Positions 1 through 64,000 of a stretch of DNA of 64,000 bases are shown piece after piece. The stretch is from Planctomycetaceae bacterium (lineage in GTDB: Bacteria; Planctomycetota; Planctomycetia; Planctomycetales; Planctomycetaceae): the NCBI GenBank assembly GCA_019636285.1, contig JAHBXV010000021.1, forward strand, positions 1 to 64,000, written 5' to 3'. The position numbers and the translations under genes are program-made. Within the stretch, counting starts at the first letter, position 1. The number at the start of each line of letters is the position of its first letter. The notes beneath the pieces are model-generated. The model searched no databases, was not told where the DNA came from, and worked only from the letters and a program-made list of their open reading frames with translations.

Positions 1-62
1 AGGATCGAAATTTCCCGCCTTTGCAACCTTATTTTCATGGGAGCTTGGGAACGAACGCGGAT

Positions 63-962
63 TCAAGGCACACTGGTGGAGCCAGGGATACCCAAGACCA
101 CATCTTCCGTCGACGTCGCGTCTGAAAAGGGGACGGCTGCCAGGGGTTCCTGCACGCACAATCGCCACAGGCCCAGGAAGTAGAGGGCGAGTGAACCCAT
201 CACGCCAGTCAGGATGATGCCGATGCGCAGCGTGATGGTGGGCTCGACGACGCCCAGCCATTCCAGACCGGCATACCAGCGGAAGAGGGTAATGCCGAAG
301 ACGACGGCGATCGCGGTCGCCCACATGGAGTGATAGAGCAGGGGAACCTCTTGCGGTGTGATCGGGAGCAGCCATTGGCGATGCGTGAGATGGCCGCCGC
401 CGGTCGCTGCCTTCAGGAACTCCAGCCAGGTGCGCGGCCGGGCGGCGCGAATGGAATCGGCCAGAATGCGGGCATGGCGGAGAAAGCCCAGCCACACGGC
501 ACAGAACAGTCCAATGAACCAGATCTGCGTCAGCGAGCCATACAGGTAAACAAAGCCCAGCGAGTGCCGTGAGTCGAGGAGGGCCCGAATGTAGGGATTC
601 CCTTCCATCGCCAGGTCCGGGCTGTGGAAGAGGGTGACGAAGAGATCGAATCCCGCGCCGGCGAGTATGAACAGCACGCCCGAAGTCGCCGCGATTCTGC
701 TTTGCAGCGCGACACCCTGTCGCGAGAGCTGATCGAGCAGCCAGACGGTGGCCGCCGCGAAAACCGGCAGGAGATAGGCAGTTCCCAAGCGCAGACGATT
801 CGCGGTCTGCCGTTCAACGGGCAGCCAGTTCTCGTACGTCGCGAACCAGATGCCGACGTCGACGGCGACCCAGGAGAGGACCAGCACGGCACCGATCAGA
901 AACCGCCGCAGCGCGCGGTTCTGTTGCCAGTGGATGACCGTTTCGAGGGGTTCGGCAGACAT
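63..962 (-). CDS. Multi-pass membrane protein of unknown function
   Basis: About 299 residues from the start chosen here, which begins MSAEPLETV. The frame stays open another 40 residues upstream, but that extension is Ser/Arg/Gly-rich and looks non-coding. Roughly seven hydrophobic segments are visible: near residues 20-40, 60-75, 90-110, 135-160, 210-230, 240-265 and the C-terminal third. They are separated by short charged loops, so an inner-membrane protein is expected. I see no catalytic motif and do not recognise the family. It is divergent from the VIT/vWA gene, with about 340 bases between the two starts. Confidence 0.6.
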   Translation of the reverse strand: MSAEPLETVIHWQQNRALRRFLIGAVLVLSWVAVDVGIWFATYENWLPVERQTANRLRLGTAYLLPVFAAATVWLLDQLSRQGVALQSRIAATSGVLFILAGAGFDLFVTLFHSPDLAMEGNPYIRALLDSRHSLGFVYLYGSLTQIWFIGLFCAVWLGFLRHARILADSIRAARPRTWLEFLKAATGGGHLTHRQWLLPITPQEVPLLYHSMWATAIAVVFGITLFRWYAGLEWLGVVEPTITLRIGIILTGVMGSLALYFLGLWRLCVQEPLAAVPFSDATSTEDVVLGIPGSTSVP

Positions 963-1120
963 GCGCGCTCCGCGAATGCGGAAGGACCGATCGATTCTCT
1001 GAGGAGACGGTGAGGTCCATACAGATCCCCTACCGCCACCAGAGGGAAACGCAAACACTTCCCACGGCCCACAACGCATCATCGCAAATCGGTCCGGGCG
1101 AACAAAGAGAAATTTTGCGA

Positions 1121-1182
1121 GGTGGGTGGTTTGGGGGAGGGATTGGTGGAGGCGGAGAGGGGGCGATGGGGAGACGGGGAGA
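1121..1182 (+). other. G-rich tract with G-quadruplex potential in the 963-1305 intergenic gap
   Basis: This is the notable feature in the roughly 340 bases between two divergent genes. The plus strand carries runs of GGGGG, GGG, GGGGG, GGGG and GGGG, the last three separated by only four bases each. Such spacing could fold as a G-quadruplex in DNA, or in the 5' leader of the downstream vWA gene. The rest of the gap shows no gene or obvious terminator. Confidence 0.35.
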
Positions 1183-1305
1183 TCGGAAGCGAGAGTAAAG
1201 CGACGAAAAGAGCGTTCTGGAAAATCACCGGAACTTTCACACGTGCGTCGTCGTCGAACCCGTTGCCTGTCTTGAACCGCCCCGTCCCATCACAAGGGTG
1301 CGACC

Positions 1306-3525
1306 ATGCGAACGCGCACGATTCTGCTCGCCGTTGTCGCGGCATTGTTTCTCGGCTCGTCGGAACCGGTTTCCGCACAAGGGGTCTTGATCGCTCCAGA
1401 CCACCCGGTTCCGCTGCCCCGCCCGATCGCGCCGCGACCAAATGCCGGCAGCTACCGGATTCGCGAGTTGGCAATAGCCGCCAACATTGCGGAAGGCGTG
1501 GCCCGCGTGCAGGTTTCGCAGACTTTCGTGAACACTGGATCGACTCAAATGGAGGTCCAGTTCGTCTTCCCACTTCCGTACGAGGGTGCGATCGACCAGT
1601 TGACGCTGCTGGTCGACGGTAGAGAGTTCCCAGCCAAGCTGCTTCCCGCCGACGAGGCGCGTCGAATTTATGAATCGATCGTCCGTCAGAACAAAGACCC
1701 GGCGCTGCTCGAGTGGATGGGCCATGGGATGTTTCGGACCAATGTCTTTCCGGTGCCGCCGAATGCCGAACGGAAGGTGACCCTGCAGTATCACCAGGTG
1801 GCCCGGAAGCAGGAAAACCTGACCGAGTTGCTGATTCCCTTGAGCACCGCGAAGTACACGTCGCAGCCCGTTGAGAATCTCGACATTCGCGTGTCGATCG
1901 ACAGCGCGCAGGAGATCAAGTCGATCTACAGCCCGACTCAGCAGATCGACATCCAGCGCAGCGGCCCGAAGCAGGCGGTCATCACCTCGAAACAGACACA
2001 GGTGGTCCCGTCCAGCGATTTCCGGCTCTTCTTTGAAGCGGCTGATGGCCCGCTCGCCGCGAGTCTCTTGAGCGTGCGTCCCCAGGAAAAAGAGGACGGC
2101 TACTTCCTGCTGCTCGCCAATCCACGGTTGGACGCCTCGCGAGACGCGGCGATTGCGAAAACGGTGCTGATGGTGATTGATCGTTCGGGCAGCATGGCCG
2201 GTCCCAAGATCGAACAGGCACGGCAGAGCCTGACGTTCGTCCTGCAGAATCTGCGCGAGGGGGATCTCTTCAATATCGTGGCGTACGACTCGGCTGTCGA
2301 AACCTTTCGACCCGAACTGGAACGGCTGACCGGCGACACGCGACAGGCGGCGCTCGGATTCGTGAATGGTTTGAATGCCGGCGGCGGCACCAACATTCAG
2401 GGCGCGCTGACAACGTCGCTCCAGCAACTGAAAGACACCAGCCGTCCGACCTATGTGTTGTTTCTGACGGATGGTCTTCCCACCGTGGGCGAACGGAACG
2501 AAGCGCGCCTCGCGGAAGCCGTCCGCCAAGCGAACACGGTCAAGGCCCGGCTGCTTTCGTTTGGCGTGGGGTTTGACGTCAACAGCCGCTTGCTGGACCG
2601 GTTGTCGCGAGACAACCACGGCGCGACCGAGTACGTGCGACCGGATGAAGACATCGAAGCCCATGTGGGACGGGTCTACGGCCGGATGGATGCCCCGGTT
2701 CTGACGCAGGTCCAGATTCAGGTCGACGGCTCGCCGGATGCAATCGCCGAGGGGCCGATGATTAATCGTCTGCTGCCCAAGCAAGTGCCCGATCTGTTCG
2801 CCGGGGAACAATTGCTGGTGCTCGGCCGGTATCGCAAATCGGGCCAGGCCACGCTGAGAATCATCGGGCAGGTGGACGGTGGATCGCGGGAGTATCAGTT
2901 CCCGGTGCAATTCGCGGAGACCGACCGCAATAGCGCCCGGACATTCGTGGCCAAGTTGTGGGCGAACCGGCGCGTGGGCGAGATCATCGATGAACTCGAT
3001 TTGAACGGCAAGAACGAAGAACTGGTGAAAGAACTGGTTCAACTGGCGACCGAGCACGGGATCGTCACGCCGTATACGTCGTACCTCGCCGACGAAAACG
3101 CGAACAGAAGCGAACTGGCGCTAGGAGCTCAGACGGAACGGGCGCGTCGCGGATTGCAGCGCCTTGACGAAGTGTCCGGGCAGTCGGCGTTCGAACAGCG
3201 GGCCGCGAAAGGAATGTTCCTGGAATCCAAACAGATCCAGAGCGGACCAGCCTTCCCGGGTGGCGTTGCTGGCGCGCCGCAGGGCATTCGCTATCTGAAG
3301 GAGCAGGTCGCCTTCAAGCGGGGCAAGCTGGTGGTGACACCGGAAACCAGCCAGATCGACCTGGAGAAGGACCGCGGACAAATCCAGACCATCGAGAAGT
3401 TCAGCGACGCCTACTTCAAGCTGATCGCGGCAAACGACTCCGAAGAGAATGAGCTGCTCTCCAGCCAGGCCGACGACGAAGAACTGCTGGTCAAGCTGCG
3501 CGGGCAGGTTTATTTGATTCGGTAG
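1306..3525 (+). CDS. Secreted VIT-domain / von Willebrand factor A protein
   Basis: 739 residues. A signal peptide (MRTRTILLAVVAALFLG, cleavage near SAQG) implies export. A vault/inter-alpha-trypsin (VIT) domain spans about residues 38-165, with the typical stretch around FVFPLPYEGAID. A vWA domain follows at about 284-460, with the metal-dependent adhesion site DRSGS near residue 291 and the later TDG near the fifth strand. The C-terminal 280 residues form the usual less conserved tail. This architecture is common in secreted bacterial proteins thought to act in adhesion or envelope stress, but no sortase motif or C-terminal anchor is seen. The function of this member is unknown. Confidence 0.85.
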   Translation: MRTRTILLAVVAALFLGSSEPVSAQGVLIAPDHPVPLPRPIAPRPNAGSYRIRELAIAANIAEGVARVQVSQTFVNTGSTQMEVQFVFPLPYEGAIDQLTLLVDGREFPAKLLPADEARRIYESIVRQNKDPALLEWMGHGMFRTNVFPVPPNAERKVTLQYHQVARKQENLTELLIPLSTAKYTSQPVENLDIRVSIDSAQEIKSIYSPTQQIDIQRSGPKQAVITSKQTQVVPSSDFRLFFEAADGPLAASLLSVRPQEKEDGYFLLLANPRLDASRDAAIAKTVLMVIDRSGSMAGPKIEQARQSLTFVLQNLREGDLFNIVAYDSAVETFRPELERLTGDTRQAALGFVNGLNAGGGTNIQGALTTSLQQLKDTSRPTYVLFLTDGLPTVGERNEARLAEAVRQANTVKARLLSFGVGFDVNSRLLDRLSRDNHGATEYVRPDEDIEAHVGRVYGRMDAPVLTQVQIQVDGSPDAIAEGPMINRLLPKQVPDLFAGEQLLVLGRYRKSGQATLRIIGQVDGGSREYQFPVQFAETDRNSARTFVAKLWANRRVGEIIDELDLNGKNEELVKELVQLATEHGIVTPYTSYLADENANRSELALGAQTERARRGLQRLDEVSGQSAFEQRAAKGMFLESKQIQSGPAFPGGVAGAPQGIRYLKEQVAFKRGKLVVTPETSQIDLEKDRGQIQTIEKFSDAYFKLIAANDSEENELLSSQADDEELLVKLRGQVYLIR

Positions 3526-3540
3526 GAGCTAGGATCGTCC

Positions 3541-3780
3541 CACTGCCCCGGCGGGCTAGTCCCGCCGGACGGGAGTTTGACGGCTAGAAGTTTCTTTTTG
3601 GTTGCTTTGGCTCCCCTGTCGGCTTGCCCGGCAGGAAGCCAAGTTTGCCAGGCTAGGATCAGCGGGCGCCAGCCATTAAACTATAGCTCCAGCCAGACAA
3701 GCTGGCTGGGGGCGGACTCGGCAGGTCCGTAGCACGTGCTCGCTTTCAAACTCTCGTTCCCACCCGGCGAGCGGGTGGGG
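3541..3780. repeat. Array of four hairpin units with 8-bp stems and CTNGY loops (fills the 3526-3838 gap)
   Basis: The gap between the vWA gene and the convergent toroid gene holds four stem-loops: 3548-3568 (loop CTAGT), 3615-3635 (loop CTTGC, one wobble pair), 3689-3709 (loop ACAAG, i.e. CTTGT on the other strand) and 3759-3779 (loop GCGAG, i.e. CTCGC on the other strand). Stems are 8 bp with different sequences, and loops are all 5 nt. Each is accompanied on the same side by a motif like AGTTTGxxGGCTAG (near 3572, 3642, and in reverse near 3670 and 3746). A fifth unit lies at 42411-42451. Confidence 0.7.
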
Positions 3781-3838
3781 GACGATGCACAGAGGAGCCA
3801 GCGCCACCCACTTATGATGAGCCGGCCCGTAACACGGA

Positions 3839-5563
3839 TTACCGCCGCTTGCGGTTATTCAGCTCCAGGCGGTCGTCGCGTTCGTCATACGGCCGCGAGC
3901 GGAAGTACCAGGCCAGCCAGTCGGCGCGGGCTCGCTGACGCCAGGCCGACGCGGCTGCGAGCTTTTCGTCGTCGGTCGCGGTGGGAGGTAAACCGGCGAA
4001 GGGGTTGTGTCCCGCCGTGATACCCCCAGGGAGACGGCTGAGAGCCGCCAGGGCGAGGCTGGCTTCGCGGGCGACATCGAGATCGGGATCATTCAGCAGA
4101 TCGATGAGTCGGCGTGCCTGACGGATGTCTTCCGAGCGTCCCAGCGCCCAGGCGGCCGTTCGTCGGACCTCGGGTTCGGGATGAGCGGCGAGTTGGACGA
4201 GCAGATCGATCTGACCGACGAGCTGTTCGCGCGGGACATCCGGAAGACTGGCGACGATCTCGGCCTGTTTGCCGGGAATCGCGGCAACGTCGAGTTTCTC
4301 GAGTTCGTGCAGCAACTCTTCGAGCGGGCCATGTGGTGCCCGGACTTTGACCTCGCCGTTCTTGATTTCCAGGTCGGCTAGGTTGTCTGGCAGACCGCGA
4401 CCGCCGACCAGGAGTCCCCCCTCGCGCGAGACGGGGCGTATTTGTCGCGGCACGTTTCGCGAGGTGGCCTTTGCCAGAAACAAGAGGCCGAAGGAGTCGG
4501 TCGCGAGCTGCGAGTCGGAGGTGATGGGCCAGGAACCATTCGGCTGTTGCGAGCGAACGAGGTGTTCGGCCCCCTCTTCATACCATTTGTGCGAGCCAAT
4601 TTCGGCTTTTCCCAGGAGAGCCCCACACCGTTCGATGCCATACAACCAGTAATGGAACCAGCGGCGGTCGGCTCTCAAGAGATCGTAACGGCCAGTGACC
4701 CAGCCGAGCGCGCGGTCGGAGGCCCGGTCGAGATCGATGGGCTTCACGGCCGGCAAAGCCGGGGTTTCCACGAGCGGAGCAATTGGCCGCGCATCGGGCC
4801 GCCGCTCGAGGTAATTGAACTTCAAGGACTTTTTCGGTCCTTCGGGCGTCGCGACAGCCGTCGCGGGTTCGAGTCCGAACAGAACCATCCGGATGAGTCG
4901 CAGATTCGCGAGGCCCGCGGTGGACATCGTCATGGTCGACGGGGTTCGATCGAGCGAGTGGTAGGTATACCCGCCGTCGGGAAGCTGTTGACTCAAGTGC
5001 CAGCGGGCCGCGTTCTCCCAGACCTCGGTCGGGATCTCGGCACCGGCGCGGAGCGCCGCCCAGAGGCCCAGCAGGGCGTATTGTGTAATGCTGGTATCGT
5101 GGTGCTCGTCGCCGGGCGGATTGGGATAGTACCACCCGCCATGGCCGCGCTGGCGGCTGATCAGGTAGCCCGCGATCGCCTGAATGGGCTCGGCGTGTTT
5201 CACGGGGTCGAGGGCCTCGAGAAACATCAGGCGAACCGCTGCCTCGTACGAGTGATGCTGCGGGTCGGGGCGATCGGCGGCCACGGGAAATTCGTAGACC
5301 CGGCGAACGGCGTCCTGAACAGCCGGTTCGTTCGCGTTCGAGCCCGTTTTCAGCAGGGCATACGCCTTGAGGCAGGCTTCGGCATGATTGCGCGGCTCAA
5401 GGGCCAGTAACGCCTGCCGCGCGCGGTTGATGGTCGCCTGAATTTCCTGTTCGGTCGCTGCCGACGCAGTCCCGCCGAGGAGCGCGACCGCGATCACCAG
5501 CCAGGTGAGCGGTCGACAGTGCGACAGAAGGAAACGGAGGGCTGACGCCGCGACCATTGGCAT
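3839..5563 (-). CDS. Secreted prenyltransferase/squalene-cyclase-repeat (alpha-toroid) protein with HEAT-like C-terminus
   Basis: About 574 residues from the ATG five bases after the MazG stop; an upstream extension exists but would overlap that gene. A hydrophobic export signal lies at residues 15-36 (WLVIAVALLGGTASA). Residues 40-400 contain repeats like those of squalene cyclases and prenyltransferases, e.g. GHGGWYYPNPPG, QQLPDGGYTYHS and QQPNGSWPI. No DXDD catalytic motif of class II cyclases is visible, so enzymatic cyclisation is not supported. Residues 460-540 read as HEAT-like helices (PEVRRTAAWALG, DLDVAREASLALAAL). This resembles the secreted planctomycete proteins with a terpene-cyclase-like fold and no known activity. 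Confidence 0.75.
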   Translation of the reverse strand: MPMVAASALRFLLSHCRPLTWLVIAVALLGGTASAATEQEIQATINRARQALLALEPRNHAEACLKAYALLKTGSNANEPAVQDAVRRVYEFPVAADRPDPQHHSYEAAVRLMFLEALDPVKHAEPIQAIAGYLISRQRGHGGWYYPNPPGDEHHDTSITQYALLGLWAALRAGAEIPTEVWENAARWHLSQQLPDGGYTYHSLDRTPSTMTMSTAGLANLRLIRMVLFGLEPATAVATPEGPKKSLKFNYLERRPDARPIAPLVETPALPAVKPIDLDRASDRALGWVTGRYDLLRADRRWFHYWLYGIERCGALLGKAEIGSHKWYEEGAEHLVRSQQPNGSWPITSDSQLATDSFGLLFLAKATSRNVPRQIRPVSREGGLLVGGRGLPDNLADLEIKNGEVKVRAPHGPLEELLHELEKLDVAAIPGKQAEIVASLPDVPREQLVGQIDLLVQLAAHPEPEVRRTAAWALGRSEDIRQARRLIDLLNDPDLDVAREASLALAALSRLPGGITAGHNPFAGLPPTATDDEKLAAASAWRQRARADWLAWYFRSRPYDERDDRLELNNRKRR

Positions 5564-5567
5564 GTTT

Positions 5568-5894
5568 TCAAGGCTTTGTCTGCCGGTCGCACCGGCAGAC
5601 CAGTTCCCCACAACCCGGACAGCCACTGCCGTATTTTTTCCGAATGGCCGTCTCCAGATCAATCCCGGACACATTGGCAATGGTACTCAGCCACGCCAGC
5701 ACGTCCGCAAACTCGAGTTCCAACTCGTCCCGATCCCCCGAGCGCAACGCGGCCGACAGCTCGCCCACTTCTTCCATCAGCCACATAAACGTCCCTTCGA
5801 CGCCGCGAGCTACATCCTTTTCGCCGTACATCCGGCGGATGAACTCCTGCAGATCGCGGAGCGTGGTGGGAGTGGTCGATGGCTGATCCGTCAT
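5568..5894 (-). CDS. MazG-like nucleotide pyrophosphohydrolase with Cys-rich tail
   Basis: 108 residues from MTDQP; the frame is open upstream, but that part overlaps an intergenic repeat. The all-alpha MazG fold is shown by EEVGELSAAL followed by ELEFADVLAW, which supply the E-E-x-x-E and E-x-x-D metal-binding sets of the family. Such enzymes hydrolyse nucleoside triphosphates (housecleaning) or phosphoribosyl-ATP-like substrates. The C-terminus is unusual: CPGCGELVCRC, a zinc-ribbon-like knuckle of four cysteines after the catalytic domain. It is followed immediately by the toroid gene on the same strand, though the two products have no evident link. Confidence 0.8.
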   Translation of the reverse strand: MTDQPSTTPTTLRDLQEFIRRMYGEKDVARGVEGTFMWLMEEVGELSAALRSGDRDELELEFADVLAWLSTIANVSGIDLETAIRKKYGSGCPGCGELVCRCDRQTKP

Positions 5895-5952
5895 GCTGCT
5901 TGATTCCTCAGGCGGGACTCTTGGGAGATCTACACTGGACTGATCTTGCCGC

Positions 5953-6039
5953 GAAGTCGAGGGTCGAGAGTCCAGAGTCGAGCAAATCACATCTCAGAAT
6001 CTCTCTTTTCCTTCTCGACTACACTCGTCTCTCGACCCG
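5953..6039. repeat. Inverted-repeat element, copy 1 of 2 (GTCGAGGGTCGAG type)
   Basis: The left arm at 5953-5982 and right arm at 6014-6039 are complementary over most of their length (GGGTCGAGAG with CTCTCGACCC, GTCGAG with CTCGAC). The left arm is nearly identical to the one at 32852-32884, and both copies share a pyrimidine-rich middle (TTTTC..CTTCTCGAC-like). It lies in the intergenic gap upstream of the MazG-like gene and downstream of the HAD gene. Confidence 0.65.
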
Positions 6040-6044
6040 ATTCC

Positions 6045-6731
6045 TCAGGCGATTCGGTCGACAAGTTCGATCAGGCTCGTCAGGCAGTCTTCGGAAGGGG
6101 ACGTCGCCCGGCGATCAATGAGCAGGGCAGAGAGTCCGGCTGCTTTCGCGCCGTCGAAGTCGCAGTCTCGATCGTCGCCCACCATCAGAATTTCCTCCAG
6201 CCGTGCCCGGCACGCAAGGGCCAGGGCGGTGTAGAACTCGCGGGCCGGCTTCCGCCAGCCGACTTCCGACGAGACGACACGCACTTCGATCGATTTGAGA
6301 CCTGGATGGCCCGCACCGATGGCATGCAGTCGCGCATCGAAGTTTGACGCCAGGGCAACCTGGATGCCGCTCATCTGAAGAGACTGAATGGTGGCGGCGG
6401 CGTCATCGCACAGCCGCCAGGCGTCGGGCCGGGCGAAGTGGTCGTGCAGGTCGGCATGGAGCGCTAGGGGATCGGCTACGTCGGGGAAGACTTCGCGGAC
6501 GACGCGCTGCCACCAGATCCGTTCGTTGTCTTCGCTCGTCTGGAGCCGGTCGAGCAGCTTCGGATTCGTGCGCTGCCGATAAACCCTCGCGAACCCTTCG
6601 GCGACGGCCCCGACGTCCAGCCGCGAACCATGCCGCTGACCCGCCGCGTGATAGGCCACGGGGACCGAGGGTTCGGGAACCAGGAGCGTGCCGACGGCGT
6701 CGAAGGCCACCCAGCGCGGCCGGGTCGTCAT
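6045..6731 (-). CDS. HAD-superfamily hydrolase
   Basis: 228 residues. HAD motif I is FDAVGTLL near the N-terminus, with the nucleophilic Asp at about residue 10. The second Asp of the usual DxD pair is Val, as in many HAD-IA members. Motif II is the Ser of LASNFD, motif III the Lys of KPAREF, and motif IV is VGDDRDCDFDGA. A helical cap lies between residues 15 and 95. It is expected to be a cytosolic phosphatase or phosphonatase-like enzyme acting on a small phosphorylated compound. Its ATG overlaps the stop of the upstream fumarylacetoacetase-family gene (ATGA), so the two are translationally coupled. Confidence 0.85.
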   Translation of the reverse strand: MTTRPRWVAFDAVGTLLVPEPSVPVAYHAAGQRHGSRLDVGAVAEGFARVYRQRTNPKLLDRLQTSEDNERIWWQRVVREVFPDVADPLALHADLHDHFARPDAWRLCDDAAATIQSLQMSGIQVALASNFDARLHAIGAGHPGLKSIEVRVVSSEVGWRKPAREFYTALALACRARLEEILMVGDDRDCDFDGAKAAGLSALLIDRRATSPSEDCLTSLIELVDRIA

Positions 6732-7594
6732 GGAGCGGCTCGCTTGGCGACGGGATTGCTGAGCGTGCCGATGCCGGTGATTTCAATGTCCACGAGGTCG
6801 CCGTCTTCCAGCGTGAAGTCGTCGCCGGGGACAACGCCGGTCCCGGTCAGCAGAAACGCGCCGGTGACCAGTTCGTTCTCACGCGTGAGCCAGCCAACCA
6901 GCTCTTCGAGACCGCGCTTCAGCTGGTCGAGCGACGTTTCCCCCTGGAACGCGACCTTGCCGCCGCGTTGGATGGTCAGGCGAACGGTGGTGGCCGGAAG
7001 GTCGAGCGGCTGATCGGCCAGACGAATGACGGGACCGAGTCCGCAACACTGGTCGTAGAGTTTGGCCTGCGGCAGGTAGAGCGGGTTCTCGCCTTCGATG
7101 TCGCGAGCCGACATGTCGTTACCGATCGTGTAGCCGACCAGGCGACCCGACGAATTCACGACGAGCGCCAGTTCGGGCTCGGGAACCGACCAGTTGCTGT
7201 CCCAGCGAACGCGGACCGGCTGTCCTGGTCCTGAAACGCGATTGGGCGTCGCCTTGAAGAAGATTTCGGGACGGGGAGCGGTGTAGACACGGTCGTAGTG
7301 CGACGCCCCGGTTTCAGACTCTTCCATGCGGGCAATCTGGCTGCGCTTATAAGTTACGCCGGCGGCCCAGACCTCCTGCTGATCGATTGGCGCCAGAAAC
7401 TGCACGCGGTGGACGGGATACGACTGGGTAAATCCGCGGCCAATCGCTTCCTCGACGGCAGCCGCGGGCGAATCGGCTTCCAGGTAGGAAGCGAGCATCG
7501 GACGTGACGGATCGCGGAGCAGTTGTGCCACGCCGCCATCAACGGCGGCCGGGCCGGACTGACCATCGGGGGTGCGGATCTTTGCCAGCAACAT
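6728..7594 (-). CDS. Fumarylacetoacetate hydrolase family protein
   Basis: 288 residues. The FAH fold is recognised from PEPELALVV (metal-binding Glu pair), followed by GNDMSARDIEG and KLYDQCCGLGPV, the conserved core of the FAH/HpcE/YcgM group. Members hydrolyse, decarboxylate or isomerise acyl-pyruvate-type compounds using Mg or Ca. The N-terminal 90 residues are the small domain found in two-domain members. It is co-transcribed with the HAD gene by a 4-base overlap, suggesting a small catabolic or repair unit. The substrate cannot be told from sequence. Confidence 0.85.
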   Translation of the reverse strand: MLLAKIRTPDGQSGPAAVDGGVAQLLRDPSRPMLASYLEADSPAAAVEEAIGRGFTQSYPVHRVQFLAPIDQQEVWAAGVTYKRSQIARMEESETGASHYDRVYTAPRPEIFFKATPNRVSGPGQPVRVRWDSNWSVPEPELALVVNSSGRLVGYTIGNDMSARDIEGENPLYLPQAKLYDQCCGLGPVIRLADQPLDLPATTVRLTIQRGGKVAFQGETSLDQLKRGLEELVGWLTRENELVTGAFLLTGTGVVPGDDFTLEDGDLVDIEITGIGTLSNPVAKRAAP

Positions 7595-7806
7595 GACGGG
7601 AAATCTCAGCGGGGATATGCGTTCGAAAAATGCCTGGCAACAGGATATCGGGGTTTGCGAATATCCACGACCGTGCGCGACCCCGGCACGCGCGGGCGCA
7701 ATCGTCTCTGCTCTGGAATCGCGAGGAACGGTCGGCTACGACAATTCGGGTGAGTGAATATGCTGGCGCGACCTCGATCGGAAGTCGCCCTGATTGAAGG
7801 GTCAAG

Positions 7807-8856
7807 ATGGATCGATTCCGTACGTCGCGCGAGACCGGCTTCGTGAAGGTCATATCGCCGCGGTCGGCCGTGTCGCGGTTGCTCCTGACGTGGTGCGCTC
7901 TGTTCGTCACGAGTTTGGCGGACGCCCAGGAAGAAAACGTCGTGAAGTCAGAGCCGCGGCGTGTGCTGGTGGGGGCCTACGTCAACGACGTGCAGCACAT
8001 CAGCCTTGAGTCGCACAGCTATGCGATCGACGTCTACCTGTGGTTTCACTGGACGGACTCCGCACTCAACCCTTCAGAATCGGTTGAGATGGTGAACCCG
8101 TTTGAACTGTGGGGGCACACCGTCGATTCAATTTACGACGACGTTCAGGTCATCGAGGACGGCGAGTTCTACCAGGTGCTGCGGATCCAGGGGCGGTTCA
8201 GCAAGAAGTTTCTGCTCACGAATTTTCCGTACGACCGCCAGGAATTGATCCTGGAGTTCGAAGATTCGCGGAACGCTGTCAAGGACATGATCTATGTCCC
8301 GGATGCCGCTCCCATCACCATCAACCCCCGGCTGGTCCTCCCCGGGTTTGACGTGGGGCAGCCGGTCTTTGAAGTCGAGAACTTTCAGTATCCGACGAAT
8401 TTTGGCGATCCGCGCGACAAGGGACCGCTCGTCTATTCGCGAGGCCGCATCAAGATTCCGATCTCGCGGCCCATCGTGACGTATAGCATCAAGTTGCTGC
8501 TGCCGATCGCCTGCGTGGTGCTTTGTGCTTCGCTGATGCTTCTGATTCGGGCGACCTACGTTGATGCCCGTGTCGGCATCGGGATCACGTCGCTGCTGAC
8601 GGTCGTCGCGTTGCAGCTCTCGTCCAATCAGCAGATGCCGAGTGTCGACTACCTGGTGCTGATGGACAAGATCTACATCGCCGCCTATGTCTACATTCTG
8701 GCGGCTCTCGGCGTCGTGCTGTACACGGCCCGCCTGGTCGATTCCCAGCAACCCGAACGGGCCGAAAAATTGCAGCGGCGGTTGTTCACCATCCTGACGG
8801 GGCTGGTGATTGCCGCATCCATCTTGATTGTGGGGATCGGCATCTATCAGGGGTGA
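7807..8856 (+). CDS. Prokaryotic pentameric ligand-gated ion channel (Cys-loop receptor homologue)
   Basis: 349 residues. A signal peptide ends near SLADAQEE. The extracellular beta-sandwich (about residues 45-220) contains YAIDVYLWFHWTD and NFPYDRQEL, the latter matching the FPFD signature of the Cys-loop. The two loop cysteines are absent, as in other bacterial members. Four membrane helices follow: M1 about 222-247 (with the typical Pro in LLLPIACVV), M2 about 253-273 (VGIGITSLLTVVALQ, the pore helix), M3 about 280-307 after the diagnostic MPSVDYLVLMDK, and M4 at 324-349. The M3-M4 loop is short. It should assemble as a homopentamer in the inner membrane with the sensor domain outside; ligand and ion selectivity are unknown. 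It is a monocistronic gene between two convergent/divergent neighbours. Confidence 0.87.
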   Translation: MDRFRTSRETGFVKVISPRSAVSRLLLTWCALFVTSLADAQEENVVKSEPRRVLVGAYVNDVQHISLESHSYAIDVYLWFHWTDSALNPSESVEMVNPFELWGHTVDSIYDDVQVIEDGEFYQVLRIQGRFSKKFLLTNFPYDRQELILEFEDSRNAVKDMIYVPDAAPITINPRLVLPGFDVGQPVFEVENFQYPTNFGDPRDKGPLVYSRGRIKIPISRPIVTYSIKLLLPIACVVLCASLMLLIRATYVDARVGIGITSLLTVVALQLSSNQQMPSVDYLVLMDKIYIAAYVYILAALGVVLYTARLVDSQQPERAEKLQRRLFTILTGLVIAASILIVGIGIYQG

Positions 8857-8875
8857 CGATGCACGGTCCAGAATC

Positions 8876-11506
8876 TCAGCGGGCACCCGGCGGTGGGGCG
8901 AAGACGTTCTCGCGTTCCAGCGGAAGCTGAAAACCATCGGAGACGCGAGTCATGTATAGCCCGCGGCACAGCCACCAGAACGTGGCAAGAGCCTGTTTCG
9001 GTCCCAAGTCCGATTCGAGAAGGCGATAGTCAGCCGGGCTCAGTTCCCAGGGAGTCCGACTGAGCTTGCGGGCATAGGCATAGGCCCGCTGCTCGACCGG
9101 GCTGAACGTGGACCAGTCGGAACCGGCCAATCGGCGAGTTCTGTCCGCGACCTCGTCTCGCTCAAGGCCAACTGTTTCGAGCAGCATTTCGCAGTGCCCC
9201 ATGCAGTAATTGCAGCCAATCGCGCGGGTCTGAATCCAGAACAGGCTCTCCTCGAAGACACGGTCGGGCTGTGTCTCGGCCCACATCGTTCGCGTGGCGG
9301 TGCTCCACGGAACCGCGAGTTCGGGAACATACCCGAAGCAGACCAGGTTCCAGACAACGCCCGTGGGCTTGGTCGCCATTTCCGGCGGGAGCTTGGGCCC
9401 CACGTCTTCCCACGCAGGGACGGGCAACCGCGACGTGCGGCCCCGCTGATCTTCCAGTCGGGTCTGAAGTTCGTCGAATGAAGTTCGTTCCCAATCGTCG
9501 TCGTGCGGAACGACGCTGAGTCCCGCTGGGGCTTGCGAAGTCACCTTCGAATTCTGTTCTGGATAGTACGGAGCGAGTTGAAAGGCCCCTTCGGCGAACC
9601 TGACGGCGACGGGTGGCAGCGGGCCATCGGCTTCGAGCGGCAGGTTGAGGCCCAGCACTATCCGGTCCTGGAAGTTTCCATAGGCGGCCAGCAGAACCAT
9701 CGCGGCGACCTGGCTATCGCCGAAGCGATCGCGCAGCCGTGCAAACAGGTCATCGGGAATTGTCGGGGCCGCGACCGTCAGCAACCGGACGAATTCGAGC
9801 GGCTCGCGATCGGCGTCGGGCCATGCCGATGACGGCCCCTCCAGAACCCGCAGGCAGTAGGCATCAATGCCCGCACGTTTCAGGTCGGCCTCGGCATAGG
9901 CCTTCGAGTACTCGCAGCGGTTGGCGTTCGCGATCACCCACCGCATTTTGCCGCGCAGAACGGGATCGAGGGGGCTTTGCGTGCGTTGGGCGAAGTCGAG
10001 GGCCAGCATGGCGGCGGCGGTACGCGGAAGATGCTCGGCCACGCCGCGCGCCCAGTTGGGCAACGGCTGGCCGTGGCCAGAGGTCGCCATCGGCAATCGA
10101 GCCCAGGTCTCATCGTTACTCAGCAAACGCACGGCTGGCGTGGGCAGTCGAGTAGGGCTGGCGGAGTTGGACGACGGGAGATTGTAGTAATCGTAAAACA
10201 CGTTCTCGCGCTCGAGCGTGAGCTGAAAGCCGTTCGAGATGCGCGTCATGTAGTGATGGCGGCTGGCATTGAGGAGGATGGCAATGGCTTTCTCGGCACC
10301 AAAATCCTGCTGGATCCGCGCGACATCATTCCGAGAGACTTCGCCCGGTGTCAGCGTAAGCTTCCGCGCGAAAGCCAGGGCGCGTTGTTCGGCCGGAGTG
10401 AACGCGGCCCAATCCCCCTCGGCCAGACGGCGACTTCGTTCGGCAATCTGATCGCTGGTGAGGCCGGCCACTTCCCAGTTCATTTCGCAATGCCCCATGC
10501 AATAAGGGCAATTGATGGAGCACGTGGTGACCCAGAACAGGCTTCCCCCGAAGATGCGATCCCAGTAGGGACTCGTTTCGGCCCCGGCCGTTCGCATGAA
10601 GATTTCGAAGGGCACCGCCAGTTCCGGGGCATAGCCGAAGACGATCCGATACCAGACTATATCGCTCGATCGCCGCATCAACCCTTCCGGAAGTTGGCGC
10701 TCGACTTCGTGCCACTCGGGAATGCGCAGTCGTGTTGGCTTGCCGCGCTGCAATTCCAGCCGCTCTTGAAGGACATCGAAAGAGACCGTCTTCCAATCGG
10801 CACCCGTCGCGGCGAGGGCGTCGCTGGCAGGCGGCGCGCTGGGGGCTGGTTTGAGGGGAGGGGGCGGCGTTGTCGGAATGACAAAGGCCCCCGCTTCAAA
10901 AGTCACCTCGACCGGGGGAAGCGGATCGGCCGATTCGAGAAGGGTTTCCAGGCACAGCAGCAGCCGATCCTGAAAGTTGGCGTACGCCATCAGCAGGACC
11001 ATGGAGGCGGCCTGGTGCTCGCCGAAATACCCGACCAGCGCGGCGAATTCGTCGTCCGTCACGGAGTCGGATTCGACGGTCATCTTGCGGGCAAATTCCA
11101 GCGCGGCCCGTTCGCCGTCGGTCCAGTTCGCCAGTTGCGGGCCATTCGACTCCTGAAGCTGTGCTTCGCCAACCTTCGCACGTCGCGCATCGGCCAAGGC
11201 CACCGTTTCGGCATAGCGACATCCATTCGCCCGTGCCGAGACCCAGCGCATGGCGGCCCGCAGGCCGGGCGCAACCGGACTGCGCGTTCGCTGCGCCAGG
11301 TCGAGTTCCAGGAGCGCCGCCGTCGTTCGCGGCAAATGACCGGCCAACTGCCGTGCCCAGTTGGGAAGCGGTGCGTGATTCCCCTGAACGGCTGTGGGCA
11401 ACCGCTGCCAGGCGTCTTCATTCGACAGGGGCGGAACAGGCAGACTGGCGATGTCGCCGGCGACGTTGGCTGTTGAACCAGTCGCGGCAGTGATAGGCAC
11501 GTTCAT
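8876..11506 (-). CDS. Four-domain carboxymuconolactone decarboxylase/AhpD-like protein
   Basis: About 876 residues from MNVPITAATG; an ATG 63 bases upstream is also possible, with no clear ribosome site for either. Four homologous domains occur in two similar halves. Domains 2 and 4 carry the intact redox motif CPYCMGHCE (near residue 332) and CNYCMGHCE (near residue 764). Domains 1 and 3 have the eroded versions GCRYAETVA (near 92) and RCEYSKAYA (near 526), with one Cys and no His. AhpD-type proteins use the CxxC pair for peroxide or disulfide chemistry, so two active and two structural domains are inferred. No signal peptide is seen. A protein with all four in one chain is much longer than the usual 150-200 residue members. 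Confidence 0.8.
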   Translation of the reverse strand: MNVPITAATGSTANVAGDIASLPVPPLSNEDAWQRLPTAVQGNHAPLPNWARQLAGHLPRTTAALLELDLAQRTRSPVAPGLRAAMRWVSARANGCRYAETVALADARRAKVGEAQLQESNGPQLANWTDGERAALEFARKMTVESDSVTDDEFAALVGYFGEHQAASMVLLMAYANFQDRLLLCLETLLESADPLPPVEVTFEAGAFVIPTTPPPPLKPAPSAPPASDALAATGADWKTVSFDVLQERLELQRGKPTRLRIPEWHEVERQLPEGLMRRSSDIVWYRIVFGYAPELAVPFEIFMRTAGAETSPYWDRIFGGSLFWVTTCSINCPYCMGHCEMNWEVAGLTSDQIAERSRRLAEGDWAAFTPAEQRALAFARKLTLTPGEVSRNDVARIQQDFGAEKAIAILLNASRHHYMTRISNGFQLTLERENVFYDYYNLPSSNSASPTRLPTPAVRLLSNDETWARLPMATSGHGQPLPNWARGVAEHLPRTAAAMLALDFAQRTQSPLDPVLRGKMRWVIANANRCEYSKAYAEADLKRAGIDAYCLRVLEGPSSAWPDADREPLEFVRLLTVAAPTIPDDLFARLRDRFGDSQVAAMVLLAAYGNFQDRIVLGLNLPLEADGPLPPVAVRFAEGAFQLAPYYPEQNSKVTSQAPAGLSVVPHDDDWERTSFDELQTRLEDQRGRTSRLPVPAWEDVGPKLPPEMATKPTGVVWNLVCFGYVPELAVPWSTATRTMWAETQPDRVFEESLFWIQTRAIGCNYCMGHCEMLLETVGLERDEVADRTRRLAGSDWSTFSPVEQRAYAYARKLSRTPWELSPADYRLLESDLGPKQALATFWWLCRGLYMTRVSDGFQLPLERENVFAPPPGAR

Positions 11507-11617
11507 GACCAGCGTCCCTGGCGGAAAAGGAAAACGCGATGTCTCGTACGCACCCCAGAATACCACCATGCTCGAGCGGCGGAGAAGTTTTCGCGTGAGT
11601 TTCTTCCGAAGGGGCCG

Positions 11618-12052
11618 TTACGCGGGCGGCTCGGCAACCAGATCGGTCAGTCGTTCGCGGCGAGCCGACGCGATGACTCCGTAGACAACGGCGATCGCCA
11701 CCACGACTGGCTGGATGAGCTTGAACCACAGCGGATAGGGGAGCATCGCCACATTCCAGAGGACTGCCGCCAACAGCAAAACGCCAATGAAAATAGCGCA
11801 GGGGCCGTTGCCGACTCGTCCCGCGATCCAGGTGCCAATGAAGGCAGTTGCTCCCCACATGGGAACGACGACTGCCAGAACCCAGTGCGGGTATTGCGCC
11901 ACGTGTTCGCACATCTCTTCCACGGAGCCATCGAAGTTCTCGGGAACGGGATGAACGACGGCACTGAAGATCTCGACAGCGATCACCAATGCAAGCGTGA
12001 CGGCAATCGCGGCGATGATAGCGCCGGCACCGCGAAGAATCGTGCGGAACAT
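11618..12052 (-). CDS. Small four-helix membrane protein, unknown
   Basis: 144 residues with four strong hydrophobic segments: residues 8-32, 55-77, 84-105 and 110-130. Charged ends and short loops indicate an inner-membrane protein. No family motif is recognised. It lies between the CMD-like gene and an unknown zinc-knuckle gene on the same strand, with gaps of roughly 50-110 bases, so co-transcription is possible but unproved. Confidence 0.6.
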   Translation of the reverse strand: MFRTILRGAGAIIAAIAVTLALVIAVEIFSAVVHPVPENFDGSVEEMCEHVAQYPHWVLAVVVPMWGATAFIGTWIAGRVGNGPCAIFIGVLLLAAVLWNVAMLPYPLWFKLIQPVVVAIAVVYGVIASARRERLTDLVAEPPA

Positions 12053-12099
12053 CAGGGCGTTTCTCTAAGATGTGGTTTCGCGATCGTCGGTCGCTTCAT

Positions 12100-13176
12100 T
12101 CAGGGAGCCCGTTCCAGCAACTCGACAGTGTCATCGAACCGGGTCCAACCCCAGCAATCGCCGTCATCGAATTGGGTCTCGATGACAAGTTCCCGTTCCG
12201 GTGTCTGGGTGGAGTGACTGCGGAACGTCTGGAGCCGGATGTCCGTCACAGTGGCCAGTCGTTTCTCGGGCCCTGTTGAAACCGCAATCCGGTCGCCTAT
12301 CTCGACAGGCTCGTTGATCAGATAGCGGGGCGAATCCTGCCATCCCCAATCAAGACCTCGGCTGATTCGGCACGGATAAGCGGGAGGCCAGCTTAATCCT
12401 GTGCAACTGGCGGGCGTCCAGGTGGCTGCCCTCGGCTTTCTGTCGTCGTTACGGCACAGGATGAAGAAACCCGGTTGCGGTGTTCGCCACCAATCGGCCC
12501 GCCAGGCCGGAAAAATACCCGCTCGACAGCCGCACTTCTCCTCGGGTTCCGGATTATTAATGATCGACAGTTCGCACTCTGGACACGTCCGGAGAATCGT
12601 GGAATTGAAGCATCCGCTTCCGAAAAATGGAGGTGACGATGCGATATGCAGCGTCATGTCGCCGATTTGCCGGGAACGTGTGAGCGGTAATTCGAGCACG
12701 CTCCGTTCAATCCAGCACCATATCGCTTTGCCGGTTTCCGAGAGCGTCAAACTTTCGTCGCAGAACTCAATATCCTCTGTGTCCCAGATGTCAATCGCGT
12801 CGATCTGCTTCCAGGACGGATCCGGAACGCCTTTTCGCAGCAAACCGTCTCGAAGTAGTCTGTTCAAGACTCCCTCAACATCGCCGTGCCAGACGCTGCC
12901 GATTTCCATTTCTCCGCAACCCTCGGGAAGCATGAGATATCCGTTGGATGCTGCTCGTTGGAGTCTGAACTCAATCGCTTCCGCTGTCAGCGATTCTTGC
13001 GCGACGAGTTGGAGGATGGCGTATTTTTCGACCGACCAACCCGGAAACTGCGACAGCAATCGCACGCGTCCGTCGGCGTATTCCGCATCCCATTTCGCCA
13101 ATCGTTGCGTAGTGGGGACCGATCGAATCGCGGCTTGAAGATTCTCCAACGACGTCGATTCGGACGTAAAGGTCAT
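12100..13176 (-). CDS. Unknown protein with zinc-knuckle-like centre
   Basis: 358 residues from MTFTSES. This start is chosen because its ATG overlaps the stop of the upstream membrane gene (ATGA); the longer frame would run over that gene. Residues 1-130 look helical, with a winged-helix-like stretch (GDVEGVLNRLLRDGLL). A Cys pair and later CGC (CPECELSI then EKCGC) could bind zinc. The last 70 residues (EIGDRIAVSTGP, LATVTDIRLQ) look beta-rich, like a small barrel. Trp and Cys content is high. I do not recognise the family. Confidence 0.6.
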   Translation of the reverse strand: MTFTSESTSLENLQAAIRSVPTTQRLAKWDAEYADGRVRLLSQFPGWSVEKYAILQLVAQESLTAEAIEFRLQRAASNGYLMLPEGCGEMEIGSVWHGDVEGVLNRLLRDGLLRKGVPDPSWKQIDAIDIWDTEDIEFCDESLTLSETGKAIWCWIERSVLELPLTRSRQIGDMTLHIASSPPFFGSGCFNSTILRTCPECELSIINNPEPEEKCGCRAGIFPAWRADWWRTPQPGFFILCRNDDRKPRAATWTPASCTGLSWPPAYPCRISRGLDWGWQDSPRYLINEPVEIGDRIAVSTGPEKRLATVTDIRLQTFRSHSTQTPERELVIETQFDDGDCWGWTRFDDTVELLERAP

Positions 13177-13574
13177 TTCATGGTCCTCGGAGACCCGGCC
13201 TTCAGCCAGCGTTCGTGAATCAGTCGCACCGTAGGAAGCTGAATCAGGCATAAGGTGAGAAGAGTGATCGGAACCAAAATTCCAGAAAGTTCTATGCCGC
13301 GAAGCCACATCCCGATGAACAAGCCCGCTGCCGCGACATAGACGACTGCCGCGAAGACGACAGCTCGATCGCGCCAGGTAATGAGTTTTTCCAAGGCGGC
13401 CCATCCACAGGTCATGAAGTAATACAGGCAGCAAATGGTCAGCAGACCGGCCATTCCTGCGGCCGTGTGGCCTTGAAAGATGAGGACACAAAAATACGGA
13501 ATCGGGATGAAAAGCAGGAGGCACAGCGCGATTCTAAGAATTGTGCGGATTCCGGAGGTTGTACTTCGGCTCAT
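13173..13574 (-). CDS. Small membrane protein, unknown
   Basis: 133 residues with about four hydrophobic segments: 10-30, 38-58, 68-90 and 95-115. The last helix is followed by a basic C-terminal tail ending in RTMK. The stop overlaps the ATG of the downstream zinc-knuckle gene, so the pair is translationally coupled and may work together at the membrane. There is no recognisable family motif. Confidence 0.6.
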   Translation of the reverse strand: MSRSTTSGIRTILRIALCLLLFIPIPYFCVLIFQGHTAAGMAGLLTICCLYYFMTCGWAALEKLITWRDRAVVFAAVVYVAAAGLFIGMWLRGIELSGILVPITLLTLCLIQLPTVRLIHERWLKAGSPRTMK

Positions 13575-14081
13575 TGAGCTGACTCCGCCTCAATTTTCAC
13601 GGTCGCTTGCCAACCCAATAGAGAAGGCGCGATGCGCGTCTTGCTCTGCGTCGAGATGCGTTAATCGTTGACATTTTGTCATTCAGCGGCCTCGAATTGC
13701 CACAAAATATGGCTCACGGCGCCTGCAAGCGCTGCACGAAGACCGGCGATGGCATCGCCGGCTTTTCGATTCTCCGCGCTCTCTGCTTCCTTAGTGGTGA
13801 AAAGATCCTCGCCGTAGCGGTGACGACAATTCGACAGTGATCGAGACAACTGCGGGCTGGCATTGGTGGAACCACTACCACATTCGACGTCAACATCGGG
13901 CGGTCAGTGAACACAAGCATTCGTGTTCGCCAAATCCTTGTGGTCACATCAATTTGGTCGACGGAATTCTCTAGAAATTCGCAATTCATTCCTGCCACAA
14001 TACGGTCAATCATCAGCGGTTATTGATTCACCGCCGTTCGGCGGCCTTCTCGATTGACCTCCCGCTGCAGGTGGCCGAACC
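13575..14081. other. Intergenic gap, about 500 bases, no gene supported
   Basis: A 99-codon frame on the minus strand (13714-14013) has unbalanced composition and no recognisable domain, so I do not call it. A short perfect stem (CCGGCGAT / ATCGCCGG, 13743-13761) followed by CTTTT resembles a terminator for plus-strand transcription, but there is no plus-strand gene just before it. The composition is noticeably less GC-rich than the flanking genes. Confidence 0.4.
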
Positions 14082-16004
14082 ATGCAGACGGAAACCCCCT
14101 CTGCCATTCTGCGAAAGAGCGTCTCCCAGGCGGAAGCGACCTCCTTGGAGAGTCTGTTCCGGCAGTTCGTGGAATCGTCGGCTCTGGGAATCCTGATCGC
14201 CGACAGCGAGGGCGGGATCACCTATGTTAACGAGAGCCTGTGCCGCTTCTTTGGCTACGAGCGCCGGGAGCTCCTCGGACAGCCGGTGGAACTGCTGATT
14301 CCCGATGACCTGCGCGACAAGCATGTCGTTCAGCGGGACGAGTATCTGCTCGATCCGCAAAAGCGCGTCATGCATGGCCGGGAAGTTCGCGGCCTGCATA
14401 AAGACGGTCACGAAATCATCGTGGCGGTCGGCCTGACGCCGCTGGCGCAGGGGAGTCATCTCAAGATTGTCTGCACGATCTGGGAAGTTTCTTCCAGCCG
14501 ACGGGCTGAACAGACCCTGGCCAACTTCTTCGACCTGTCGATCGACCTGTTCTGCATCGCGAATACCGACGGCCACTTTCTGCGCGTGAACCCGAATTTC
14601 TCGCGAGTCCTGGGCTATTCGGATCATGAGCTGCTGGAGCGTCCGTTTCTGGACTTCGTGCATCCGGACGATCTGGAGGCGACACGCGAGGTGGTCGCGA
14701 CGCTGGCTTCGGGGCAGCCGATCGTACGTTTTCGCAATCGCTATCTGACGGCGCGCGGCGACTATATCTGGCTGGAATGGAACGCTCGTATGGGGGGCAA
14801 CAACGGCGTGATTTTCGCCGTCGGCCGCGACGTGACTGAGGAGTTGCGTTTTCAACAGGAACTGAAGGTTCGCGAAGAGCGGGAGCAGGCGATCCTGGAA
14901 AACACGCCGGCGGTGGTCTACGTGAAAGATCCGGAAGGCCGTTACCTGTACGCGAACCAGCGGTTCGTCGACCTGTTCGCGCTGGAGCACGGGTCGGTCA
15001 CGGGGAAGACCGATTTGGAGATTTTCCCGCGCGAACTGGCCGAGGCATTCCGGAGCAACGATCAGCAGGTGGCCGCTTCGCGCAGCCGGATCACGATCGA
15101 AGAGCAGGCACCGCATGCCGACGGTTTGCACACGTATGTGTCGGTGAAATTTCCGCTGTTCGACGCGGCGGGCCATATCTCATCGGTGGCGGGCATTTCG
15201 ACCGATGTCACGGATGATTTGCGAAACAAGGAACTTCAGGCCCAGTTGCAGATCGCGTCGACGTTTCAGCGGAAGCTGTATCCTTCGCACGCGCCGGTCT
15301 TTCCAGGTCTTGACCTCGCCGGCTCCGCGCTGCCGGCGACGCACTTGTGCGGAGATTACTACGATTTTATCCCCATTGAAGATGGTCGCGTGGTGCTGGC
15401 GGTGGGCGATGTGAGCGGGCATGGTTTCGGGCCCGCCCTGGCAATGGTGGAAGTCCGTTCGATCTTGCGGGGCATGCTGCATGATCATGGGAATCGTCCC
15501 TTGTCCGAGACCCTGGTTCGCCTGAACGAACTGTTGTGCGAGGATTTGCCGGAAGCGCGGTTCGTCACGCTGTTCCTGGTGGAGATCGACACGGTGACGA
15601 GACGGCTGCACTACGCGGGGGCGGGGCACCAGGCGCACATCTTCCGGGCCGATGGAAACTTCGAGGTGCTCAACAGCACAGCTCCGGTGATCGGGCTGAT
15701 CGATTCCATCTCGGTCCGCGAGCCGGAACCGGTTGACCTCGAGGCGGGCGATGTTCTGCTGATCTGCACCGACGGAATTACGGAAGCCTTCAATTCACGG
15801 CACCAGTTGTATGGCTGGAAGCGAACCATTGAGCGCGTGAAGGAGGATCGCACGCGCGACGCGGCCGACATCATTCGCCGGTTGTTCGCCGAAGTGAGCG
15901 AGTTCGCCGGACAGCGCGGCCGCGCCGACGACATGACGGCTATCGTCGCGAAGGCCGTGCCGAACAGCCCGGCGTGTCTGGCTCGCGATCTGGATACGCC
16001 CTGA
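14082..16004 (+). CDS. PAS-PAS-PAS-SpoIIE/RsbU-type serine phosphatase
   Basis: 640 residues, no membrane segment. Three PAS domains lie at about residues 22-140, 145-260 and 268-385; the first has GGITYVNESLCRFFGY, the second GHFLRVNPNFSRVLGY and the third GRYLYANQRFVDLF. A PP2C-like SpoIIE domain at about 405-635 has metal-binding motifs GDYYDF, VGDVSGHG, CTDGITEAF and ADDMTAIV. It should be a cytoplasmic, Mn/Mg-dependent Ser/Thr phosphatase whose activity is set by ligands or redox signals at the PAS domains. The usual target is an anti-sigma-factor antagonist. No STAS or anti-sigma kinase gene is adjacent, so the target lies elsewhere. Confidence 0.92.
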   Translation: MQTETPSAILRKSVSQAEATSLESLFRQFVESSALGILIADSEGGITYVNESLCRFFGYERRELLGQPVELLIPDDLRDKHVVQRDEYLLDPQKRVMHGREVRGLHKDGHEIIVAVGLTPLAQGSHLKIVCTIWEVSSSRRAEQTLANFFDLSIDLFCIANTDGHFLRVNPNFSRVLGYSDHELLERPFLDFVHPDDLEATREVVATLASGQPIVRFRNRYLTARGDYIWLEWNARMGGNNGVIFAVGRDVTEELRFQQELKVREEREQAILENTPAVVYVKDPEGRYLYANQRFVDLFALEHGSVTGKTDLEIFPRELAEAFRSNDQQVAASRSRITIEEQAPHADGLHTYVSVKFPLFDAAGHISSVAGISTDVTDDLRNKELQAQLQIASTFQRKLYPSHAPVFPGLDLAGSALPATHLCGDYYDFIPIEDGRVVLAVGDVSGHGFGPALAMVEVRSILRGMLHDHGNRPLSETLVRLNELLCEDLPEARFVTLFLVEIDTVTRRLHYAGAGHQAHIFRADGNFEVLNSTAPVIGLIDSISVREPEPVDLEAGDVLLICTDGITEAFNSRHQLYGWKRTIERVKEDRTRDAADIIRRLFAEVSEFAGQRGRADDMTAIVAKAVPNSPACLARDLDTP

Positions 16005-16137
16005 GCGCGCTGCTGGGAAGATCGCCGCCATCCCTTGCGAACCGTCCGCGCGTCCTGCACGCTGTCAGCCTGCCCTGAATACGGGGCGAACCGCGCGGAA
16101 TTCGCCGCGCGTCAGGGCCAACAGGAAGGAAACGCGA

Positions 16138-18504
16138 ATGCGGGGTACATGCTGGATCGTCGGGCTGTTCACCATTGGCTGGTGTCTCGTCGTGTCGGCG
16201 GACGAACCGCCGTTGCAACTGCCGGGAACCGGCCCCCTGACCATTGAACAACCACTCGACGAAGCCATGGTGGACGGCATCGACCGTTATGCCTTGAAGG
16301 CCATCGCGAAAGCCCGGGAGGCACGTGCCAGTCGCTGGACGACGAATACGGAATCTCCCGAGGCATACAACGAAAGCCTGAAGCCCTACCGCGAACGCCT
16401 GCGGACCATTCTCGGCGTGGTCGATCCTCGCGTGGCCGGACGCGGGCTGGAAGATCTGTCGCTGACGAACCCAACGGGTCTCGAAGCTCCTGGCACCGCG
16501 GTTCCGCCGGAAGACGACGACAACGCTTTCTATTCCGTCTTGCCCTGTCGCTGGCAGGTTCTCGACGGCGTGACCGCGGAAGGCATCATGCTGTCGCCGT
16601 TGGCCGACGAGATCGTGGGTCTGGTGGTCTGCCTCCCCGATTCCGTCTGGACGCCCGAAGAGTACGTCGGTGCGGACAAGGAGCGACACCAGGCCAGCCC
16701 GCTGCCGCAATGGCTGGCCGAACAGGGGTTTCTCGTCGTTGTCCCCACGCTCATCAGCCGCGAAACCACGTTCTCGGGAAATCCGAAGATCGCGATGACC
16801 AACCAGTCGCATCGTGAGTGGGTCTATCGTCAGGCGTTTGAACTGGGGCGGCACGTCATTGGTTACGAAGTTCAAAAAGTGCTGGCGGCCATCGATGCGT
16901 TCGAGACGTTTAACAACGAACTGAATTCGAACCTGCCGATCGGTGTCGCGGGAGTGGGCGACGGCGGGATGCTGGCGCTCCTGGCGGCCGCGATCGATCC
17001 GCGCATCGAAGCGACGCTGGTCAGCGGCTATTTCCAGCCACGAGAAGGGGTCTGGAAGGAGCCGATCGACCGGAATGTCTGGAAGCTGTTGACGGAATTC
17101 GGCGACGCCGAGATCGCGGGCATGGTCGCTCCCCGCTCACTGATCATCGAGGCCTGCGGTGTCTCTCGCGTCGAAACTCCGGCCGCCGTGGAAGAAGGAC
17201 GCCGGGCCGGCGCGGCTCCGGGGCTGATCGAAACGCCCAAACTCGCGGACGTAGAGGCCGAGTTCGATCGAGCCAGACCGATCTTCCAGAAACTGGGAGC
17301 ATCCAAAGAGCTTCAGCTTGTTGTCAGCGGCCCCGAGGGAACCGGGATGCCGGGCTCTCCCATGGCACAGCGGGCGTTCTGCGCGGCGATGGGCGTGGAG
17401 CCGATTGATGGGTCGATTGGTACGCAGTTGATGATCGATCTTCCGATCGATGCTCAAGACCGGCAGCGCCGGCAGGTGGCTGAACTGGTCGAGTACACAC
17501 AGGATCTTCTGCGTCTGTCGGCCCATGTGCGGGACGATCGCTGGAAGGACATGCCGCGAGCCAATGTCGACGCCTGGGTCGCGGCCGCGCCGGCACGACG
17601 CGATTGGGTGTGGGACGAATTCATCGGCAAGATTCCTGATGAACGGCTCCCGCTCAATCCTCGCACCCGCCGTGTCCTGACGGATGAGAAATTCACGGGT
17701 TACGAAGTCGTCCTGGATGTGTTCGACGACGTCATCGCGGCTGGCATTCTGCTGGTGCCGACCGACTTGAAGCCGGATGAAAAGCGGCCGGTCGTGGTCT
17801 GCCAGCACGGGCTCGAAGGGGTGCCCATGGACACGATTTCCGGTCCGGGTTCGGCCGGCTATCCGTATTACAAGGCGTTCGCGACGGAACTCGTCAAGCA
17901 GGGCTATGTGGTCTATGCCCCGCAGAATCCCTATCGCGGACGCGACCGTTTCCGGACGCTGCAGCGAAAGTCGAATCCGCTGGGACGTTCACTCTTTAGT
18001 TACATTTTGCCGCAACACCAGGCGACGCTCGACTGGCTCAAGACACTTCCCGGTGTCGATCCCGAGCGAATCGCGTTTTATGGCCTGTCGTATGGCGGCA
18101 AGACCGCCGTGCGTGTTCCGCCGCTGCTCATGGATTACTGCCTGTCGATCTGCTCGGCTGACTATGACGAATGGATTCTCAAGATCTCGACGGTCAATGA
18201 CCGCTACAGCTACATGTTCACCGGCGAGTACGAGATTTTTGAATGGAATATGGGGCATGTCGCGAACTACGCCGAGCTGTCGTGCCTGATGACGCCCAGG
18301 CCCTTTATGGTGGAGCGCGGCCACGATGATGGCGTGGCTCCCGACGAATGGGTGGCATGGGAGTATGCCAAAGTCCGTCGCCACTACGTGAAGATGGGAC
18401 TTGGCGACAAGACCGAGATCGAATTCTTCGACGGCCCCCATACCATCAACGGCCAGGGAACCTTCCAGTTCCTGCACAAGCACTTGAACTGGACGCCCCG
18501 CTGA
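16138..18504 (+). CDS. Secreted double alpha/beta-hydrolase (acetyl-xylan-esterase/dienelactone-hydrolase-like)
   Basis: 788 residues with a good ribosome site (AGGAAGGA) before the ATG. A signal peptide (WIVGLFTIGWCLVVSA) is cleaved near residue 21. Two hydrolase-like halves are visible. The first, residues 100-430, has GVAGVGDGGMLALLAA where GxSxG would sit, so its nucleophile is Asp or lost. The second, residues 500-785, has VVVCQHGLEG (oxyanion region), the nucleophile elbow GLSYGGKTA, a candidate Asp in RGHDDGVAPDEW and the terminal His in FDGPHTINGQG. This suggests one active esterase domain and one degenerate copy. Planctomycetes export many such enzymes for polysaccharide or ester breakdown; the substrate is unknown. 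Confidence 0.82.
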   Translation: MRGTCWIVGLFTIGWCLVVSADEPPLQLPGTGPLTIEQPLDEAMVDGIDRYALKAIAKAREARASRWTTNTESPEAYNESLKPYRERLRTILGVVDPRVAGRGLEDLSLTNPTGLEAPGTAVPPEDDDNAFYSVLPCRWQVLDGVTAEGIMLSPLADEIVGLVVCLPDSVWTPEEYVGADKERHQASPLPQWLAEQGFLVVVPTLISRETTFSGNPKIAMTNQSHREWVYRQAFELGRHVIGYEVQKVLAAIDAFETFNNELNSNLPIGVAGVGDGGMLALLAAAIDPRIEATLVSGYFQPREGVWKEPIDRNVWKLLTEFGDAEIAGMVAPRSLIIEACGVSRVETPAAVEEGRRAGAAPGLIETPKLADVEAEFDRARPIFQKLGASKELQLVVSGPEGTGMPGSPMAQRAFCAAMGVEPIDGSIGTQLMIDLPIDAQDRQRRQVAELVEYTQDLLRLSAHVRDDRWKDMPRANVDAWVAAAPARRDWVWDEFIGKIPDERLPLNPRTRRVLTDEKFTGYEVVLDVFDDVIAAGILLVPTDLKPDEKRPVVVCQHGLEGVPMDTISGPGSAGYPYYKAFATELVKQGYVVYAPQNPYRGRDRFRTLQRKSNPLGRSLFSYILPQHQATLDWLKTLPGVDPERIAFYGLSYGGKTAVRVPPLLMDYCLSICSADYDEWILKISTVNDRYSYMFTGEYEIFEWNMGHVANYAELSCLMTPRPFMVERGHDDGVAPDEWVAWEYAKVRRHYVKMGLGDKTEIEFFDGPHTINGQGTFQFLHKHLNWTPR

Positions 18505-18553
18505 CCGTCCGCATGGTTCGATCGTGAACGGGTGCCTCATCCCGTGACGACCG

Positions 18554-18919
18554 TCATTCGTCTTCGAGACGAACCGCGTCGGCAGGGATGGGGCCTTCCA
18601 TTTCCAGCGGCGTTCGGTCCTTCGGGCAGAGGGGGCGTTGCCGCGCCTGCTGCAGCGCTTCCATAGGAGGCGCAACCCGCCACGCTTCGCATTTGGGGCA
18701 GTACAGTCCCAGTCGCAGCGTGGATCGACCTGTTAAAGGGTTTTCGAGGGGCACCGCTTGCGCGCGACCCTGGAAGACGTCCCCGGTCTCTTCGCAGACG
18801 TAGACGACCACGGGGATTTCGTCTGTGAGAATGGCCTCGGAGGGAGGAATCATCCTCCAGACAACGAGACCCACGACCGCCACGGCGGCGGCTCCGATCA
18901 GCAACGACTTGGCGGGCAT
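18554..18919 (-). CDS. Small membrane-anchored protein with zinc-ribbon-like motif
   Basis: 121 residues. There is one N-terminal hydrophobic segment (SLLIGAAAVAVVGLVVW), then a short domain with CEETGDVF, YCPKCEAW and LCPKDRTP, which together could form a zinc ribbon or rubredoxin-like knuckle. It is probably anchored in the inner membrane with the Cys-containing part outside. The family is not recognised; similar tiny proteins are frequent beside DUF1559 genes in planctomycetes. It runs opposite to the preceding esterase gene. Confidence 0.65.
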   Translation of the reverse strand: MPAKSLLIGAAAVAVVGLVVWRMIPPSEAILTDEIPVVVYVCEETGDVFQGRAQAVPLENPLTGRSTLRLGLYCPKCEAWRVAPPMEALQQARQRPLCPKDRTPLEMEGPIPADAVRLEDE

Positions 18920-18996
18920 ATTGCGAGTCCTGGCGCGGGAGCGCGAGTGGAGGGAGGAAGCCCGGCGTGGCGACTCCTGGTTTCACGGCTTCTTGT

Positions 18997-19076
18997 TCGT
19001 GTGCCACTGGCTCCGCCAGTGTGTCTTAGCTGCTTCGTCCATAACAAGATGCACTGGCATAGCCAGTGGCACACGA
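18997..19076. repeat. Inverted repeat of two CACTGG hairpins
   Basis: The left arm at 18997-19021 and right arm at 19052-19076 are long inverted repeats of each other (TCGTGTGCCACTGGC with GCCAGTGGCACACGA). Each arm also folds on itself (CACTGGCTCCGCCAGTG and CACTGGCATAGCCAGTG). It lies between two minus-strand genes and could act as a terminator or be a repeat family member. No oligo-T tract follows. Confidence 0.6.
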
Positions 19077-19143
19077 AAATCTGTTCGTGACAAAGAGCCA
19101 GATCCAAACAACCGCCCGCCGAATCTGAACGGAGACGCCGCCG

Positions 19144-20049
19144 TTATTCGCGGTCGTACAGTTCGTCCCTCTTCAGCGGATCGCTGAGATTGCCGTTGCT
19201 GATGAATCCCAAACGCTTCTGATCCATCCGACTGGCCTGTCCGGTGCTGATGAAGTTCGAGCCGGGGACATCGATTCGCCAGTCTCGCCCGCGGGTCTCC
19301 ACATGCCCGTCCAGAAACGCGACGTTCGCGGTGTCGTTGTGCCGGAAATGGACCGACGGGTAGTTCTTACTGGGCGGTTCGAGCAGCCAGACTTCCTTGA
19401 ATTCCAGCATGAAGTCGACCTCGGCCGCATCTGCATAGACGAGGGTCTGGGTCAATTGCATGACGTCGCGCAGCCGGCGGAAATCGACAGTCGCCGTCAC
19501 CGTGGGCCAGGTGGAATAGTCATAGTCGCTGCCGATGCCCAGGTAGTTCCCGTTGAATCCATACCCGCATGCCATGCGGCCGAAGCGGACCGTATCGACC
19601 TGCGGCGGTCCGAAATTCGGGCACTGATAAGCCTGCCAATTGGTCTCCATGTAAGGGGCCAGCAGGCCGCGCGAAAAATCGAGCTGCTTCGTCGTGTCCG
19701 GTTCATCGTAGTTGACTTCGCCGAACCAGAACCGGGAAATTCCCCCCGGAGACCACGAACCGGAGACGTTGTCGCCGACGCGCTTGCTGTCATCAATCCG
19801 GTAAGCGGGAAGCACCCCCGCATACGTCTCAGAGTAGTTATGCAGCGCCAGCGTCAATTGCTTGAGGTGATTGCGGCACTGCGTCGTCCGCGCCGCCTCA
19901 CGCGCCTGCTGGACCGCCGGCAGCAGCAGGCTGATCAGAATCGCAATAATCGCAATGACCACCAGCAGTTCAATCAACGTGAACCCGGATGACCGGCTGC
20001 GAGCAGACAATCGAGTCGAAGACGGTGAACGAAAACGCGGCGAGACCAT
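19144..20049 (-). CDS. DUF1559 protein with type IV pilin-like N-terminus, riboswitch-controlled
   Basis: 301 residues from MVSPRF; an upstream in-frame extension would read through the leader and is rejected. A class III prepilin signal [17 protein letters not shown] (G/F cleavage, Glu at +5) is followed by [17 protein letters not shown], the standard DUF1559 start. The C-terminus contains [20 protein letters not shown], the H...N..F.DGHV motif of this family. The product is expected to be processed by a prepilin peptidase and assembled or anchored outside the inner membrane; the biochemical role of the family is unknown. A cobalamin riboswitch precedes it by about 150 bases, which is rare information about regulation of this very large family. 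Confidence 0.88.
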
Positions 20050-20199
20050 GACATGACTTTCGCTGTCAGGGAATGGGCGCGTCGAGACGGCGCAGATGGT
20101 GGCAACACACGAAGAGCGGGGATTCCAGGGCTGTCTTGCCCGGAACCACGCGGACGCGCTGTGAACCTCGCAGCGACGACTGACACGCAATCACGACAA

Positions 20200-20362
20200 C
20201 AAGGCCGGTCTTCTGACTCCCGGATCGCTCTACTAACCGCGCCTTCCCACGAATCCTCGCAGTGGCAAAATGCGGCGTTCGTCCCCGGATACAGCGGCGG
20301 GTCCGTGACGGGTTCGCACCGTCTTCCCGATTCTCCAGCCATCCCAAAACGGCTGGCACCTT
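20200..20362 (-). promoter_or_regulatory. Cobalamin (B12) riboswitch upstream of the DUF1559 gene
   Basis: Read on the minus strand from 20362 downward, the conserved blocks occur in the right order: GGTGCC, then TCGGGAAGACGGTGCGAA followed by CCCGTCACGGACCCGCCGCTGT, then the B12 box GCCACTG (20260-20266), GGGAAGGCGCGG, and finally AGTCAGAAGACCGGCC (20203-20218). This is the established order of the AdoCbl riboswitch core. The next gene on that strand is the DUF1559 gene, so repression of expression by cobalamin is expected. I could not resolve the expression platform in the 150-base leader. Confidence 0.9.
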
Positions 20363-20669
20363 TGTCGATTGGCTCGAATCGTACCGCTTGCGTTCCGGAA
20401 AACAAGCCAATCCTTTGCCGCATCAGTTGAAGGACGACCTCTCCGGGAGAATCACGGCGTTCGACGAAGAACCGATCTCATTGTCGGGGAGTCGCTTCCG
20501 TCGAGACGGTCCCGCGGCTTTTCCAGGTTGGGATCGACGCGAGCGAGCCGGATCAAGGATGAACATTGTCTCGCGCGGCGACGGAACGTACAGTCGAAGC
20601 GGAAATCGCTGATCCGTCTGGTCCGATGAACGCAATCGCAGTCCCTACGAGTTCCGGAAGGCTACCCCG

Positions 20670-22067
20670 ATGAGCAATGTGCGCGGCTTTGGTGCCAAGG
20701 GCGATGGTGTCAACGACGATACCGAGGCGATCGAGCACGCGCTCAAGATGGGCGACGGTACCCTGGAATTCCCTCGGGGCGAATACCGCGTCACCCGCAC
20801 CATCGTCATCGAACTCGCCAATCACGGTCGGTTCGCTGTCTCGGGCTCGGGTGGGACTGCCAAGCTTCTCATGGAAGGAGCAGGACCGGTCTTTCGCGTC
20901 CTCGGAACGCACAGCAAAACGGCCGATCCCAACGGTTTTCGCGATGAGGAGTGGCAACTCGAACGCATGCCGACCTTCACGCAGTTCGAGATCGAAGGCC
21001 GGCACCCCGAAGCCGACGGACTCGAAATCTCCGGCATCATGCAGCCGACGTTCGAAGGCATTCTGATTCGCAAGGTGCGCAATGGCATCCGGTTTTTCGA
21101 CCGGGCCCGCAACATCCTGATCTCGCATTGCCACATCTATCACAATACGGGAATCGGCGTCTTCTTCGACAACATCAACCTGCATCAGACGAACATCGTC
21201 GGCAGCCACATCAGCTACAACCGGCTGGGGGGCATCCGCATCGAGAACAGCGAGATTCGCAACTTCCAGGTCACGGGCTGCGACATCGAATACAACAACA
21301 ATCGCGCGTTTGGCGTGCCCGATGCGGATGACGTTCCGACCGCCGAGATCTACATCGACTGCGGCGAGAACGGCACGGTCCGCGAAGGGACGATCAGCAG
21401 TTGCACGATCCAGGCGACCTACAGCCCCAACGGTGCCAACATCCGCATCATTGGCTCGCGGACGCCGGAAAGTCAGAAAGCGGGGATGTGGTGCATCACC
21501 GGCAACCTGATCGGCAGCCAGGCCACGAACGTCCATCTCACGCACTGCCGCGGCATCACGTTCGAAGGCAACTACATTTACAGCGGCCATGTTCGCAATC
21601 TGTTGGTTGAGTCGTCCAAGAGCATCGTCATCGGCAACAACTGCTTTGGACACAACCCCGATTACAAGGAAAAAGAACTCTGCACGGGGATTCGGCTGGT
21701 TGACTGCGAAAACTGCACGCTGACCGGCGTGCAGATTCAGGACGCGCAGGCCGGCGAGCACACGGTTCCGAACACCGTTCCCATTGAACGGCAAGGGCTG
21801 GTCGAGCTGATCCGCTGCCGCCGCATGCAATTGACCGGCGTGCAGGTGCTGGAAGGAACGCCCGCCGCCGTCTATCTCGAAGATTGTCAGGACACGCTGC
21901 TGACCGGTTGTCTGATTAACGACGCGCGCGAAATGCCGCTGGCAGAAGCCTCCATCCGCTGGACCGGGATGGGTTCCGGAAATCTCGTCTCGAATTGTCG
22001 CGCCAATCGCCCGCTGGAGATTGCCGAGTCGGCCGGCGTGACCACGACGGGAGTGGTCGTGGGATAG
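20670..22067 (+). CDS. Right-handed parallel beta-helix protein (pectate-lyase-3 type)
   Basis: 465 residues. The N-terminus VRGFGAKGDGVNDDTEAIEHAL is the typical opening of pectate-lyase-3/GH28-like beta-helices (FGAKGDGxxDDTxAI). It is followed by about ten coils with repeated N, I and S positions, for example ILISHCHIYHNTGIGVFF and CDIEYNNNRAFG. No signal peptide is seen, unlike most polysaccharide lyases of this fold, so cytosolic use or non-classical export is possible. No catalytic set can be assigned with certainty. It is divergent from the riboswitch-controlled gene, about 300 bases away. Confidence 0.8.
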   Translation: MSNVRGFGAKGDGVNDDTEAIEHALKMGDGTLEFPRGEYRVTRTIVIELANHGRFAVSGSGGTAKLLMEGAGPVFRVLGTHSKTADPNGFRDEEWQLERMPTFTQFEIEGRHPEADGLEISGIMQPTFEGILIRKVRNGIRFFDRARNILISHCHIYHNTGIGVFFDNINLHQTNIVGSHISYNRLGGIRIENSEIRNFQVTGCDIEYNNNRAFGVPDADDVPTAEIYIDCGENGTVREGTISSCTIQATYSPNGANIRIIGSRTPESQKAGMWCITGNLIGSQATNVHLTHCRGITFEGNYIYSGHVRNLLVESSKSIVIGNNCFGHNPDYKEKELCTGIRLVDCENCTLTGVQIQDAQAGEHTVPNTVPIERQGLVELIRCRRMQLTGVQVLEGTPAAVYLEDCQDTLLTGCLINDAREMPLAEASIRWTGMGSGNLVSNCRANRPLEIAESAGVTTTGVVVG

Positions 22068-22181
22068 GGAGTCGCGTGGAACCTGGAGGGCAGCAGGGAG
22101 ATTTTTCTCGCATATTCGATGCGCGCGGATTAGTCTCGCCTGTACACGTCTTCCCTTCCAACTGGTTCCAGAGACTCCATC

Positions 22182-23108
22182 ATGCGCGCGCTCATCGTTT
22201 CGTCGCTGGTCATCGGTTCGTACTTGTGCCCTGTTCTCACGGCGCGTGCCGCCGAGAACGAGGAGCGGACCTATCAGTCGGCCGAAGAAGCCTTGAGCGT
22301 GGGCGGGGCGTTGTTGCGATCCGGCAATCATGCGGCGGCGCGAAAGCCGCTGGAAGCCGCGCTGGCCCTGTCGGAATCGACGGACGCGAAGATTCGGATT
22401 TACCAGGCGCTGAAGGCCCCCTATCGGCTCCTCGAAGATCCCGAGCCGATGTTCACCGCCAGCGACTACATCTTGCGCAATTCCCAGCGCGCTGCGGAAC
22501 GCTCGTTGACCCGGACCGATGTCCTGGGATTCGCCTTCCAGCGCGGCAAGCTCGATGCGCTCGCGGCCCGGTACGAAGAAGCCCTCAAAGAGAATCCCGA
22601 CGATGTCACCGCGCTCTTCGTGCTGAGCGAACTCTACGGTCGCCTGAAGCGCGACCCCAAGCGTAGCGCCCAACTGACCGAACGATTGATCGCCGCTCAG
22701 AAAGCCAGCGGCCAGCTCGATGTGGGAACGCAGGCGCAACTGGCTCAGCAACTGGTGGCCGGTAAGAAGTTCGCCGAAGGGGCGGCGATGTACGAGCAGA
22801 TCGCGCCGCAGGACGAAAAGCTGGCTGCCTGGCATTGGAAGGAAGCGGCAACCGCCTGGCTGAGCGCGGGCAAGAAGGAAGATGCATTGCGGGCCGCGCG
22901 GGAATCGGAGAAAGGCTCTCCCGAAGCCCGCTCGGAGCAGCTTACCCACTTCTGGCACAAGGGACTGGCGGACGTCTTTCTGCAGACCGGCGACGCCAAG
23001 GCCGCGATTCCTCACTATGAACAGGCGATTGCCCACACCAACATCGACGGGTACCTGAAGACGTGCCGCGAGCAGTTGGCGATCGCCAAGCAAAAGGCTG
23101 GCCAGTAG
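22182..23108 (+). CDS. Secreted TPR-repeat protein
   Basis: 308 residues with a signal peptide (LIVSSLVIGSYLCPVLTARA, cut near residue 23). The mature part is almost wholly helical with several tetratricopeptide-like repeats: ALLRSGNHAAARKPLEAAL, YEEALKENPDDVTALFVLSELY, and near the end GDAKAAIPHYEQAIAHTN. It is expected to be a periplasmic scaffold protein. It follows the beta-helix gene by about 115 bases on the same strand and may be co-transcribed. A strong terminator lies about 55 bases after its stop. Confidence 0.8.
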   Translation: MRALIVSSLVIGSYLCPVLTARAAENEERTYQSAEEALSVGGALLRSGNHAAARKPLEAALALSESTDAKIRIYQALKAPYRLLEDPEPMFTASDYILRNSQRAAERSLTRTDVLGFAFQRGKLDALAARYEEALKENPDDVTALFVLSELYGRLKRDPKRSAQLTERLIAAQKASGQLDVGTQAQLAQQLVAGKKFAEGAAMYEQIAPQDEKLAAWHWKEAATAWLSAGKKEDALRAARESEKGSPEARSEQLTHFWHKGLADVFLQTGDAKAAIPHYEQAIAHTNIDGYLKTCREQLAIAKQKAGQ

Positions 23109-23163
23109 TAGGCCAGTCGGAAGCGACGCCGCTGTCGGATATCATCTCTGGACAAAAAGAATC

Positions 23164-23194
23164 GGCCGATGCTCCGCCTAATGGAGCATCGGCC
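23164..23194. terminator. Perfect 12-bp stem-loop, bidirectional terminator candidate
   Basis: GGCCGATGCTCC (23164-23175) and GGAGCATCGGCC (23183-23194) form a perfect stem with a 7-base loop between two convergent genes. A T-rich stretch follows at about 10 bases on the plus side. Confidence 0.65.
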
Positions 23195-23239
23195 GTTCGT
23201 GTTTGTTCTCGGAATTCGGCTCGAACGTAGTCGGTCGTC

Positions 23240-23620
23240 TTACAGCGTGACCCCTTCGGCGCTGTCGAGCGGAATGTTTTCCGGTTCCAGGGCCGACGCC
23301 GGAGTTTCGGCGATCACTTCGTCCAGCAGCGATTCTTCCGCCATCAGGTGGCTGCAGCATCCACCGGGTGTCGCCATGAGCACGGTCTGGGCCTGAGTCT
23401 GGCAACAACCCTTGCTCAAGGGACAACTGCCCGTGGACGCCACGCTCACGGCCTCGCCGTCCGGGAACCGCTGCTGTAGGGCGGCCGTGCCGGCGAATCC
23501 AAGACCCGCGAGAGCGAGCACCATGAGCAGCGGCTGCACGGTTCCGCGAATTCCGCCACGGCAACAGGCTTGCGTCGCCTGAACATTGTCTTCGGGCAAA
23601 GGCGAGGAAGAGTCGCTCAT
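23240..23620 (-). CDS. Small Cys-rich membrane-anchored protein, unknown
   Basis: 126 residues. One membrane segment (VQPLLMVLALAGLGFAGTAAL) lies at residues 30-50, preceded by a cytoplasmic part with ACCRGG. The extracytoplasmic part has CPLSKGCC and GGCCSHL, three Cys-pair motifs in all, then an acidic tail. The vicinal cysteines suggest metal (copper- or mercury-like) or thiol chemistry, but no named family is recognised. It converges with the TPR gene and shares the terminator between them. Confidence 0.55.
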   Translation of the reverse strand: MSDSSSPLPEDNVQATQACCRGGIRGTVQPLLMVLALAGLGFAGTAALQQRFPDGEAVSVASTGSCPLSKGCCQTQAQTVLMATPGGCCSHLMAEESLLDEVIAETPASALEPENIPLDSAEGVTL

Positions 23621-23828
23621 TCGAGATTCCTTTTCGACGGCAGGGGCACACGTTGACGCGGGAAATTATAGCGAACCCGCACAGCGCGTCATCCCCGGTC
23701 TTTCGTAAGCTGGCTCACCAATGACCGTCGAATTCTGGTCGATCTGGCTACTACTGAGCCGTAAACGGCATTCAGTGAAGTGATCGCAAATCAATTCGAC
23801 GTCAGCGTTTCCGGATGATTTCGACCGG

Positions 23829-26741
23829 TTATTCCTGCTCGGCGAAGACAGGCAACAGCAGGTTTTCGACCGGCGCGAAGTCATCCGTCAGGAGGTGCCC
23901 TTCGGAAAGCGACATCAAGCTGAGAAAATGGGAGTTCAGGGTCGCGGTCTCGCTCTTCGAGGGCCGTTCGCAAATGGCAAAGGGCGAATCGCCCAGCCCC
24001 TCGACGTCGGGCAGGTTCGTGAGATCCAGCGGCCGCTTTGTGCAGACAGCGACGTACGTGTCGCGATCGGTCCCGGGAACCCGACCCCAGGTGCTGAAGA
24101 CATAGACGCAGGGAAACACGTCTGCCAGCGTTCGCACGTACCGACCCAGAAACCGACCAGCCCGCACACGACGAGATTCGGTCTGCAATTCATCGACCAG
24201 CTTCACCCAGGTGGTATCATTGGGGCTCAATTGTCGCAACCGCCCGGCCAAATCGTCCGACATCTCGCCGCGGACACCGACCGCGAAACCCTGCTCGTGT
24301 CTCCAGAGTTCCATCGAGGCAAATTCGCCGTCGGCGGGCGTCCAGCTCTCATCCGGCAGTTGACCGGGGAGCAGGGCCTGGGGAATGGCGATTTGCGTCA
24401 GCCGCGGTCGCTGGGTCGCGGCATTCAAACGCTCAACCGCATCGTGCCACGCCTGATTGTCCAGCAGCGCGCGCAGGGCTGTGGCCTGTTCCTCGCTCAT
24501 CGGTCCCGACCATCTCAGCGCCGAGGTGGCATTTGATCGTGGAAACACCTGCAACGGCCCGAAGCTCTTCGGCACGCTCAGCCATTTGTCCTGCTGCGTG
24601 TTGTCCCCCAGCAACTCGGGGGGAACGCGCTGAGAGTATTCCACTTCGCGGAGCGCTCCGGGATCGCTCGGTACGACGGTTCGCGGGTAAATCTCGATGA
24701 CGTTGGCCTGAAAGACGCCGTCGTCGTTCAACAGCTCAGCCACCATGCTGTTGAACTCGCGCGTCGTCAGATGCCACGGGATGCTGAAGTCGTTGAACGC
24801 ATCGCCATAAATGACGTCATACAACACCGGCGACTTGCCAGCGGCCGTGCGGCGACGGTTTTCGCGGAAGCGGTCCATCACATCGAGTCGGGCATCGCCA
24901 ATGCGCGTGTTGATCCGCTGCCGCTCGATCTCCTGAAACGGGAAATTGGTAGCAACGGCCCGCAGCACGGCGGGATCAAGTTCCGCGACGTCGACAGTTT
25001 TGCTGGCGGGATACTCGGCGAGTACCCAGCGTGGGAAAATGAACCCCCCGCCGCCCAGAAAATAGGAGCTGAGCGCCCGCGTCGATTGACCGAGTCGAGT
25101 GAGTCCCAGTCGCAGCGGTGCATGCGGTCCCGCGGCAATCAGGCGGTCGATCTTCTCGTCGTCCAGCCGCTCGTACGCCTTCAAAACGCTCAGCGACTCG
25201 TCGAAACGAATCGCCCCCGCGAGATCAGTGGGAATCGCGACTCCGTCGGGCAATGCCGTCAGCGGAGCCGTGCTGAAGCCGCCCCAGTTCGAACGCTGCG
25301 TCTCAGTCCGAAGCGCCTCGAGGGCCTGCCACCAGTTCCATTCCGGCGAAAGCTGAGCGATGGAATCAATCAACTCGGCTGATCGCTCTTCGAGTCGCAA
25401 CGTGCGAGTGGCTTCGTCATACGTAGCTCCCTCGGGCAAAGTTTTCAGCAGGGAATCCGCGTCGGGGAAAGGCTCCAGCACGACCGACACCGCCCCTTGC
25501 TGTTCGCCAAACGCGCGGCGGGTGACGGCGGCGTAAATCCGCTCGTAGTCGTAATACAACCGCGTGGGATCATTGGGATCGAAGTAGCTGTGGACCAGCT
25601 TGTCGAGCCTCAGGTACTTGATCGGTTCGTCTTCTTCGTAGGTGTCACCGACTTCGATGTAGGAATAGTTGCTCTCGTCGAAATACTGTCCGGGCTTGTC
25701 GTCACGGAGCTTCAGAATCAGGCCCAGTTCGTGCAGTTTGGTGCCAAACTGGTTGCCGAAGGTCTTCCAGTCGGCGACCCGGTTTTCAGCGTCGCGCGGC
25801 GTTGAAAAGACGCTGAACGACGATCCCACTTGCGCGGCGAATGCGGCCCCGGTCTCGGCGGTCAGGACAGCCGCGAGCGACCAGAAGGCCAGCATCTGCA
25901 GCCAGCCAAAGACGACGAACGCCCGGAATCCCCAGCGTCCGGCCGCCACGCAGATGGCCTCGATGGCGAGCGTCAGCGCTGTCAGCCCGATGATTGCCCG
26001 TGTCCCAAAGATATCGACGAGGAAAAAGCCGGTCAGAAATGTTCCCACGATGGAGCCGGCTGCTCCCCAGGCGTAAATATTGCCCACGGTCGTTCCGGTG
26101 CGTTGGCTGTTGGCCAATGCGAGACTCGCCGCGATGGGGGAGATGGTCCCCAAAAGCAGCGACGGAATGAAGAAAATCGCGGCCACGATGACGACGATCC
26201 ACAGCGGCCAGCTCACGCCCTCCGGACGCTCGAGATTCATCATCAGCGGGTCGAGCCACAGGACCAGCCCGCAGGCCAGGCTGGCTAGAAGCAGCAGCCA
26301 ACTGAGACTGCGGGCGCGGTTGGTGGCGAACCGATCCGAGACCCACCCGCCGAGGAAGTTCCCCAGCGTGATGCCCGCCAGGACGACGCCGATCACGGAC
26401 GTCCAGGTATACAGGGAACTCCCGACATGTTTGGCGATCAAACGCGATGCCGTCAGCTCCAGAACCATCACGGCGACACTGGTGACGAACACCAGCAGGT
26501 TGAGTCCCCACACCAAAGCCCGCCCTGCCGCGGACCTCCGCGAGGCGGGACCACGCGACGGGGATCGCCGGACCGCCTCGTCTTCGCGTCCGGCTGGTTT
26601 AAGAACCGTGGGCTGGGGAATTCCGATCACGGCATCAGCGCCGGTCACGCCCCCCATGAGCCGATACGTCTCCGGAGACTCGGCGGGGGAGCCTGATGGC
26701 TCCTCGGGTTTCCACGCCTCGTCAGGATTATCGGGTATCAT
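23829..26741 (-). CDS. Fused MFS-type membrane domain and spermidine-synthase-like domain
   Basis: 970 residues. After an 80-residue polar N-terminus, residues 80-300 hold about eight membrane helices of the kind seen in fused MFS/spermidine synthases (GITLGNFLGGWVSDRFA, GTISPIAASLALAN, GNIYAWGAAGSIVGTF). The C-terminal half has a methyltransferase-like core: LGGGGFIFPRW near residue 563, VDVAELDPAVLRAV, and YDVIYGDAFNDFSIPWHLTT. The canonical polyamine-binding residues are not obvious, so true spermidine synthesis is uncertain. Residues 300-540 are an unusually long insert between the two parts. It stands alone on its strand. Confidence 0.8.
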   Translation of the reverse strand: MIPDNPDEAWKPEEPSGSPAESPETYRLMGGVTGADAVIGIPQPTVLKPAGREDEAVRRSPSRGPASRRSAAGRALVWGLNLLVFVTSVAVMVLELTASRLIAKHVGSSLYTWTSVIGVVLAGITLGNFLGGWVSDRFATNRARSLSWLLLLASLACGLVLWLDPLMMNLERPEGVSWPLWIVVIVAAIFFIPSLLLGTISPIAASLALANSQRTGTTVGNIYAWGAAGSIVGTFLTGFFLVDIFGTRAIIGLTALTLAIEAICVAAGRWGFRAFVVFGWLQMLAFWSLAAVLTAETGAAFAAQVGSSFSVFSTPRDAENRVADWKTFGNQFGTKLHELGLILKLRDDKPGQYFDESNYSYIEVGDTYEEDEPIKYLRLDKLVHSYFDPNDPTRLYYDYERIYAAVTRRAFGEQQGAVSVVLEPFPDADSLLKTLPEGATYDEATRTLRLEERSAELIDSIAQLSPEWNWWQALEALRTETQRSNWGGFSTAPLTALPDGVAIPTDLAGAIRFDESLSVLKAYERLDDEKIDRLIAAGPHAPLRLGLTRLGQSTRALSSYFLGGGGFIFPRWVLAEYPASKTVDVAELDPAVLRAVATNFPFQEIERQRINTRIGDARLDVMDRFRENRRRTAAGKSPVLYDVIYGDAFNDFSIPWHLTTREFNSMVAELLNDDGVFQANVIEIYPRTVVPSDPGALREVEYSQRVPPELLGDNTQQDKWLSVPKSFGPLQVFPRSNATSALRWSGPMSEEQATALRALLDNQAWHDAVERLNAATQRPRLTQIAIPQALLPGQLPDESWTPADGEFASMELWRHEQGFAVGVRGEMSDDLAGRLRQLSPNDTTWVKLVDELQTESRRVRAGRFLGRYVRTLADVFPCVYVFSTWGRVPGTDRDTYVAVCTKRPLDLTNLPDVEGLGDSPFAICERPSKSETATLNSHFLSLMSLSEGHLLTDDFAPVENLLLPVFAEQE

Positions 26742-26910
26742 GTTGCGGTCCGCGCGCCCTGGGATGCCGTTCGTCGAGTGGCGCAGTATAAGGGCGCTCC
26801 GCGGGGGTTGGGAATGAGGAACCCCGGTCGCGCCGCAAACCGGCTTTCGGCTTTGCTGCCGGCACGATGCCCGCTCGAAAATTTGTCATCTGTCTCGGAG
26901 ACAGACTCGC

Positions 26911-27378
26911 ATGCCAACCCGCCAACTCGACTTTCACACCTACGACGAACTCCTCGCCGAGGTCGACCGACTGCACGAACACGGCTACCGCGCGACGGGG
27001 AAGTGGAATCTGTCACAGATCTGCAATCACTGCGCGGACTTCATCGAGCAGGGGCTCGACGGTTATCGCTTTCGCGTTCCGTGGGTTCTCAAGGCCACGC
27101 TGGGAAAGCTGTTCCTGCGCAAGATCCTGTCCACCCGGAAAATGAAAGATTCGCAATACACCCCGCAGCGCCCCCTCCCGCTGCCCGATCGCGATGAGAG
27201 CGAGGCCATTGCCCGGCTGAAGTCAGCCGTCAACCGGATGCTGGCTCCAGACGTCACGCTGCACGATTCGCCATTCTTCGGGCACATGACGCAGGAGGAA
27301 TGCCACGAACTCCATCTGATTCACACGATGCACCACCTCGGATTTCTGGTTCCGAACGACGAAGGTGGCGCCTCCTGA
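26911..27378 (+). CDS. DUF1569 protein (DinB-like four-helix fold)
   Basis: 155 residues, soluble. The N-terminal pattern RATGKWNLSQICNHCADFIEQGLDG and the C-terminal SPFFGHMTQEECHELHLIHTMHHLGFL match the DUF1569 family. Their His residues sit where DinB/YfiT proteins bind a divalent metal. The enzymatic role is unknown; thiol-dependent transferase activity is a possibility by fold only. It is a single gene, divergent from the MFS-fused gene. Confidence 0.82.
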   Translation: MPTRQLDFHTYDELLAEVDRLHEHGYRATGKWNLSQICNHCADFIEQGLDGYRFRVPWVLKATLGKLFLRKILSTRKMKDSQYTPQRPLPLPDRDESEAIARLKSAVNRMLAPDVTLHDSPFFGHMTQEECHELHLIHTMHHLGFLVPNDEGGAS

Positions 27379-27791
27379 GTCTTCAACGGGCTCGAGGATC
27401 TGACCACTTCGACTGTTTCTTGACCACGACGCGTGGTGAAAAATCCGCAGCCGTGTTGCCGTGTCGCAGCGCTCGTGAATTCTCGAAAAATATTGCGGGA
27501 AATCATTTGACGGTTCGGAGGGGCGAACTACGTTTCCCATCGGAACGTCACACATGCTGCGAGTCGTCCGGCCGGTTGGATGTCGGCTTCAGTTGCCCCC
27601 TTCGACTCTTCGACGCCTCGTGACCGCCGTCGCTCCGATGTCGGGCCTGGGAAACGAAGTCACCTCTCCGGCAATCAGCCTGCTGAAACAACTCGAGACC
27701 TCTCGAAATCCATGAAACATGGATTTTACCGAGCCGTCAGCCGGGTTCTCATCCAGTCATGCTGGTACCGGACCGTCGAAAGGGTCTCACC
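27379..27791. other. Intergenic gap, about 410 bases
   Basis: No gene is supported; the frames here are short and unbalanced. A TTGACG hexamer at about 27508 with TACGTT near 27530 could be a sigma-70 type promoter for the downstream pair, but the match is weak. The 150 bases before the next gene are the expected 5' leader. Confidence 0.3.
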
Positions 27792-28442
27792 GTGATCTCA
27801 TGTCCGCGTCCGTCGCTGCGCTTTGCGATTTCGCTGATTGTCGTCGCTGTTTTTCCGACAGTCGTGTTGGCTCAATCGACGGCCATCGATCGGATCGAAG
27901 AGGACTGGGAACTGGTCATTAGTGAGCCCGACCCGAACGTCGAAGCCCCTCAGGTCATCAACATTCTCTCGCCAAACGGGACGACGTACGGCAACTACTT
28001 CCTGCTGGAACTCAATCACGGAACGCAGCCTGAATACATTCTGGGCGGCCGACAGCTTCAACACTGGTTCGGGGAAAGTTTTCGATCGCAGGTCACGGCC
28101 AGCGCTCCCGGCGTCCTTTGCATTGCTGACGAATCGATCCGCTACACCCTGGCCCTTTCGATTGATGACGGTGTCATGAAATGCCAGGTTCGCAACGGCC
28201 AGTCGGTGTCCTGGGGAGAATTCGGCGGGACAAGTTCCGACCGGCTGTCGACGAGCACCAGCCTCAATTCTTTGAACTGGTATCGCACCGAGACGTCCGT
28301 GAACGGGGCGAAAATCGGCTACGGCAGCTTTCGGGTCTCGCGGTTTCGTCTGATCGAGGTCCGCAAGTATTCCGACAATCAGTTGGTCTCGCGCGACACG
28401 ACACCGCACGTCGTGTTCGACCGTAGTCAGTTGAGCGAGTGA
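27792..28442 (+). CDS. Secreted protein of unknown function
   Basis: 216 residues from a GTG preceded by AAAGGG at a sensible distance; an in-frame ATG 33 bases upstream has no ribosome site. A signal peptide (LRFAISLIVVAVFPTVVLAQS) is cleaved near residue 28. The mature part is beta-rich with many Ser, Thr and Tyr and a conserved-looking segment GNYFLLELNHGTQPEY. It is not recognised. It sits just upstream of the TadG-like gene in the same direction, and its last codons overlap a possible early start of that gene, so the two probably form an operon. Confidence 0.7.
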   Translation: MISCPRPSLRFAISLIVVAVFPTVVLAQSTAIDRIEEDWELVISEPDPNVEAPQVINILSPNGTTYGNYFLLELNHGTQPEYILGGRQLQHWFGESFRSQVTASAPGVLCIADESIRYTLALSIDDGVMKCQVRNGQSVSWGEFGGTSSDRLSTSTSLNSLNWYRTETSVNGAKIGYGSFRVSRFRLIEVRKYSDNQLVSRDTTPHVVFDRSQLSE

Positions 28443-28522
28443 TGCAAGTTTCTTCAGTGGCTTCCATCGCGATATCGCTTCGAACTGGCCACGTTCTCTC
28501 GCAACTGTCTGGAGACTTGAAG

Positions 28523-29704
28523 ATGCCGTGCAAAACTCGCAAAGAGTCCGGTCAAACTCCTTCGATCCAGCAGACTCCCCGCAAGGGAGCGATCGCCGTC
28601 CTGTCCGCTTTTCTGATTGTTTTCCTGTTCGGCATGGTGGCGTTTGCCATCGACCTGGGCTACATCGCGCTGGCCAAGACACAACTTCAACTGGTCGCCG
28701 ACTCTTCGGCATTGTCGGCGGCCCTGGAGTTGGAGGGGGGCCTGGGGATTGCTCCCACGCAGACGCCGGCACAGGCGTCCGACGCCGGACGACTGGCGGC
28801 CTTTACACTCGCGGCACTCCATCCGAATGGGGATCTCGACAGCACCTACCTCGACACCGGGTCGGATCTTCGGTTTGGGACGTACAACTACAACGTCACG
28901 TCCGGACAGTGGACAAAGTCCTGGGGAATGCCGCCCTACAACATGGTGGAAGTCTCCGCTCGTCGAAACGCGGGAGGGAGCGGCGGCGATCGTTCGCTCG
29001 ACCTGTTGTTCGCGCCCACACTGGGATTGAACGAGACCAACCTCACGCAGTCGGCGACGGCCGCGCTTCAGCCCGGCGTGGGGGTTCGCATCACCCCTGG
29101 GTCGGGGGTGAAGTGCGATGTACTTCCCATCGCGCTCGACGTTCCGAGTTGGAACGCTCTGATCGCCGGGACGGGTGAGGACAACTTTCGCTATAACCCG
29201 CAGACGGGAGCAGTCTCCGGCGGGTCCGATGGCATTCTCGAAATCAGCCTCTATCCCTATGGAAACCAGGCGCTCCCTCCGGGCAATCGCGGCACGGTCG
29301 ACCTGGGAAGCCCGAACAACAGTACCAACGATCTGAAACGTCAGATCCTTTATGGACTCAACGAGAACGATCTGTCGTATTTCGGAGGCGAGCTGCGAAC
29401 CGATAACGGGCCGCTCATTATCAATGGCGACACCGGCATCAGCGCGGGAATCAAAGCCGAACTGGAAGCCATTAAGGGTCAGCCGCGCCTGATTCCGTTA
29501 TTCACCTCCGTCAGCGGGCCAGGCAACAATGCGATGTATACCGTCGTCAAGTTCGTCGGCATTCGCATCATGTACGTGAAACTGACGGGAGGGACAAAGA
29601 CCGTGATCGTTCAACCCGCTCCGTTTGTTTCGTCGACCGTCATCAAGGGAAACGTCCCGATCGCGGCCGACTCGTATTTCACGAAGCCGCGACTGATCGA
29701 CTGA
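28523..29704 (+). CDS. TadG-like (Flp pilus assembly TadE/G) membrane-anchored protein
   Basis: 393 residues from MPCKTRKES, chosen for its GGAG ribosome site; a longer frame begins at the preceding gene's stop. The pilus-assembly-type N-terminus is clear: RKGAIAVLSAFLIVFLFG then FAIDLGYIALAKTQLQLVADSSALSAAL, the helix and the Ala/Asp pattern of TadG-like proteins. The rest is a large extracytoplasmic region of low similarity to anything I know. It is expected to be anchored in the inner membrane and exposed outside. No Tad secretion genes lie nearby. A strong terminator follows. Confidence 0.82.
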   Translation: MPCKTRKESGQTPSIQQTPRKGAIAVLSAFLIVFLFGMVAFAIDLGYIALAKTQLQLVADSSALSAALELEGGLGIAPTQTPAQASDAGRLAAFTLAALHPNGDLDSTYLDTGSDLRFGTYNYNVTSGQWTKSWGMPPYNMVEVSARRNAGGSGGDRSLDLLFAPTLGLNETNLTQSATAALQPGVGVRITPGSGVKCDVLPIALDVPSWNALIAGTGEDNFRYNPQTGAVSGGSDGILEISLYPYGNQALPPGNRGTVDLGSPNNSTNDLKRQILYGLNENDLSYFGGELRTDNGPLIINGDTGISAGIKAELEAIKGQPRLIPLFTSVSGPGNNAMYTVVKFVGIRIMYVKLTGGTKTVIVQPAPFVSSTVIKGNVPIAADSYFTKPRLID

Positions 29705-29743
29705 TGGAGCGATCAAACTGCCCCCCGATCGCTTCGTCGGCAA

Positions 29744-29779
29744 GGCCCGGGTTCCGCCATCGCGGAGCCCGGGCTTTTT
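29744..29779 (+). terminator. Rho-independent terminator after the TadG-like gene
   Basis: GCCCGGGTTCCGC (29744-29756) pairs with GCGGAGCCCGGGC (29762-29774), one mismatch, 5-base loop, followed directly by TTTTT. It lies 40 bases after the stop of the TadG-like gene. Confidence 0.85.
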
Positions 29780-29793
29780 GCTGGGGTTTGGTA

Positions 29794-30303
29794 TTAGATC
29801 GGAATGTTTTCCGTGGGCGCCGGATCGACGGACGGCCCCGGACCGGTCTGGATCGGCACGCGTGTCGCGCGCATCGGAATGACTTTGGGCAAGGTCAGCG
29901 TCAGCACGCCGTCGCGCAACTGTGCCGCGGTTTCTTCTCCGCGCACGGCGACCGGTAGCGGGATCGACCGTGTCTGGCTGCCGATCGGCCGTTCGCGATG
30001 GCCGCAGGCCGGGAACCCTTCCAGGACGGGCGCTGTCCGAGTGACGGTGAGCGTCAGCATGTTTCCGGCGACGGTGACATCCACCTGATCGGCCAGAACG
30101 CCCGGCACGTCGGCCAGCACGAAGACTTTTTCACCATCCTCGAAAAGGTCGATCGGAATGCCGGGTACTTCACCAGACACGCCCAGTCGCTCAAGCGCGC
30201 TTTCACCCGCCTTGCGAGCGGCCTCCAGCCAGCGCTCAAGCTCCTGCTTCATGCGATCGACGCTCGGTTTGAACGATTCTTCCTGCGAGTCGCTGGTTGT
30301 CAT
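29794..30303 (-). CDS. Small heat-shock protein, Hsp20/alpha-crystallin family
   Basis: 169 residues. An alpha-crystallin domain occupies about residues 45-150: PIDLFEDGEKVFVLADVPGV (strand start), VAGNMLTLTVTR, and LRDGVLTLTLPK, the classical domain end. The C-terminal IPI tripeptide is the IxI motif used for oligomer docking. The N-terminal arm (residues 1-45) is helical and charged. It should be a cytosolic ATP-independent holdase that keeps unfolding proteins soluble. No HrcA/CIRCE-type operator was found upstream; the 74-bp repeat lies just upstream of its start. Confidence 0.92.
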   Translation of the reverse strand: MTTSDSQEESFKPSVDRMKQELERWLEAARKAGESALERLGVSGEVPGIPIDLFEDGEKVFVLADVPGVLADQVDVTVAGNMLTLTVTRTAPVLEGFPACGHRERPIGSQTRSIPLPVAVRGEETAAQLRDGVLTLTLPKVIPMRATRVPIQTGPGPSVDPAPTENIPI

Positions 30304-30343
30304 GACATTTGTCTCCCGGGCCCGCGGTTGTATTTAGAAACCC

Positions 30344-30424
30344 TAACACAACCGGTTGTGCCTGTCAGAAACCTGCGGAACACAGGGCAAACACTTCATT
30401 GCACAGAGGTTGTGTTAGAATCTC
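30344..30424. repeat. 74-bp inverted-end repeat, copy 1 of 2
   Basis: The core 30344-30417 begins TAACACAACC and ends GGTTGTGTTA, a perfect 10-bp inverted repeat; the shared sequence continues a further AGAATCT. The copy at 58701-58774 has the same length, roughly 59 of 74 positions identical by hand alignment, and ends TGACACAACC / GGTTGTGTCA. Both differing end positions change together, keeping the pairing. An inner palindrome ACACAACCGGTTGTG is identical in both. It lies between the Hsp20 and phosphorylase genes, just 5' of hsp20. Confidence 0.85.
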
Positions 30425-30517
30425 GTAGTAAAGCGGCGCCGAATTGCCCGGGACGAAGAGGCCGACCCTGGCCGGGGGCAGACCGCCCCCAGACGCCAGG
30501 TTCGATTCTACGACGAG

Positions 30518-32668
30518 TCACGCGAAACGATCCATCTCGGCGTACGTGCCGCCGGCGCAGGTCAGGTACGATTTCGTGGCATAGTCCATCACCATGCGAT
30601 CGGAGTTGAACTTCCACGCCATGGTCCGAACCGATCGTTTCATGCGGGAGATCCAGGCCGTGGGCAGGCCATCCTGATCGCGCTCGAAGTACAGTGGAAT
30701 CACCTCGTCCCGCAGCGCTTCCATGACGGCCTTCGCGTCGCGATCGTCCTGGATTTCCTGGTTCGCATGGACCCGGTTGGTTCCGATCGCGAAGCCATTC
30801 AGGCCGTCATACGCCTCGGCCCACCAGCCGTCCAGGATCGAGCAATTAAGGCCGCCGTTGAGCACGACCTTCTGTCCGCTGGTCCCCGAGGCTTCCAGCG
30901 GCCGGCGGGGGTTGTTCAGCCAGACATCGACGCCCTGCACCAGCGCGCGAGCCAGGTTGATGTCGTAATCCTCCACAAGCACCACGCGGCCTCGGAATCC
31001 CGGTTCCTCGGTCAGCTTGTAGATCCGTTGCAGAATCGACTTGCCGTTCTGGTCGGCGGGGTGAGACTTGCCGGCGAACAGAATCTGCACCGGCCGCTTG
31101 GCGTCGTGCACCATTTCGGCGAAGCGCTCGATGTCGCGCAGAATCAGGTCGGCTCGCTTGTAGGGGGCGAATCGCCGCGCGAATCCGATGGTCAGAGCAT
31201 TCGGATCGAGACACTGATTGATCGCGGCGATTTCCGATTCGCCCAGATCCAGCCGCTTCGCCCGCCGCAACATCCGATCGCGCACGAACGCGATGAGACG
31301 GATTTTGAGCAGACCGTGCGTCTCCCAGAACTCTCCATCGCTGAGCGAATCAAAGTTCGCCCAGGTCTTCTGTTCGCCCGAGTGTTTGACCCAGTTGGCC
31401 GGCAGGACGCGGCTGTAGAGTTGCCGCATCTGCGGCGCCAGCCAGCTTGGCAGATGCACGCCGTTCGTGATGTGGCCGATCGGCACCTTCTCTTCGCTGC
31501 ACCAGGGCCACAGGCTGGCCCACATTCGGCGGCTCACCACGCCATGCAGGTTGGAGACCCCGTTGGCCCGGCGGCTGCACTTGAAAGCCAGCACGGTCAT
31601 GCAGAACGGCTCGTGCGCGTTCTGCGGGTCGATCCGTCCCATGCCCACCAGGCCCACGGGGCCGATTCCCAATTGGTCGGCGATCGGTCCCAGATGCTCT
31701 TCGAACAGCCCGTAGTCAAAACGGTCGTGCCCGGCGGGGACGGGCGTGTGTGTCGTGAAGCAACACGTCGCGGAAACTTCGCGGAGCGCGTCGTTGAAGG
31801 TCAGCCCTTCCTCTTCCATCCGCAGCCGAATGAATTCCAGCGGCGCGAACGCCGAGTGGCCTTCGTTCATGTGGACCACAGCCGGCCGGTAACCGAGCGC
31901 TGTCAGCAGCTTGGCCCCGCCGATTCCCAGCACGATCTCCTGGCGGATGCGGGTCCGCTGGTCGCCGCCGTAGAGCCGGGCCGTCAGCTTGCGGTCCTCG
32001 GGCGAATTCTGCTCGATATTGACGTCGAGCAGGAACAGCTTGACCCGGCCGACGTCGACCTGCCAGGCCTGGGCGTAAATCGGCCCATGCCGCGTATCGA
32101 CCCGTACGACCGCCACTTCGCCATTGGCGAGCCTGGCAATGCGAATCGGCAATTGTTCGTTGCGGACATGCGAATAGACTTCCTGCTGCCAGCCTGTTTC
32201 GTCGATGAGCTGCGAGAAGTAGCCCTCGTGGTAGAACAGGCCCACCGCCACCAGGGGCAGCCCCAGATCCGAGGCACTTTTCAGATGGTCGCCAGCCAGC
32301 ACTCCCAGGCCACCCGAATAATTCGGCAACGATTCATGCACGCCGAACTCGGCCGAGAAGTAAGCGGCCGGGTAGTTTCCGAATACGCCGGCTTCTTCGT
32401 CGGCCCACGTCTCCCGCGACTCCATGTACTCCTGCCAGCGGCGATAGGCGTAGTTCACGCGGGAGTGCAGCAGTTCCAGCCGCGCCCGCTGTTCCAGCTC
32501 TTCGGGAGCGAACTCGTCGAGCAGAAGGACCGGGTTGTGATCGAGTTGTTCCCACCGCACCGGGTCGAGATCGCGGAAAATTTCGACGACTTCGGGCTGC
32601 CAGCACCACCAGAAATTACGGGCCAGGGACCACAATTTTTCATGCAAAGTCGGATTGGCCGTGCTCAT
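30518..32668 (-). CDS. glgP: Alpha-glucan phosphorylase (GT35, archaeal/bacterial short type)
   Basis: 716 residues. It begins with the DUF3417-like segment ([15 protein letters not shown]) and then [29 protein letters not shown], diagnostic of this phosphorylase class. The PLP-binding region reads [17 protein letters not shown], with the Lys that forms the Schiff base, followed by [10 protein letters not shown]. It catalyses phosphorolysis of alpha-1,4-glucans to glucose-1-phosphate in the cytosol, in glycogen turnover. It is somewhat shorter than the usual roughly 850 residues of the class, mainly at the C-terminus, but the active-site region is intact. No other glycogen genes are adjacent. 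Confidence 0.9.
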
Positions 32669-32851
32669 GAACTCGATTCCAATTCAGTCTTGAGCCAGAA
32701 ATAAATGTCCGGGGATAACCCCACCTCCGTGGCGCCCGGAGCGCGGTTCTGAAATCAGCGCGAAGCAAGTATATCGCTGGACCGCGTCCGGCAACACCGT
32801 TGTAGCTTCCTGCGGGGTGTTCGTGCGTTTCCGGCCGGCACGACCGGCGAG

Positions 32852-32940
32852 AGAAGTCGAGGGTCGAGTGTCCAGAGTCGAGTAAGATGCGGAGATTCTT
32901 TTCGCTTTCTCTCTCGACTCTGGACTCTCGACTCCCGGTT
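32852..32940. repeat. Inverted-repeat element, copy 2 of 2 (GTCGAGGGTCGAG type)
   Basis: The left arm at about 32853-32884 is nearly identical to that of the copy at 5953, and the right arm at 32911-32939 (CTCGACTCTGGACTCTCGACTCCCGG) is its inverse complement. The stem here is longer and cleaner than in copy 1. It lies about 65 bases upstream of the M20 hydrolase start and may lie in its leader. Confidence 0.75.
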
Positions 32941-33003
32941 GCGAGCTCCCCTTGCCGACGCCAGAATCGACTCAATACTCGTTTCCTGCCACAAGGACCG
33001 CAC

Positions 33004-34485
33004 ATGTCCCCCTGCGAAATCGTCGTCAGGTTCTGCCGGACGGCGCTGGCCGTGCTGGCTGGTTGGCTTATGGTGACCACTGTTCACGCGGACGATCCGC
33101 CACCCCTCCGGCCATCGCAAACGACCGCTTTGAATGCGATCTCTCAACTTGAAGGCCGTATTCTCAAGGCCAATCGGCAAATCTGGGAACTCGCGGAAGT
33201 GGGCCTTGAGGAACGTCGCTCGTCCCAGGTTCTGATCGACGAGTTGCGCAAGGAAGGCTTCGAGGTACGGGCCGGCATTGCCAATATGCCGACGGCTTTC
33301 GTTGCCACCTTCGGGACGGGCTCGCCAGTGATTGGCATTCTTGCCGAGTACGATGCTCTGCCGGGGCTTTCGCAGAAAATCTCGGACACGCGCGATCCCC
33401 TGTCCGAAGGGGCTCCGGGCCACGGCTGCGGGCACTCGGGATTGGGAGCCGGCGCGATGGGGGCGGCGATCGCCGTTAAGCAGGCGATGCAGCAGCATGG
33501 GATCAAGGGAACGATTCGCCTGTACGGCACTCCCGCCGAAGAGACCGTCATCGGCAAAGTCTACATGATGCTCGCGGGAGTCTTCGACGACCTGGATGTC
33601 TGCCTGCACTGGCATCCCGGTTCGAAGAACGAGGTCTGGAACGGCAGTTCCAAGGCCCTGGTCTCGGCGAAGTTCACGTTTTCGGGAGAGGCCTCGCACT
33701 CGGCCGGCACTCCCGAACAAGGACGCAGCGCGCTCGATGGCGTGGAACTGATGAACGTCGGCGCGAATTTCATGCGCGAGCACCTCAAGGAAGATGCCCG
33801 CATTCATTACGTCGTCACCAACGGCGGCGGGCAGCCGAATGTCGTCCCGCCCGAAGCGGAAGTCTGGTACTACGTCCGTGCCGACGATCACCGCGATGTC
33901 GAGAACACCTTCAAATGGCTCACCGACATTGCCCGCGGCGCGGCCTTGATGTCCCGTACCAAAATGCAGGCTCGCATCGACACCGACTGCCACGAACTGA
34001 TTACCAATGCTCCACTCGCCGAAGCCATCCAGAAACGGCTCGAAACGATCCCGCCCCCCGAATTCAGTCAGGACGAAATCGCCTTTGCCCGGCGTCTGCA
34101 ACAGACCTATGAAGTCGACGGTCGACCCTTTTCGACACCCGTCGATAGTCGCGTTCAACCCCTGAAAGCGATTGGCGAGCACTCCAAGGGGTCGACCGAC
34201 GTCGGTGACATCAGTTGGTTCGTTCCGACCTGCGGCTTGCGGACGGCTTGCTTCCCGCTTGGGTGCCCCGGCCACAGTTGGCAGAACGTCGCCTCGATCG
34301 GCTCGACCATCGGCGAGAAGGGGATCGTGTACGCCTCGCGCGTGCTGGCCGCCACGACGCTCGACCTGCTGGAGACGCCGGAACTGGTCGCCGCCGCGAA
34401 AGCCGATCTCAAGGAACGGCTCAAGGATCGCAAATACGTCACGCTGATTCCCGATGGCCAGAAGCCGCCTCGGGGCATTCGCTGA
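33004..34485 (+). CDS. Secreted M20-family amidohydrolase (AbgB-like)
   Basis: 493 residues from MSPCEIVV, with an AAGGA ribosome site; the frame is open 39 codons upstream through a repeat. A signal peptide ends near TTVHADDPP. Metal and catalytic motifs of the M20D group are present: GILAEYDALPG, GHGCGHSGLGAGAMGAA, GTPAEETVIGKVYM, and the dimerisation-domain region with ASHSAGTPEQGRSALDG. AbgB hydrolyses p-aminobenzoyl-glutamate; close homologues act on other N-acyl amino acids. Export implies action in the periplasm. It is followed 54 bases later by a YfhO-like gene in the same direction. Confidence 0.88.
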   Translation: MSPCEIVVRFCRTALAVLAGWLMVTTVHADDPPPLRPSQTTALNAISQLEGRILKANRQIWELAEVGLEERRSSQVLIDELRKEGFEVRAGIANMPTAFVATFGTGSPVIGILAEYDALPGLSQKISDTRDPLSEGAPGHGCGHSGLGAGAMGAAIAVKQAMQQHGIKGTIRLYGTPAEETVIGKVYMMLAGVFDDLDVCLHWHPGSKNEVWNGSSKALVSAKFTFSGEASHSAGTPEQGRSALDGVELMNVGANFMREHLKEDARIHYVVTNGGGQPNVVPPEAEVWYYVRADDHRDVENTFKWLTDIARGAALMSRTKMQARIDTDCHELITNAPLAEAIQKRLETIPPPEFSQDEIAFARRLQQTYEVDGRPFSTPVDSRVQPLKAIGEHSKGSTDVGDISWFVPTCGLRTACFPLGCPGHSWQNVASIGSTIGEKGIVYASRVLAATTLDLLETPELVAAAKADLKERLKDRKYVTLIPDGQKPPRGIR

Positions 34486-34539
34486 ATCACTTCGGTCCGT
34501 TCGACGTCACACTCCGCGTCGCCCTTTTCGAGCCGTCCG

Positions 34540-36711
34540 ATGGATCGCCACCGTGTCGTCTCGAAATCCGCTTCGAATGCCAGCCATCCGGGTTTTCCGA
34601 CCGGCTTCCTGCTGCTGGCCTGTCTGACAGCGTTTGCTCTGTCAGTCGTGTTCTGGGCTCCGCTGTACTTCGGGGCAGGGCTCATCGGCGGCGATCTCTA
34701 TCCCTATTACTTCCCTCAAAAGGCGTTTCTGTCAGACAGCCTGCGGTCGGGCGAGTTTCCGCTCTGGAATAACTGGGTCGGACATGGGTATCCGCTGATC
34801 GCCGAAAGCCAGACGGCCGCCTTGCATCCGGTTGTTCTCGCGGCGTTCTGGCAGTGGGACATCAACACAGCCTACAACGCGGTGCAGCTCTTTCATTATG
34901 TCCTGGCCTTTGTCGGCATGGCGCTGTTCACACGACGGTGGCTGAACCACGAGCGAGGCGCGTGGTTTCCGGCGCTCCTGGCGGCGCTCGTTTTCACGTA
35001 CGCCTGGTTTCCGCCGCGCATCTGTCTCGAGTGGGCGATCCTGACGGGGGCGTACCTGCCCTGGATTTTGTGGAGTACCGATCGCCTGCTGACATCGGGC
35101 CGCTTGCGGGATTTCGTCCTGCTGAGCGGACTGCTCGCGATTCAGTTACTGGCAGGTCACTTCCACATCGCCTTTTTGACACTGCTGATCGCCGTCCCCT
35201 ATGCGGCGACTTACCCCTGGCGTACCCGAGATCTGGATGGGGCCGCGCCGCAAGGCGTTTCGCCCCGCCAAACATGGAGATCGCCGGGTCTCGTCCTGCT
35301 GGCAATTGCCACCGGCTTCCTGCTCGCGGCGGTCCAGTTATTTCCCACCTGGGAACTCAAACAGCAAAGCCAGCGCGCGGAAGTAAACGCCGATCACGAT
35401 CCCGCCTACGGCCATATTCCTCCGGCCTACCTGACGCAGATTGTCATGCCGTGGTTCTGGTATGACCGCGACCTCGATCGCGACGCGGCGCTCGCCAAAC
35501 TCCCCGGCGGAGGAGCTTCCTCGGGCACGAATCAGGTCGAAGCCCATGTCTATTTTGGCCTCATCCCGATCGCTCTCGCGATCGCCGCCGCGGTTCGTCC
35601 TGGATCACGACGACGGGAACGCTGGTTCTGGCTGGCAATGGGCGTGTTCGGCCTCGTGTACGCCACCGCCATTCTTCTTCCACTCTTTCGGCATCTACCG
35701 GGATTCAGCTTCTTCCACGGGCCGGGTCGCTACGGACTGTTGACGACGGTGAGCGTCGCCCTGGGAGCAGCGGCGGCGCTTCAATTCGTTCTGCAACGGC
35801 TGTCGCGTCCAGCGGGCATCACGCTCGCGTCGGTCGTTCTGCTCATCACGACGGCTGAACTCTGGTGGGTCAGTGGCGTGGTCACCTATGCCGTGGCGAT
35901 TCCGAATCCCCCCATCGACTATCGCGAGGCCAGCGTGGTCCGTCGGTTGCTCCACGAACATCCACAACCGGCGCGCCTGTTCGCGCCGGGGCCAAACGTG
36001 CCGACGCTTCTGGGCGTGAGTGCCGTTCCGGTCTATCTGGGCATTGGGCCCGCCGAATACTACACGGACGGTTGGCCGCCACCGCCATCACCGGCGGACC
36101 CGGCGCCCGGTAGTCCGTACTCGGACGAGCAGTTCGCCTGGATGCACGCGAACGGTGTCACGCATGTCCTCAGTTTCGGGGAGATTGACGCTCTTCGACA
36201 TCCCGTCGCCATGGTTTGGATCGGTTTTGACGAACTCCTCAGCCGCGCCTGGGGCCGCTTCGACGAACCGATCTACCTCTACGAATTGAAGGGGGCTCTC
36301 CCTCGCGTCCGTTTTGAACCGCCCGACGCAGCGTCCAAAGTGGAAATTACCGAGATGCGAGCTAATCGCGTGACGATTCGCGTCGAGTCGCCCGTCGCTG
36401 GCAAGGTTGTTCTGGGCGATCTGGATTATCCTGGCTGGATTTGCCAGGTGGATGGTCTGACTCTCGGTCGTGAGGATGGGCGGGTCATAACACATCAGCG
36501 ACACGGCATTGATCGCGCTCTGGAGGTTCCCGCCGGAACACATGAGATCGTTTGGGTTTACCAACCCCGGTCTCTATACTATGGCCTCGTCGTCAGTCTG
36601 CTGGCGGCGACTCAGTTGCTGCTGGCCTGCGGAGTGCGTGTTCTTCTTGCCAGACGTGGGCTCGCTGCCGCCTCCAGCGACGCCGCGACGAAGATCGTCC
36701 GCAAAGGGTGA
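34540..36711 (+). CDS. YfhO-like multi-pass membrane protein
   Basis: 723 residues with about eleven or twelve hydrophobic segments in residues 20-460, typical of GT-C-type or YfhO proteins. The motif GGDLYPYYFPQKAFL in the first outer loop and FPLWNNWVGHGYPLIAESQTA fit the YfhO family (loop with D/Y and W/N). A soluble beta-rich domain of about 200 residues follows (ITEMRANRVTIRVESP, KVVLGDLDYPGW), and the chain ends in a last helix near 690. Relatives are linked to lipid-linked sugar transfer for teichoic-acid-type decoration or glycosylation. The substrate here is unknown. Confidence 0.8.
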   Translation: MDRHRVVSKSASNASHPGFPTGFLLLACLTAFALSVVFWAPLYFGAGLIGGDLYPYYFPQKAFLSDSLRSGEFPLWNNWVGHGYPLIAESQTAALHPVVLAAFWQWDINTAYNAVQLFHYVLAFVGMALFTRRWLNHERGAWFPALLAALVFTYAWFPPRICLEWAILTGAYLPWILWSTDRLLTSGRLRDFVLLSGLLAIQLLAGHFHIAFLTLLIAVPYAATYPWRTRDLDGAAPQGVSPRQTWRSPGLVLLAIATGFLLAAVQLFPTWELKQQSQRAEVNADHDPAYGHIPPAYLTQIVMPWFWYDRDLDRDAALAKLPGGGASSGTNQVEAHVYFGLIPIALAIAAAVRPGSRRRERWFWLAMGVFGLVYATAILLPLFRHLPGFSFFHGPGRYGLLTTVSVALGAAAALQFVLQRLSRPAGITLASVVLLITTAELWWVSGVVTYAVAIPNPPIDYREASVVRRLLHEHPQPARLFAPGPNVPTLLGVSAVPVYLGIGPAEYYTDGWPPPPSPADPAPGSPYSDEQFAWMHANGVTHVLSFGEIDALRHPVAMVWIGFDELLSRAWGRFDEPIYLYELKGALPRVRFEPPDAASKVEITEMRANRVTIRVESPVAGKVVLGDLDYPGWICQVDGLTLGREDGRVITHQRHGIDRALEVPAGTHEIVWVYQPRSLYYGLVVSLLAATQLLLACGVRVLLARRGLAAASSDAATKIVRKG

Positions 36712-36824
36712 TCTTTCTTCAGAGTGGGTTGATCGGGTTGTCTTGGACGCGGGGTTCCGACACAGGGCCGAAGCCCGTCGGAGACTGCACAAGTTGGTTA
36801 CTTCTCGCGAGAGGGTTCTGTTCC

Positions 36825-37823
36825 ATGAAGGCTGCCTACATCCGCGAGACCGGTGACCCGACTGTCATCACCTACGGAGACCTGCCGGATCCGAACATCG
36901 GTCCAAACGACGTGCTCTTGCGCGTCGCGGCGGTCGCGGTCAATCCCATTGATACCTACATCCGCAGCGGTGCCGTCTCGATGGCAGCCGACTTTCCCTA
37001 CGTCGTCGGTTGCGATGTCGCCGGAACGGTTGTCGAAGTCGGGCCCGCGGTCCGCCGATTCAAAGTCGGGGACCGTGTCTGGGGAAGCAACCAGGGATTG
37101 TTCGGTCGACAGGGAACGTTTTCCGAACTGGCCGCCATCGACGAAAAGTGGCTGTATCCCATCCCTCCGGAAATGTCCGACAATGAAGCGGCCGCCGGCG
37201 CGCTCGTCGGGCTGACGGCCCACCTGGGATTGTTTCTGCACGGACATCTGCGACCGGGCGAGTGTCTGTTCGTGAACGGCGGAACCGGTGGCGTGGGTTC
37301 TTCGGTCGTGCAACTGGCGCGCGCGGCGGGGGCTTATGTCATCGCGACGGCCGGAACCGACGAGAAAGTCGAAGCGTGCCAGCAGTTGGGCGCCCACCTG
37401 GCCGTCAACTACCGCGATGATCGGCGGGAAGATCGCATCCGTGCGTTCGCGATGCCGCACGGCGGGATCCACCTGTGGTTTGAAACCCAGCGCGAACCAA
37501 CCTTCGACCGCACGATCTCGCTAATGGCTCCCCGCGGCCGCGTCATCCTCATGGCGGGGCGACAATCACGTCCGCAGTTTCCCGTGGGACCGTTTTACGT
37601 CAAGGATCTGCGGCTGCTCGGCTTCGCGATGTTCAACGCCTCGCCCGACGAGCAGCGGGAGGCGGCCGCCGCGCTCAATGCCGCCTACGAGTCGGGCGCC
37701 TGGCGACCGCACATTGGCGCGGTCATGAAGCTCTCGGAAGCTGCCGAAGCACATCGCCTGCAAGAAGACAACACGCTCGGCTTCGCCGGGACGCTCTCCG
37801 GAAAAATTGTGCTCAATCCCTAA
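36825..37823 (+). CDS. Zinc-type quinone oxidoreductase (MDR family, NADPH)
   Basis: 332 residues from MKAAYIRET; the frame is open 91 codons upstream but overlaps the YfhO-like gene in another phase. The MDR fold is clear: the N-terminal catalytic part ends with GDRVWGSNQGLFG, and the Rossmann fold has GGTGGVGSSVVQLARAAGA, the NADPH-binding signature of quinone oxidoreductases (zeta-crystallin type). No structural zinc Cys cluster is seen, as expected for this subgroup. It reduces quinones or enones in the cytosol. Confidence 0.88.
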   Translation: MKAAYIRETGDPTVITYGDLPDPNIGPNDVLLRVAAVAVNPIDTYIRSGAVSMAADFPYVVGCDVAGTVVEVGPAVRRFKVGDRVWGSNQGLFGRQGTFSELAAIDEKWLYPIPPEMSDNEAAAGALVGLTAHLGLFLHGHLRPGECLFVNGGTGGVGSSVVQLARAAGAYVIATAGTDEKVEACQQLGAHLAVNYRDDRREDRIRAFAMPHGGIHLWFETQREPTFDRTISLMAPRGRVILMAGRQSRPQFPVGPFYVKDLRLLGFAMFNASPDEQREAAAALNAAYESGAWRPHIGAVMKLSEAAEAHRLQEDNTLGFAGTLSGKIVLNP

Positions 37824-37830
37824 GACTCGT

Positions 37831-38871
37831 TCAACGCCCGCTCGGTCGGCACGATGCCGTTTCCGCGATCGGTTTGTCATCGGGAATGGCCGGCGGAGTC
37901 GGCGAGCCGGGAATCTGAATCGCCGTCGCGTTACACCCCAGCCCGCTCAGTTGGCTGGCGAATTCCCGGGCGTAGCCGTGCATGACCAGAATCCGTTCGG
38001 CTTCGGTCCCGCGAACCGCCTCCAGCAGGCCTTCGCAGTCCGCATGGTCGGAGAGCACGAAGCCCGTCGACATCCGCCTCCGTTTGTGTTCGCTCGGCAG
38101 CAGCATCCATCCAGAGGCGAAAGCGGCTTCGAAGTGGCCATGAAACGGGAACGCCGGCTTCCACCGGACCGACGGCGGCAGCACAACAAGTGCCCGGCTC
38201 CATAAGTCGGGCGTCAGCGCGGTTTCGGCTGGCAAATCCTGCGGCAGCGCGATCCCCGCGCGGCGATAGTGTTCGTTGATCGCGCGGATCTCTTCATGTG
38301 CGAAGATCGGACCAATCGCCGGGTCGAGCAGAGACAACAGCCGCTGGGCTTTGCCATAAGAGTAGACATACACAAAGCTCGCCTTGCCCGCCGACTGGTT
38401 GGCTTTCCACCACTCATGCACGCCGTTCATGACCTCGTCGAGCGGCGGCCAGCGAAAGATCGGTCGGCCAAATGTCGACTCGGTGATGAACGTGTCGCAG
38501 CGCACCGGCTCGAAGGGTTCGCAGGTCGCGTTCGGCGTCGTTTGATAGTCACCCGACACGCACCAGGTTTCGCCACGGTCTTCCACCCGCACCTGGGCCG
38601 ATCCCAACACATGTCCCGCTGGCCAGAACGAGACGCGCACACCGTTGATTGTCAGCGACTCGCCGTACTGCAACGTGTCGACGCGTGCCATCGCTCCCAT
38701 GCGCTGCTGCAGAATTCCCGCGCAAGATGGCGTCGACAGGTAGCGTGCCGATCCGCGTACCGCATGATCGCCATGAGGGTGCGTGATGATGGCCCGCGCT
38801 ACGGGGGCCACCGGGTCGATATGAAACCCGCCCCGCTCGCAATACAACCCCGCCGGAGTCACCCGAATCAT
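37831..38871 (-). CDS. Ligase-associated DNA exonuclease (metallo-beta-lactamase fold)
   Basis: 346 residues. The metallo-beta-lactamase motif II reads HPHGDHAV, and the beta-CASP-like part has GHVLGSAQVRVE, CVSGDYQTTPNATCEPFEPV and TFITESTFGRP, the signature of the ligase-associated exonuclease (MPE) of bacterial DNA-repair operons. In those operons it works with a helicase (Lhr-like) and an ATP-dependent ligase. Neither is in this window, so it stands alone here. It faces the quinone oxidoreductase gene, with only about 7 bases between the two stops. Confidence 0.87.
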   Translation of the reverse strand: MIRVTPAGLYCERGGFHIDPVAPVARAIITHPHGDHAVRGSARYLSTPSCAGILQQRMGAMARVDTLQYGESLTINGVRVSFWPAGHVLGSAQVRVEDRGETWCVSGDYQTTPNATCEPFEPVRCDTFITESTFGRPIFRWPPLDEVMNGVHEWWKANQSAGKASFVYVYSYGKAQRLLSLLDPAIGPIFAHEEIRAINEHYRRAGIALPQDLPAETALTPDLWSRALVVLPPSVRWKPAFPFHGHFEAAFASGWMLLPSEHKRRRMSTGFVLSDHADCEGLLEAVRGTEAERILVMHGYAREFASQLSGLGCNATAIQIPGSPTPPAIPDDKPIAETASCRPSGR

Positions 38872-38880
38872 TCCCCGGCC

Positions 38881-38912
38881 CCTTAGCCGCGACCCAAAGG
38901 GGAGCGCTCCCC
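38881..38912 (-). repeat. GAGCGCTCC..GGGTCGCGGCTA repeat, copy 1 of 4
   Basis: On the minus strand it reads GGGGAGCGCTCCCC followed by TTTGGGTCGCGGCTAAGG; the first part is a perfect palindrome. The stop codon (TAA, at 38883-38885) and the last nine residues of the upstream membrane-redoxin gene are made of the repeat itself. Other copies: 56872, 58788 and 62521. Confidence 0.85.
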
Positions 38913-39851
38913 AGATTCCATGATTCCCACATAATTTGGACGATCGGCCGCCGTCTTCGCCGCCTCTCCGGCAACGATGTGCCCATCGCGAACGAGAAAC
39001 GCACCCCCCATCTGGAAGCCGTTTCCTTCCAGTTTCCCCACTCCATGGCGAAGCAGCGCCTGTTCGCCGATCGCACGCCAGACCACTTTGGGACCGAACA
39101 ATTGTGCGAACGTGCCCAGTTTCAGTTCAAACGCACGATACAACTTCCGCGCGGGATCGGAGATCCAGGTGGCCCACGTTAGCCCGGATGTCTCCGCATA
39201 CAATCGGCCTGCTTCGTCATCTCCCTGGTGGACAAGCACGAGACGAACGCCCGCCGCTGTCAGCGAGTCGCGCAAAGCGGACAGGTCTGCCATGGCTTCC
39301 CGGCAGTACGTGCAGCCCATATGCCGCAGCAGCACGACAAGCGTGGGTTGCTCGAAACTGGCTGACCACAAGGAATGCTGACTGTCGACCGGCGTCGCTT
39401 CCAAGCGAGTTTGCCAATCGCGTTCGTCGACGGAAACCCGATTCCAGTCGTGCTCGCGATAGGCATGCCACAGAATGATCGCGAAGGCCGGCAGCCAGAC
39501 GAGATCGTTAGTCACGTTCAACCAGAAGAAGTTCCAGGGAAGCTCCCCTTTCCAGGCGGTCCAGAGCACACCAATCGGTCCGAATAGCTTTCCCAGAAAT
39601 CCGACCAGCACGATCGGCCAATGCCGCACGGGGTCGCGGGCAGCGATCGCGTAGCCGACTCCGTAAACTCCAATGACCATGCCAATGCATTGCCACGATG
39701 ACGGATAAAGGGGGCGAACCATCCCGAACAGGTCGAACAGCAGGTTGGGGAACAGAATCACCACCGTTCCCCACAGGATGTTGTATGCGCCCGCCAACGT
39801 GAGCACCCAGAACATCCATCGCGGAGCTGTTTCAAACTCTTTCGAACCCAT
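38883..39851 (-). CDS. Membrane protein with C-terminal AhpC/SelL-type thioredoxin domain
   Basis: 322 residues from MGSKEFE; the frame is open 30 codons upstream. Residues 12-140 hold about four membrane helices (MFWVLTLAGAYNILWGTVVIL onward). Residues 175-315 are a thioredoxin-fold peroxiredoxin-like domain with LRHMGCTYCREAMADLSAL, a CxxC redox pair, and later GGAFLVRDGHIVAG. It probably moves electrons or reduces peroxides at the membrane. Its last nine residues are encoded by a copy of the GAGCGCTCC repeat, which supplies the stop. It lies immediately upstream of the exonuclease gene, on the same strand. Confidence 0.8.
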   Translation of the reverse strand: MGSKEFETAPRWMFWVLTLAGAYNILWGTVVILFPNLLFDLFGMVRPLYPSSWQCIGMVIGVYGVGYAIAARDPVRHWPIVLVGFLGKLFGPIGVLWTAWKGELPWNFFWLNVTNDLVWLPAFAIILWHAYREHDWNRVSVDERDWQTRLEATPVDSQHSLWSASFEQPTLVVLLRHMGCTYCREAMADLSALRDSLTAAGVRLVLVHQGDDEAGRLYAETSGLTWATWISDPARKLYRAFELKLGTFAQLFGPKVVWRAIGEQALLRHGVGKLEGNGFQMGGAFLVRDGHIVAGEAAKTAADRPNYVGIMESGERSPLGRG

Positions 39852-39974
39852 TCCAGCCAACCTGCATTTCCTTCCCAAAACCAGCTCCACCCGCGAACCG
39901 TGGCACAACCGCCCACAACTTATCATGCTTTCACCAACCACTAACCACTACCCACCAACTACTTCTTCCCCCCT

Positions 39975-40904
39975 ATGTCCCCGGCATTCGCTGACGAACT
40001 GGCAGACTGGGGTCCCGATGCCCTCTCGCGTCGCCCCGCGCCTTCGGTGAGCGAAGCCCGCGCGTATTGCCGTCGTCTCGCGACCGGTCACTACGAGAAC
40101 TTTCCGGTCGTTTCCGTCCTGCTGCCGCGCGAGCTGAGGCAGCCGTTTTACGACGTTTACGCATTCTGTCGCTGGGCCGACGATCTGGGCGACGAAACGG
40201 GCGACCCGGCGACCGCTCTGCGTCTGCTCGACTGGTGGCAGACTCAGTTGGATGCCTGTTACGCGGGAGAAGTCCGCCATCCCGTATTCGTCGCGCTCTG
40301 GCAAACCATTCTCGACTACGACCTCCCTCGCCAACCGTTCGCCGACCTGATCTCCGCCTTCGTTCAGGATCAGACCGTCAACGAATACGAAACTTTCACG
40401 CAATTGCGAGATTATTGTCGTCGCAGCGCCGATCCGGTCGGCCGAATTCTCCTGGGCCTCTGCCGTCAGGCAACCGACGAAAACATCGCGTTCTCCGATT
40501 CCATCTGCACCGGCCTGCAACTGGCTAACTTCTGGCAGGACGTCGCCCGCGATCGGGACATCAGCCGCATCTATCTTCCACGCGAAGACAGGGAACGCTT
40601 CGGCTACACCTCCGAGATGCTGAATGCCCGGACCACGAATCCCGCGTTTCGCGATCTGATGCAGTTCGAGGTCGATCGGGCACGCAACTACCTGCGGGAA
40701 GGGCTCCCGCTCATCAATCGCCTGCCGGGCCGATTGCGGGTCGACATCGACCTCTTCGCACGTGGTGGCCTGCGCATACTCGAGAAGATCGAGCAAATCG
40801 GCTATCGCGTCTGGGAAACTCGTCCCAAGCTGACAAAGTGGGACGGCGCGACACTCGTGGCGCAAGCGGTCTGGCGGAGGGTCTTCGCCGACCGCTCTCG
40901 CTGA
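39975..40904 (+). CDS. hpnC: Squalene/phytoene-synthase family protein, HpnC-type (hydroxysqualene synthase)
   Basis: 309 residues. Two Asp-rich Mg-binding motifs are present: VYAFCRWADDLGDE (DxxxD near residue 62) and QLANFWQDVARD (near residue 185). N-terminal ENFPVVSVLLPRELRQ matches the HpnC group, which converts presqualene diphosphate to hydroxysqualene on the way to squalene for hopanoid or sterol synthesis. HpnD and HpnE, its usual partners, are not in this window. It has no clear ribosome site, but the ATG follows a CT-rich leader. A terminator stem lies after it. Confidence 0.87.
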   Translation: MSPAFADELADWGPDALSRRPAPSVSEARAYCRRLATGHYENFPVVSVLLPRELRQPFYDVYAFCRWADDLGDETGDPATALRLLDWWQTQLDACYAGEVRHPVFVALWQTILDYDLPRQPFADLISAFVQDQTVNEYETFTQLRDYCRRSADPVGRILLGLCRQATDENIAFSDSICTGLQLANFWQDVARDRDISRIYLPREDRERFGYTSEMLNARTTNPAFRDLMQFEVDRARNYLREGLPLINRLPGRLRVDIDLFARGGLRILEKIEQIGYRVWETRPKLTKWDGATLVAQAVWRRVFADRSR

Positions 40905-40920
40905 AGGCCGTATGATCCTC

Positions 40921-40993
40921 CGTCAAAACCCGGTTGGCGGCTCCAGCACCCCCGAAAACCTGCCGTTCTGAGGACGTCCAGAGGGTTTTGACG
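40921..40993. repeat. CAAAACCC..GTTGGC / GGGTTTTGA stem element, copy 1 of 2
   Basis: It begins GTCAAAACCCGGTTGGCGGC and ends CCAGAGGGTTTTGACGGC, with complementary outer arms (GTCAAAACC with GGTTTTGAC). A second copy at 48039-48113 has the same arms (TCAAAACCCCAGTTGGCTGC and CCAGAGGGTTTTGA) but a different middle. Both lie just after the stop of a gene: hpnC here, DUF1559 there. Confidence 0.7.
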
Positions 40994-41011
40994 GCTCTAC
41001 CTGAGAACGCG

Positions 41012-41053
41012 AAAAGACGGCCAGCCGGGAAGGGCGCCCGTGGCCGTCTTTCT
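41012..41053. terminator. Bidirectional terminator between hpnC and fdxA
   Basis: AAAGACGGCCA (41013-41023) pairs with TGGCCGTCTTT (41041-41051), with further GC pairing inside. A short T-tract on the plus side and an A-tract mirrored on the other make it usable from both convergent genes. Confidence 0.75.
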
Positions 41054-41076
41054 GGACCGCAGGACCGGGGCGCCGA

Positions 41077-41361
41077 TCAGCCGATCGGGGGGCCCATCGG
41101 GTCTTTTTTGTCGGTGATGTTCGGGCAGGTGGGGGACATTTCGGCGTTCAGGCCGAGATAGTCTTTCCACTTTTCCGGCAGGTTGTCTTCGTGAAAAATG
41201 GCCTGCGGCGGGCATTCCGGCACACAAGCTTCGCAATCGATGCACTCATCAGGATGGATGAACAGCATCGATTCCCCCTCATAGAAGCACTCGACGGGGC
41301 AAACGACGACGCAATCGGTGTATTTGCAATTGAAGCACGGTTCGGCGACCACGTGCGTCAT
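41077..41361 (-). CDS. fdxA: Ferredoxin, seven-iron type
   Basis: 94 residues. Two cluster motifs: [18 protein letters not shown] at residues 9-26, the [3Fe-4S]/[4Fe-4S] shared set, and [16 protein letters not shown] at residues 40-55. The pattern CxxCxxxxCxxxCP near the N-terminus with a Cys-spaced second motif, plus the C-terminal extension of about 40 residues, is that of FdxA. It is a cytosolic low-potential electron carrier with unknown partners. It stands alone with its own terminator shared with hpnC. Confidence 0.93.
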
Positions 41362-41769
41362 GGATCAAACTCCCACGAAGACGGCTCCAATCGATTCGAT
41401 CGAAGCAAAACTCTCTATCAAATCACGAGTTACGCTGTTTTCTTGAATTCTGCGCGAATCTTAGTTGTCAACTCGGCGAGCGTCAAGAAGTGCGGCAACG
41501 GAATTCCCGCCTAAGCAAATCGTAACGAACCCGGCGGAACCCCATCTTGTCTCACTTTCCAGGTGCGCATAAACTCAATCAAGTTGAATGCATGATTTGA
41601 GCGCGAACCGGCGATTTGCGCGTCCGATTGCCGAAACCGTGGGGCGCCACGTGGGTTCAGTCTGAAGGGGACCGTTGATGAAACGGCCCTGACGAGGTCC
41701 GGGAGACCTCGCCGCGTTGCGGCAGACTCGGATGGAGCGGGTTCACTCGTCCGACAGAGGCATCATTCC
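41362..41769. other. Intergenic gap of about 400 bases before the ECF sigma gene
   Basis: No gene is supported. A perfect 7-bp stem CGAGGTC / GACCTCG (41693-41711) lies 60 bases before the sigma-factor start. The stretch 41400-41560 is AT-richer than its surroundings and probably holds divergent promoters. No clear -35/-10 pair could be picked. Confidence 0.4.
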
Positions 41770-42336
41770 ATGGCACTCACTGATGTCGACCGCGATCTGT
41801 GCGCCCGTTGCCTGACCCAGGATCCGGTCGCGTGGCGGGAATTCGTCGATCGCTTCGCGGGCCTGTTTGCCCATGTCGTTCGACACACCGCCCAGGCGCG
41901 CAGTGTGTCGCTGAGCGCTTCGGACGTGGATGACCTCGTCGCCGACATGTTTCTGACCGTCGTGGTCGACGATATGGCCGTCTTGCGGCGTTTCAAGGGC
42001 CGGTCCTCGCTGGCGACCTACCTCGCGGTGATCGGTCGCCGAATCGCCGTTCGCGAAATCACCCAGCGGCGGTTCGCGGAGGCTTTGGGCCACGTTCCGG
42101 CCCATCCCCAACCCGCCGCCCCCGATTCCAGCCGAATCACGAATGCCGAGCTCGTGGAGCAGATGCTCGCGGGTCTCGGCGAGAAGGAAGCAGCCGTCGT
42201 ACGGGGCTATCATCTCGACGGCCAAACGTACCAGCAGCTCAGCCGTTCTCTGGGACTTCCCGAGAACTCGATCGGGCCAATGCTCTCGCGCGCCCGCCAG
42301 AAGCTGCGTGATTCGGGCCTGGTCGTCTCGTCCTGA
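41770..42336 (+). CDS. ECF-type RNA polymerase sigma factor
   Basis: 188 residues. The sigma2 region reads DVDDLVADMFLTVVVDDMAVLRRFKGRSSLATYLAVIGRR (promoter -10 recognition and core binding), and sigma4 reads ELVEQMLAGLGEKEAAVVRGYHLDGQTYQQLSRSLGLPENSIGPMLSRARQKLR, a helix-turn-helix for the -35. The last residues VVSS give a short tail. No anti-sigma gene follows; the IS and repeat-rich region begin just after the stop, so a partner may have been lost or lie elsewhere. Confidence 0.9.
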   Translation: MALTDVDRDLCARCLTQDPVAWREFVDRFAGLFAHVVRHTAQARSVSLSASDVDDLVADMFLTVVVDDMAVLRRFKGRSSLATYLAVIGRRIAVREITQRRFAEALGHVPAHPQPAAPDSSRITNAELVEQMLAGLGEKEAAVVRGYHLDGQTYQQLSRSLGLPENSIGPMLSRARQKLRDSGLVVSS

Positions 42337-42410
42337 GCGTCATGCTCGAGGATTTAGCCACGGCTGAACGACGGGCGCCACACGACGTCGGACCCTTCTT
42401 TGCTGCGTCC

Positions 42411-42451
42411 CCCACCGGCTCGTCCGGTGGGTACGGAAGTTTGGCGGCTAG
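42411..42451 (+). repeat. Hairpin unit with CTCGT loop, fifth member of the 3.5-kb family
   Basis: CCCACCGG (42411-42418) and CCGGTGGG (42424-42431) form an 8-bp stem with loop CTCGT, followed by GAAGTTTGGCGGCTAG. A decayed further unit with GAAAGTTTGATGGCTG at about 42508 follows. The rest of the 42337-42574 gap has no gene; the IS begins at 42575. Confidence 0.7.
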
Positions 42452-42574
42452 CACGAGACTGCGGCCCGCCCCGCTTCGCCCCCGGCCGGCTGGTCTGGTC
42501 TGGGCGGGGCGAAAGTTTGATGGCTGTTATCCAACGATCCTGGTCTGCCAGACTTCGCTCCCCTGCCAGTCAAG

Positions 42575-44047
42575 CTCAATCCTGTTCGGCACGAGGATTG
42601 ATGTAGCGTGGCATATTGAGCTGGTCGCGGGAAGTTGCTGACTCCCGATGATGGTGGTGAGTCTGGCTGGTTGTCAGCGTTGTGGAGCGGGATTTTCACG
42701 GCGCAGCGTGAAGCTCATCGGCGCGCCGGGGCGAAGCGGCGGCGATGTCGCTCAAGCCGGTTTTTGAGCTGCGGCCCGGGCTTTTAGGTGTGCCAGCACG
42801 TCCTCCTCACTGGCCCAGCCCTGCACGTGCAGGCACAGCAGTTTATAGGTCCACTGATTCGGGAGGAGGTTGCGTCCGGTGGCCAGTTGAATCAGGAGAA
42901 AGGCAATCAGCGCGCAATACATCTGAATCTGGATGCCGTTCTCGCTCTGGCTGACCAGGTGCCGGCAGGACATCACGCACTTCAGCCAGCGGAAGAACAG
43001 CTCGATCAGCCAGCGGCAGCGATACAACAGCACGATGATCTCGGCCGGCACTTCCAGCAGACTGGTGGCCAGCACGAGATCCTGTGCGGCCCCCTTTCGC
43101 CGTCGGCCGCCCCGTTTCGGATGTTCGAGGCATCGAACAACGATGCGTCGTTGCGGGTGATCGGGAGGTTCGATCCGTTGGCTTTTGGGCGAACCCATGC
43201 GACCGGTGGCGTCTTCCAGAACACCGGCTGCCACCGCTTCCGGTGTCAATTCCCGTTGCACTTCGACTTCGAAGTGATGATCGTTGCGGACCCGGCAGAC
43301 GTAGCTGCTTCTCGCGGCAACAATCGCGTTAAATAACCGGAATTCTTCATAGCCGCGATCGGTGATGTAGCAGCGGTCGGGTTCCAGGGCCGCTCGCAGG
43401 ACAGCCTTTTCGTTGGCCGCGCCCTGGCCGCTGGCGTTCGTCACGCGGCCGAAGGTGGGAACTCCGCGGAGAATTTCAAAGTGGGTATGCAACTTCCAGC
43501 CGCGATCTTTTCTCGCCGCGAAACAAGCCTGTGTGATCTGCGGCAGTTGCCTCAGCAGCGTGCCGTCGACCGCCGTGGGCAAGTGCGACAGTTGTTGGAA
43601 TCGCTGATCGGCGGCGGAGATTTCGGGGATCTGTCCCAGCAAGTCCTGGACGATTTCGTTCAACCGTTCCGGATCGAACAGGCGCAGTGCTTCCGAGAAC
43701 GAGCCCAGCGACGTTTCGCGGCACCCCAGCTTTTTGCGGACCGCGGCCAGCCCGCTCACCGCCGAGAGGTCGCGCAAGGATCGGCAGACAGGATTGAAGA
43801 ACGTCAGCAGAATCAGGCCGCAGGCGTCATCAAAGAACAGCTCCCGGTTCCCGGCTCGATCGCGACCAACCGCCTCATCCCGCACGCGAGCCAATAGCGG
43901 CCGCACCCGCTCGAGACACCGCAGCCCTTCCAGCCGCTGAGTCGATCCTTCCGCGCCCTCAACCACGGCACTCGCCCCGCCTGTCATCCTGGCAGCAGAA
44001 ACTTACTCACCAGTGATGGCGCAAATCTCGTGCCGAACAGGATTGAG
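42575..44047 (-). mobile_element. IS4-family insertion sequence with 21-bp perfect terminal inverted repeats
   Basis: Left end CTCAATCCTGTTCGGCACGAG (positions 42575-42595) and right end its exact inverse complement (44027-44047), enclosing one intact transposase gene. The total is about 1.47 kb, right for IS4. Flanks share only about four bases (CAAG) beside the ends and no 9-12-bp duplication is seen, so either the insertion is old or one flank was rearranged. It landed next to the hairpin repeats at 42.4 kb. Confidence 0.9.
42752..43987 (-). CDS. IS4-family DDE transposase
   Basis: 411 residues. The first catalytic Asp lies in LPTAVDGTLLRQL, the second in CYITDRGYEEF, and the Glu in the IS4 signature YRCRWLIELFFRWLK (Y-2-R-3-E-6-K pattern). 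The frame is open from end to end with no frameshift, and the element's ends are intact, so it may still be active. The product cuts and pastes the element by DDE chemistry. Confidence 0.92.
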   Translation of the reverse strand: MTGGASAVVEGAEGSTQRLEGLRCLERVRPLLARVRDEAVGRDRAGNRELFFDDACGLILLTFFNPVCRSLRDLSAVSGLAAVRKKLGCRETSLGSFSEALRLFDPERLNEIVQDLLGQIPEISAADQRFQQLSHLPTAVDGTLLRQLPQITQACFAARKDRGWKLHTHFEILRGVPTFGRVTNASGQGAANEKAVLRAALEPDRCYITDRGYEEFRLFNAIVAARSSYVCRVRNDHHFEVEVQRELTPEAVAAGVLEDATGRMGSPKSQRIEPPDHPQRRIVVRCLEHPKRGGRRRKGAAQDLVLATSLLEVPAEIIVLLYRCRWLIELFFRWLKCVMSCRHLVSQSENGIQIQMYCALIAFLLIQLATGRNLLPNQWTYKLLCLHVQGWASEEDVLAHLKARAAAQKPA

Positions 44048-44190
44048 GCAAGCTAGCAGTGGCACCCGGCGAAGTCTACATTCGACTCACAGATCCAGAC
44101 TGGTATGAAAGTATCCCAAAGAGAGTCTTGGAGAACGAACGAGTGCGTGACTCCGTATTGCGTGCGGCATTCTATGGTCTGGACTACTAG
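44047..44190 (+). pseudogene. 3' remnant of an interrupted gene next to the IS
   Basis: An open frame without its own start begins exactly at the IS end and runs about 47 codons to TAG. From 44059 it reads VAPGEVYIRLTDPDWYES and ends RAAFYGLDY. Codon use and the absence of stops suggest real coding sequence, the tail of a gene cut off by the IS. The family is not recognised. It ends 11 bases before the next gene, with the GGAG ribosome site of that gene straddling its stop, so the two once formed a coupled pair. Confidence 0.5.
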
Positions 44191-44201
44191 GAGCAGATGG
44201 A

Positions 44202-44537
44202 ATGATTGATGAAAGAGTAACACTCAAGACAAACTCACAAGGGTACCCGATCATTGTGCGTTCGGGCGAACGGGGAATTGAGGTGTTGATCTCAGAAGAC
44301 GCCGAAAATGGGACGACCGACATTGAATTGATCGGTGACGAAGCCTCGTTACGATGTTTCGGTGAAGTTTTGATCGGCGTGAGTAAAGCGAAGGGCTATC
44401 ATGTGCATCTGGAAGCGAACGCTGAAACATCACCGCTCGACATTGAGCCGAACAACATTCGAATAACCGTTTCCAACCGAGAAACGCCCGAGCAAAGGAA
44501 ACCTTCATCGCTGCCACCGGACTGGGCAAGAGGATAA
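44202..44537 (+). CDS. Small acidic protein, possibly Imm32-like immunity type
   Basis: 111 residues, GGAG ribosome site. It is mostly alternating strands and one helix (DEASLRCFGEVLIGVSKAKGYHVHLE), acidic, without membrane segments or Cys pairs. The order (beta, helix ending in HVHL, then a final strand LDIEPNNIRITVSN) resembles the Imm32 family of contact-toxin immunity proteins, but this is a weak visual match. Being coupled to a vanished upstream gene fits a toxin-immunity pair whose toxin was lost. Composition is less GC-rich than neighbours, which suggests transfer. Confidence 0.4.
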   Translation: MIDERVTLKTNSQGYPIIVRSGERGIEVLISEDAENGTTDIELIGDEASLRCFGEVLIGVSKAKGYHVHLEANAETSPLDIEPNNIRITVSNRETPEQRKPSSLPPDWARG

Positions 44538-44695
44538 TAAAAAAGCAACCAGCCATAGCCGCTACACCGGCCCGACCACCGCCCAGCCCCTGAGCCATTT
44601 GTGGCACGACGCCGGTAGAGCTTTCCGTCCTGACATGTCGCGAGAACGATGTATCGAATGATCGCCAATGCCCAATTCGTCTGGGGAAGCCTCGC

Positions 44696-45169
44696 ATGCT
44701 TGAGTACTCTCCATGCTGTCGCGATGGCCTTGCCGATTTTCTCCGAAGGCACGCGCATGCGGGAGGGATCATTGTCTGCGAGTCACGAAGATTCCTCGAT
44801 ATGAAGCCGTGTCGCACCGGCGGAACAAGCCTGTTGCGAGAGTTTCTGGAGCCGAGAGTTCCGGGGCTTGTTCATCAGAAGGATCATCCTAAACAGTTCC
44901 GGGAATGGCTGTCGCGGATCACGGATGATTCGTTGAGGGAGTACTTCATCTTCTCGGTCATTCGCAACCCCTGGGATCGTGCCGTCTCGATTGCTACCTA
45001 CTTCCGAACGCCTCTTGCGAAGTTTGCCCAGAACCTCGCGCGACAGAGGGTTACCGAAACCCGATGCTCTTCCAGTCTCTACCACTTCGTTGCTACTTAC
45101 CAACGCAATACAAAAACCGATCCGAGCGGATCAAAAGGCGGTTGCCGTCGATTGCGGGGCTGGCGTTGA
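44696..45169 (+). pseudogene. Sulfotransferase remnant
   Basis: 157 codons. The segment DMKPCRTGGTSLLREFLEP resembles the 5'-phosphosulfate loop of sulfotransferases (KTGGTSL), and FSVIRNPWDRAVSIATYF is the 3'-phosphate-binding motif. The chain then stops making sense after about residue 125, where it runs antisense into the 3' end of the PQQ gene; normal enzymes are 200-300 residues. The N-terminal strand before the loop is also off. A truncated and decayed gene is the best reading. Confidence 0.6.
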
Positions 45170-46505
45170 AGAGGCTTCTTTCTCGGAGTTCGTTGGCGGC
45201 GAGTTGCTCGAACTCGGGCTTGGCGGCGATGACGAAGGTCTTGCCGTCTCGCGTGACATAGTAGAGCTTGCCGTCGGCCAGCAGAGCTGAGGAGTAAACC
45301 TGGCCGCCGCGGTTGAGGCTCTTTTCGTAAACGATCTCCCCCGTGTCGGCTTTGGCACAGAACGCGATGCCGCGTTGTTCGTGCATCCAATAGAGGTGAC
45401 CGTCGAGATAGACGGGGGACGAGACGTTCGAACCCTTCTGGCTGGTCCACAGGCGATGAGTCCGCGTGACATCGCCGCTGCCGCCTGTTCGCACGGCCAA
45501 TCCCGCGGTTCCCGACCGGCCGCCGAGTGCATAAACGATTCCGTCGGATGCGACCAGGCTGGGAACCATGTACCAGCCAATATCGGTCTCACAGGACCAG
45601 AGTTCCCGGCCAGTCTGGGGATCGAACGCGAGCACATTCCCCTGCCGCGCGAGGACCAGTTCGTCCTTGCCGCTCGTGGACTTCACGACAACGGGCGTAT
45701 TCCACGATTCGCGTATGCCCCCGGCCCGCCAGCGCTCGCGGCCAGTCTCGCGGTCGAGCGCCACGAGGGATTCGCTTTCGACACTGGCATTGATAAAGAG
45801 CAAGTCGTTGTCGATGACCGGAGAGGCAGACGTTCCCCAGCCGTGCGTCTTCGACCCGACATCGGCTTGCCAGACCTGTTTGCCGTCGTGATCGAAGGCG
45901 AAGACACCGGTCTTGCCGAAGAACACGTACACACGCTGCTCATCGGCGGCCGGTGTATTCGCGGCGAACCCATGGTCGCGGATGCGATCCTCCTCGGGAA
46001 GCTTCGCCGGGATCGCCGTGTCCCAGAGAACTTTTCCAGTCTTACGATCGATCGCAATCAGATGCCGCTTAAGATTCTCCGGCCGCCCCTCGTCTTCACC
46101 AGGGACGAAAAAGCCGGTGTAAGCCGTCAGATAGATGCGATCCCGGAACACAATCGGGCTGGAGGCCCCTGCCCCCGGCAACGGCGTTTTCCAGACGATG
46201 TTTTCGGTCTCGCTCCATGTAACCGGCAGTCCCGTCGCGGTCCCGGTTCCCATCCCGGTCGGCCCACGAAAGCGCGGCCAGTCGTCAGTTGCCCCAGCGC
46301 GAGAAGCAACGGCCGCCCCTTTCGCTTGCGGCGCTCGCACAGGCTGCCGCGTCTTGGACTTTTGCGACCCGGCTTGTGCCAACGTCAAATCATCGGCCGC
46401 TACACCTGTGGTGGCTATGCTGCCAACAACGAACGCACAGCAACTCAATACGACAGCGAGGCCGGGGCGGAACAGAAAGCGCGCAACCACTCGAAGGGAC
46501 GACAT
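45093..46505 (-). CDS. Secreted PQQ-like beta-propeller repeat protein
   Basis: 470 residues. A hydrophobic signal segment (VVLSCCAFVVGSIATTGVA) lies near residues 18-36. From residue 75 the chain consists of quinoprotein-type propeller blades with GxxxWxxP/T-like turns: DWPRFRGPTGMG, KTGKVLWDTAIP, DRETGRERWRAGG, PQTGRELWSCE. It ends normally at YCVGK. Such proteins (BamB/PQQ-like) are abundant in planctomycetes, exported to the periplasm, and usually not true PQQ enzymes. Its 3' end overlaps the sulfotransferase remnant. Confidence 0.88.
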   Translation of the reverse strand: MSSLRVVARFLFRPGLAVVLSCCAFVVGSIATTGVAADDLTLAQAGSQKSKTRQPVRAPQAKGAAVASRAGATDDWPRFRGPTGMGTGTATGLPVTWSETENIVWKTPLPGAGASSPIVFRDRIYLTAYTGFFVPGEDEGRPENLKRHLIAIDRKTGKVLWDTAIPAKLPEEDRIRDHGFAANTPAADEQRVYVFFGKTGVFAFDHDGKQVWQADVGSKTHGWGTSASPVIDNDLLFINASVESESLVALDRETGRERWRAGGIRESWNTPVVVKSTSGKDELVLARQGNVLAFDPQTGRELWSCETDIGWYMVPSLVASDGIVYALGGRSGTAGLAVRTGGSGDVTRTHRLWTSQKGSNVSSPVYLDGHLYWMHEQRGIAFCAKADTGEIVYEKSLNRGGQVYSSALLADGKLYYVTRDGKTFVIAAKPEFEQLAANELRERSLFNASPAIDGNRLLIRSDRFLYCVGK

Positions 46506-47046
46506 GGCAAACTCCGCGAGGTGACCACGAGAATCAAGGCGAACGCCGCCGATCAGCCTAGCGGAGCACGATTGGATTCTCTAGAAGCCGCGACGCGGAG
46601 CTGGAGTCGCTTTGGCCAGTTCACAACGAATGGTGACGGCGAAAGCAAGCCTCGGATTGACCGAAAGAAAGAGGGGACCCCTTCGATTGTCTCAACCCGC
46701 AGACGAGTGGCCGTCCGAAGACGTTCAAGTTCCAACGATGGGCAAAGTGCCAGAAACGGACCGCCCCTGACCCGCACACACCGAGCAAAATCCTCGTTCG
46801 CCAGAGTTCCTCCCGCCGAGTCGACGTTCGCGTAGTTCAGAGCTGCCCCGCCTCCCCGATTGGCATGATTGTTGCTTTCATGGTGTCAGCACGGTTCGGA
46901 TCGCTCTGCCCTCTGGTTCTGGATGCCCCACCAGCCTTGATTTCGGGCTCAACCGTTGAGTTTTTGGGCATAACAGCGCGCGAAACCAGCCCGCGGTTCT
47001 TGATCCCCAGTCGAACTCATTGTGTCCATTTTTTTAGAGAGTTTTT
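46506..47046. other. Intergenic gap of about 540 bases between divergent genes
   Basis: No gene is supported; the reading frames here have poor codon balance. The last 20 bases before the DUF1559 start (TTTTTTTAGAGAG) give an AT-rich leader with a weak GAGAG ribosome site. I see no hairpin repeats here, unlike other gaps in this window. Confidence 0.4.
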
Positions 47047-48033
47047 ATGAACGTTCGAGGGAAAAACAGGTCAGGTTTCACACTGATTGAATTGCTGGTC
47101 GTCATCGCCATCATCGCCATTCTGATCGCCCTGCTCTTGCCAGCCGTGCAGCAGGCACGCGAAGCGGCCCGGCGAACGCAATGCAAGAACAATATGAAGC
47201 AGATCGGGCTGGCCCTGCACAACTATCACGACGTGTACAACTCGTTTCCGATTGGCTCCCAGGTCTCGTACTTCCGTACGAACTGGCGGGCCTCGATTCT
47301 GCCGCAAATCGACCAGGGGCCGCTCTTCAACCAGATGAATCCGTATCCTGAGCCGAGACGAGGATACGCCGCCGGGACTGGAAATACCGCCTCCGGCTGG
47401 GACACGCCGAATCGTATTCTGAACAATCTGCTTGTGACTGCGTACAAATGTCCCTCCAGCACCGCGAACGCGTTCAACGTGTCGACCAGTCCCGTGACCA
47501 ATAACGGAACGGCGTCGCCGAATGCCTCGCTGGGAACGGAAACGGCCATGACCATGGACTACGTTGGCATCAGCGGTTCGTATTCCGGCGTGGCGCCGTT
47601 CAATCAGGACTGCGGCTCCGTGGTGTACAATGGCTATGCCTGCAATAGCGGGATGATGCGAATCGGCGCGGTCTCACTGATTCGGGACTGCAAGGACGGC
47701 ACGTCCAACACTATTATCATCGGCGAAGACTCCGGCTTCATCAATAATCGTGACGTTCGCAGCAACTATTACGGCGGTTGGGCGGGACACCTCGGATTGT
47801 CCAGTTGGGGCACCGGGGTCAGAACCATTCGCTACAGTCCGAACCTGAAGGTCACTCCGGTCGGTGGCGACCAGACCTATACCGCGAATTCACCGCTGTC
47901 GTCCCAGCACGATGGTGGAATTCATGCGCTGATGACGGATGGTGCTGTCCGTTTCATCTCCGAGAACCTCGATATCAACGTGTTGCTCAGCTTGGGATCG
48001 GCCAAAGACGGAACCGTCACGGGCGAGTTCTAG
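47047..48033 (+). CDS. DUF1559 protein with type IV pilin-like N-terminus
   Basis: 328 residues. The prepilin signal [23 protein letters not shown] is followed by [30 protein letters not shown], the highly conserved DUF1559 opening. The C-terminal H..GG motif reads [20 protein letters not shown], a variant of HxGGxNxxxxDGxV. It is followed by a lipoprotein and a CRTAC1-type protein on the same strand, a common planctomycete arrangement. The function is unknown; the pilin signal implies processing and surface display. No riboswitch was found here. Confidence 0.9.
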
Positions 48034-48038
48034 AACAT

Positions 48039-48113
48039 GTCTCAAAACCCCAGTTGGCTGCGGAAAGACGTCTCGAATACCGACGACAGTCTCGGCGACC
48101 AGAGGGTTTTGAA
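48039..48113. repeat. CAAAACCC / GGGTTTTGA stem element, copy 2 of 2
   Basis: It begins CTCAAAACCCCAGTTGGCTGC and ends CCAGAGGGTTTTGAAA, with the same outer arms as the copy at 40921, only six bases after the DUF1559 stop. The middle differs between copies. Confidence 0.7.
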
Positions 48114-48149
48114 ACCACTTGTCGACAAGCCTCACGAAGCGTAAGTTCC

Positions 48150-48180
48150 GGCATGTGCGATGACTGCGTCGCACATGCCG
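48150..48180. terminator. Perfect 12-bp hairpin CGGCATGTGCGA / TCGCACATGCCG
   Basis: Stem at 48150-48161 and 48169-48180 with a 7-base loop, no T-tract. A terminator or processing signal of the DUF1559 transcript is likely. The rest of the gap to 48409 shows no gene. Confidence 0.5.
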
Positions 48181-48409
48181 CTCGCTGCCTAGTCCAAACT
48201 GCCGATAACTCGCCCTGTTCTCCCGCCTGACCGCCTGATGCCACTTGGTTCTGTGTCAGTCCTAGCGCTTACTTTGGCAGTCCGAGTCCGATCGGGCTGC
48301 GTTAAGACTTTCTAGGCGCGCTCATTCAACGGAGTGCCGTCTCTATACTGATTTATTGCCCGAATACAAGAACCTTACCGTCCTCCCCGTGACAGAATCG
48401 AGTACTGTG

Positions 48410-48847
48410 ATGGCTCCCGCACAATCGCGTTTGTTTCCGAGACTCTACTCGTGTGCATTGATTTGGCTGCTGGCAACGCTTGCGGGATGCGGCGGTGGAA
48501 CCCCAAAAACGCCGACAGGGACGGCAACAGGAAAGGTGACTTTCAAGCAGGCTCCTCTCACTTCGGGGCGCGTGAACTTCGTGGCGACCAACGGGAGCGC
48601 GTCGGCGTTCGGCGACCTGGGAAGCGACGGAACCTTCAAAATCCCTGGTGAGCTGCCCGTGGGCGAGTACTCGATCCATTTGACGCCGGTCGGACTGGGG
48701 GACGCCCCTCCGTCCGAAAATCCGGCACAGGACAAGCAAACACCGCTCGACAACATTTCGAAGAAGTATCAGGATCCGGTGACGACGGACCTCAAGGCGA
48801 CGGTGAAGGATGGGAAGAATGATTTCACTTTTGACATACCGTCGTAA
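48410..48847 (+). CDS. Lipoprotein with carboxypeptidase-regulatory-like domain
   Basis: 145 residues from MAPAQSR; the frame is open 18 codons upstream. A lipobox LATLAGC lies at the end of the signal, giving a diacylglyceryl-Cys at about residue 29. The mature part is a small beta-sandwich: GKVTFKQAPLTSGRVNFVA, then GTFKIPGELPVGEYSIHLTPVG, the Carboxypep-reg pattern. Such lipoproteins usually follow DUF1559 genes in planctomycetes, as here. The role is unknown. Confidence 0.85.
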   Translation: MAPAQSRLFPRLYSCALIWLLATLAGCGGGTPKTPTGTATGKVTFKQAPLTSGRVNFVATNGSASAFGDLGSDGTFKIPGELPVGEYSIHLTPVGLGDAPPSENPAQDKQTPLDNISKKYQDPVTTDLKATVKDGKNDFTFDIPS

Positions 48848-48916
48848 GGCCATCGGACAGATCGTCGCGTCGCCAGTCGTGACAAGCGCTCACCGTTCAC
48901 TTGTTTGTCTGGCGTC

Positions 48917-51900
48917 ATGAGCATGGCCATGATGTCGGAACGTCGGCGAGGAATGGCGTCTCGATGGGGAGTCGCCATGGTTCTTGGCAGCTGTGTGCTT
49001 GCCGGATTCTTGCTGGTTCTTCTCTCCCGCTCGCTTCAGGAAGCAGATCCGATTGCCGCGGCGGAACAATTCTGGGAGCGTGACGACTTTTTCCGCACGC
49101 TGAAACTGGCCCAACGGGCATTGGAGCAGGAGCCAGATTCGCAGTCCGGCCATCTGTTTGCCGGTCTGGCGTGCGAACGCCTCGGGCGGTACGACGAGGC
49201 TTTCGAGCATCTGCTGCGGGTCGATGACGCATTCGATCGAGCCGCGCTCGCCCGGCGGGCGTGCGCCGACTTATGCCTGAATCGGCTTCATTGTCCGTCC
49301 CTGGCGGTGGAGCACTACCAGCGGCTTTTACGAATCGATCCGCAAGCGATCGACGCCGAACAGCAATTGGCCTATTTGCTGGGCTTGTCCGGTCGCTGGC
49401 GCGAAGCCGAACCTTACCGCTTGCGCTTGATTCAACAGCACCGGCTGGAACCGATCCTTCTCTATCTGTTGTGCTCGCGGGATACCCTTCTCGAGAACGT
49501 GGACGATCTGGCGACGATGCATCATGCCGCGCCGGACAGTCCCTTGCTCGTTCCGGGCCTGGCCCGCAAGGCTCGCGATGATGGCGAAACGGCTTCCGCC
49601 GAACAGCAATTGCGGAGGCTGCTGGCCGAAACTCCAGCGGACGTCAGCGCTCAAGTCGAATTGGGGAAGATCGTCGCCGGGGACAACCAACAGTTCGTGG
49701 CCTGGTATCAACATTTACCCGAGTCGGTACGAGCGTCCGCCGGGATATGGTCGCTGTTGGGGCAATGGGCGGCCGACCAGTCGCAACTTGAGGCCGCCGC
49801 CCGGTGTTATTGGGAAGAACTAAACGCCGACCCGAACGATGCCCAGGCCAACTATCAATTGGGCCGCCTGCTGGCAGACCTTCACCGGGATCGCGACGCC
49901 GCCCCATTCCTGCAGCGTGCCGAGCAGCTGGAGCAATACTTCCAATTGGTAACCCAGGCCTGGACGGGGAACGATCTCGAGGCGGTGGAAAAGGCCGCGA
50001 AATCTGCTCGAGACCTCGGACTTATCTGGGAAGCCTACGGTTGGGCAATTCTCATGTCCCGGTATTACTCCAATGCTCCGTGGGCGGAGCGCATGCTGAC
50101 CGAACTGGCCCCCATCGTACGGGATCTGCCACTGATTCGAACCGTGGCAGAATCGAACCCCGCCCGTCACCTGAACCTATCGGAGTATCCGCTTCCCATA
50201 ATGCCCGCTGATCAGACGGCTCCTTCACCAGCAAGCAAGCTTGCCGAAAAACCATCTCCAGTCGCGGCGATTCGCTTCGAGAATCAGGCGGCTTCCGCCG
50301 GAATCGAGTTTTCGTATTTCAACGGTGCCCCGCGAGATCGGCAGACTCGTCGGATGTATGAATTCAACGGCGGCGGTGTCGGGGTCATCGACTACGATCA
50401 AGACGGACGTCCGGATCTATTCCTCGCCCAGGGCTCGGAATGGCCCCAGGAAACTGGTTCCAGCTCCCATTCCGATCGTCTCTTCCGCAATAAGGAAGGC
50501 AAGCGATTTCATGATGTGACGCCATCAGCGCGCGTCATGGACGGGCAGTTCAGCGCCGGCATCGCGGTTGGCGATCTCGATAACGATGGCTTTCCCGACA
50601 TCTACGTGGCGAATGTCGGCGGTAACCGATTGCTGATGAATAATGGCGATGGCACATTTCGCGACGAGACCGGGGCAACCGGCACGGCCGGTGATGATTG
50701 GTCGACGAGCTGCGCGATCGCGGACATCAATGCGGACGGCCTTCCCGATCTTTATGTTGTGAACTATCTCTCCGGGCCAGATGTCTTCGAGCGTCTTTGC
50801 CGCGATGAGGATGATCGTCTGCGAAGTTGCTCGCCGCGCGAGTTTCCAGCGGCCCAGGATCGATTGTATCTGAACCTGGGGGATGGGACTTTCCTGGATG
50901 CCACGAGTGCAACCGGCATCAATGTGCCTGACGGCAAGGGACTCGGGATCGTGATCGCCGACTTTTCCAGCTCCGGCCGCTTGGACCTGTTTATCGCGAA
51001 CGACGCCGAGCCGAACTTTTACTTCGCGAATCTGGGGGGCACAACGCCCGGCACGATACGGTTTGAAGAGCAGGCGCTACCGCGTGGAGTTGCCTTCAAT
51101 GAAGCCGGTCGGGCGGAGGCCTGCATGGGAATTGCCGTCGGCGACGCGAATGGCGATGCCCAGCTCGATCTCTTCGTGACGAACTTTCACAATGAGACGA
51201 ACACCTTCTACCAGCAGACAACGGGTGGAGTTTTTCTGGATGCGACTCGCCATGCCCGGCTCGATGCGCCGAGCTTGAAGATGCTGGGCTTCGGCACGCA
51301 GTTTCTCGATCCCGACCGTGACGGCGACTTGGATCTGTTTGTCTCGAACGGGCATCTCGACGATCTGCGAGATACGGGGATCCCCTTTCAAATGCGCGCG
51401 CAATTCTTCAGCAACGATGGTCGCGGGAGGTTTGCGGAGATCTCGGCTGAAAGGCTGGGGGATTACTTTACCGTCGAGCAACTGGGCCGTGCCGCGGCCA
51501 TTGTCGACTGGAACGGCGACGGACTTGAAGACCTGGTGATCTCGCATCTTGATACACCGGTAGCGTTATTGACGAACCAGACACCCGACTGCGGAAACTC
51601 CGTACGGATTCATCTGCGCGGCACGGTCTCCAGCCGAGATGCAATCGGTGCGACGGTTACCCTCGAAGTCGGCGGCAAAACCATCTTGCGACAGCTTACT
51701 GCGGGTGACGGCTTTCAGGCATCCAATCAACGCCACTTGGTCGTCGGCCTCGGCGCGGCTGATAAAGTCGATCGCCTGACAGTACGCTGGCCGAGCGGCG
51801 AGCGATCCGAACTCGACTCCATACCCGTTAACACCGAATTGCTGCTGATTGAAGGCCGTCGCCCGCATGTGGAGAGGGCCTCGGGAATTCCCCACGGCCG

Positions 51901-51922
51901 AGGGGAAGAAGCCAGCCGTTGA
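48917..51922 (+). CDS. Giant CRTAC1-type protein: TPR, FG-GAP/VCBS repeats, ASPIC/UnbV
   Basis: 1001 residues from the second possible start, MSMAMMSE; a TTG 12 bases upstream is an alternative. One membrane segment lies near residues 15-35 (WGVAMVLGSCVLAGFLLVLL). TPR helices at 40-400 are followed by a propeller of calcium-binding FG-GAP repeats, e.g. DYDQDGRPDLFLAQG, DLDNDGFPDIYVANVG, DINADGLPDLYVVNY, DPDRDGDLDLFVSNGH and DWNGDGLEDLVISH. The C-terminal ASPIC/UnbV domain ends near TVRWPSGERSELDSI. The protein is exposed outside the membrane and probably binds a ligand or partner. It completes the DUF1559-lipoprotein-CRTAC1 run. Confidence 0.9.
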   Translation: MSMAMMSERRRGMASRWGVAMVLGSCVLAGFLLVLLSRSLQEADPIAAAEQFWERDDFFRTLKLAQRALEQEPDSQSGHLFAGLACERLGRYDEAFEHLLRVDDAFDRAALARRACADLCLNRLHCPSLAVEHYQRLLRIDPQAIDAEQQLAYLLGLSGRWREAEPYRLRLIQQHRLEPILLYLLCSRDTLLENVDDLATMHHAAPDSPLLVPGLARKARDDGETASAEQQLRRLLAETPADVSAQVELGKIVAGDNQQFVAWYQHLPESVRASAGIWSLLGQWAADQSQLEAAARCYWEELNADPNDAQANYQLGRLLADLHRDRDAAPFLQRAEQLEQYFQLVTQAWTGNDLEAVEKAAKSARDLGLIWEAYGWAILMSRYYSNAPWAERMLTELAPIVRDLPLIRTVAESNPARHLNLSEYPLPIMPADQTAPSPASKLAEKPSPVAAIRFENQAASAGIEFSYFNGAPRDRQTRRMYEFNGGGVGVIDYDQDGRPDLFLAQGSEWPQETGSSSHSDRLFRNKEGKRFHDVTPSARVMDGQFSAGIAVGDLDNDGFPDIYVANVGGNRLLMNNGDGTFRDETGATGTAGDDWSTSCAIADINADGLPDLYVVNYLSGPDVFERLCRDEDDRLRSCSPREFPAAQDRLYLNLGDGTFLDATSATGINVPDGKGLGIVIADFSSSGRLDLFIANDAEPNFYFANLGGTTPGTIRFEEQALPRGVAFNEAGRAEACMGIAVGDANGDAQLDLFVTNFHNETNTFYQQTTGGVFLDATRHARLDAPSLKMLGFGTQFLDPDRDGDLDLFVSNGHLDDLRDTGIPFQMRAQFFSNDGRGRFAEISAERLGDYFTVEQLGRAAAIVDWNGDGLEDLVISHLDTPVALLTNQTPDCGNSVRIHLRGTVSSRDAIGATVTLEVGGKTILRQLTAGDGFQASNQRHLVVGLGAADKVDRLTVRWPSGERSELDSIPVNTELLLIEGRRPHVERASGIPHGRGEEASR

Positions 51923-52092
51923 CGTCGCAGAGAGTCGGCTGTGGACGGTAGCCGACGAATGAATTTTGGAATCAGGTTCCACGGACGAGACAAGATGTCC
52001 AGATACGGTTCCAGACGGGAACCCGTTCTTTTGGACATCAGCCGCGCGACCCAACCAGAAACCGTAACGTAACTCGTTTCGGCGAAAGACAT

Positions 52093-52176
<84 letters not shown>

Positions 52177-52340
52177 TTTTTGACACCGGGCCGGACCGCG
52201 TTCAAGAACGGGTTGGCCCGGTTGAGGAACGACAAAGTATATCGACGGTTCTGCCGGACACAAGTCGCTCGAATTGAGGCGCTGAGTTCAATGCCAGGCG
52301 GAAAGCGGGTTGTTGCCTGCGCAATCCGTCGATAATCTAG

Positions 52341-53822
52341 ATGACTCATGTCGATTCGTTGATTTGTCTCCGACGGGAGGACGGTGTGGCTGGCACCTAC
52401 TCGCATCCAAAATTGCCGCGGCGGGCGTTGCTCGAAGCGGGAAGCCTGAGCCTGTTGGGGTTGGCGAGCGCGCATGTTTCCGAACTGCGGGCCGCGTCAA
52501 CTCCTGCAACCGCTCTGCCAACGAATCGCCGAGTGATCTACATCTTTCTGTCGGGCGGCCTGGCCCAGCAGGACAGCTTCGATCCGAAACCGCTCGCTCC
52601 GGAAAATGTTCGTGGCGAGTTCCAGCCGATCGCGACCGCGACCCCGGGAATGATGATCTGCGAGCATTTGCCGATGCTCGCCCAGCGGAGTCGATACTGG
52701 TCTTTGATCCGGTCGCTGACGCACCCGACGAACGACCACTCGCTCGGTCATCACGTCATGTTGACGGGCCGATCGACCGCCCCGCCGACGTTTAGCAGTA
52801 ACAAGCCGATGCCCCAGGATTTTCCGTCGATCGCGGCGGTCGCGGGGGCGGTCCTCAAGCCTCGCAATAATCTGCCGCCAGCCGTCGTCTTGCCGGAGCG
52901 GCTGATTCACCGCACGGGACGGGTGATTCCCGGCCAGTTCGCGGGGGAGATGGGTTCGCGACGCGACCCGTGGTTCGTGGAAGCGAGCCCATTTAACGCG
53001 ACGACGTACGGAGCGTTTCCTGAATACGAATTCCATCACGCGCGGGGGCCGGAGAAATCAGGAGTTCAGTTCCAGGCTCCTAATTTATCTCTGCCGGAAT
53101 CGCTGACACGCGGCCGGCTCGACAATCGGCTGGCGTTGCTTTCGGTGCTCGACCAGCAGCGCAAGGCTTTGGAAACAGGGCCGCAGCCGACGCAGTACAG
53201 CCAGCATCGCGAGAACGCCGTCTCGCTGCTGACGGATGCGGCCGTCCGCGAAGCCTTCGATGTCACCCGGGCTCCGGATGAGGTGCAAGACCGCTACGGC
53301 CGCAACGCATTTGGATGGTCGCTGCTGATGGCCCGCCGCCTGGTCGGGGCCGGCGTGAATCTGGTGCAGGTGAATCTCGGAAATAACGAAGCCTGGGATA
53401 CCCACGGCAACGCATTCCCGAACCTGAAGAACATGCTGTTGCCACCGACCGACCGAGGGTTGTCCGCTCTGCTGGATGATCTGGCGGAGAGCGGAGAACT
53501 CGATTCGACGCTGATCGTCATGGCGGGAGAATTCGGGCGGACGCCCAAGATCTTCGGCCTGCCGCAGCATTACAAGCTGCCAGGCCGCGACCATTGGGGC
53601 GCTGTTCAGACGGTCTTCATGGCTGGCGGGGGCTGCGAAGGCGGGCGAATTGTTGGCGCCAGCGACGCACTCGGTGGTTATCCGACAGACAATCCGCAGA
53701 CGCCGGAGAACCTGGGGGCGACGATCTATGACAGCCTCGGCCTGCCGCAGGAACTGGCCTGGCATGACGATCTGGGACGTCCGCACCCGGTCTACCACGG
53801 GACGCCCATCGCGGGGTTGTGA
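52341..53822 (+). CDS. DUF1501 protein (secreted, sulfatase-like alkaline phosphatase fold)
   Basis: 493 residues. The N-terminus PKLPRRALLEAGSLSLLGLAS is a twin-arginine-like export signal. The family pattern follows: RVIYIFLSGGLAQQDSFDPKP, then TPGMMICEHLPMLAQRS, SLIRSLTHPTNDHSLGHHVMLTGR, and the late IVMAGEFGRTPKIF and GRDHWG. DUF1501 proteins are abundant in planctomycetes and normally pair with DUF1549/1553 cytochrome-like genes; none is next to it here. The fold is that of alkaline phosphatases, but the activity is unproved. Confidence 0.9.
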   Translation: MTHVDSLICLRREDGVAGTYSHPKLPRRALLEAGSLSLLGLASAHVSELRAASTPATALPTNRRVIYIFLSGGLAQQDSFDPKPLAPENVRGEFQPIATATPGMMICEHLPMLAQRSRYWSLIRSLTHPTNDHSLGHHVMLTGRSTAPPTFSSNKPMPQDFPSIAAVAGAVLKPRNNLPPAVVLPERLIHRTGRVIPGQFAGEMGSRRDPWFVEASPFNATTYGAFPEYEFHHARGPEKSGVQFQAPNLSLPESLTRGRLDNRLALLSVLDQQRKALETGPQPTQYSQHRENAVSLLTDAAVREAFDVTRAPDEVQDRYGRNAFGWSLLMARRLVGAGVNLVQVNLGNNEAWDTHGNAFPNLKNMLLPPTDRGLSALLDDLAESGELDSTLIVMAGEFGRTPKIFGLPQHYKLPGRDHWGAVQTVFMAGGGCEGGRIVGASDALGGYPTDNPQTPENLGATIYDSLGLPQELAWHDDLGRPHPVYHGTPIAGL

Positions 53823-54044
53823 TCGCGCGAAAACGACCGTGCAGCATAGAGACGCCGTGGGAATTCCGCGGAGAGGGCGAATTCAATCACTTCGAGCGAC
53901 TCGGAACCGGGATTCGGAGCCGTCGAGCATCTGCTTACCAGAGCCGCGGAGTCATTGAGGCGATCAAAGTCCGCAAACGGACCGCAGTCGCAATCATTCC
54001 TCAGCCTACCCGCGCGATGAGAAGATCGCGCGGGCCGAATCCGA

Positions 54045-54233
54045 TCAGCCGCACTCGGCTGCGATCAGGATCTCATCACGACCGGCGTTGACGCATTCAC
54101 TGCGGCGGATGGACACGTGTTGGGGGGCACTGACGCCGATCTGAACCCGGCCCCCCTGCGTCCGGACGATGCGAATCACCACATCGTTTCCGATTTTGAT
54201 CTCTTCGCCGCACTTTCGACTGAGCACGAGCAT
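54045..54233 (-). CDS. csrA: Carbon storage regulator CsrA
   Basis: 62 residues with an excellent ribosome site (GGAGGAG). The whole chain is the small CsrA fold: MLVLSRKCGEEIKIGNDVVI, then VQIGVSAPQHVSIRRSE, with the RNA-binding Arg near VSIRR. It binds GGA motifs in mRNA leaders to control translation. It is not in an operon; flagellar genes, its usual company, are absent here. Confidence 0.95.
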   Translation of the reverse strand: MLVLSRKCGEEIKIGNDVVIRIVRTQGGRVQIGVSAPQHVSIRRSECVNAGRDEILIAAECG

Positions 54234-54447
54234 TTGAAACTCCTCCCTGATTATGGTGCTCCCTCCCTATCCACCGGGAGATTGGAGCGTCGAACCTTCT
54301 ACGTAACTATTATGAGGCCAGATCACAAAAAAAGAGTGGGATTGCTGACATTTCTACAAGATTTTCCCACCCGCGAGACGAATGTCCATCGTCGCGCACC
54401 AGACTCTTCCACGCATGTCCAGTCACAACACTTTATCGCGGAATGCG

Positions 54448-55026
54448 TTATTGCAACGAAACCACGCGCCAACCCGTGACCACCCAAACCCGTCGCCCCC
54501 ACTGGAGCCACCAACAGCGACATTTGGGACGTAGGATCCGAGGCGTCAATTCCCATGCAGGATCATACACGAAGAACGCACATTTGTACAGTTTTTTGTT
54601 CACGAAAAGTAATGTGATCTGGCACTTCAGGAAGCCGCCCGGCCAATCGTCGGCAGCCGAGCCGCAAGTCGCCAGCCACTCGCAGAACGCGATGGCGTCA
54701 CTCGCGTGGACGGGATGACCTGTCGGCGGGCGGTCGCCAGCGAATTCGTCAAAGGCCCGCGCAAACCGGTCACCCAGGCGTTTTGCGACAGCAGGTATCA
54801 GATGGGCGACGGCCTGACGGCGTTTGGCGAGAAGAGCCGTGGCGACCGTTGGCAGGCCCCGCTCCCGGAGACCTTGCAGTACCGTGAGTGTGTGCTGGTC
54901 GACTCCCATTTCGGCTTGCAGCCGAGCCGGTTTTTCGGCGAGTTCAGATCGCAAAGCGCGGCTGGTACACAGTCGCACCATGGCCGCCTGTTGACGTGCC
55001 AGTTGCTCGACGTCGTCGGAACTCAT
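54448..55026 (-). CDS. Probable partner protein of the DUF692 enzyme (DUF2063-like)
   Basis: 192 residues from MSSDDVEQLARQQ, whose ATG overlaps the stop of the DUF692 gene. The N-terminal helices (VEQLARQQAAMVRLC, ALRSELAEKPARLQAEMG) recall DUF2063-type proteins, which deliver the peptide substrate to MNIO enzymes. The segment DAIAFCEWLATCGSAADDW is Cys-containing, and the C-terminus (KCAFFVYDPAW, PKCRCWWLQWGRR) is unusual, rich in Trp, Cys and Arg. The assignment rests mostly on the operon position. Confidence 0.6.
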   Translation of the reverse strand: MSSDDVEQLARQQAAMVRLCTSRALRSELAEKPARLQAEMGVDQHTLTVLQGLRERGLPTVATALLAKRRQAVAHLIPAVAKRLGDRFARAFDEFAGDRPPTGHPVHASDAIAFCEWLATCGSAADDWPGGFLKCQITLLFVNKKLYKCAFFVYDPAWELTPRILRPKCRCWWLQWGRRVWVVTGWRVVSLQ

Positions 55027-55880
55027 GGGACGACGCCCGCGACAGTGACGGACGACTTCCAGAGGCGGCGGGCGCGGGCGAGTTCGTCGGCCAGTTCCTG
55101 AAACGGGGGAAGGTTCTCGTCTCGTTCGAGAATAATCCCTTTCGGAATCGTCGCGCGGCACACGGCTTCGAGCAACTGCCAGACCGGCTCCGGAGTCGCC
55201 CGGGAATGACTGTCGATCAGCCGTCCGTTCTCTTCATGACCGCCGACGAAATGGAGTTGGACAACACGGTCGAGCGGCAGGCGTTCGAGGAGGTTAAGCG
55301 GATCGAAGCGATGATTGATGGAGTTCGTGAAGAGATTGGTGACATCGAGCAGGAGGCCGCAATCGGTCCGGTCGAGAAGTTCTCCGAGAAAAGCCGCTTC
55401 GTCGAGTTCGTCGTGCGGCCATGTCAGTTCATAGGTGATGTTCTCGAGGATGAGCGGGACGGGAATCGCGTCACGAGCCCGCTTCACGTTTTCGACGAAC
55501 ACCTTGATCGCCGTACGGGTTCGTGGCACCGGCAGCAGATGACCGGCTTCCACGCCACCCGCCTGCGTAAAGGCGACATGCTCGCTCCACCAGAGAGGCC
55601 GTACATCTTCAACAACTTCGGCAAGTCGGGTGAGGGTCCACTGGTCGAGGCCCTCTGCTGATCCCAAGGACAGGGACAATCCGTGCGGAATCAGCGGATA
55701 CCGGGACTTGAGGAGATCCAGTTCATCCCGTTTTGCGGACGAGGGCTCGAAGTAATGTTCGGCGGTGATTTCGAGAAAGTCGCAGGTCTCGGGCTGAGCA
55801 AAGAGGTCCGCGCGAAAGGGCGAGCGAAATCCGAGTCCCACTCCCAAAGACGGCAAGCCTTGCAGCACGGCGGATGACAT
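55023..55880 (-). CDS. DUF692 multinuclear non-haem iron oxidative enzyme (MNIO)
   Basis: 285 residues. TIM-barrel protein with the DUF692 ligand set: IPHGLSLSLGS, LWWSEHVAF, LILENITYE, GLLLDVTNLFTN, VVQLHFVGGHEE, DSHSRA and ILERDENLP. These match the His, Asp, Asn and Glu metal ligands of the MbnB/TglH-type enzymes, which use two or three irons to rewrite cysteine residues of a peptide or protein substrate (thioamide, oxazolone or related). It sits between a Cys-tailed membrane protein (3-base gap) and the partner (4-base overlap), so the cysteine tail is the expected substrate. Confidence 0.9.
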   Translation of the reverse strand: MSSAVLQGLPSLGVGLGFRSPFRADLFAQPETCDFLEITAEHYFEPSSAKRDELDLLKSRYPLIPHGLSLSLGSAEGLDQWTLTRLAEVVEDVRPLWWSEHVAFTQAGGVEAGHLLPVPRTRTAIKVFVENVKRARDAIPVPLILENITYELTWPHDELDEAAFLGELLDRTDCGLLLDVTNLFTNSINHRFDPLNLLERLPLDRVVQLHFVGGHEENGRLIDSHSRATPEPVWQLLEAVCRATIPKGIILERDENLPPFQELADELARARRLWKSSVTVAGVVP

Positions 55881-55883
55881 GCC

Positions 55884-56846
55884 TCAACCTCCGCAGCCAC
55901 CACACCCACCGCCACAACCCCCTCCGCCCCCACAGCCGGTTCCGCAACTGGAGCTGAAACCCGCGCCACAGCCACCCCCGGACGAGGCGGCGGCGCGCTG
56001 GTACGCATCGTGCAAAGAGGCGAACGCCGTCCCCTGAAGAGCCACGACGCCAAATAATGCACATCCCAGTAGAAAAGCAGGATCTGGGGCGGCGCCGATG
56101 GCGGTCGACCTGACAGCGGAACGGGAGTCGGCGAAGGCGGTTTCCCAGCGTTTCAACTGCAACCGCCCGGCGGCGCTGAGACGTCGTCTGGCGGTGACGA
56201 TCATGAGGACGATCACGCTGATCGCGGTGAGCGCGACGAGAAACCCGAGGTTCCAATGATCGGAGCGAATGGCGGCCGCGATTTTGTACCCGGCGAGGCC
56301 AATCAGCAGGAGACTTCCGACCACGCGCGCGGTTCGCGACACGGTGAGCGTTTCTTCGGATGTTAACAGTCCCTCTTCACGAAGGGATGTCTCCAGATGC
56401 TGCATGTCCTCTCGCAAGGCCGTCTGAAAGTCTGAGCGAAAGACGACGGCTGGCTGGCGGGGTTTATGGCCAATGGTCTCCAGAAGTGTCGTCGCGACAG
56501 GATGAAGATCTGCGACGCCCTCGCCACTGCCGACGGTCCTCAGCACTTTTGATTTCAGCAGCCCCAGGGCCCGGGGTTCGTCCGCGATCGTCACGAGGCC
56601 GCGTTGCATCAGGTCAGCGACCGCTAATCGCGTGACGTCAGGAGGACCGCCGCGCAAAAAGGCGACTTCGTAGGGATCCGGAGGGCCGTCGATGACCGGC
56701 GGCTCAACGGGTGACGGCGGAACCAGCCAGCGGACCGCGAGGCCGGAGGCGACCAGAACCATGACGGCGAAGCCGACATAGACGGCCAGGAAATCCGGGC
56801 CGCGCATCGTGGCGACGGGGTTGTCGAACAGCCAGTCCCAGGGCAT
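55884..56846 (-). CDS. TIGR04222-type membrane protein with Cys/Gly-rich C-terminal tail
   Basis: 320 residues. One membrane helix near the N-terminus (FLAVYVGFAVMVLVASGLAVRWL), a cytosolic helical domain (residues 60-165: AVADLMQRGLVTIADEP, LRTVGSGEGVADLHP), two more helices near 170-215 and one near 265-285. The last 33 residues are almost only Gly, Ser and Cys, with six cysteines spaced 8, 4, 6, 4 and 3 apart. This matches the TIGR04222 membrane family as I know it. The tail is a plausible substrate of the downstream MNIO, whose gene starts three bases after this stop. Confidence 0.8.
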   Translation of the reverse strand: MPWDWLFDNPVATMRGPDFLAVYVGFAVMVLVASGLAVRWLVPPSPVEPPVIDGPPDPYEVAFLRGGPPDVTRLAVADLMQRGLVTIADEPRALGLLKSKVLRTVGSGEGVADLHPVATTLLETIGHKPRQPAVVFRSDFQTALREDMQHLETSLREEGLLTSEETLTVSRTARVVGSLLLIGLAGYKIAAAIRSDHWNLGFLVALTAISVIVLMIVTARRRLSAAGRLQLKRWETAFADSRSAVRSTAIGAAPDPAFLLGCALFGVVALQGTAFASLHDAYQRAAASSGGGCGAGFSSSCGTGCGGGGGCGGGCGGCGG

Positions 56847-56871
56847 GGCGATTTTCCCGGAATGGACGAAG

Positions 56872-56905
56872 GAGAGCGCTCCCCGGTGGGTCGCGGCTCA
56901 TGGGC
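56872..56905 (+). repeat. GAGCGCTCC..GGGTCGCGGCTA repeat, copy 2 of 4
   Basis: GAGAGCGCTCCCCGGTGGGTCGCGGCTCATGGGC then CTTTTT. It lies in the leader of the Cys-tailed membrane gene (reading opposite), between it and the AcpH-like gene. It could terminate plus-strand transcription because of the T-run. Confidence 0.8.
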
Positions 56906-57046
56906 TTTTTATCAGTTGAGGGGCGCCGGGGAAACGTTTGTTCTTGGGCGGCGGTTCACCATTTGGGCGTTGCGGTTGTCGAAACAGTCGGGTTTTTGTC
57001 GGATGGAGGTTCAGATTGACCACCCGATTCCCGACCGGCCCCGCGG

Positions 57047-57715
57047 ATGAATTACTTTTGCCACGCTCTGCCGCACCTCGACAACGCCTGGATAGTTGCC
57101 GGAACCGCGATTCCGGACTGGCTGTCTGTCGCGGATCGGCAGGTGCGGCTGCGTCCTCGTCAAGTTTCACCGTTCGCGGAGGCGGAGAACCCCATTATCC
57201 GGGATGTCGCCCGGGGCGTGCTGCAACACCTGCATGATGACGACTGGTTCCACCGGACGCGGGGCTTCGCGGAAGTCACGGCCCGCGTCGCTGTCGAGTT
57301 TCGCGAACTTCTGGCCGGTGGAGACGGTTTCCGTTGCGGGTTTCTGGGACACATCGCGACCGAAATGCTGCTCGACGCCGCGTTGATCGATGAGCATCCC
57401 GCTGAGTTCGCCCGGTATCTGGAAGTGATCGACCAGATCGAAGCGATGGCGGTTCAGGAGGCAGTCAATCAGATGGCCCGCCAGCCCACCTTGCGACTCG
57501 CCAGGCTGATCGAGCTGTTCCGCCGTGAGCGATTCCTGTGCGACTATGCGGATGATGAGCGTTTTCTATGGCGCTTGAATCACGTCCAGTCGCGGGTCAA
57601 ACTACCCCTGCTTCCCCCCCAGGCCGTTGCCGTTATCACCTGGTCTCGCGAGTTCGTGCGTCAACGGCGGGGCGATCTGCTCCCCCAGTCGCTTTATGGC
57701 GGACGGGTGAGCTGA
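57047..57715 (+). CDS. Acyl-carrier-protein-phosphodiesterase-like (HD-type) protein
   Basis: 222 residues. The start MNYFCHALPHLDNAWIVAGTAIPDW is reminiscent of AcpH (MNxLxHLxLA...GNxxGD), and GFLGHIATEMLLDAALI carries a His and Asp like those of HD-type phosphodiesterases. It is helical with no membrane segment. AcpH removes the 4'-phosphopantetheine of acyl carrier protein. The resemblance is partial, so other metal-dependent hydrolases are possible. It is divergent from the MNIO operon, with a REP copy between. Confidence 0.45.
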   Translation: MNYFCHALPHLDNAWIVAGTAIPDWLSVADRQVRLRPRQVSPFAEAENPIIRDVARGVLQHLHDDDWFHRTRGFAEVTARVAVEFRELLAGGDGFRCGFLGHIATEMLLDAALIDEHPAEFARYLEVIDQIEAMAVQEAVNQMARQPTLRLARLIELFRRERFLCDYADDERFLWRLNHVQSRVKLPLLPPQAVAVITWSREFVRQRRGDLLPQSLYGGRVS

Positions 57716-57758
57716 TCCGAAATTTCCAGTCCGAATGCCCGAGTCGCAACAAGGAACC

Positions 57759-58604
57759 ATGATGAAGTACGGGATCAACATGCTGCTGTGGACCTCGGAC
57801 GTGACCGAGGAGCATTTCGGAATTCTCGAAGACCTCAAGCGCATGGGATACGACGGCGTCGAGCTCCCCGTGTTCGACATGGACGAGGCGCGGTTTGCCG
57901 CTGTCGGGAAGAAGCTGGCGGAACTCCAACTGGCGGCGACCGCCGTTACGATCTGCACGGACACCGAAAATCCGATCTCTCCCGACGCGAGCATTCGCGC
58001 AGCGGGTCTGGCCCGGCTGAAAAAAGCGATCGACGTCTGTGCCGCCGCCGGGGCGACGCACCTGTGCGGCCCCATCCACTCGGCGATTGGACAATTCAGC
58101 GGAGCGGGACCGACAGCCGACGAATGGAACTGGGGCAAGGAAACGCTCGCTAAAGCAGCCGACTATGCCCAGGCCAACAAGGTGACGCTGGTTTGCGAGT
58201 ACCTGAACCGGTTCGAGTGCTATTTCCTCACCTGTGCGGCCGACGACGCCCGGTTCTGTCGCGAAGTGAACCATCCGAACCTGAAGATGATGTACGACAC
58301 GTTCCACGCCAACATCGAGGAGAAAGACCTGGCGGCCGCGATGAAGGGCTGCTGGGACCAGGTGGTCCACGTTCACATTTCCGAAAACGATCGCTCGACG
58401 CCGGGTGAAGGTCATGTCGACTGGGACACGACGTTCCGAATGCTCAAGGAACTCAAGTACGACGGCTGGCTGATGGTCGAAGCATTCGGCCTGGCCCTGC
58501 CCGCCATCGCGGCCGCGACGAAGATCTGGCGGCGGATGTACACGACCGAACTCGAACTGGCCCAGAACGCGCTCAAGTTCATGAAGAGCCGCATGGCGAA
58601 TTGA
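57759..58604 (+). CDS. Sugar epimerase/isomerase, TIM barrel (tagatose/psicose 3-epimerase-like)
   Basis: 281 residues from MMKYGINMLL. The DTE-type catalytic residues are visible: Glu in LVCEYLNRFECYF, Asp in MMYDTFHANIEE, His in HVHISENDRSTPGEGHVDW, and the second catalytic Glu in LMVEAFG. These bind Mn or Mg and move the C3 hydrogen of ketohexoses. It is expected to interconvert D-tagatose and D-sorbose, or D-fructose and D-psicose. A strong terminator follows within 35 bases. Confidence 0.88.
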   Translation: MMKYGINMLLWTSDVTEEHFGILEDLKRMGYDGVELPVFDMDEARFAAVGKKLAELQLAATAVTICTDTENPISPDASIRAAGLARLKKAIDVCAAAGATHLCGPIHSAIGQFSGAGPTADEWNWGKETLAKAADYAQANKVTLVCEYLNRFECYFLTCAADDARFCREVNHPNLKMMYDTFHANIEEKDLAAAMKGCWDQVVHVHISENDRSTPGEGHVDWDTTFRMLKELKYDGWLMVEAFGLALPAIAAATKIWRRMYTTELELAQNALKFMKSRMAN

Positions 58605-58635
58605 GACGCCGGGTCTGGGATTATCACAAAACGAC

Positions 58636-58664
58636 AACGCCCACGGATGGATGCCGTGGGCGTT
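58636..58664 (+). terminator. Terminator after the sugar epimerase
   Basis: AACGCCCACGG / CCGTGGGCGTT, perfect 11-bp stem with a 7-base loop, then ATTGTTT. It lies 30 bases after the stop. Confidence 0.85.
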
Positions 58665-58700
58665 ATTGTTTGGAATCGATCGAGGAAATCGGAGAATCCC

Positions 58701-58781
58701 TGACACAACCGGTTGTGGTTGTCAAAAATCTTGAGAGCGCCGGGCAAACGCCTCGTTGCACAGAGGTTGTGTCAGAATCTT
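58701..58781. repeat. 74-bp inverted-end repeat, copy 2 of 2
   Basis: It begins TGACACAACC and ends GGTTGTGTCA (58701-58774), perfect inverted ends, with AGAATCT continuing. The inner palindrome ACACAACCGGTTGTG and the block GGCAAAC..TTGCACAGAGG are the same as in copy 1 at 30344. The single end difference is compensated on the opposite arm, so pairing is retained. Confidence 0.85.
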
Positions 58782-58787
58782 TAAAAG

Positions 58788-58840
58788 AAGCGCTCTCCGT
58801 TGGGTCGCGGCTAAGAAGGCGATCCGTCGTTAGCCGCGGA
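58788..58840 (+). repeat. GAGCGCTCC..GGGTCGCGGCTA repeat, copy 3 of 4, with an inverted tail
   Basis: AAGCGCTCTCCGTTGGGTCGCGGCTAA is followed within 15 bases by TTAGCCGCGG, its inverse, which contains the stop codon of the pseudo-esterase gene (58830-58832). The stem TCGCGGCTAA / TTAGCCGCGG is nearly perfect. Confidence 0.75.
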
Positions 58841-59621
58841 TGGCGGTGTTGATGCCGTCCATGATCCAGTGGTCGACGTCCCGCAGCATGCGGGCGACGG
58901 CCGATGTGCCCTTGGACTGGTAGGACCGCGTGGCGACCTGCAGCCCGGCACGGTAAAGCAGACGGCCCTGTTCGATCAGACGGCCGATGCGAGATTCCGC
59001 CGGATTGGTCCAGGAGCACAGAACGCGACGGCCGTGCAGATGACGGAAGGCAGCCAGTGGGTGTGCCATATCAGGCGCATCACCGTCGAGGTTGGCGACG
59101 CCCGCGAAGAGATCGGGGCGGCGGAGAAACAATCGCAGTGCGGCCGTTCCGCCGGTCCCCTGCCCCACGAGGTACAGTCTATCAGGATGGACGTGGTACT
59201 CGCTTCGCAGCCGGGCAACCAGCGCCTGAATGTCTTCCACGACCGCGTTGGTGTCGTCGTCGTTCAGATTCCAGTCGTAGCCAGTCCCGGTCGCTCGCGG
59301 ACCGCGCGGTGCCAGCCCGAGGTAGTTGCGTTCGCTGATGGCGGGCAACTGGTGAATGATGTCCTTCTCGTCCCGGTTGCGATCATGCAGCCAGATGACG
59401 AGCGGGTAGGCATACCGCTCCACGTATCCCTCCGGCAGGCAGAGCGCGTGCGGCGTGGTGGACCCCACTCCCGGCGGACCCGCCAGGACTTCGTCGGCGG
59501 CGTCCGACGCATTCGGCCAGGGTTCGGGTTCCCACAGACAGTTGAGCGCCAGCCGTTCTGCCCAGGGGGACAGACCGGTCAGCGAATTTTCGTGTGGGCC
59601 ACGACCAGCGTGTTCGTTCAT
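58830..59621 (-). CDS. Esterase-like alpha/beta hydrolase with a missing catalytic Ser
   Basis: 263 residues. The PHB-depolymerase/phospholipase-like layout is present: PLVIWLHDRNRDEKD (oxyanion region), NYLGLAPRGPRATGTGYDW, and the nucleophile elbow YLVGQGTGGTAALRLF. In that elbow the expected G-x-S-x-G reads G-Q-G-T-G, so the Ser is replaced by Gly. The expected His may be in DVDHWIMD. It may have lost enzyme activity and act in binding, unless another residue takes over. No signal peptide. Confidence 0.75.
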   Translation of the reverse strand: MNEHAGRGPHENSLTGLSPWAERLALNCLWEPEPWPNASDAADEVLAGPPGVGSTTPHALCLPEGYVERYAYPLVIWLHDRNRDEKDIIHQLPAISERNYLGLAPRGPRATGTGYDWNLNDDDTNAVVEDIQALVARLRSEYHVHPDRLYLVGQGTGGTAALRLFLRRPDLFAGVANLDGDAPDMAHPLAAFRHLHGRRVLCSWTNPAESRIGRLIEQGRLLYRAGLQVATRSYQSKGTSAVARMLRDVDHWIMDGINTAIRG

Positions 59622-59635
59622 CGGAGGAATCCCGT

Positions 59636-60340
59636 TCAGCGATCGATCGCATCAAATGGAGTCGAGGAGAGCCGAACCGAAACGGCGGTCGGCAGGTCGT
59701 TCTGATGCAAAGCCAAGCGCTTGCGGACTTGTTGAAGCGGAAAGTTGCGGCCCGGACATTCCGTGGCCCTGACACTGCCGTGTCCGACAATCGACTCGCT
59801 GTCGATTGCATGTTTTCGTGCCAGATACGTGGTCAGACGCGCCAGCGATTCCAACTGCCGGGCGGATGGGGGAGCCTCCTGAAAGTTCCCGATCAGGCAG
59901 ATCCCGATGCCGCGCTCGTTGTGATCGACGCTCCCCGCGTGCGCCCCTTGCAACTGGCCGCGCCAGCGGAATGTCGGTTCGACTTCGCCGTCGTCCATCC
60001 CGCTGCCGTTGCCGATCACGAAGTGATAACCAATCCCCAGCCACGGCTGACCAAACTGATCGCGATTCATCAGATGGGCCTGATGAATGCTTTCCACGCT
60101 CCCGTCCTTTGTCGCGGAGTGATGCAGGACGAGATACTGCCAGTCGCGCGGACGTTCAGCGGGTGCCCACGGATCGCGGACCGCGGGAGCGGACCGACGT
60201 GAGTCAGCCGCGCCTGGCCCTTTCGATTGAGCGGGTTCCGCTGCCATTACTTCGGCCCCTAGCAGTACCATTCCAGCAAACGCGCCACACAACTGGCGAA
60301 ATCTGGACCGGCTTTCGGGAGTCGTAAACAGTGGCCTCAT
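59636..60340 (-). CDS. Secreted N-acetylmuramoyl-L-alanine amidase (amidase-2/PGRP)
   Basis: 234 residues from MRPLFTTPES; the frame is open upstream 36 codons. A signal segment is at 14-33 (LCGAFAGMVLLGAEVMAAEP). The PGRP fold: LVLHHSATKDGS with the first zinc His, GIGYHFVIGNGSG, GAHAGSVDHNERGIGICLIGNF with the second His, and ATECPGRNFP with the zinc Cys. It should cleave the lactyl-peptide bond of peptidoglycan in the periplasm. It is 15 bases upstream of the pseudo-esterase gene on the same strand. Confidence 0.9.
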   Translation of the reverse strand: MRPLFTTPESRSRFRQLCGAFAGMVLLGAEVMAAEPAQSKGPGAADSRRSAPAVRDPWAPAERPRDWQYLVLHHSATKDGSVESIHQAHLMNRDQFGQPWLGIGYHFVIGNGSGMDDGEVEPTFRWRGQLQGAHAGSVDHNERGIGICLIGNFQEAPPSARQLESLARLTTYLARKHAIDSESIVGHGSVRATECPGRNFPLQQVRKRLALHQNDLPTAVSVRLSSTPFDAIDR

Positions 60341-60929
60341 GGGCTCCGTCCTTCGAAATTGAACGGCCCGGTCCCCGAGCCGTGAACGGCGGCGGAGTTT
60401 AGGTCGGGTCGAAAAGTGTGTCAACGTAGGCTGATGATCCACAAGCACTTGGGGCGGGGGTTCGCGGTGGGATTGTCTCAGTCTGGTGAAGGCGAGAAGA
60501 CTTTAACGGCAGTTTTTGCCCCCGGTTATTCTTCCCCGCTGACTCAGGCTGTGTAAACGGTTCATCAAGCGCGTTTTTGGCCCGATTTCCACAGAACCCG
60601 CGATTCCCCTCATGTTGCCAGTTCCCCGCCCTGACGGCCTGCAGCCTGTGACGATCGCCGATTCGTCCGAACGTGAAATTCATGGGCTCGTGCGGCATAC
60701 TGTCGCCGACTCGCGGGGCAACCCGTTCACCCAACGACAGTGGCGATCAACCAAGACCGTTCGGGCACCGGGCTTGGGTCGATGGCCCCATAACCTTTGA
60801 AGACAGACGACCGCGGACGATCGAGAGATAAGACTTCGAGCGGGGCGATCGGTTTCCCGGCATCGGTGTTGGGCAGTCTTGTTCGTCGTGGCTCCCCCGA
60901 AAACGTCGCAGACCACGTAACGAGCATTC
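60341..60929. other. Intergenic gap of about 590 bases before the RLP-cupin gene
   Basis: No gene is supported; small frames of both strands lack domain features. I see no riboswitch signature and no hairpin repeat. The RLP-cupin start has no strong ribosome site. Confidence 0.4.
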
Positions 60930-62519
60930 ATGGATCCGGTTGTCGCCCGCTATCGCATTCCCGCTTCCCGGACCGAAGCGGAACAGATTGGTCGTGACAT
61001 CGCCCTGGAACAGACGGTGGAGATTCCAGCGGAACTCGCTGTACGGCTGGAGTTGTCGCACAGCCGGGTCGGCACGGTCCGGGAAATCATCCCGGCTGCC
61101 GAGGCTGGTCCATCACCCTGCTGGGACATCGTCATCGACTTCCCGGCTGAGTTTGCCAGCGGGGGGCTCGGGCAGCTTTGCAATCTGCTGTTCGGCAACA
61201 TCTCGCTGAAGCCCGAGATTCGTCTTTGCGAAGTGACGCTCCCGGAAGAAGTCCTCAAGCGATATCCCGGTCCACAGGTCGGCATCGATGGTCTGCGCAA
61301 CGAACTCGGTGTCTTTGGTCGGCCGCTTCTGGCAACGGCGCTCAAGCCGCGCGGCGCGACGGCAGCCGAGCTCGCTGGTTGGGCAGCCGACTTCGCCCGA
61401 GGAGGCGGCGACCTGGTCAAGGACGATCACAACCTGGTCGAAGCCGATAGCGACGCATTCCTGGACCGCGTGAAGAAGTGCTTGGATGCGCTGGCGGAAG
61501 TCGAACAAACCAGCGGCCGACGGACCGCCTATCTGCCGAATCTGGCCGGGCCTCCCGATCAGCTTGAATACCGTGTTGAAAAATGTCTGCGATGGGGCGT
61601 GACCGGCTTTCTCGTCGCTCCGATGCTGCTTGGGCTCGATGCCCTGGAACGGCTGACGCGGCAATACCCCGCCTTCTGGTGGGCACACCCAACCTTCGCC
61701 GGAGGGCACGTCTGCGGCGAACGTCACGGCATCGATCCGGGCTGGTTTCTCGGGACTCTGCCACGGCTGATCGGCTGCGACGGCACGATCTTTCCCAACC
61801 ACGGCGGGAGATTCTCGTTCTCGGCCCACACGTGTCACTCGATCTCGCACCGTGCCCGCGAGCCGATGAGCCACCTCGCCCCCTGCTGGCCATCGCCCGC
61901 GGGAGGCATGTCGTTCGAACGCCTCCCGGCGATGGCCGGTGCCTATCAGCAGGATGCCATCTTCCTGATTGGCGGAGCCCTGCTGGGTGACCCCTCGGGA
62001 CTGGAAGCCGCGACACGGCGCTATCGCGGGGCGCTGGACGAGCTGTTCCCAGAAAATCGCCAGCAGTCTTCTGCCCCGTTTCTGTCGGCTTGCGAGTTGC
62101 CGTCACGCGACGGTCGGCCGACACAGAATCCTGATGAATACCTGCCGTTTCTCGACGGTTTCCGCTGGGATGGTCGTCCGCCGACCGATTACAAGCTTTC
62201 CGAGGCACTGCCGTTTCAGGCGGTCAGCCGAACGGAGCTGATCGGCCGAAATGGGGAAGAAACGGCCTTCGACTTGCGGTATTTCGAAATCGAGCCAGGC
62301 GGCTACTCGAGCCTGGAACGGCATCGTCACACGCACGTCATCATCGGAACGCGTGGCGAAGGCCGCCTGCTCGTGAACGAAGGCGAGCGAGCGATTCGCC
62401 CGTTTGACGTGGCCTACGTCCCTCCGCTGAAGGTCCATCAGTTGCGGAATGATGGGTTGCAGCCGTTCGGGTTCTTCTGCATTGTCGATCGCGATCGGGA
62501 TCGGCCGCAGGCGCCGTGA
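60930..62519 (+). CDS. RuBisCO-like protein (form IV) fused to a C-terminal cupin
   Basis: 529 residues. Residues 1-400 are the RuBisCO large-subunit fold: LLATALKPRGATAAELA (K139, equivalent of K175), GGGDLVKDDHN with K164 (site of carbamylation in true RuBisCO), D166 (metal) and H167 in place of the Glu ligand, and FPNHGGRFSF in place of loop residues. These changes rule out carboxylase activity as in form I-III. From about residue 440 a cupin barrel follows, with RHRHTH (H465, H467, H469) and VHQL (H503) as metal ligands. RLPs in pathways for methionine salvage or 4-carbon/apionate acids act as isomerases or decarboxylases. The fusion suggests two successive steps of one pathway. Confidence 0.85.
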   Translation: MDPVVARYRIPASRTEAEQIGRDIALEQTVEIPAELAVRLELSHSRVGTVREIIPAAEAGPSPCWDIVIDFPAEFASGGLGQLCNLLFGNISLKPEIRLCEVTLPEEVLKRYPGPQVGIDGLRNELGVFGRPLLATALKPRGATAAELAGWAADFARGGGDLVKDDHNLVEADSDAFLDRVKKCLDALAEVEQTSGRRTAYLPNLAGPPDQLEYRVEKCLRWGVTGFLVAPMLLGLDALERLTRQYPAFWWAHPTFAGGHVCGERHGIDPGWFLGTLPRLIGCDGTIFPNHGGRFSFSAHTCHSISHRAREPMSHLAPCWPSPAGGMSFERLPAMAGAYQQDAIFLIGGALLGDPSGLEAATRRYRGALDELFPENRQQSSAPFLSACELPSRDGRPTQNPDEYLPFLDGFRWDGRPPTDYKLSEALPFQAVSRTELIGRNGEETAFDLRYFEIEPGGYSSLERHRHTHVIIGTRGEGRLLVNEGERAIRPFDVAYVPPLKVHQLRNDGLQPFGFFCIVDRDRDRPQAP

Positions 62520-62520
62520 A

Positions 62521-62553
62521 GAAGAGCGCTCCCCGGTGGGTCGCGGCTATGGG
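62521..62553 (+). repeat. GAGCGCTCC..GGGTCGCGGCTA repeat, copy 4 of 4
   Basis: GAAGAGCGCTCCCCGGTGGGTCGCGGCTATGGGGC. The complement of CTA (62547-62549) is the TAG stop of the glycosyltransferase gene. It begins one base after the RLP-cupin stop. Confidence 0.8.
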
Positions 62554-63668
62554 GCGCGTAATTCTTGGTAGAGGGTGGCGAAGCGGTTGACCATGTCGGG
62601 GATGGCGAAATGATCGCCCATGCGTTGCCGGGCCGCCGCCCCCAGGCGTGATGCGAGTTCCGGGTCATCCATCAGCACGCGCATCTGCTGCATGAGGCCG
62701 ACCATGTCGCCGGGTGGCACCAGCAGTCCCGACTCGCCGTGAACGATCAGTTCGCGATTGGGGGGAATGTTGCTTGCGATGCAGGGGCAGCCGAGCGCCA
62801 TCGATTCCATCAGGCTGTTGGACTGCCCTTCGAAGTCGCTGGGCAGGCAAACCGCTTGTAGCAGCGGCTGAATGTCGGCGACATCGCCGCGATGGCCCGC
62901 GAAGTGGACGTGCGACGCTACTTGGACAGCTTGCGCGAATTTCTCCAAGCGGGTTCGTTCGGGACCATCCCCCACGATCATCAGTCGCAGATTGGGGCGA
63001 ATCTGACGCAGCGTTTCGACCGCGAAAATCAGATCGCGAACCCTCTTCTGCGGGGCCAGCCGCCCGATCGATCCGACAATCCACGCATCGTCCGGCCAAT
63101 TGCACTCGGCGAGCAGACGTTGACGACGCTCGGTTAACTCTGTTGGTGTTGGAAGCTCCGGCAGCGCGACGCCGTTGGGAATCACGCGGAGTTTGTCCGA
63201 GGGGATGCCGACATCCTGATAAAACTGCCGGACGCTTTCCGAGTTGCCGACCAGGACATCGGTCTTGCTTGCCAGTCGACGATCGAGCCAGAGCTGCCAG
63301 CCGGCTTTCCAGGAATCGACGCAGCGTTCCGAAACCACAACGCTCGGGCGATTCCTGCGTCCAATGGCCAGCCGGCCGTAGGCGTTCGCCGCGAACAGCC
63401 AGGTGTGCAGCACATCGGGAGTGAGTTTCCGCAGCGATTTGCGGAGCTTCAAGAGACAGAACGGATCGGCTTTGCCCCGTTTGCCGAGAATCGTCATCGG
63501 GATTCCGGCTTCGGCGAGTTGCTCCTCATAGGGTCCGCCGCGCGTCAGGCAGACAACATGAACCTCGAATTCCTCGCGCGGCAAACCCGTCGCCAGCAGG
63601 GTGAACTGCTTCTCGGCTCCCGACCGGTCGAGCGTCGGGATCAGAAGTACGACACGGAGGGGAGACAA
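62547..63668 (-). CDS. Glycosyltransferase, GT4 family
   Basis: 373 residues from a TTG that follows AAAGGGA; no good ATG exists between 63668 and an early ATG at 63833, so the start is uncertain. The N-terminal Rossmann fold opens with LRVVLLIPTLDRSGAEKQF. The C-terminal donor domain has VGSIGRLAPQKRVRDLI, LMIVGDGPERTRLEK and SDFEGQSNSLMESMALGCPCIAS, the E-x7-E nucleotide-sugar motif of GT4 (GPGTF) enzymes. It is cytosolic and retaining; acceptor unknown. Its stop lies inside a REP copy. Confidence 0.87.
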   Translation of the reverse strand: MSPLRVVLLIPTLDRSGAEKQFTLLATGLPREEFEVHVVCLTRGGPYEEQLAEAGIPMTILGKRGKADPFCLLKLRKSLRKLTPDVLHTWLFAANAYGRLAIGRRNRPSVVVSERCVDSWKAGWQLWLDRRLASKTDVLVGNSESVRQFYQDVGIPSDKLRVIPNGVALPELPTPTELTERRQRLLAECNWPDDAWIVGSIGRLAPQKRVRDLIFAVETLRQIRPNLRLMIVGDGPERTRLEKFAQAVQVASHVHFAGHRGDVADIQPLLQAVCLPSDFEGQSNSLMESMALGCPCIASNIPPNRELIVHGESGLLVPPGDMVGLMQQMRVLMDDPELASRLGAAARQRMGDHFAIPDMVNRFATLYQELRAP

Positions 63669-63873
63669 CAGCGATCCCTTTGGGGCGAATAGGCACGGTC
63701 GTCGCCGACCTGGCGATGGTCGGGCTGTCAGCGGGTGAGAATTGTCATTAAAGTTCTCGCGGCGGGCAAGGTTGTCCGCTTCGCCCCAAAGTTTTCCGAG
63801 CGATTCTGACAAACGAACGGCTTGGCATCTCAACCTTCAAATATTAACCCTCAACCATCGACCCTCCCCCTCC

Positions 63874-64000
63874 ATGCCCACGGACAGTACCTCATCGGGA
63901 TTTCCGCCGCTCGTCGCCGAGCGTTCGACGCTGGCGGCTTCCGATGGCTATTCGCTGGTGCTGCATCAAACACCGGTTGACGCGGCGGCGATCAAGTCGC
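63874..64000 (+). CDS. Start of a gene, cut by the window end
   Basis: 42 codons from an ATG after a C-rich leader. The visible part STLAASDGYSLVLHQTP resembles the first strand of alpha/beta hydrolases or other DGYxL-type domains, but this is only a guess. No signal peptide in the visible part. Confidence 0.4.
   Translation, partial: MPTDSTSSGFPPLVAERSTLAASDGYSLVLHQTPVDAAAIKS

Follow-up and report, generated by a model that had tools for sequence, protein, structure and literature searches.

The system closest to the one described here was proposed by Antoine et al. 2025 (PMC12452194), in which subsets of TIGR04222 proteins are putative substrates of MNIO (DUF692) enzymes through their C-terminal Cys/Ser/Gly regions, with PME-type 2 proteins as partners. 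In that study, about one third of TIGR04222-bearing genomes were without an MNIO, the tail was placed in the periplasm from AlphaFold models, and one of the two modelled examples was a planctomycete protein (Pirellula staleyi ADB18956). Other described MNIOs offer further points of comparison. In the bufferin and captophorin systems, an MNIO (BufB, HvfB or FonB) is paired with a PME-type 1 protein and acts on Cys residues that in many cases precede Gly. In captophorins, EGKCG-type motifs have their Cys converted to 5-thiooxazole (PMC13097082), and N175, D242 and H244 are essential in HvfB, with activity abolished on mutagenesis (PMC13419390). TglHI (3-thiaglutamate) and MbnBC (methanobactin) likewise consist of an MNIO and a helical partner, and their substrates are short precursor peptides.

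We analyzed a 64,000-nucleotide stretch of DNA from a Planctomycetaceae bacterium (contig JAHBXV010000021.1; hereafter the window) in which a TIGR04222 membrane protein, an MNIO and a small partner protein are encoded as a trio on the same strand (Table 1). The coordinates confirm the tight spacing that had been read from the sequence alone, with a gap of 3 bases between the TIGR04222 and MNIO genes and an overlap of 4 bases (ATGA) between the MNIO and partner genes. The window genome (6.37 Mb, 99.8% complete) carries one MNIO gene and one TIGR04222 gene, side by side, and no other Cys-rich ORF or candidate short precursor was found in the ORF list of the window operon. A csrA-like gene (MLVLSRKCGEEIKIG...), recognised by eye, follows the trio on its strand (54045-54233).

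Table 1 Features of the TIGR04222-MNIO operon in the window
Feature	Coordinates	Strand	Basis
TIGR04222 membrane protein	55884-56846	(-)	320 aa; NCBIfam TIGR04222 E 5.3e-27, 94.9 bits, curated cut-off 43
MNIO enzyme, proposed tail-modifying oxygenase	55023-55880	(-)	285 aa; PF05114 (DUF692) E 1.4e-88
MNIO partner, PME-type 2-like	54448-55026	(-)	192 aa; conserved in homologous operons; fold match TglI
Gly/Ser/Cys tail, residues 288-320, proposed substrate region	55887-55985	(-)	sequence; conserved in homologues

Similar to the clusters of Antoine et al. 2025, the locus combines a Cys/Gly/Ser-tailed TIGR04222 protein with a neighbouring MNIO and has no PME-type 1 (DUF2063-type) partner; it differs in that the tail is predicted here to be cytoplasmic rather than periplasmic. 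The features that mark bufferin and captophorin clusters, a Sec-signal small precursor with DUF2282 or EGKCG together with a PME-type 1 protein, were not found in the trio, where the candidate substrate is instead a membrane protein. This also distinguishes the locus from TglHI and MbnBC, with which its proteins share low sequence identity. The sequence-only reading had implied that a membrane-protein tail as MNIO substrate was new, but the central idea is already published (PMC12452194), and our analysis strengthens, qualifies and extends it. What is new here is the linkage at the level of an enzyme clade, the predicted fold of the partner, the one-way association of enzyme and tail, and a topology prediction contrary to the published one.

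The MNIO matches the PF05114 profile over its full length (positions 1-261 of 263). When it was aligned to 3bww, TglH and MbnB, its metal-site His/Asp/Asn/Glu set aligned with that of 3bww, in agreement with the metal-ligand set first noted from the sequence, and H66, H101, H114, E146, D179, N182, H210, D223, H225 and E252 are invariant in eight TIGR04222-linked MNIOs. In our reading of the 3bww alignment, window residues N182, D223 and H225 would correspond to the essential N175, D242 and H244 of HvfB. Against the BufB model the enzyme scored 243.7 bits, under the 310-bit cut-off.

The last 33 residues of the TIGR04222 protein (SSGGGCGAGFSSSCGTGCGGGGGCGGGCGGCGG) carry the six Cys that had been described, at positions 293, 301, 305, 311, 315 and 318, with spacings of 8, 4, 6, 4 and 3. 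Each is followed by Gly, and the tail includes A, F and T in addition to Gly, Ser and Cys. This pattern extends to the homologues. In composition-preserving shuffles, which give approximate figures since a composition rule was used to delimit the tails, 35% of Cys were followed by Gly, compared with 77% of Cys in 91 distinct tails, and 117 Cys spacings of 1-2 were expected, compared with 4 observed; close spacing is thus avoided. CGGC was found within the last 15 residues in 74 of 89 tails. By analogy, the Cys-Gly tails resemble known 5-thiooxazole sites, some of which are also Cys that precede Gly (PMC13097082). We rejected a simple DNA repeat artefact as the origin of the tail, because the underlying 15-bp array is weak (72% matches), Gly and Cys are encoded by mixed codons, and the tail is conserved across phyla. 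The fold of the TIGR04222 protein gave no usable match in the PDB.

Sequence comparison gave no Pfam or NCBIfam match for the partner, no DUF2063 profile match, and no informative match in the PDB. For its AlphaFold model (pLDDT 79, low confidence in the C-terminal 33 residues), the best PDB matches among 350,542 chains were to TglI (probabilities of 0.98 and 0.92, best E 0.14), with NGO1945 (3dee) at rank 11 and, weakly, MbnC at rank 14 (E above 0.1). These E-values are weak, but we judge it unlikely that three MNIO partners would appear by chance among the best matches to so many chains. A TglI/NGO1945-like fold (top hit probability 0.98, E above 0.1) with no DUF2063 match is what defines a PME-type 2 protein, and the partner is probably of this type. 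At two loci (L058:1246-2643 and L063:3473-4753), the MNIO and partner domains are fused in one ORF. The end of the partner had been noted as rich in Cys and Trp. Trp172 is invariant in 22 partner homologues; the terminal Cys (K-C-R-C) are not conserved, and we therefore rejected them as a conserved metal site. The N-terminal helices of the partner (alignment A4, profile positions 12-40) show a weak similarity to the models for nitrile hydratase alpha, LigA and Frankia_peptide, domains that have a RiPP leader-like role as well.

We then asked how widely the trio occurs. Public genomes were searched with the aligned sequences of the eight TIGR04222-linked MNIOs (A1), and 80 MNIO loci were retrieved. 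A TIGR04222 gene is present in 66 of them, lying upstream of the MNIO in 63 and downstream in 3; this proportion reflects the TIGR04222-linked queries, which favour this clade, and should not be taken as the frequency among MNIOs at large. The TIGR04222 gene is sometimes present in two or three tandem copies beside the MNIO, and almost every MNIO-linked copy has the Cys tail. The linked loci belong to about a dozen phyla, among them Cyanobacteriota, Acidobacteriota, Planctomycetota, Pseudomonadota, Verrucomicrobiota, Armatimonadota, Chloroflexota, Actinomycetota, Vulcanimicrobiota and Myxococcota; in a difference from Antoine et al. 2025, our clade sample is rich in cyanobacteria and acidobacteria rather than in actinomycetes. 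The partner profile was present in 54 of the 66 TIGR04222-bearing loci, and several of the others have a divergent form, so that at least this fraction of the loci has a partner; the published figure for TIGR04222 clusters overall is 10% or more (PMC12452194).

The linkage follows the phylogeny of the enzyme. When 117 MNIOs were placed in a tree, the 71 TIGR04222-linked enzymes all fell into one 75-row clade (SH-aLRT 88, with two starred subclades), and the TIGR04222-link label required 5 changes on the tree compared with 36.7 in shuffles. Of the four unlinked members of this clade, L123, L127 and L133 have an MNIO and a partner and no TIGR04222 gene was found in the 4 kb upstream, while the contig of L170 begins ~340 bases upstream. 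The sequence-only reading had proposed the conservation of trio and tail as a check. MNIOs of this clade almost always lie beside a Cys-tailed TIGR04222 protein, throughout about a dozen phyla, which supports that reading.

The reverse does not apply. At the level of whole genomes, for which linkage was measured in planctomycetes only, a TIGR04222 protein scored above the cut-off in 18 of 392 genomes. Counting the window, 8 of 17 Cys-tailed planctomycete copies are adjacent to an MNIO and 9 are not. Four of the nine non-adjacent genomes (G352, a single contig; G242, 99% complete; G324; G006) lack any PF05114 match in their assemblies, and the other five possess MNIOs that all lie outside the TIGR04222-linked clade. 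The planctomycete tails with and without an MNIO are nonetheless alike, with a median of 6 Cys each and Cys-Gly order in 98% and 84%, respectively. The association is thus one-way: the clade MNIO nearly always accompanies the tail, whereas the tail is not dependent on the enzyme. The sequence-only reading had named as grounds for its own refutation that homologues with the same tail would usually lack the DUF692 gene, and this goes halfway to being the case, as 9 of the 17 planctomycete tails have no adjacent MNIO and, among the MNIOs found, their genomes have no clade member elsewhere. Since near-alike tails occur in MNIO-free genomes, the tail can be useful without the clade MNIO, which we interpret as a specialised modifying enzyme for a tail whose Cys-based function is older.

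The location of the tail bears on how it could meet the enzyme. The AlphaFold model of the TIGR04222 protein (pLDDT 88) has three hydrophobic helices and a disordered tail. Combined with hydropathy, it places TM1 at ~19-41, a folded domain at 58-157, TM2 at ~174-194 and TM3 at ~201-217. A fourth hydrophobic stretch was found by hydropathy at 257-275, where the model shows a short helix of 15 residues (256-270). If this helix spanned the membrane, the tail would lie outside, as stated by Antoine et al. on the basis of their own models, and an MNIO-modified tail would be translocated to the periplasm. This differs from our preferred reading in location alone and agrees with it on modification. 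We hold the periplasmic placement to be possible rather than probable, because the fourth stretch is less hydrophobic (octanol median of ~-1.9 compared with -5 to -10.5 for the TMs) and carries acidic residues in the homologues (~1 per 16 residues compared with ~0.1 in the TMs), and we judge that it probably does not span the membrane. K/R residues are densest in the segment that follows TM3, and they were more numerous in the inside than the outside flanks in 44 of 44 aligned homologues (mean 7.4 and 1.5, respectively), a comparison of flanks unequal in length and one that is neutral by itself, since the TM2-TM3 loop is K/R-rich as well. Together these features favour an N-out, domain-in, C-in topology, with the tail predicted to be in the cytoplasm.

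Our combined findings suggest, with a probability of roughly two in three, that the MNIO and partner of this operon modify Cys-Gly sites in the tail of the membrane protein. The clade-wide linkage and the MNIO-type partner argue for the tail as substrate, as the sequence-only reading had it, while the persistence of tails without an MNIO argues against it, as do the three clade loci (L123, L127 and L133) in which MNIO and partner have no TIGR04222 gene in the 4 kb upstream. The same persistence, with near-identical Cys-Gly tails lacking an adjacent MNIO and four assemblies in which no MNIO was found, would be expected if the tail worked unmodified, its thiolates binding metal or sensing redox, and the MNIO acted only in some lineages or on another substrate. 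This is unlikely given that clade MNIOs hardly ever occur apart from a Cys-tailed TIGR04222 protein and that the trio is tight, with no further Cys-rich ORF in the operon. The TIGR04222 protein could also be a membrane accessory, such as an exporter, anchor or receptor, for a different MNIO product rather than the substrate itself, a role that would suit a large folded membrane protein and the existence of some paralogues without tail Cys (e.g., L068). Retention of the Cys tail in nearly all MNIO-linked copies, and an operon in the window with no short precursor, make this the least probable of the explanations, and we give it little weight.

Under modification of the tail, the operon would yield a membrane-anchored protein plus a two-protein MNIO machinery. 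The partner may keep the substrate in place and adjust the iron centre, which is mixed-valent diiron in characterised relatives, and the MNIO would convert tail Cys to an oxidised heterocycle, e.g., 5-thiooxazole, or to another MNIO product. The outcome may be a tethered tail at the membrane that binds a soft metal, perhaps copper, or is redox active. A cytoplasmic tail would be in the same compartment as the enzyme and, once modified, would not have to be exported. The full scenario is tentative, and in its entirety rather doubtful: in a widespread system, an MNIO would modify the cytoplasmic tail of an integral membrane protein in place, producing a tethered thiooxazole-like metal or redox site and not a released RiPP, with the tail working unmodified elsewhere and the enzyme as an add-on to an older function. 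Modification of the tail would carry MNIO chemistry beyond short peptides, to membrane proteins of about a dozen phyla, in a role that may differ from copper buffering by bufferins.

Several additional observations were made at the homologous loci. A voltage-gated K+ channel-like gene lies upstream of the trio in 18 cyanobacterial loci (L097, L100-L109, L111, L112, L114, L116-L118 and L165), some with a weak, below-cut-off C-terminal zinc-ribbon match. A nucleotidyltransferase-like gene is present in 21 loci from several phyla, in many of them just upstream of the TIGR04222 gene (L095, L096, L099, L110, L137, L140, L141, L146-L149, L153, L156, L159, L160, L164, L166, L168, L171, L173 and L174), and is absent from the window. 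Neither gene matches any window ORF, and both were rejected as parts of the window system. Five TIGR04222 proteins of ~500 aa (L052, L053, L054, L055 and L061), none of them MNIO-adjacent, have an extra N-terminal helical region, which we take to look like plant/bacterial GRDP (DUF1399), a likeness left unconfirmed by Pfam, which did not recognise the extension. The paralogue without tail Cys (L068:5983-6858) comes from a genome (G107) that also has a Cys-tailed, MNIO-linked copy. At Nostoc loci, including L106, L107 and L118, tandem TIGR04222 paralogues bear long SSC/GGGSSC repeat tails with up to 14 Cys per tail.
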